Shown piece by piece: positions 1 through 13,462 of a stretch of DNA of 13,462 bases (within the stretch, counting starts at the first letter, position 1; every line of letters begins with the position of its first letter). Below the pieces are notes generated by a model. It had not been told where the DNA came from. It searched no databases and worked only from the letters and a program-made list of their open reading frames with translations. A program made the position numbers and the translations under genes. The stretch spans positions 1 through 13,462 of the forward strand of contig JAEELC010000030.1 in NCBI GenBank assembly GCA_016288675.1, written 5' to 3'. Source of the stretch: Acholeplasmatales bacterium (GTDB lineage: Bacteria; Bacillota_I; Bacilli_A; Acholeplasmatales; Anaeroplasmataceae).

Positions 1-2
1 AA

Positions 3-599
3 TATATTAAATCTCTTGAAGATTGTGATATGACTTTTGGTGTAGGTCCTGCAGGTACTGGTAAAACATATTTAGCCGTTGTATATGCAGTTTCAATGCT
101 TAAAAAAGGTGAAATTAAGAAGATAATCTTAACACGTCCTGCTATTGAAGCTGGTGAATCCCTTGGCTTTTTACCTGGTGATTTAAAGGAAAAGATTGAT
201 CCATATCTTCGTCCTTTATATGACGCTTTATACGATATGTTAGGACTAGAACATGTTAATTCCTTAATTGAAAAAGGAATTATTGAAATAGCACCACTTG
301 CTTATATGCGTGGTAGAACATTAGAAAATGCATTTTGCATTTTAGATGAAGCTCAAAATACAACTGAAATGCAAATGAAGATGTTCTTAACTCGTATGGG
401 ATTTAATTCTAAGATGGTTATAACAGGTGATGTATCTCAAATTGATTTACCAAATGGTAAAAGAAGTGGATTAGTAAATGCTTGTTATTTACTTAAAAAT
501 ATAAAAGAAATAGGTATTGTAAATTTTGAAAAAGAAGATGTTGTACGTCATCCGTTAGTTCAAAAGATATTAAATGCTTATGAGTCAGAAAATAAATAA
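3..599 (+). CDS. phoH: PhoH-family ATPase, C-terminal part (5' end outside window)
   Basis: This is the C-terminal ATPase domain of a PhoH/YbeZ-type P-loop NTPase, a cytoplasmic protein linked in other bacteria to RNA metabolism. The reading frame is open back to base 3, so the gene begins before the window. Codons before the first internal ATG (base 30) read YIKSLEDCD, a normal PhoH lead-in to the P-loop. The Walker A motif GPAGTGKT is encoded at about bases 45-68. Further on are the RGRTLENAF segment, the Walker B motif ILDEAQNTT and the sensor-like motif [11 protein letters not shown]. Family members are about 320 residues; about 199 are seen, so roughly 110-120 N-terminal residues are missing. 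The stop codon lies inside the 5' arm of a strong terminator. The family assignment is very secure; the exact cellular role is not established. Confidence 0.95.
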
Positions 600-621
600 G
601 CTTTTAGGCTTATTTATTTTT
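589..621 (+). terminator. Rho-independent terminator after phoH
   Basis: A perfect 13-bp inverted repeat pairs bases 589-601 with 608-620 across the 6-nt loop TTTTAG. Its 3' side runs into a T tract at 617-621. The phoH stop codon (597-599) lies in the 5' arm. The next gene's Shine-Dalgarno site follows about 8 nt later, so that gene must depend on readthrough, processing or a promoter inside phoH. Confidence 0.85.
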
Positions 622-641
622 CGCGTTTGGAGGTAATAAAA

Positions 642-1469
642 ATGCGTGGAGATTTTCATTCACATTCAAATTATTCAGACGGATATTATCCAGTAGATGT
701 GGTTGTAGATAGAGCTATTAAAAATAATTTAAATATTTTAGGCTTAACTGACCATGATTCTGTCTTTGGTGTAGAAGAGGCTTTTAAATATGGACAAGCT
801 AAAGGATTATTTATCTTAAAAGGAATGGAATTATCAACTTTATGCGATAAAGAAAATTGCCATTTGATTGCATATTTTAAGCATAATGTGGTCCCAAAAA
901 GCTTATTTGATTTTTCACAAAACATCATTGATACTAGACGTGCTCGTGCTAAAAAAATGATGGAAAGCATTCGTGATACATTTAATGTTAATATTAATTT
1001 AGATGAATTATTTAAAGGGATAATTATTACTCGTGGTAATATGCTTAGAAATTTAATTGATAATAATCCTTTAAGAGATAAAAAGGAATTATCATTTATG
1101 GTTTCAAATGATTCTCCATGCTTTATACCTGCAAGCAAGATGACTTATAAAGAAGGAATTAAATTATTAAGAAGTTTTGGAGCTACAATTATTCTTGCTC
1201 ATCCTACTTTAATGACTTTAGAACATGTTAAGGAAGTTTTAAAGGAAGGCGTAGATGGTATTGAGGTAAAATACCCTAAGAATAAAGAAGGGGAAGAAGA
1301 ATTATTTAGAAGCCTTGCCAAGGAATATAATTTATTTGTAAGTGCTGGTTCTGATTTCCATGGAGATTTTGATAAGCACGCAGAGCTTGGAACTTGTTAT
1401 CTTGAAGGGGAAGAATTAAATAATTTATTAAAAATTTTAGAAATAGAGGTGCCTTATGAGAATAACTAA
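642..1469 (+). CDS. PHP-domain phosphoesterase (TrpH/RNase AM-like)
   Basis: This 275-residue protein belongs to the PHP family of metal-dependent phosphoesterases. It most resembles the YciV/TrpH group, whose characterised members hydrolyse 3',5'-bisphosphonucleotides or the 5' ends of short RNAs. Visible metal-ligand motifs in order are HSH (H6, H8), DHD (D37-D39), E63 in GMELS, H74, H187 in LAHP, and D238 and H240 in SDFH, so the full set appears intact. I place the start at base 642: GGAGGT at 629-634 is an ideal ribosome-binding site, and MRGDFHSHS gives the normal family N-terminus. A TTG at 627 would overlap that site and is rejected. The 3' end overlaps engB by 14 nt, implying co-translation. 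The substrate is inferred from family only. Confidence 0.88.
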   Translation: MRGDFHSHSNYSDGYYPVDVVVDRAIKNNLNILGLTDHDSVFGVEEAFKYGQAKGLFILKGMELSTLCDKENCHLIAYFKHNVVPKSLFDFSQNIIDTRRARAKKMMESIRDTFNVNINLDELFKGIIITRGNMLRNLIDNNPLRDKKELSFMVSNDSPCFIPASKMTYKEGIKLLRSFGATIILAHPTLMTLEHVKEVLKEGVDGIEVKYPKNKEGEEELFRSLAKEYNLFVSAGSDFHGDFDKHAELGTCYLEGEELNNLLKILEIEVPYENN

Positions 1470-2040
1470 AGCTGAATTTTTAAAAAGTGGAACTAACAAA
1501 AGCCATTTTCCTACAAGCGGAGAACCTGAATTTTTATTTTTAGGTAGATCAAATGTAGGTAAATCTAGTTTTATCAATGCATTATGTCATAGAAAGGATT
1601 TAGCTAGAACTAGTAGTAAACCTGGTAAGACTATTACCTTAAATTTCTTCCATATTAATGACAAGATTACGTTTGTAGACGTACCTGGTTATGGATATGC
1701 TGTAAGAAGTAAGGCTATGATTGAATCATTTGGTAAAATGATTGAAGAATATCTTACAACTCGTAAGGAGCTTAAGGTAGCATTCTTATTAGTTGATTCA
1801 CGTATTGAACCAACTGATGATGATGTGACTATGTATGAATATTTGAAGTACTATAATATCAAAACAGTTGTTATTGCAACTAAGTTTGACAAAATTAAGA
1901 AGAGTCAACTAGATCATGCTAAAAAAGTGATTAAAGAAACTCTTGGATTAGAGTCTGCAAATGAAATTATAGTTACATCTAGTGAAAAACATATTGGTTT
2001 TGAACAAGTTGAAGCTATTTTTGATAAATATATCGATTAA
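1456..2040 (+). CDS. engB: Ribosome biogenesis GTPase EngB (YsxC/YihA)
   Basis: This 194-residue TRAFAC-class GTPase is needed for late assembly of the 50S ribosomal subunit in the cytoplasm. All G motifs are visible: G1 GRSNVGKSS (residues 30-38), G2 threonine T59 in PGKT, G3 DVPGYG (75-80), G4 TKFDK (142-146), and a G5-like TSS near residue 175. Length is typical of the family. The gene starts inside the end of the PHP gene (14-nt overlap), and GAGGTG at 1446-1451 serves as ribosome-binding site, so the two are probably translationally coupled. Pairing with a PHP phosphoesterase is not the usual engB context (often lonA or clpX in Bacillus). The identification is very secure. Confidence 0.96.
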   Translation: MRITKAEFLKSGTNKSHFPTSGEPEFLFLGRSNVGKSSFINALCHRKDLARTSSKPGKTITLNFFHINDKITFVDVPGYGYAVRSKAMIESFGKMIEEYLTTRKELKVAFLLVDSRIEPTDDDVTMYEYLKYYNIKTVVIATKFDKIKKSQLDHAKKVIKETLGLESANEIIVTSSEKHIGFEQVEAIFDKYID

Positions 2041-2114
2041 TTTGTTAAAAAATCTTTTACAATTTAAAAAAAATGACTATTGTTAATCGAGTGAATTTTT
2101 TTGGAGGAAATTAT

Positions 2115-3494
2115 ATGACAAAAATTAATTTGGAACAATTAGTAAAATTCGCAAAAGAAAAAGGATTTGTGTTTCAAGGTAGTGAAATTTATGGTGGCTT
2201 AGCTAATAGCTGGGACTATGGTCCATTAGGTGAGGCACTTGAAAATAATATTAAAGATTCTTGGAAGAAGAAATTTATTCAAGAATCACCATATAATGTT
2301 GGTTTAGATTCTGCCATCATTATGAACCCAGAAACATGGGTAGCTACAGGACATGTTGGTGGATTTTCTGATCCTCTATGTGACTGTAAAGCTTGTAAGA
2401 GCAGATTTAGAGCTGATAAGATCATTGAAGATTTCACAAAGGGTGAAATCACAGGTGATGGTATGAGCAATCAAGAATTAATGCAATTCATTAAGGACAA
2501 TCATATTCCATGCCCTAACTGTGGTGCTCATGACTTTACTGACATTCGTCAATTCAACCTTATGTTTAAGACATTCCAAGGTGTAACTGAAGATACAAAG
2601 AATACAGTTTACCTTCGTCCTGAAACAGCTCAAGGTATTTTCGTAAACTTTAAGAATGTTCAACGTTCAATGCGTAAGAAATTACCATTCGGTATTGGTC
2701 AAGTTGGTAAATCATTTAGAAATGAAATTACTCCAGGTAACTTCATTTTCCGTACAAGAGAATTCGAACAAATGGAACTTGAATTCTTCTGCAAGCCAGG
2801 TACTGAAGATGATTGGTTCACATATTGGAGACAATATTGCTACGACTTCTTAATCTCTATGGGTATTAAGAAGGAAGATTTACACTTTAGAGATCATGAT
2901 AAGAAAGAACTTGCATTCTATTCAAAAGCAACAACAGACATTGAATACAATTTCCCATGGGGATTCGGTGAATTATGGGGTATCGCAAGTCGTACTGATT
3001 ATGACTTAAAGCGTCATATGGAACACTCAAAGGAAAATATGGAATATTTAGATCCAGATGATAATACTAAATATGTTCCATATGTAGTTGAACCAAGCGT
3101 TGGTGTTGGTCGTTTATTACTTGCAATTTTATTTAGTGCATATGAAAATGAACAACTTGAAAATGGAGATACTCGTGAAGTATTGCGTCTTGCTCCACAT
3201 CTTGCTCCATATAAGGTTTGTGTATTACCTTTAATTAAGAAAGTTCATGCTGAAAAGGCTATGGAAGTATTTAACATGCTTGCTAAGTATTTCCCAGTTA
3301 CTTATGATGAAGCTGCTGCTATCGGTAAGAGATATAGAAGACAAGATTCAATTGGTACACCATATTGCTTAACTGTTGATGACAACACTTTAAACAATGG
3401 TACTGTAACATTACGTGATAGAGACACAATGGAACAAGTTACTTTAAAGCTTGAAGAAGTTGTTGATTACGTTAATAAGAAATTAATGTTCTAA
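2115..3494 (+). CDS. glyS: Glycyl-tRNA synthetase, single-chain class II type
   Basis: This enzyme charges tRNA-Gly with glycine in the cytoplasm. It is the homodimeric (alpha2, eukaryote/archaea-like) form rather than the alpha2beta2 GlyQ/GlyS form. The N-terminus [11 protein letters not shown] with SWDYGPLG is diagnostic. Cysteine pairs C89/C91/C94 and C133/C136 form a likely zinc-binding insertion. Class II motif 2 is around FRNEITPG (residues 201-208) followed by [11 protein letters not shown], and motif 3 is [10 protein letters not shown]. An anticodon-binding domain follows ([11 protein letters not shown]). I chose base 2115 as start: GGAGG at 2103-2107 lies 7 nt upstream and [18 protein letters not shown] is a typical beginning, giving 459 residues. 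An in-frame ATG at 2073 has no ribosome-binding site. Only 74 nt precede the gene and no T-box leader is present. Confidence 0.97.
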
Positions 3495-3518
3495 GAAAAA
3501 TAAAAGGAGGAGGTACGT

Positions 3519-5354
3519 ATGATTGAACAAGAAAAAATAAATGAAATAATTGAAAAAACAGATATTGTTTCCTTAGTAAGTCAATACGTACAGCTTTCTA
3601 AGGCTGGTTCAGACTTTAAAGGATTATGTCCTTTCCATAATGAAAAGACACCTTCCTTTATGGTTAGTCCTAGCAAAAAGATTGCCAAGTGCATGGGATG
3701 TGGTAAGGGTGGTAACCCTATTACATTTTTAAAAGAAGTAAAGAATATTTCTTTTGAAGATGCATGCATTGAATTAGCTAGTAAAGCTAATGTTGAACTT
3801 AATATAAAGAAAAAAGATACTGGACCTGATTTATCTAAATACTATAAGATAATGGAAGAAGCTGCAAAGTTTTATCATTATAATTTAATATCTACTAAAT
3901 CTGGTCAAGAAGCTATTAAGTATCTTCTAAATAGAGGTTTAACTCTAGATATTATTAATGAATTTAATATAGGTCTTGCTCCTAGCAAAAATGATGCATT
4001 ATATCTTACTCTTAAAGATTTAGGATATAATGAAATAGACATGATAGATTGCGGTCTTATTAAAGAAAGTGAAAGAAATAAATCTTTCTTTGATTTATTT
4101 AAGACTCGTATAATGTTCCCTGTTACAGACAAGGATTCTAATATTGTAGCATTTAGTGGACGTATTTATAATGGTGAAACCGACCAGGCTAAATATATCA
4201 ATTCGCCAGAAACTATAATATTTAAGAAAAATATGTCTATTTATCACTTGGACCAAGCTAGACCTTTTATTTTAAAAAATAAAAGAGTAATTTTACATGA
4301 AGGTCAAATGGACGTTATCGCAAGTACTCGTTCTGGACTTGGTGAAGCTGTATGCTCTATGGGTACAGCCTTAACTAGTAATCAAGTTAAATTACTTAAA
4401 TCTTTCACTGATAATATTATAGTTTGTTATGACGGTGACTCTGCTGGAATTAACGCCATGGTTAAAGCTATAAAATTATTAAAGGCTGAAAATTTTAATA
4501 TATCATTAGTTAGATTACCTGATGGTTTAGATCCTGATGAATATGTTTTAAAATTTGGTAGTGAGAAATATAATGATTATTTCAATAGTCATATTGAAGA
4601 TCCTAATGACTATTTATATGAGTATGTTACTCAAGGATTAAAAAAAGGTTCTTTAGACCAAATTGAAATAGTTAAAAATAAATTATTTGCATATTTAAAG
4701 AATTTAAATTCAAGAAGCTTAGTTGAAGGATATTTGCATCGCTTTAGTGATACAACAGGTGTATCATTTGCATCATTAATTCTAGACTATAATGCATTTA
4801 TAAATCAAAGCGGATTTATTGTTAAACAAGATGTAAATGCATCTAATATTGCTAGAACAGATGCTTTAACTAATCAATTTAATGATAAAGATTGGCAACA
4901 AATGCTTAGTCGCCAAAAGGCTGAGCTTAGAATATTTGTTTATGCTATGATGAGTAAAAAAATAGCTCTTGAACTAGATCAAAAGCGTTTAGGCAATATA
5001 ATACTTGCTCAAACATTTGATCAAGCTCATATCAACTTATGGGAGTCATTAATAAATGATTATTATATTTCATATGATGAATATAATGAAGGTATATTCT
5101 TAAAATTCTTAAATGAAAATGAATATAACTGTCTTGTAAGTGATAAATCTACTTTAAAGAATTTAAATGATAAGACTGAATATACAAAAAAAGATTTAAA
5201 TCTATGTGTTAATGTATTGTTTAGTACATATCATTTAAAACAAGTCATTAATATTGAAAATGATTTTTCAAATATTATGAGTAATGAAGAAAAGCTTGAA
5301 GCTTTATCAAGAAAGCAAAAGCATTTAATGGAAATGAAAAAGCATATTAACTAA
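3519..5354 (+). CDS. dnaG: DNA primase DnaG
   Basis: DnaG synthesises RNA primers for lagging-strand replication and works with the replicative helicase. At 611 residues it has the normal length. The N-terminal CHC2 zinc-binding domain has ligands C37, H40, C58 and C61 in CPFH and CMGCGKGG. The TOPRIM catalytic core shows HEGQMDVIA (the E of the metal site; Q replaces the more usual Y) and CYDGDSAG (DGD). The C-terminal part, rich in N, K and L and poorly conserved, should be the helicase-interaction domain. A doubled Shine-Dalgarno-like GGAGGAGGT (3506-3514) lies 4 nt before the ATG. The gene is 24 nt after glyS and 21 nt before rpoD, the conserved macromolecular-synthesis arrangement of Bacillota. 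Confidence 0.97.
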   Translation: MIEQEKINEIIEKTDIVSLVSQYVQLSKAGSDFKGLCPFHNEKTPSFMVSPSKKIAKCMGCGKGGNPITFLKEVKNISFEDACIELASKANVELNIKKKDTGPDLSKYYKIMEEAAKFYHYNLISTKSGQEAIKYLLNRGLTLDIINEFNIGLAPSKNDALYLTLKDLGYNEIDMIDCGLIKESERNKSFFDLFKTRIMFPVTDKDSNIVAFSGRIYNGETDQAKYINSPETIIFKKNMSIYHLDQARPFILKNKRVILHEGQMDVIASTRSGLGEAVCSMGTALTSNQVKLLKSFTDNIIVCYDGDSAGINAMVKAIKLLKAENFNISLVRLPDGLDPDEYVLKFGSEKYNDYFNSHIEDPNDYLYEYVTQGLKKGSLDQIEIVKNKLFAYLKNLNSRSLVEGYLHRFSDTTGVSFASLILDYNAFINQSGFIVKQDVNASNIARTDALTNQFNDKDWQQMLSRQKAELRIFVYAMMSKKIALELDQKRLGNIILAQTFDQAHINLWESLINDYYISYDEYNEGIFLKFLNENEYNCLVSDKSTLKNLNDKTEYTKKDLNLCVNVLFSTYHLKQVINIENDFSNIMSNEEKLEALSRKQKHLMEMKKHIN

Positions 5355-5375
5355 AAAAGAAAGGAAGTTGTTATT

Positions 5376-6701
5376 ATGACATTTGATGAAATTTTAAAAA
5401 GCCTAGAAGAAATCGCTTCTAAGAATGATGGTAAAGTATCTGCTAAAGATATCAAAGCTCATTATGCTGAAGGTAGCGATGAATACGACAAGATTTGTGA
5501 TTACCTTGAAAGCAAGGAAATTACAGTAATTGCAGAAGAATCTGATGATGAATTAGATATGGATAGTGTTCCAAATCTTGCTGATATTGAGGAAGAACCT
5601 GTTGATTTATCTAATGAAGCATTAGATGCAATTGCAAGTACAGTTAAGGTTAATGACCCTGTTCGTATGTACTTAAAGGAAATCGGTAATATCAACCTTT
5701 TAAAGTTAGATGAAGAAATTAATTATGCTATTGAAGTTGCTGCTGGTAAGATTGGTAAAGCTGTTAAGGATGAAATCGATAATTCTGATGATCCTAATAC
5801 TATTACTGAAGAAGAAGTTAAACATTTTAAGCAAATTTTTAGTGTTAAAGACAACGACGGTAAGAATGTAACTAAAGCTAAATTCATTGAAATCGCTAAT
5901 AAAGGTTTATCTGATTTAGAAAATGGTGATGTTGATGGATTCTATCAATCATTACTTGATATTGAAGAAATCGGTGATAATGCTAAGAATAGATTAAGTG
6001 AAGCTAACTTACGTTTAGTAGTTAATATTGCTAAGAAATATTCTAACAGAGGTTTAGCATTCCTTGACCTTATTCAAGAAGGTAATATGGGTCTACTTAA
6101 GGCTGTAGATAAGTTTGAAGTTGATAAAGGTTTCAAGTTCTCTACTTATGCAACTTGGTGGATTCGTCAAGCTATTACACGTGCTGTAGCTGACCAAGCT
6201 CGTACTATTCGTATTCCTGTACATATGGTTGAAACTATTAATAAATTAATGAGAGTTCAACGTCAATTAGTACAAGAATTATCTCGTGAGCCTAGTCATG
6301 AAGAAATTGCCGCAAAGATGGGTATTTCAGTTGAAAAGGTTCAAAACATTTTAAAGATTGCTCAAGAACCAATTTCTCTTGAAAAGCCAGTTGGTGAAGA
6401 AGAAGATTCTTCTCTTGGTGATTTCGTAGCAGATACTACTGCTCAAGACCCATATGAGTTCACTCAAAATGCTAAATTAAGAGAAGAACTTGATAAAGCA
6501 TTAGGTAGCTTAACTGACCGTGAAGAGCGTGTTATTAGACTTCGTTTTGGTTTACTTGATTCTCGTCCTCGTACTCTTGAAGAAGTAGGTAAGGAATTTG
6601 GTGTTACTCGTGAACGTATTAGACAAATTGAAGCTAAGGCGCTTCGTAAATTACGTCATCCATCAAGAAGCAATAAATTAAAGGATTTCTTAACTAAGTA
6701 A
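5376..6701 (+). CDS. rpoD: Primary sigma factor RpoD/SigA, with an acidic insert
   Basis: This is the housekeeping sigma factor that directs RNA polymerase to -35/-10 promoters. Residues 1-90 form an acidic region 1.1, region 1.2 begins at [11 protein letters not shown] (residue 94), and region 2 begins at [18 protein letters not shown] (residue 209) with the [13 protein letters not shown] core. Region 3 contains HMVETINKL, and region 4 has the helix-turn-helix [20 protein letters not shown]. The DPV-to-EANLR distance is 115 residues, against about 40 as I recall it for B. subtilis SigA, so about 75 extra residues sit between regions 1.2 and 2.1. That accounts for the 441-residue length. AAGGAAG at 5361-5367 is the ribosome-binding site. 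Promoters later in the window match the expected TTGnnn-17-TATAAT specificity. Confidence 0.97.
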
Positions 6702-6702
6702 T

Positions 6703-7371
6703 ATGGATCGTATTGATTTTATTGCTTCGCTTACTAAAGGTTTAAAGAGCGTTGGTGATTGTGGTATTGATCATGGTTACACTTTAATCTCTGCATTAAG
6801 AGATTATGGTGTATCTTATGGTATTGGTATTGATGTTAACAAGGATCCTTTAGAAGCTGCTAGATTAAATATAGAAAAAGCAGGACTTACAGATAGAACA
6901 CAATTATTTTTATCTGATGGATTACAAGAATTCGAAGAGAATGTTAAAGAACAACCAGAAGGTTTAATTATAACTGGTATGGGTGGTTCTTTAATTACTG
7001 AAATTCTTTCTTATGATTTAGATTTATCTAAATCATTTAAACGTTTAATTTTAAGTGCACATAATGATACTCCAAAATTAAGATATTTCTTAATTAATTT
7101 TGGATTTAAGATTATTGATGAATACTTAATTGAAGAAAATGGTCATATTTATGAAATTATCGTGGCTAATTCTGAGAAGATAGATCGTAAATATGATTAT
7201 TATGATATGGTATTTGGACCTATTTTACGTGTTAATAAAGGAGATTTATTTGTAAAGAAATATAGTCTAACTCTTGAACAAACAAAGCTAGCTTTACAAA
7301 ACGCAAAAGATCCTGTTCAAATTTCAAAATTAAAAATGACAAAAGCTATGATTGAAGAGGTTTTAAAATAA
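6703..7371 (+). CDS. trmK: tRNA (adenine-22-N1)-methyltransferase TrmK
   Basis: TrmK uses SAM to methylate N1 of A22 in the D-arm region of bacterial tRNAs. The 222-residue protein has the family's Rossmann-type motifs: DCGIDHGY near residue 19 (family usual DIGsDHaY), GIGIDVNKDPL for SAM ribose binding, SDGL, and the signature ITGMGGSLI. The C-terminal third is helical, as in the family. Where most family members have a QPN-type catalytic-loop motif, this protein reads SAHND, so that position deviates. The start codon follows the rpoD stop by one base with no close Shine-Dalgarno site (AAGGA is 17 nt upstream), so translation is probably coupled to rpoD termination. dnaG-rpoD-trmK order is typical of Bacillota. 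The gene ends in a TAATG overlap with the next. Confidence 0.92.
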   Translation: MDRIDFIASLTKGLKSVGDCGIDHGYTLISALRDYGVSYGIGIDVNKDPLEAARLNIEKAGLTDRTQLFLSDGLQEFEENVKEQPEGLIITGMGGSLITEILSYDLDLSKSFKRLILSAHNDTPKLRYFLINFGFKIIDEYLIEENGHIYEIIVANSEKIDRKYDYYDMVFGPILRVNKGDLFVKKYSLTLEQTKLALQNAKDPVQISKLKMTKAMIEEVLK

Positions 7372-8207
7372 TGGAAGAAATAATTAGATTTAATAACTCT
7401 AACAATTATTTCACTTTCATTTCTAATAATAATGATATATCTCCACTAGTTATAATTGTACCAGGTGGAGGATATCATCATACAAGCAAAAGAGAAGCGT
7501 TTAATGTAGCTTCTTATTTTCTTAATTTAGGATTTAAATGTGCTGTATTAAATTATAGAGAACAAATTGATATCTATCCTGAACCACAAAAAGAATTAGG
7601 TGAAATGATTGATTATTTTAGAAATAATCAAAATAAATATGATTTAAATGGAAAAATTCTTGGAATTGGTTTTTCTGCAGGAGCGCATTTATTATTAAGT
7701 GAAACTAATTATTATAATGAATTCCAGCAATGTAAACCAGTTGATGGTGTTATTGCATGTTACCCAGTTGTTTCTAGTGATTTTTCATTTGGACATTTAA
7801 GATCATTTGCGACACTATTAAATGGTTTTGATTCAAATAATCCAATGATTACTAATGAAGAAGCTATAGAATTATTAAATTCATTTAAAGAAAATAATGA
7901 TCCTAGATATCCTTTAATAGATAAATTATCTATAGAAAAGCATTTACGTAATGATTTCCCTGAGATATTTATTTGGCATACATTTACTGATGAATCAGTT
8001 AATGTATTAAATTCATTAAAGCTTATTGAAGCTTGTAAGAAAAATAATATCAATGTAGAAGCTCATGTATTCCCTCGTGGAGCTCATGGAATGAGCTTAT
8101 GTGATGATTCTATGACTCAAGGCGGAACTAATCATAAGGATGATTATGTTGCTCATTGGACTTCAATGCTAAAAGATTATTTAGTATTAAAAGGTTGGAT
8201 TAAATAA
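7371..8207 (+). CDS. Alpha/beta-hydrolase, putative acetyl-esterase-like
   Basis: This 278-residue cytoplasmic protein has an alpha/beta-hydrolase fold. The oxyanion-hole loop is VPGGGYHHTS (residues 30-39, HGGG-like). The nucleophile elbow is GFSAGAH with S102. The likely acid is D207 in HTFTDESV and the likely base is H239 in RGAHGMS, so the triad is complete. The pattern fits the acetyl-xylan-esterase/BD-FAE-like small-esterase group seen in gut Bacillota. There is no signal peptide, so the substrate would be intracellular. Its ATG shares a base with the trmK stop (TAATG), and its own stop overlaps the next gene the same way. In Bacillus the position after trmK is held by a NIF3-family gene instead. 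The esterase class is moderately sure; the substrate is unknown. Confidence 0.82.
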   Translation: MEEIIRFNNSNNYFTFISNNNDISPLVIIVPGGGYHHTSKREAFNVASYFLNLGFKCAVLNYREQIDIYPEPQKELGEMIDYFRNNQNKYDLNGKILGIGFSAGAHLLLSETNYYNEFQQCKPVDGVIACYPVVSSDFSFGHLRSFATLLNGFDSNNPMITNEEAIELLNSFKENNDPRYPLIDKLSIEKHLRNDFPEIFIWHTFTDESVNVLNSLKLIEACKKNNINVEAHVFPRGAHGMSLCDDSMTQGGTNHKDDYVAHWTSMLKDYLVLKGWIK

Positions 8208-8506
8208 TGATTATAGATTTTACTAAAGATTTAAATTTTAAAGAGATAGTAAATAATAATGATTTAGTATTTTTTGATTTTAGAATGGATAATTGTTGTC
8301 GCTGCGATTCTCTTGAAGCACAAATTAAAGATTATTTAAAAACTAATGATATTTTAGTATATAAAGTTGATGTTAAAGAGAATATGAAGCTAGTTAGAAG
8401 CTTAAATATTTACGCTTCACCTTGTTTAATGATGTATAAGAATCACGAATTAGTTCATAGAAATCTTGGAACATTTAGCTTTGATGAATTTATAGAATTA
8501 TTATAA
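8207..8506 (+). CDS. Small thioredoxin-fold protein with CCRC motif
   Basis: This 99-residue protein has the thioredoxin fold pattern. A beta strand LVFFDFRM leads into the redox motif C30-C31-R32-C33, there is a central VYKVDVKEN strand, and a cis-proline segment YASPCLMMY is followed by a C-terminal helix. The usual W before the first cysteine (WCGPC) is replaced by N29. Extra cysteines occur within the CxxC (C31) and right after the cis-proline. It therefore resembles thioredoxin-family proteins of unknown role rather than canonical TrxA. It is the last gene of the coupled run after trmK (start shares a base with the preceding stop) and is closed by a strong terminator. A disulfide reductase role is likely from the fold but not demonstrated. 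Confidence 0.8.
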   Translation: MIIDFTKDLNFKEIVNNNDLVFFDFRMDNCCRCDSLEAQIKDYLKTNDILVYKVDVKENMKLVRSLNIYASPCLMMYKNHELVHRNLGTFSFDEFIELL

Positions 8507-8530
8507 TACGCTAGAAATAGCGTATTTTTT
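8505..8530 (+). terminator. Rho-independent terminator after thioredoxin-like gene
   Basis: A perfect 9-bp stem (8505-8513 with 8518-8526) is closed by a GAAA tetraloop. It is followed by a T run at 8525-8530 and a second T run after one A. It ends the long housekeeping transcription unit, and the stop codon overlaps the stem. Confidence 0.92.
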
Positions 8531-8560
8531 ATTTTTTAGGATTAATTTATATTTATTATC

Positions 8561-8589
8561 TTGATTTTTATATATGCTAATCTTATAAA
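8561..8589 (+). promoter_or_regulatory. Sigma-A-type promoter of the LRR lipoprotein gene
   Basis: A -35 element TTGATT (8561-8566) and a -10 element TATAAA (8584-8589) are separated by exactly 17 bases. They lie just downstream of a terminator and about 43 bases before the ATG at 8632. GGAGAG at 8621-8626 is the ribosome-binding site. Confidence 0.7.
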
Positions 8590-8631
8590 ATGCCTAGTTG
8601 ATTTTAATTTTGGAATGAATGGAGAGTTTGT

Positions 8632-9966
8632 ATGAGAAAGAATTTGTTAAAATATTTAATAGTTTTTTTATTTTATCTTTTTTTCGTCATGTGCATATAA
8701 TGAACAAAACGATGAAAGCAATCAAAGTACTTTAAATTTTAATTATGAAAAATTTCTTGATTTTAATCTTTTGCCTGATGATACATATGAAGTATCTCAA
8801 GGCAGTAGTAACTGTTTAGCAAAAATCATAATACCAGAAACTCATAATGATAAAAAAGTTACACAAATAAAAGAATCTGGGTTTGAAAATTGTGATAAAC
8901 TTCTTAATATTTCATTTTCAAATACAATTATAAATATAGGTGAAAACGCCTTTAATGGGTGTGAATCATTAATAGATATTATTTTTTCAGACAGTATAAA
9001 AAATATAGGAAATAATGCATTTGCTGGATGCAGCTCATTAAAAAGTTTAACGTTACCAAGCAATATCGCATCAATGCCTGATCTTTATTTAAAATGCTTT
9101 AAAGATTGTAGCATAAAAGAAATAAAGATATTACCTGGTGCAAAAGTAATAGGAGATTCTCTATTTTATGGCTGTAAATCTTTATTTAACGTAGAGATTC
9201 CTAATACTGTTACAACAATAGAAAATCATGCATTTCAATTTTGTAAATCATTATCAGATATTATAATTCCAGATAGTGTTACAACTATTGGAGATTTATC
9301 ATTCTCTTGTTGTTATTCACTATCTAGTGTTATGATTCCAGATAGTGTTAATTCAATAAGTGAAAATACATTTGCTAGTTCGCATTTAAAGACTGCAAAT
9401 CAATAAAAGAAGTAACCATTTTAGACGATGAAACTAGCATATGTGATTATGCGTTCAGTGGATGGACTAATTTAACAAACATAACAATCCCAGAATGGGT
9501 TACAAGTATAGGAAAGAGTGCGTTTTATGAATACTGGAGTTTAAATAGTGTAACAATTCCTTCAAGTGTTAAAACAATTGGTGAGGGTGAATTTTATTCT
9601 TGTCCTTTATGTGAGGTATATAATTTGTCTTCTATTAGTTTATTTGGTACAGGTTGTTATCCATTAATTGAGCATACTTCTATTGATGAAGAATCAATTA
9701 TGGTTCATTATGATAAATTTAAAGGTTATATTGTAAAATATAATGGAAATTCTTCAAAAATTGAATTACCTCAATCTTTTGTATATAACAATGAAATAAT
9801 TAATGTTGATTCAATATTTAGTTATGCATTTGCAAATTGTAAGGATATAACAAATATTTCATTTGTAGGTACAAAAGAAGAATGGAATGCTTTAGACAAA
9901 ATGGATTGGTGGAATGAAGGCTTAAATGTGACTATTCACTGTACTGATTGTGATTTAATAATATAA
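8632..9966 (+). pseudogene. BspA-like leucine-rich-repeat lipoprotein, frameshifted twice
   Basis: The ATG at 8632 (ribosome-binding site GGAGAG, 5 nt upstream) opens a signal peptide MRKNLLKYLIVFLFYLF, but that frame stops at 8698-8700. The adjacent frame continues smoothly as FFSSCAYNEQNDESN, a lipobox with its cysteine. Losing one T from either of two T7 runs (8663-8669, 8678-8684) would restore it. TpLRR/BspA repeats of about 23 residues follow (for example IPDSVTTIGDLSFSCCYSL). A second break falls between 9379 and 9403. After it the repeats resume in another frame (FKDCKSIKEVTILDDETSICDYAF) and run to the stop at 9964-9966. The C-terminal FVGTKEEWNAL segment is typical of BspA-like proteins. 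The reconstructed protein would be about 444 residues, surface-exposed and lipid-anchored. It may be a decayed gene, a phase-variable gene, or carry sequencing errors. Confidence 0.8.
9266..9350 (+). repeat. Direct repeats inside LRR coding region
   Basis: The 16-mer ATTCCAGATAGTGTTA occurs at 9266-9281 and again at 9335-9350, exactly 69 nt (23 codons, one LRR unit) apart. This is residual identity from repeat duplication within the BspA-like gene. Confidence 0.75.
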
Positions 9967-9990
9967 TTCTTCATTAAATAATTGATAATA

Positions 9991-10020
9991 GAGATATAGC
10001 GTAATGACTATATCTCTTTT
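9991..10020 (+). terminator. Rho-independent terminator after the LRR gene
   Basis: A perfect 9-bp stem GAGATATAG/CTATATCTC (9991-9999 with 10008-10016) has an 8-nt loop and is followed by TTTT at 10017-10020. It separates the LRR unit from the ACT-domain unit. The stretch 10021-10080 that follows shows nothing recognisable. Confidence 0.75.
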
Positions 10021-10081
10021 AATGTTTTAAATTGTGTTTTTATATTAAAGCGTTCTCATTATTTAATTCTTTTCTATTTAA

Positions 10082-10110
10082 TTGTTTATTATATATTTTC
10101 AAGATATAAT
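10082..10110 (+). promoter_or_regulatory. Sigma-A-type promoter of the UPF0237-UPF0210 unit
   Basis: A -35 element TTGTTT (10082-10087), a 17-base spacer and a perfect -10 element TATAAT (10105-10110) are seen. Transcription would begin near 10117, leaving a leader of about 24 nt that holds the ribosome-binding site AGGAGGT (10127-10133), 7 nt before the ATG. Confidence 0.8.
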
Positions 10111-10140
10111 ATATTTAGTATTTATTAGGAGGTATTTTGG

Positions 10141-10410
10141 ATGAATGCTGTAATTGCTGTAGTTGGTAAAGACACTACTGGTATTTTAGCTACTGTATCA
10201 AGCCAATGTACAGTTTATAATGCTAATATTGTAGAAGTTAGCCAAACTGTATTGAAAGATTATTTTGCTATGATCATGGTAGTAAATATTGATAATCTTA
10301 ATTGCTCATTTGAAGATTTTGTTGATTCATTTGCGAATGTTAAGACTGAAAAGAATTTAGAAATTCATATTATGCATGAAGATATCTTTAATGCTATGCA
10401 TAAAATTTAG
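10141..10410 (+). CDS. ACT-domain protein, UPF0237 family
   Basis: This 89-residue protein is a single ACT domain, the small ligand-binding fold (often for amino acids) used in metabolic regulators. It starts [20 protein letters not shown], the first beta strand and glycine-containing turn of the fold. ISQTVL-like [17 protein letters not shown] follows, and a C-terminal helix ends in IFNAMHKI. This matches the UPF0237 family found next to UPF0210 genes in streptococci and other Bacillota. The ribosome-binding site AGGAGGT is ideally spaced. Only 8 nt separate its stop from the next gene. The ligand and target are unknown; a regulatory role on its partner is inferred from the pairing. Confidence 0.92.
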
Positions 10411-10418
10411 GTGGTATT

Positions 10419-11777
10419 ATGTTAACTCAAGATGAAATATTTGAAACTATAGACATGATATCAAAGAAAAATCTTGATATTCGTACAATTACTATGGGTA
10501 TTTCTTTAATTGATTGTATGGATAGTGATATTGATAAATCATGTGAAAAGGTTTATAACAAAATTTATAATAAAGCTAAAAATCTTGTTGCAGTAGGTAA
10601 GAAATTAGAAAAGACTTATGGTATTCCTATTGTAAATAAAAGAGTATCTGTTACACCTATTTCTTTATTAGTAGGTTGTTCTGGAGGAGATCCTGTAAAA
10701 TATGCTAAAACTCTTGATAAAGTTGCAAGTGATATTGGTATTGATTTTATTGGTGGATATAGCGCTTTAGTACAAAAGGGCTTTTCAGCAGGAGATTTAG
10801 AACTTATTAATTCAATTCCACGTGCCTTAGCTTGTACAAATAAGCTTTGTTCAAGCGTCAATGTTGGTACTACAAAAGCTGGTATTAATATGGATGCTGT
10901 AAAGCTTATGGGTCATATTGTAAAAGAATCTGCTGAGCTTACTAAAGATAATAATTGCATAGGTGCTGGTAAACTTGTTGTATTCTGTAATGCCGTAGAA
11001 GATAATCCATTTATGGCAGGAGCCTTCCATGGATTTGGAGAAGAAGATACAATTATTAATGTTGGTGTATCTGGACCTGGTGTTGTTCGTTCTGCAATTC
11101 ATGATGCTCCAAAGGATGCATCCATCTCAGAAATAGCTTCTATTATTAAAAAGACAGCATTTAAGATTACTCGTATGGGTGAACTTATAGGTAGAGAAGC
11201 TTCAAAAGCTTTAGGTGTTAATTTTGGTATTGTTGATTTATCATTAGCACCAACACCTGCTGTTGGAGATTCAGTTGCTGAGGTATTAGAAGAAATTGGT
11301 TTAAAAGAATGTGGAGCTTATGGTACAACAGCTTGTCTTGCAATGCTTAATGATGCTGTAAAAAAAGGCGGAGTTATGGCATGTAATAGAGTAGGTGGTT
11401 TATCAGGTGCATTTATTCCAGTTTCAGAAGATCAAGGTATGATTCGTTCTGTTACTAATGGTACTTTAAAGCTTGAAAAGCTTGAAGCTATGACATGTGT
11501 ATGTTCAGTAGGTCTTGATATGATTGTAATTCCTGGTGATACAAGTGAAAATGTTATTTCAGGTATCATTGCTGATGAAGCTGCAATTGGTATGGTTAAT
11601 ACTAAAACAACTGCAGTTCGTGTAATTCCTGCCATTGGAAAAAAGCCAGGAGAGGTATTAGATTTTGGTGGTTTACTAGGACATGCACCTGTAATTAATA
11701 TTAATCAAACTGAAAACGATGTATTTATTTCACGTGGTGGTCAAATTCCAGCTCCACTACAAGCATTAAAAAATTAG
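10419..11777 (+). CDS. UPF0210/PFL family protein (DUF711)
   Basis: This 452-residue cytoplasmic protein belongs to UPF0210 (DUF711, annotated as PFL family). The fold is related to glycyl-radical-enzyme barrels, but I see no obvious C-terminal glycyl-radical loop of the PFL type, and the biochemical role is unknown. Conserved stretches include the N-terminal [78 protein letters not shown] and the C-terminal [16 protein letters not shown]. Length is typical and the frame is intact. A Shine-Dalgarno-like AGGTGG overlaps the stop of the ACT gene, so the two are probably co-translated. The strict pairing with a UPF0237 ACT protein is a known genomic pattern. Confidence 0.93.
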
Positions 11778-11778
11778 T

Positions 11779-11810
11779 ATAGTAAGGCACTTCTTAGTGC
11801 CTTTACTATT
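11779..11810 (+). terminator. Hairpin after UPF0210 gene, probable terminator
   Basis: ATAGTAAGGCAC (11779-11790) pairs with GTGCCTTTACTAT (11797-11809) with one bulged base and a 6-nt loop. It begins 1 nt after the stop. The + strand T tract is poor, while the - strand side has a run of six T a few bases beyond, so efficiency on the + strand is uncertain. Position strongly suggests a terminator. Confidence 0.55.
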
Positions 11811-11837
11811 GTATTAAATTAGTAAAAATATTATAAT
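11809..11837 (+). promoter_or_regulatory. Sigma-A-type promoter of the THF-riboswitch/folT transcript
   Basis: A -35 element TTGTAT (11809-11814), a 17-base spacer and a perfect -10 element TATAAT (11832-11837) predict transcription starting near 11844. That is about 10 nt before the first aptamer stem, so both aptamers would be in the leader RNA. Confidence 0.78.
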
Positions 11838-11853
11838 CAAAAATGTTTAGAAG

Positions 11854-11929
11854 TAACAAAGGCGTTAAGTGCTGTAAGTAGTAGGATAACTTATAGACGA
11901 ATAGGCAACTAGCGGTCTTGTTATAATCC
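11854..11929 (+). ncRNA. Tetrahydrofolate (THF) riboswitch, aptamer 1
   Basis: This RNA element binds reduced folates and controls folate genes in Bacillota. The closing stem is TAACAA/TTGTTA (11854-11859 with 11918-11923). The conserved core GGCGTTAAGTG (11861-11871) follows. A hairpin stem of 8 bp (11872-11879 with 11889-11896) has GGAT in its loop at 11884-11887. Next is ACGAA, then a 3-bp stem TAG/CTA capped by the GNRA loop GCAA, then GCGGT (11912-11916). ATCC at 11926-11929 can pair with the loop GGAT to form the class's long-range pseudoknot. Core, GNRA hairpin and pseudoknot all fit the THF class as I know it. No terminator follows this copy directly. Confidence 0.87.
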
Positions 11930-11959
11930 CAAAATATAAATAGGCAACGTAAGTTGAAG

Positions 11960-12037
11960 TGTTATTGCGTCAAGTGCTCTAAGGGAAAAAGGAAATCTTA
12001 GGGACGAATAGGAAACTAGCGGTAATAACATAATCCT
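11960..12037 (+). ncRNA. Tetrahydrofolate (THF) riboswitch, aptamer 2
   Basis: This second aptamer has the same architecture as aptamer 1 but different stem sequences. The closing stem is TGTTATT/AATAACA (11960-11966 with 12024-12030). The core GCGTCAAGTG (11967-11976) has one T-to-C change relative to copy 1. An 8-bp stem with two wobbles at its C-G/U-G end and one at the loop end pairs 11977-11984 with 11996-12003. ACGAA follows, then TAG/CTA capped by the GNRA loop GAAA, then GCGGT. AGGA in the loop (11990-11993) can pair with TCCT (12034-12037) as the pseudoknot. Changes on both strands of each stem keep the pairing, which is covariation evidence that both aptamers are real. It is directly upstream of the expression platform. 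Confidence 0.85.
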
Positions 12038-12049
12038 AATTTAATATTT

Positions 12050-12079
12050 AAGGGATCTCTAAATTGGAGGTCTTTTTTT
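12050..12079 (+). terminator. Riboswitch expression platform: terminator that includes the ribosome-binding site
   Basis: AAGGGATCTCT (12050-12060) pairs with GGAGGTCTTT (12066-12075), with one bulged A and several G-U pairs, across a 5-nt loop AAATT. It is followed by T residues to 12079, directly before the ATG at 12080. The Shine-Dalgarno GGAGG (12066-12070) is inside the 3' arm, so folding could both stop transcription and hide the start. ATCCT (12033-12037, the pseudoknot strand of aptamer 2) can alternatively pair with GGGAT (12052-12056), disrupting the hairpin. This predicts OFF when folate is bound. Confidence 0.75.
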
Positions 12080-13258
12080 ATGAAAAAATTTTTATTACAT
12101 TTTAGAAACAGATTTATTTTATATCTAGTATCTATTATCTTTTTCGCCTCAATCCCTTATTTTATTGCCTATTTTAAAGCTCCTAAGGTAAACACATATT
12201 CTTTAAGCTTTGAATCAAGCGAAGTGATTGATAAATCTTATTTTACTGAAGAAGATTTAATGAATGCTAAAAACTATTATATTGCTGAAAGAGAAGAAGA
12301 AATTAAAGAAAAAGGAAGTTCTAAAAAAGTAGATTTTTCCTTACTTAATACATCAAAAGCATATAAAAATATAAAAATTGATTATGTAGATGATCATTAT
12401 GAAATTAGTGGTTCACAAAAAGATTACACTAGTGCTAATATGGCAAAGAAATTATTTACATATATGTTAAATGAAGATTCATTTAATAATGTAAGTAAAA
12501 CTATTGTTAAAAATGATAATATTAATGTTATGAACATATTTTTAATAAGCTTAAGCATATCATTTGTAGTTGTAACAATTGTCTTTATCCTATTATATTT
12601 ATTCTATAAAAAGTTCTATAACTTAGATATCGAATATGATAATCAAATATTATATAGAACACCTTTCTATATTTCATATTGGAAGAATCAATTATATTGG
12701 TTACATGATGTAAAGAAAATGACATTGCTTGCAATGCTATTTTCTCTTGAAATAGCATTAAAGCTAATTCATTTACCAAGTGGATTTTCTAATCTTGGTA
12801 TAGGCTTTTCATATTTAGTTTTTAGTATAATTGGTATGCTATTTGGACCAACAACTAATCTTATTATAGGTTGCTTATCTGATTTTATAGGCTATGCTAT
12901 ATCCCCAAGTCCTTATGGCTTCTTCTTACCATATACATTAAATGCTATGCTTGCAGGATTTATATATGGTATTTGTTTTTACAAAACAAATGTAAGTTAT
13001 ACTAAGTGCTTATTAAGTAGATTATTTGTTAATTTATTTGTAAATGTATTCTTAGGTTCTATATGGTGGGGTATTTTAACTGGCCTTGATTCATCTGGTA
13101 TTAAAGATTATGCGTTATTAATATCATTACCTAAAAATTTAGTATATTTATTACCTCAAAGTATATTACAATTTATAACTTTAAATGCACTTAAAAATCC
13201 ACTTTTAAGCTTAGATTTAATTGATTTAAAGGTTAAGGAATCTTTTAGATTTATTTAG
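12080..13258 (+). CDS. folT: FolT-like ECF transporter S component with extra N-terminal domain
   Basis: This 392-residue membrane protein has two parts. Residues from about 213 form an S component of an energy-coupling factor transporter, which captures folate and passes it through the shared EcfAA'T module. It shows hydrophobic helices with GIGFSYLVFSIIGMLFGP, GCLSDFIGYAISPSPYGFFLPYTLNAMLAGFIYG, broken here as GCLSDFIGYAISP and YGFFLPYTLNAMLAGFIYG, and a late KNLVYLLPQSIL segment, all FolT-like. Family members are usually about 170-200 residues. The extra N-terminus has a membrane helix (about 11-32), an outside-facing charged domain (about 33-150) and a second helix (about 151-178). That topology resembles Wzz-like proteins, but I cannot assign it. 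The THF riboswitches upstream support folate as substrate. GGAGG lies 9 nt before the ATG. Confidence 0.83.
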   Translation: MKKFLLHFRNRFILYLVSIIFFASIPYFIAYFKAPKVNTYSLSFESSEVIDKSYFTEEDLMNAKNYYIAEREEEIKEKGSSKKVDFSLLNTSKAYKNIKIDYVDDHYEISGSQKDYTSANMAKKLFTYMLNEDSFNNVSKTIVKNDNINVMNIFLISLSISFVVVTIVFILLYLFYKKFYNLDIEYDNQILYRTPFYISYWKNQLYWLHDVKKMTLLAMLFSLEIALKLIHLPSGFSNLGIGFSYLVFSIIGMLFGPTTNLIIGCLSDFIGYAISPSPYGFFLPYTLNAMLAGFIYGICFYKTNVSYTKCLLSRLFVNLFVNVFLGSIWWGILTGLDSSGIKDYALLISLPKNLVYLLPQSILQFITLNALKNPLLSLDLIDLKVKESFRFI

Positions 13259-13268
13259 GTCAATTTCC

Positions 13269-13297
13269 TTGAAAAAAACTAATATAAAGTATATAAT
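13269..13297 (+). promoter_or_regulatory. Sigma-A-type promoter of the SAM-riboswitch transcript
   Basis: TTGAAA (13269-13274) and a perfect TATAAT (13292-13297) are separated by 17 bases. The predicted start is near 13304, about 14 nt before the first stem of the SAM aptamer. Confidence 0.85.
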
Positions 13298-13317
13298 AAC
13301 AATTGCTTAATTTCATA

Positions 13318-13399
13318 TCCATAAAGAGAAGGCTAGAGACAAGCTCGATGACCCTTCAGCAACTTGCAAAATGTAAAGTGCTAAAGCTTGAATGATGGA
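13318..13399 (+). ncRNA. SAM riboswitch (S-box, SAM-I type)
   Basis: This aptamer binds S-adenosylmethionine and shuts off methionine/SAM genes. The closing stem P1 is TCCAT/ATGGA (13318-13322 with 13395-13399). P2 is GAAGG/CCTTC (13328-13332 with 13353-13357) with an inner GAG/CTC stem. Conserved S-box pieces are AGAGAAGG, CGATGACCC, CAGCAAC and GTGCTAAA in the right order. P4 looks short or degenerate, so a SAM-I/IV-like variant is possible. It sits between a promoter and a terminator, as expected. Confidence 0.88.
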
Positions 13400-13436
13400 C
13401 AATTCTATAAAAAGTCCATTTATGATGGACTTTTTT
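13395..13436 (+). terminator. SAM riboswitch anti-terminator/terminator
   Basis: The terminator pairs AAAAAGTCCAT (13409-13419) with ATGGACTTTTT (13425-13435), a perfect 11-bp stem with a 5-nt loop and a T run to 13436. GTCCAT (13414-13419) can instead pair with ATGGAC (13395-13400), the 3' strand of aptamer P1, as an anti-terminator. SAM binding locks ATGGA into P1 and so allows termination. Confidence 0.9.
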
Positions 13437-13455
13437 AATTTTTAGGAGGTATGTT

Positions 13456-13462
13456 ATGACAA
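13456..13462 (+). CDS. Start of SAM-regulated gene (runs off window)
   Basis: An ATG at 13456 is preceded by AGGAGG (13444-13449) with a 6-nt gap. Only Met-Thr and one base are visible. The ATG at 13451 is too close to the ribosome-binding site and reaches a TGA in two codons. The SAM riboswitch predicts a methionine, SAM or methionine-transport gene, but identity cannot be read here. Confidence 0.6.

What the first reader, a model, noticed from the sequence alone, without database searches (positions are those of the whole stretch)
11854..12037. Two complete THF riboswitch aptamers in tandem before one expression platform
Both copies have the core GCGTYAAGTG, the stem-loop with GGA, ACGAA, a GNRA-capped hairpin, GCGGT and a 3' pseudoknot strand. 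Stem sequences differ between copies yet stay paired. There is one promoter and one terminator. A THF aptamer of this class is reported to bind two ligands, so a tandem could hold up to four and give a steep or two-input response. I do not know of a well-described tandem THF riboswitch.
Basis: partly seen in the sequence, partly recalled or inferred. Interest (0 to 1): 0.8.

Follow-up and report, generated by a model that had tools for sequence, protein, structure and literature searches.

The report
Two folate-sensing RNA switches in tandem
Ahead of a folate-uptake gene, three related bacteria carry two copies of a folate-sensing RNA switch that share one off-switch hairpin, a doubling that a published survey did not find for this switch class.

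Summary
Window 11844-12043 carries two THF-I (RF01831) aptamers before one terminator-like hairpin that also holds the Shine-Dalgarno, ahead of a folT-family gene. In the window Rfam scores are marginal (36.0 and 31.0 bits, cut-off 36; neither listed at the curated threshold), but both other held genomes of the genus have the same tandem with all four copies above the cut-off. A model built from 19 single-copy relatives finds both window copies (44.4, 40.5 bits); with it, 98 of 160 genomes of the order match and three, all of this genus, match twice. A 2022 survey (PMC9481103) states that pseudo-cooperative THF-I riboswitches are not observed, perhaps because each aptamer already binds two ligands. 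Here 0 of 6 copies has the canonical pseudoknot ligand-site signature, against 37 of 57 single relatives. Copy 1's switching strand can reach the terminator arm by a long-range helix that encloses copy 2; in three leaders 3, 1 and 1 of 100 shuffles do as well. Copy 2's strand can hold the arm locally. Best model: an OFF switch that fires fully only when both aptamers are occupied. Ligand binding and the gate are inferred; an equilibrium fold favours copy 1 alone.

The parts
11784..11804 (+). hairpin AAGGCACU-UCUU-AGUGCCUUU after the upstream DUF711 gene, likely its terminator
   Evidence: read by eye; the scanner reported no terminator-like site in 11700-12150; not tested further
11809..11837 (+). 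candidate promoter: TTGTAT (11809-11814), 17-nt spacer, TATAAT (11832-11837)
   Evidence: by eye; not reported by the scanner (only 3 of 6 bases match TTGACA)
11844..11936 (+). THF-I aptamer copy 1
   Evidence: R1 44.4 bits, E 7.4e-9; Rfam 11846-11934, 31.0 bits
11926..11930 (+). copy 1 switching strand AUCCC: pairs with loop L3 of copy 1 (GGAU) or with the terminator 5' arm GGGAU
11932..11941 (+). 5' part of the linker that can extend the long-range helix with 12039-12043 and 12045-12049
   Evidence: helix energy alone not significant in the window (546 of 2000 shuffles as good); pairing probability reached by 3 of 100 shuffles
11945..11956 (+). small linker hairpin CAAC-GUAA-GUUG between the copies; hairpins of other sequence at the same place in G001 and G002
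11950..12043 (+). THF-I aptamer copy 2
   Evidence: Rfam 36.0 bits, E 2.1e-6; R1 40.5 bits, E 7.8e-8
12033..12037 (+). copy 2 switching strand AUCCU: pairs with its own L3 or, locally, with GGGAU of the terminator arm
12050..12079 (+). expression platform: hairpin 12050-12076 with 5' arm containing GGGAU (12052-12056), 3' arm containing the Shine-Dalgarno GGAGG (12066-12070), and U tract 12073-12079
   Evidence: fold -11.1 kcal/mol; same design in the 42 single-copy relatives examined
12080..13258 (+). folT-family ECF transporter S component, with about 210 extra N-terminal residues
   Evidence: TIGR04518 78.7 bits, cut-off 60; PF07155 and PF12822; PDB 4z7f folate ECF transporter E 8.6e-14

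Best explanation
This is a tandem THF-I riboswitch with one expression platform that turns off a folate importer (FolT) when reduced folate is plentiful. Each aptamer ends in a switching strand (AUCC...) that pairs either with that aptamer's own P3 loop (pseudoknot, ligand-bound form) or with the 5' arm of the hairpin that terminates transcription and hides the Shine-Dalgarno. Copy 1's strand reaches the arm by a long-range helix made with the linker and the spacer, so that copy 2 sits inside the loop of copy 1's antiterminator; copy 2's strand can take over the arm locally. The arm becomes free, and the gene goes off, mainly when both strands are docked in their aptamers, that is when both aptamers are occupied. 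Shown: two aptamers, conservation, gene family, shared platform, complementarity of both strands to the arm, copy 1's contact above shuffles. Inferred: folate binding by each copy, the OFF sign, the order of folding, the both-needed logic, termination versus translation block.
For: Two aptamers in 3 of 3 held genomes of the genus, 95 other genomes of the order with one match each. Between G001 and G002 copies in the same position are more alike (88% and 89%) than the two copies within each (81% and 86%), so the duplication predates that split; FolT of the two is only 51% and 45% identical to the window's while the tandem stays, and DUF711 lies upstream in both. In 42 of the 57 single-copy loci (the 42 examined) the aptamer's 3' strand pairs with the hairpin's 5' arm in 42 of 42 (7-11 pairs, -9.4 to -15.8 kcal/mol), and 40 of 42 have a U-rich tail, so the platform is ancestral. 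In the model of the transcript just before the 3' arm is made: copy 1 free, its strand holds the arm (0.96, 0.94, 0.95 in G000, G001, G002); copy 1 docked and copy 2 free, copy 2's strand holds it (0.75, 0.18, 0.95); both docked, arm unpaired (0.94, 0.33, 0.86). Copy 1's value is reached by 3, 1 and 1 of 100 linker-and-spacer shuffles. The fifth base keeps both contacts by changes on both sides: arm U with AUCC-G (copy 1) and AUCC-A (copy 2) in G001 and G002, arm G with AUCC-C and AUCC-U in the window (by eye); the sixth position pairs in G001 and G002 but not in the window. No DHPS (PF00809) match in 3 of 3 genomes of the genus, while 13 of 14 control genomes match, and an EcfT-like gene in 2 of 3, in line with reliance on uptake; these genomes are only 63-75% complete.
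Against: In the full-length equilibrium model copy 2 hardly matters: in G001 the terminator goes from 0.08 to 0.92 when copy 1 alone is docked and is 0.13 when copy 2 alone is; G002 goes from 0.57 to 0.96 and 0.58; in the window the terminator wins in every state (0.94-1.00). The canonical aptamer helices, when imposed, cost 4-7 kcal/mol against the free fold (pseudoknot and tertiary contacts are not modelled). Copy 2's pairing with the arm is no better than in shuffles (64, 74 and 31 of 100). In the window the long-range helix energy alone is not significant (546 of 2000 full shuffles, 464 of 2000 flank shuffles; G001 3 and 1, G002 1 and 7), and the bare strands are unremarkable there: 25 of 161 leader stretches bind the arm as well as copy 1's and 54 of 161 as well as copy 2's (G001 5 and 5 of 178, G002 6 and 4 of 184). 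In the window both strands bind the arm more weakly (-7.7 and -5.5 kcal/mol) than in any of the 42 single relatives (strand lengths differ). The window's own copies do not group by position: its copy 2 is closest to G001 copy 1 (82%). The canonical pseudoknot ligand site, reported as the one essential for regulation (PMC9881143, passages), is altered in all six copies.
Confidence: 0.5

Rival explanations
1. Copy 1 alone is the switch. It keeps the ancestral-looking AUCCGC strand (in G001 and G002) and the long-range antiterminator; copy 2 is a ligand-insensitive or weakly sensing insert in the antiterminator loop.
For: Equilibrium model: docking copy 1 moves the terminator from 0.08 to 0.92 in G001 and from 0.57 to 0.96 in G002, copy 2 barely. 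Only copy 1's pairing exceeds shuffles. UCCGC is invariant in the 19 singles of alignment A1 and present in copy 1, not copy 2, of G001 and G002.
Against: Copy 2 keeps the aptamer fold and junction residues in all three genomes and has not diverged more than copy 1 between G001 and G002 (89% versus 88%).
Confidence: 0.25
2. Copy 2, which is next to the platform as in the single-copy relatives, is the switch; copy 1 is a leftover of a duplication or only helps folding.
For: Copy 2 has the place of the ancestral aptamer and a strand complementary to the arm; in the window it has the higher Rfam score, and in G001 the higher R1 score (44.7 versus 42.9).
Against: Copy 1 is kept in 3 of 3 genomes with compensatory pairs, scores higher with R1 in G000 and G002 (44.4 versus 40.5, 45.7 versus 42.3), and its contact with the arm is the one above shuffles.
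Confidence: 0.13
3. The aptamers form a divergent THF-I subtype with changed ligand preference or only the junction site working, so the tandem senses a different folate form or binds one ligand per copy. This can hold together with any of the gate models.
For: 0 of 6 tandem copies has the canonical pseudoknot-site signature against 37 of 57 singles; U25 and C53 equivalents kept in 63 of 63. J2/1 is shorter and the GGA in L3 is shifted.
Against: 12 of 57 single relatives lack every part of the signature too and 12 of 12 keep the same platform; one of them (L030) was shown to precede a folT relative. In 5 of 6 copies a U stands third from the end of L3 and might replace U42, and window copy 2 matches the looser loop pattern GGANRU. 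The gene is folT-family.
Confidence: 0.3
4. The tandem is an assembly artefact or chance similarity.
For: Rfam scores in the window are at or below the cut-off and the curated scan lists neither; the genomes are draft assemblies.
Against: Three separate assemblies, diverged sequences, same place, four further copies above the cut-off; independent model E 7.4e-9 and 7.8e-8.
Confidence: 0.01

Closest known systems
THF-I riboswitch (Rfam RF01831), single-copy leaders of the same order
   Same: aptamer fold, junction-site residues, 3' strand that can alternate between aptamer and terminator/Shine-Dalgarno hairpin; folT relative downstream where tested (7 of the 13 single loci put to tblastn; several of the others were too short to hold the gene)
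   Different: two aptamers instead of one; pseudoknot-site signature altered; outer P1 weak or absent; antiterminator of copy 1 spans a whole second aptamer
Tandem glycine riboswitch (two like aptamers, one expression platform; PMC9481103, passages)
   Same: two homologous aptamers for presumably the same ligand, one platform
   Different: different RNA class and ligand; here both strands can compete for one arm and copy 2 is nested in copy 1's antiterminator loop; cooperativity untested
Guanidine-II (dual aptamer, one platform; as I read the flattened Table 1 of PMC9481103)
   Same: dual aptamer and single platform
   Different: small hairpin aptamers (recalled); no relation in sequence or fold
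ZTP/THF-I tandem (A AND NOT B gate; PMC9481103, passages)
   Same: the only tandem with a THF-I aptamer in the passages I saw of that paper
   Different: two ligands of opposite sign, not two THF-I aptamers
Pseudo-cooperative tandem riboswitches (for example TPP; PMC9481103, passages)
   Same: same class twice in one leader
   Different: those are independently functioning riboswitches with multiple platforms; here there is one platform

Membership tests
THF-I riboswitch (RF01831) | covariance-model score at or above the curated cut-off | tested here: inconclusive
   window 36.0 and 31.0 against 36, neither listed at the curated threshold; congeners 4 of 4 copies above
THF-I riboswitch (RF01831) | three-way junction of P2, P3, P4 with conserved core | tested here: met
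   both copies, R1 E 7.4e-9 and 7.8e-8; P3 and core pairs 6 of 6 copies; not the free minimum-energy fold
THF-I riboswitch (RF01831) | long-range pseudoknot between L3 and J2/1 | tested here: met
   complementarity GGAU/AUCC in copy 1 and AGGA/UCCU in copy 2, read by eye; no probing
THF-I riboswitch (RF01831) | junction ligand site (U25, C53 of the S. mutans RNA) | tested here: met
   63 of 63 aptamers, all 6 tandem copies; residues from PMC9881143, placing partly recalled
THF-I riboswitch (RF01831) | pseudoknot ligand site (U7, U35, U42) | tested here: not met
   canonical U7 and U42 signature in 0 of 6 tandem copies, 37 of 57 singles; U35 not tested; a remodelled site is not excluded. It is also missing from some above-cut-off single members, so it does not define the Rfam family
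THF-I riboswitch (RF01831) | folate gene downstream | tested here: met
   TIGR04518 above cut-off
THF-I riboswitch (RF01831) | binds reduced folates | not testable with these tools
   needs in-line probing, SHAPE or calorimetry
Dual-aptamer, single-platform riboswitch | two aptamers of one class with no gene between | tested here: met
   13 nt (R1) or 15 nt (Rfam) between the hits in the window; 27 nt in G001 and G002
Dual-aptamer, single-platform riboswitch | one expression platform | tested here: met
   one hairpin with U tract; linker hairpins carry no U tract (by eye)
Dual-aptamer, single-platform riboswitch | cooperative binding or steeper response | not testable with these tools
   dose response needed
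Pseudo-cooperative tandem riboswitch | each copy has its own platform | tested here: not met
   no terminator-like hairpin after copy 1 (scanner in the window; by eye in the three leaders)

The most novel reading that the evidence does not exclude
The first natural tandem THF-I riboswitch: two aptamers, each with its pseudoknot ligand site remodelled or lost, share one terminator, with copy 2 nested in the loop of copy 1's antiterminator, so that shut-off needs both aptamers filled. Two one-site aptamers would then do the work of one two-site aptamer, which fits the published reason why THF-I tandems should not occur.
Probability: 0.33. Interest if true: 0.78.

Novelty: new variant of a known kind. 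Interest (0 to 1): 0.6.

Why it matters
A systematic survey (PMC9481103) reports that pseudo-cooperative THF-I riboswitches are not observed and suggests that the two ligand sites of each aptamer make them unnecessary. A conserved tandem whose copies lack the canonical second site is a natural exception that can test that explanation. It also offers a case in which two aptamers of one class seem to compete for a single terminator arm, one of them across the other, and a set of natural variants with which the roles of the two THF-I ligand sites can be tested.

Tried and rejected
Chance or artefact: rejected. The pattern requires GCGYYAAGTG twice and CGAA between at set spacings, so it misses variant cores. 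Class pattern search: 2 of 395 genomes, the own one and G317, whose match is a repeated sequence that I judged by eye to be coding; G001 and G002 were not in that draw. Phylum, RF01831: 84 of 392 genomes with a match, one match each. The RF01831 genome searches can miss a second copy: they listed only one in the own genome; the R1 search of the order found both there. Permissive Rfam scans of 40 loci from 40 other genomes found no second THF copy (one of the 40, L036, gave no hit at E 0.01). R1 on 60 sources: 63 matches, two each in window, L003 and L005, one each in the other 57.

Loss of the pseudoknot site as the cause of duplication: not supported as a rule, since single-copy relatives (12 of 57 with no part of the signature, from g3, g5, g8 and one of g2) lack it as well. 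Linker hairpins as terminators: rejected, no U tract. Two ligands of different kind: no evidence. The statement that both copies count equally: not supported by the equilibrium fold. The regular-expression test counts one insertion variant (L052) as lacking GAGUA and one tandem copy (G001 copy 1) as having it although there it overlaps P2. Searches used 48 aptamers, 42 of them single, of the 57 singles; L060, cut by a contig end, was left out.

Papers: PMC9481103, PMC12452182, PMC9881143, PMC6614920, PMC2864571, PMC7357161 and PMC11231146 were seen as passages only; other papers in search listings. Trausch 2011, Trausch and Batey 2014 and Ames 2010 were not held and are known here only through those passages. 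Searches for print on tandem THF riboswitches: (searches listed none); the library holds open-licence papers only.

Full report
What is there. The leader between a DUF711 gene (ends 11777) and a 392-codon gene (12080-13258) holds two copies of the THF-I aptamer, 11844-11936 and 11950-12043, then a hairpin with a U tract (12050-12079) that contains the Shine-Dalgarno. The gene is a folate-family ECF S component: TIGR04518 78.7 bits over a cut-off of 60, and PDB hits to folate ECF transporters, best E 8.6e-14. Rfam's own model is marginal in the window: 36.0 and 31.0 bits against a cut-off of 36, and the curated scan of the whole window lists neither. I read this as divergence, not absence: a model built from 19 single-copy aptamers of other genera finds both copies at E 7.4e-9 and 7.8e-8.

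Conservation. Both other held genomes of the genus carry the tandem at the same locus, downstream of the DUF711 gene and upstream of folT with a SAM riboswitch after it, and all four copies pass Rfam's cut-off. Copies in the same position are more alike between G001 and G002 (88% and 89%) than the two copies within each genome (81% and 86%), so the duplication is older than that split; the window's copies do not group clearly by position (copy 1 with the other copies 1 83% and 76%, copy 2 with the other copies 2 75% and 73%, copy 2 with G001 copy 1 82%). Six copies taken together keep 139 of 156 helix cells as standard pairs, with up to four pair types at one position.

How rare. With R1, 98 of 160 genomes of the order have a match; three have two matches, all in this genus, and 95 have one. 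With RF01831, 84 of 392 genomes drawn from the phylum have a match, one each; this search is less sensitive, since it missed copy 2 in the own genome. A pattern scan over the genome collection found 36 stretches, of which R1 confirmed only the two congeners.

Platform. In 42 of 42 single-copy relatives examined (of 57) the 3' strand of the aptamer can pair with the 5' arm of the terminator and Shine-Dalgarno hairpin by 7 to 11 pairs; 40 of 42 have a U-rich tail. So the ancestral design looks like an OFF switch in which ligand holds the 3' strand in the aptamer and frees the arm. The OFF sign is inferred from this anatomy. In the tandem genus both copies keep such a strand. Copy 1's strand is about 125 nt from the arm and the helix must enclose copy 2, yet the linker after copy 1 and the spacer after copy 2 are complementary and extend it: -12.4 and -13.5 kcal/mol in G001 and G002 (3 and 1 of 2000 full shuffles as good, 1 and 7 of 2000 when only the flanks are shuffled), -8.7 in the window (546 and 464 of 2000, not significant). 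The bare strands are less telling: 25 and 54 of 161 stretches of the window's leader bind the arm as well as the strands of copies 1 and 2 (5 and 5 of 178 in G001, 6 and 4 of 184 in G002).

Logic. For the transcript just before the 3' arm is made, with aptamer core helices imposed, copy 1's strand holds the arm with probability 0.94-0.96 in all three leaders when copy 1 is free, whatever copy 2 does. If copy 1 is docked and copy 2 free, copy 2's strand holds it in two of three (0.75, 0.18, 0.95). With both docked the arm is mostly free in two of three (0.94, 0.33, 0.86). Shuffling linker and spacer reaches the copy 1 value in 3, 1 and 1 of 100 cases and the copy 2 value in 64, 74 and 31: the copy 1 contact looks selected, the copy 2 contact is what its AUCC and the arm's GGAU give anyway. 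In the full-length equilibrium fold copy 1 dominates in G001 and G002, and in the window the terminator always wins. I therefore put the both-needed gate at about even odds and copy 1 alone as the main rival. These folds leave out the pseudoknots and the kinetics, and the imposed helices are 4-7 kcal/mol above the free fold.

Ligand sites. PMC9881143 (passages) gives U7, U35 and U42 for the pseudoknot site, U25 and C53 for the junction site, and reports that the pseudoknot site is the one essential for regulation. Placing these numbers on the alignment rests partly on my recall of the S. mutans sequence. U25 and C53 are kept in 63 of 63 aptamers. The pseudoknot-site signature is complete in 37 of 57 singles and 0 of 6 tandem copies; 12 of 57 singles lack every part of it. 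In the tandem copies GGA is shifted in L3 and J2/1 is shorter, so the site may be remodelled, with a U third from the loop end in 5 of 6 copies as a possible stand-in for U42. All tandem copies are thus of the altered type, but alteration alone does not predict a tandem.

Comparison. The nearest kinds are the tandem glycine riboswitch and other dual-aptamer, single-platform riboswitches. PMC9481103 (passages), which searched RefSeq 80 and environmental sequences with Infernal, says that pseudo-cooperative THF-I riboswitches are not observed and suggests that cooperative binding of two ligands by each aptamer may be the reason; in the passages I saw, THF-I is in tandem only with ZTP. PMC12452182 (passages) finds THF enrichment in Bacillota mainly for single copies. 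I found no report of a THF-I tandem in searches of an open-licence library.

Verdict. Real, conserved, and a new variant of a known kind. The mechanism is well grounded for the shared platform and the long-range strand of copy 1, and open for the gate and the number of ligands.

Noticed in passing
window 13316-13401: SAM-I riboswitch (RF00162, 53.8 bits) at the end of the window, followed by a hairpin with a U tract (by eye); also present after folT in the two congeners and some other relatives.
   Followed up: partly
window 12080-12709: About 210 residues with two hydrophobic stretches (by eye) precede the S-component domain of FolT; homologues in other genera align over much of this part too. 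Pfam and NCBIfam gave no match to it.
   Followed up: partly
L036-L038 (genus g3): Single-copy THF-I aptamers that seem to lack an outer P1 and have an altered L3; Rfam scores only 29-32.6 bits over positions 11-86. Perhaps a P1-less THF-I subtype that curated thresholds miss.
   Followed up: partly
L043, L044 (genus g8): The P3 loop reads AGUGGAUG, almost the same as the terminator 5' arm AGUGGAUC, so loop and arm are near copies competing for one strand.
   Followed up: no
window 8771-9403 and 9625-9966: BspA-type leucine-rich repeat ORF (LRR_5, E 5.4e-47) and a second ORF starting with TTG that looks alike by eye but was not scanned; may be parts of one larger or broken gene.
   Followed up: no
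G000, G001, G002: No dihydropteroate synthase match in 3 of 3 genomes (63-75% complete), in line with folate auxotrophy.
   Followed up: partly
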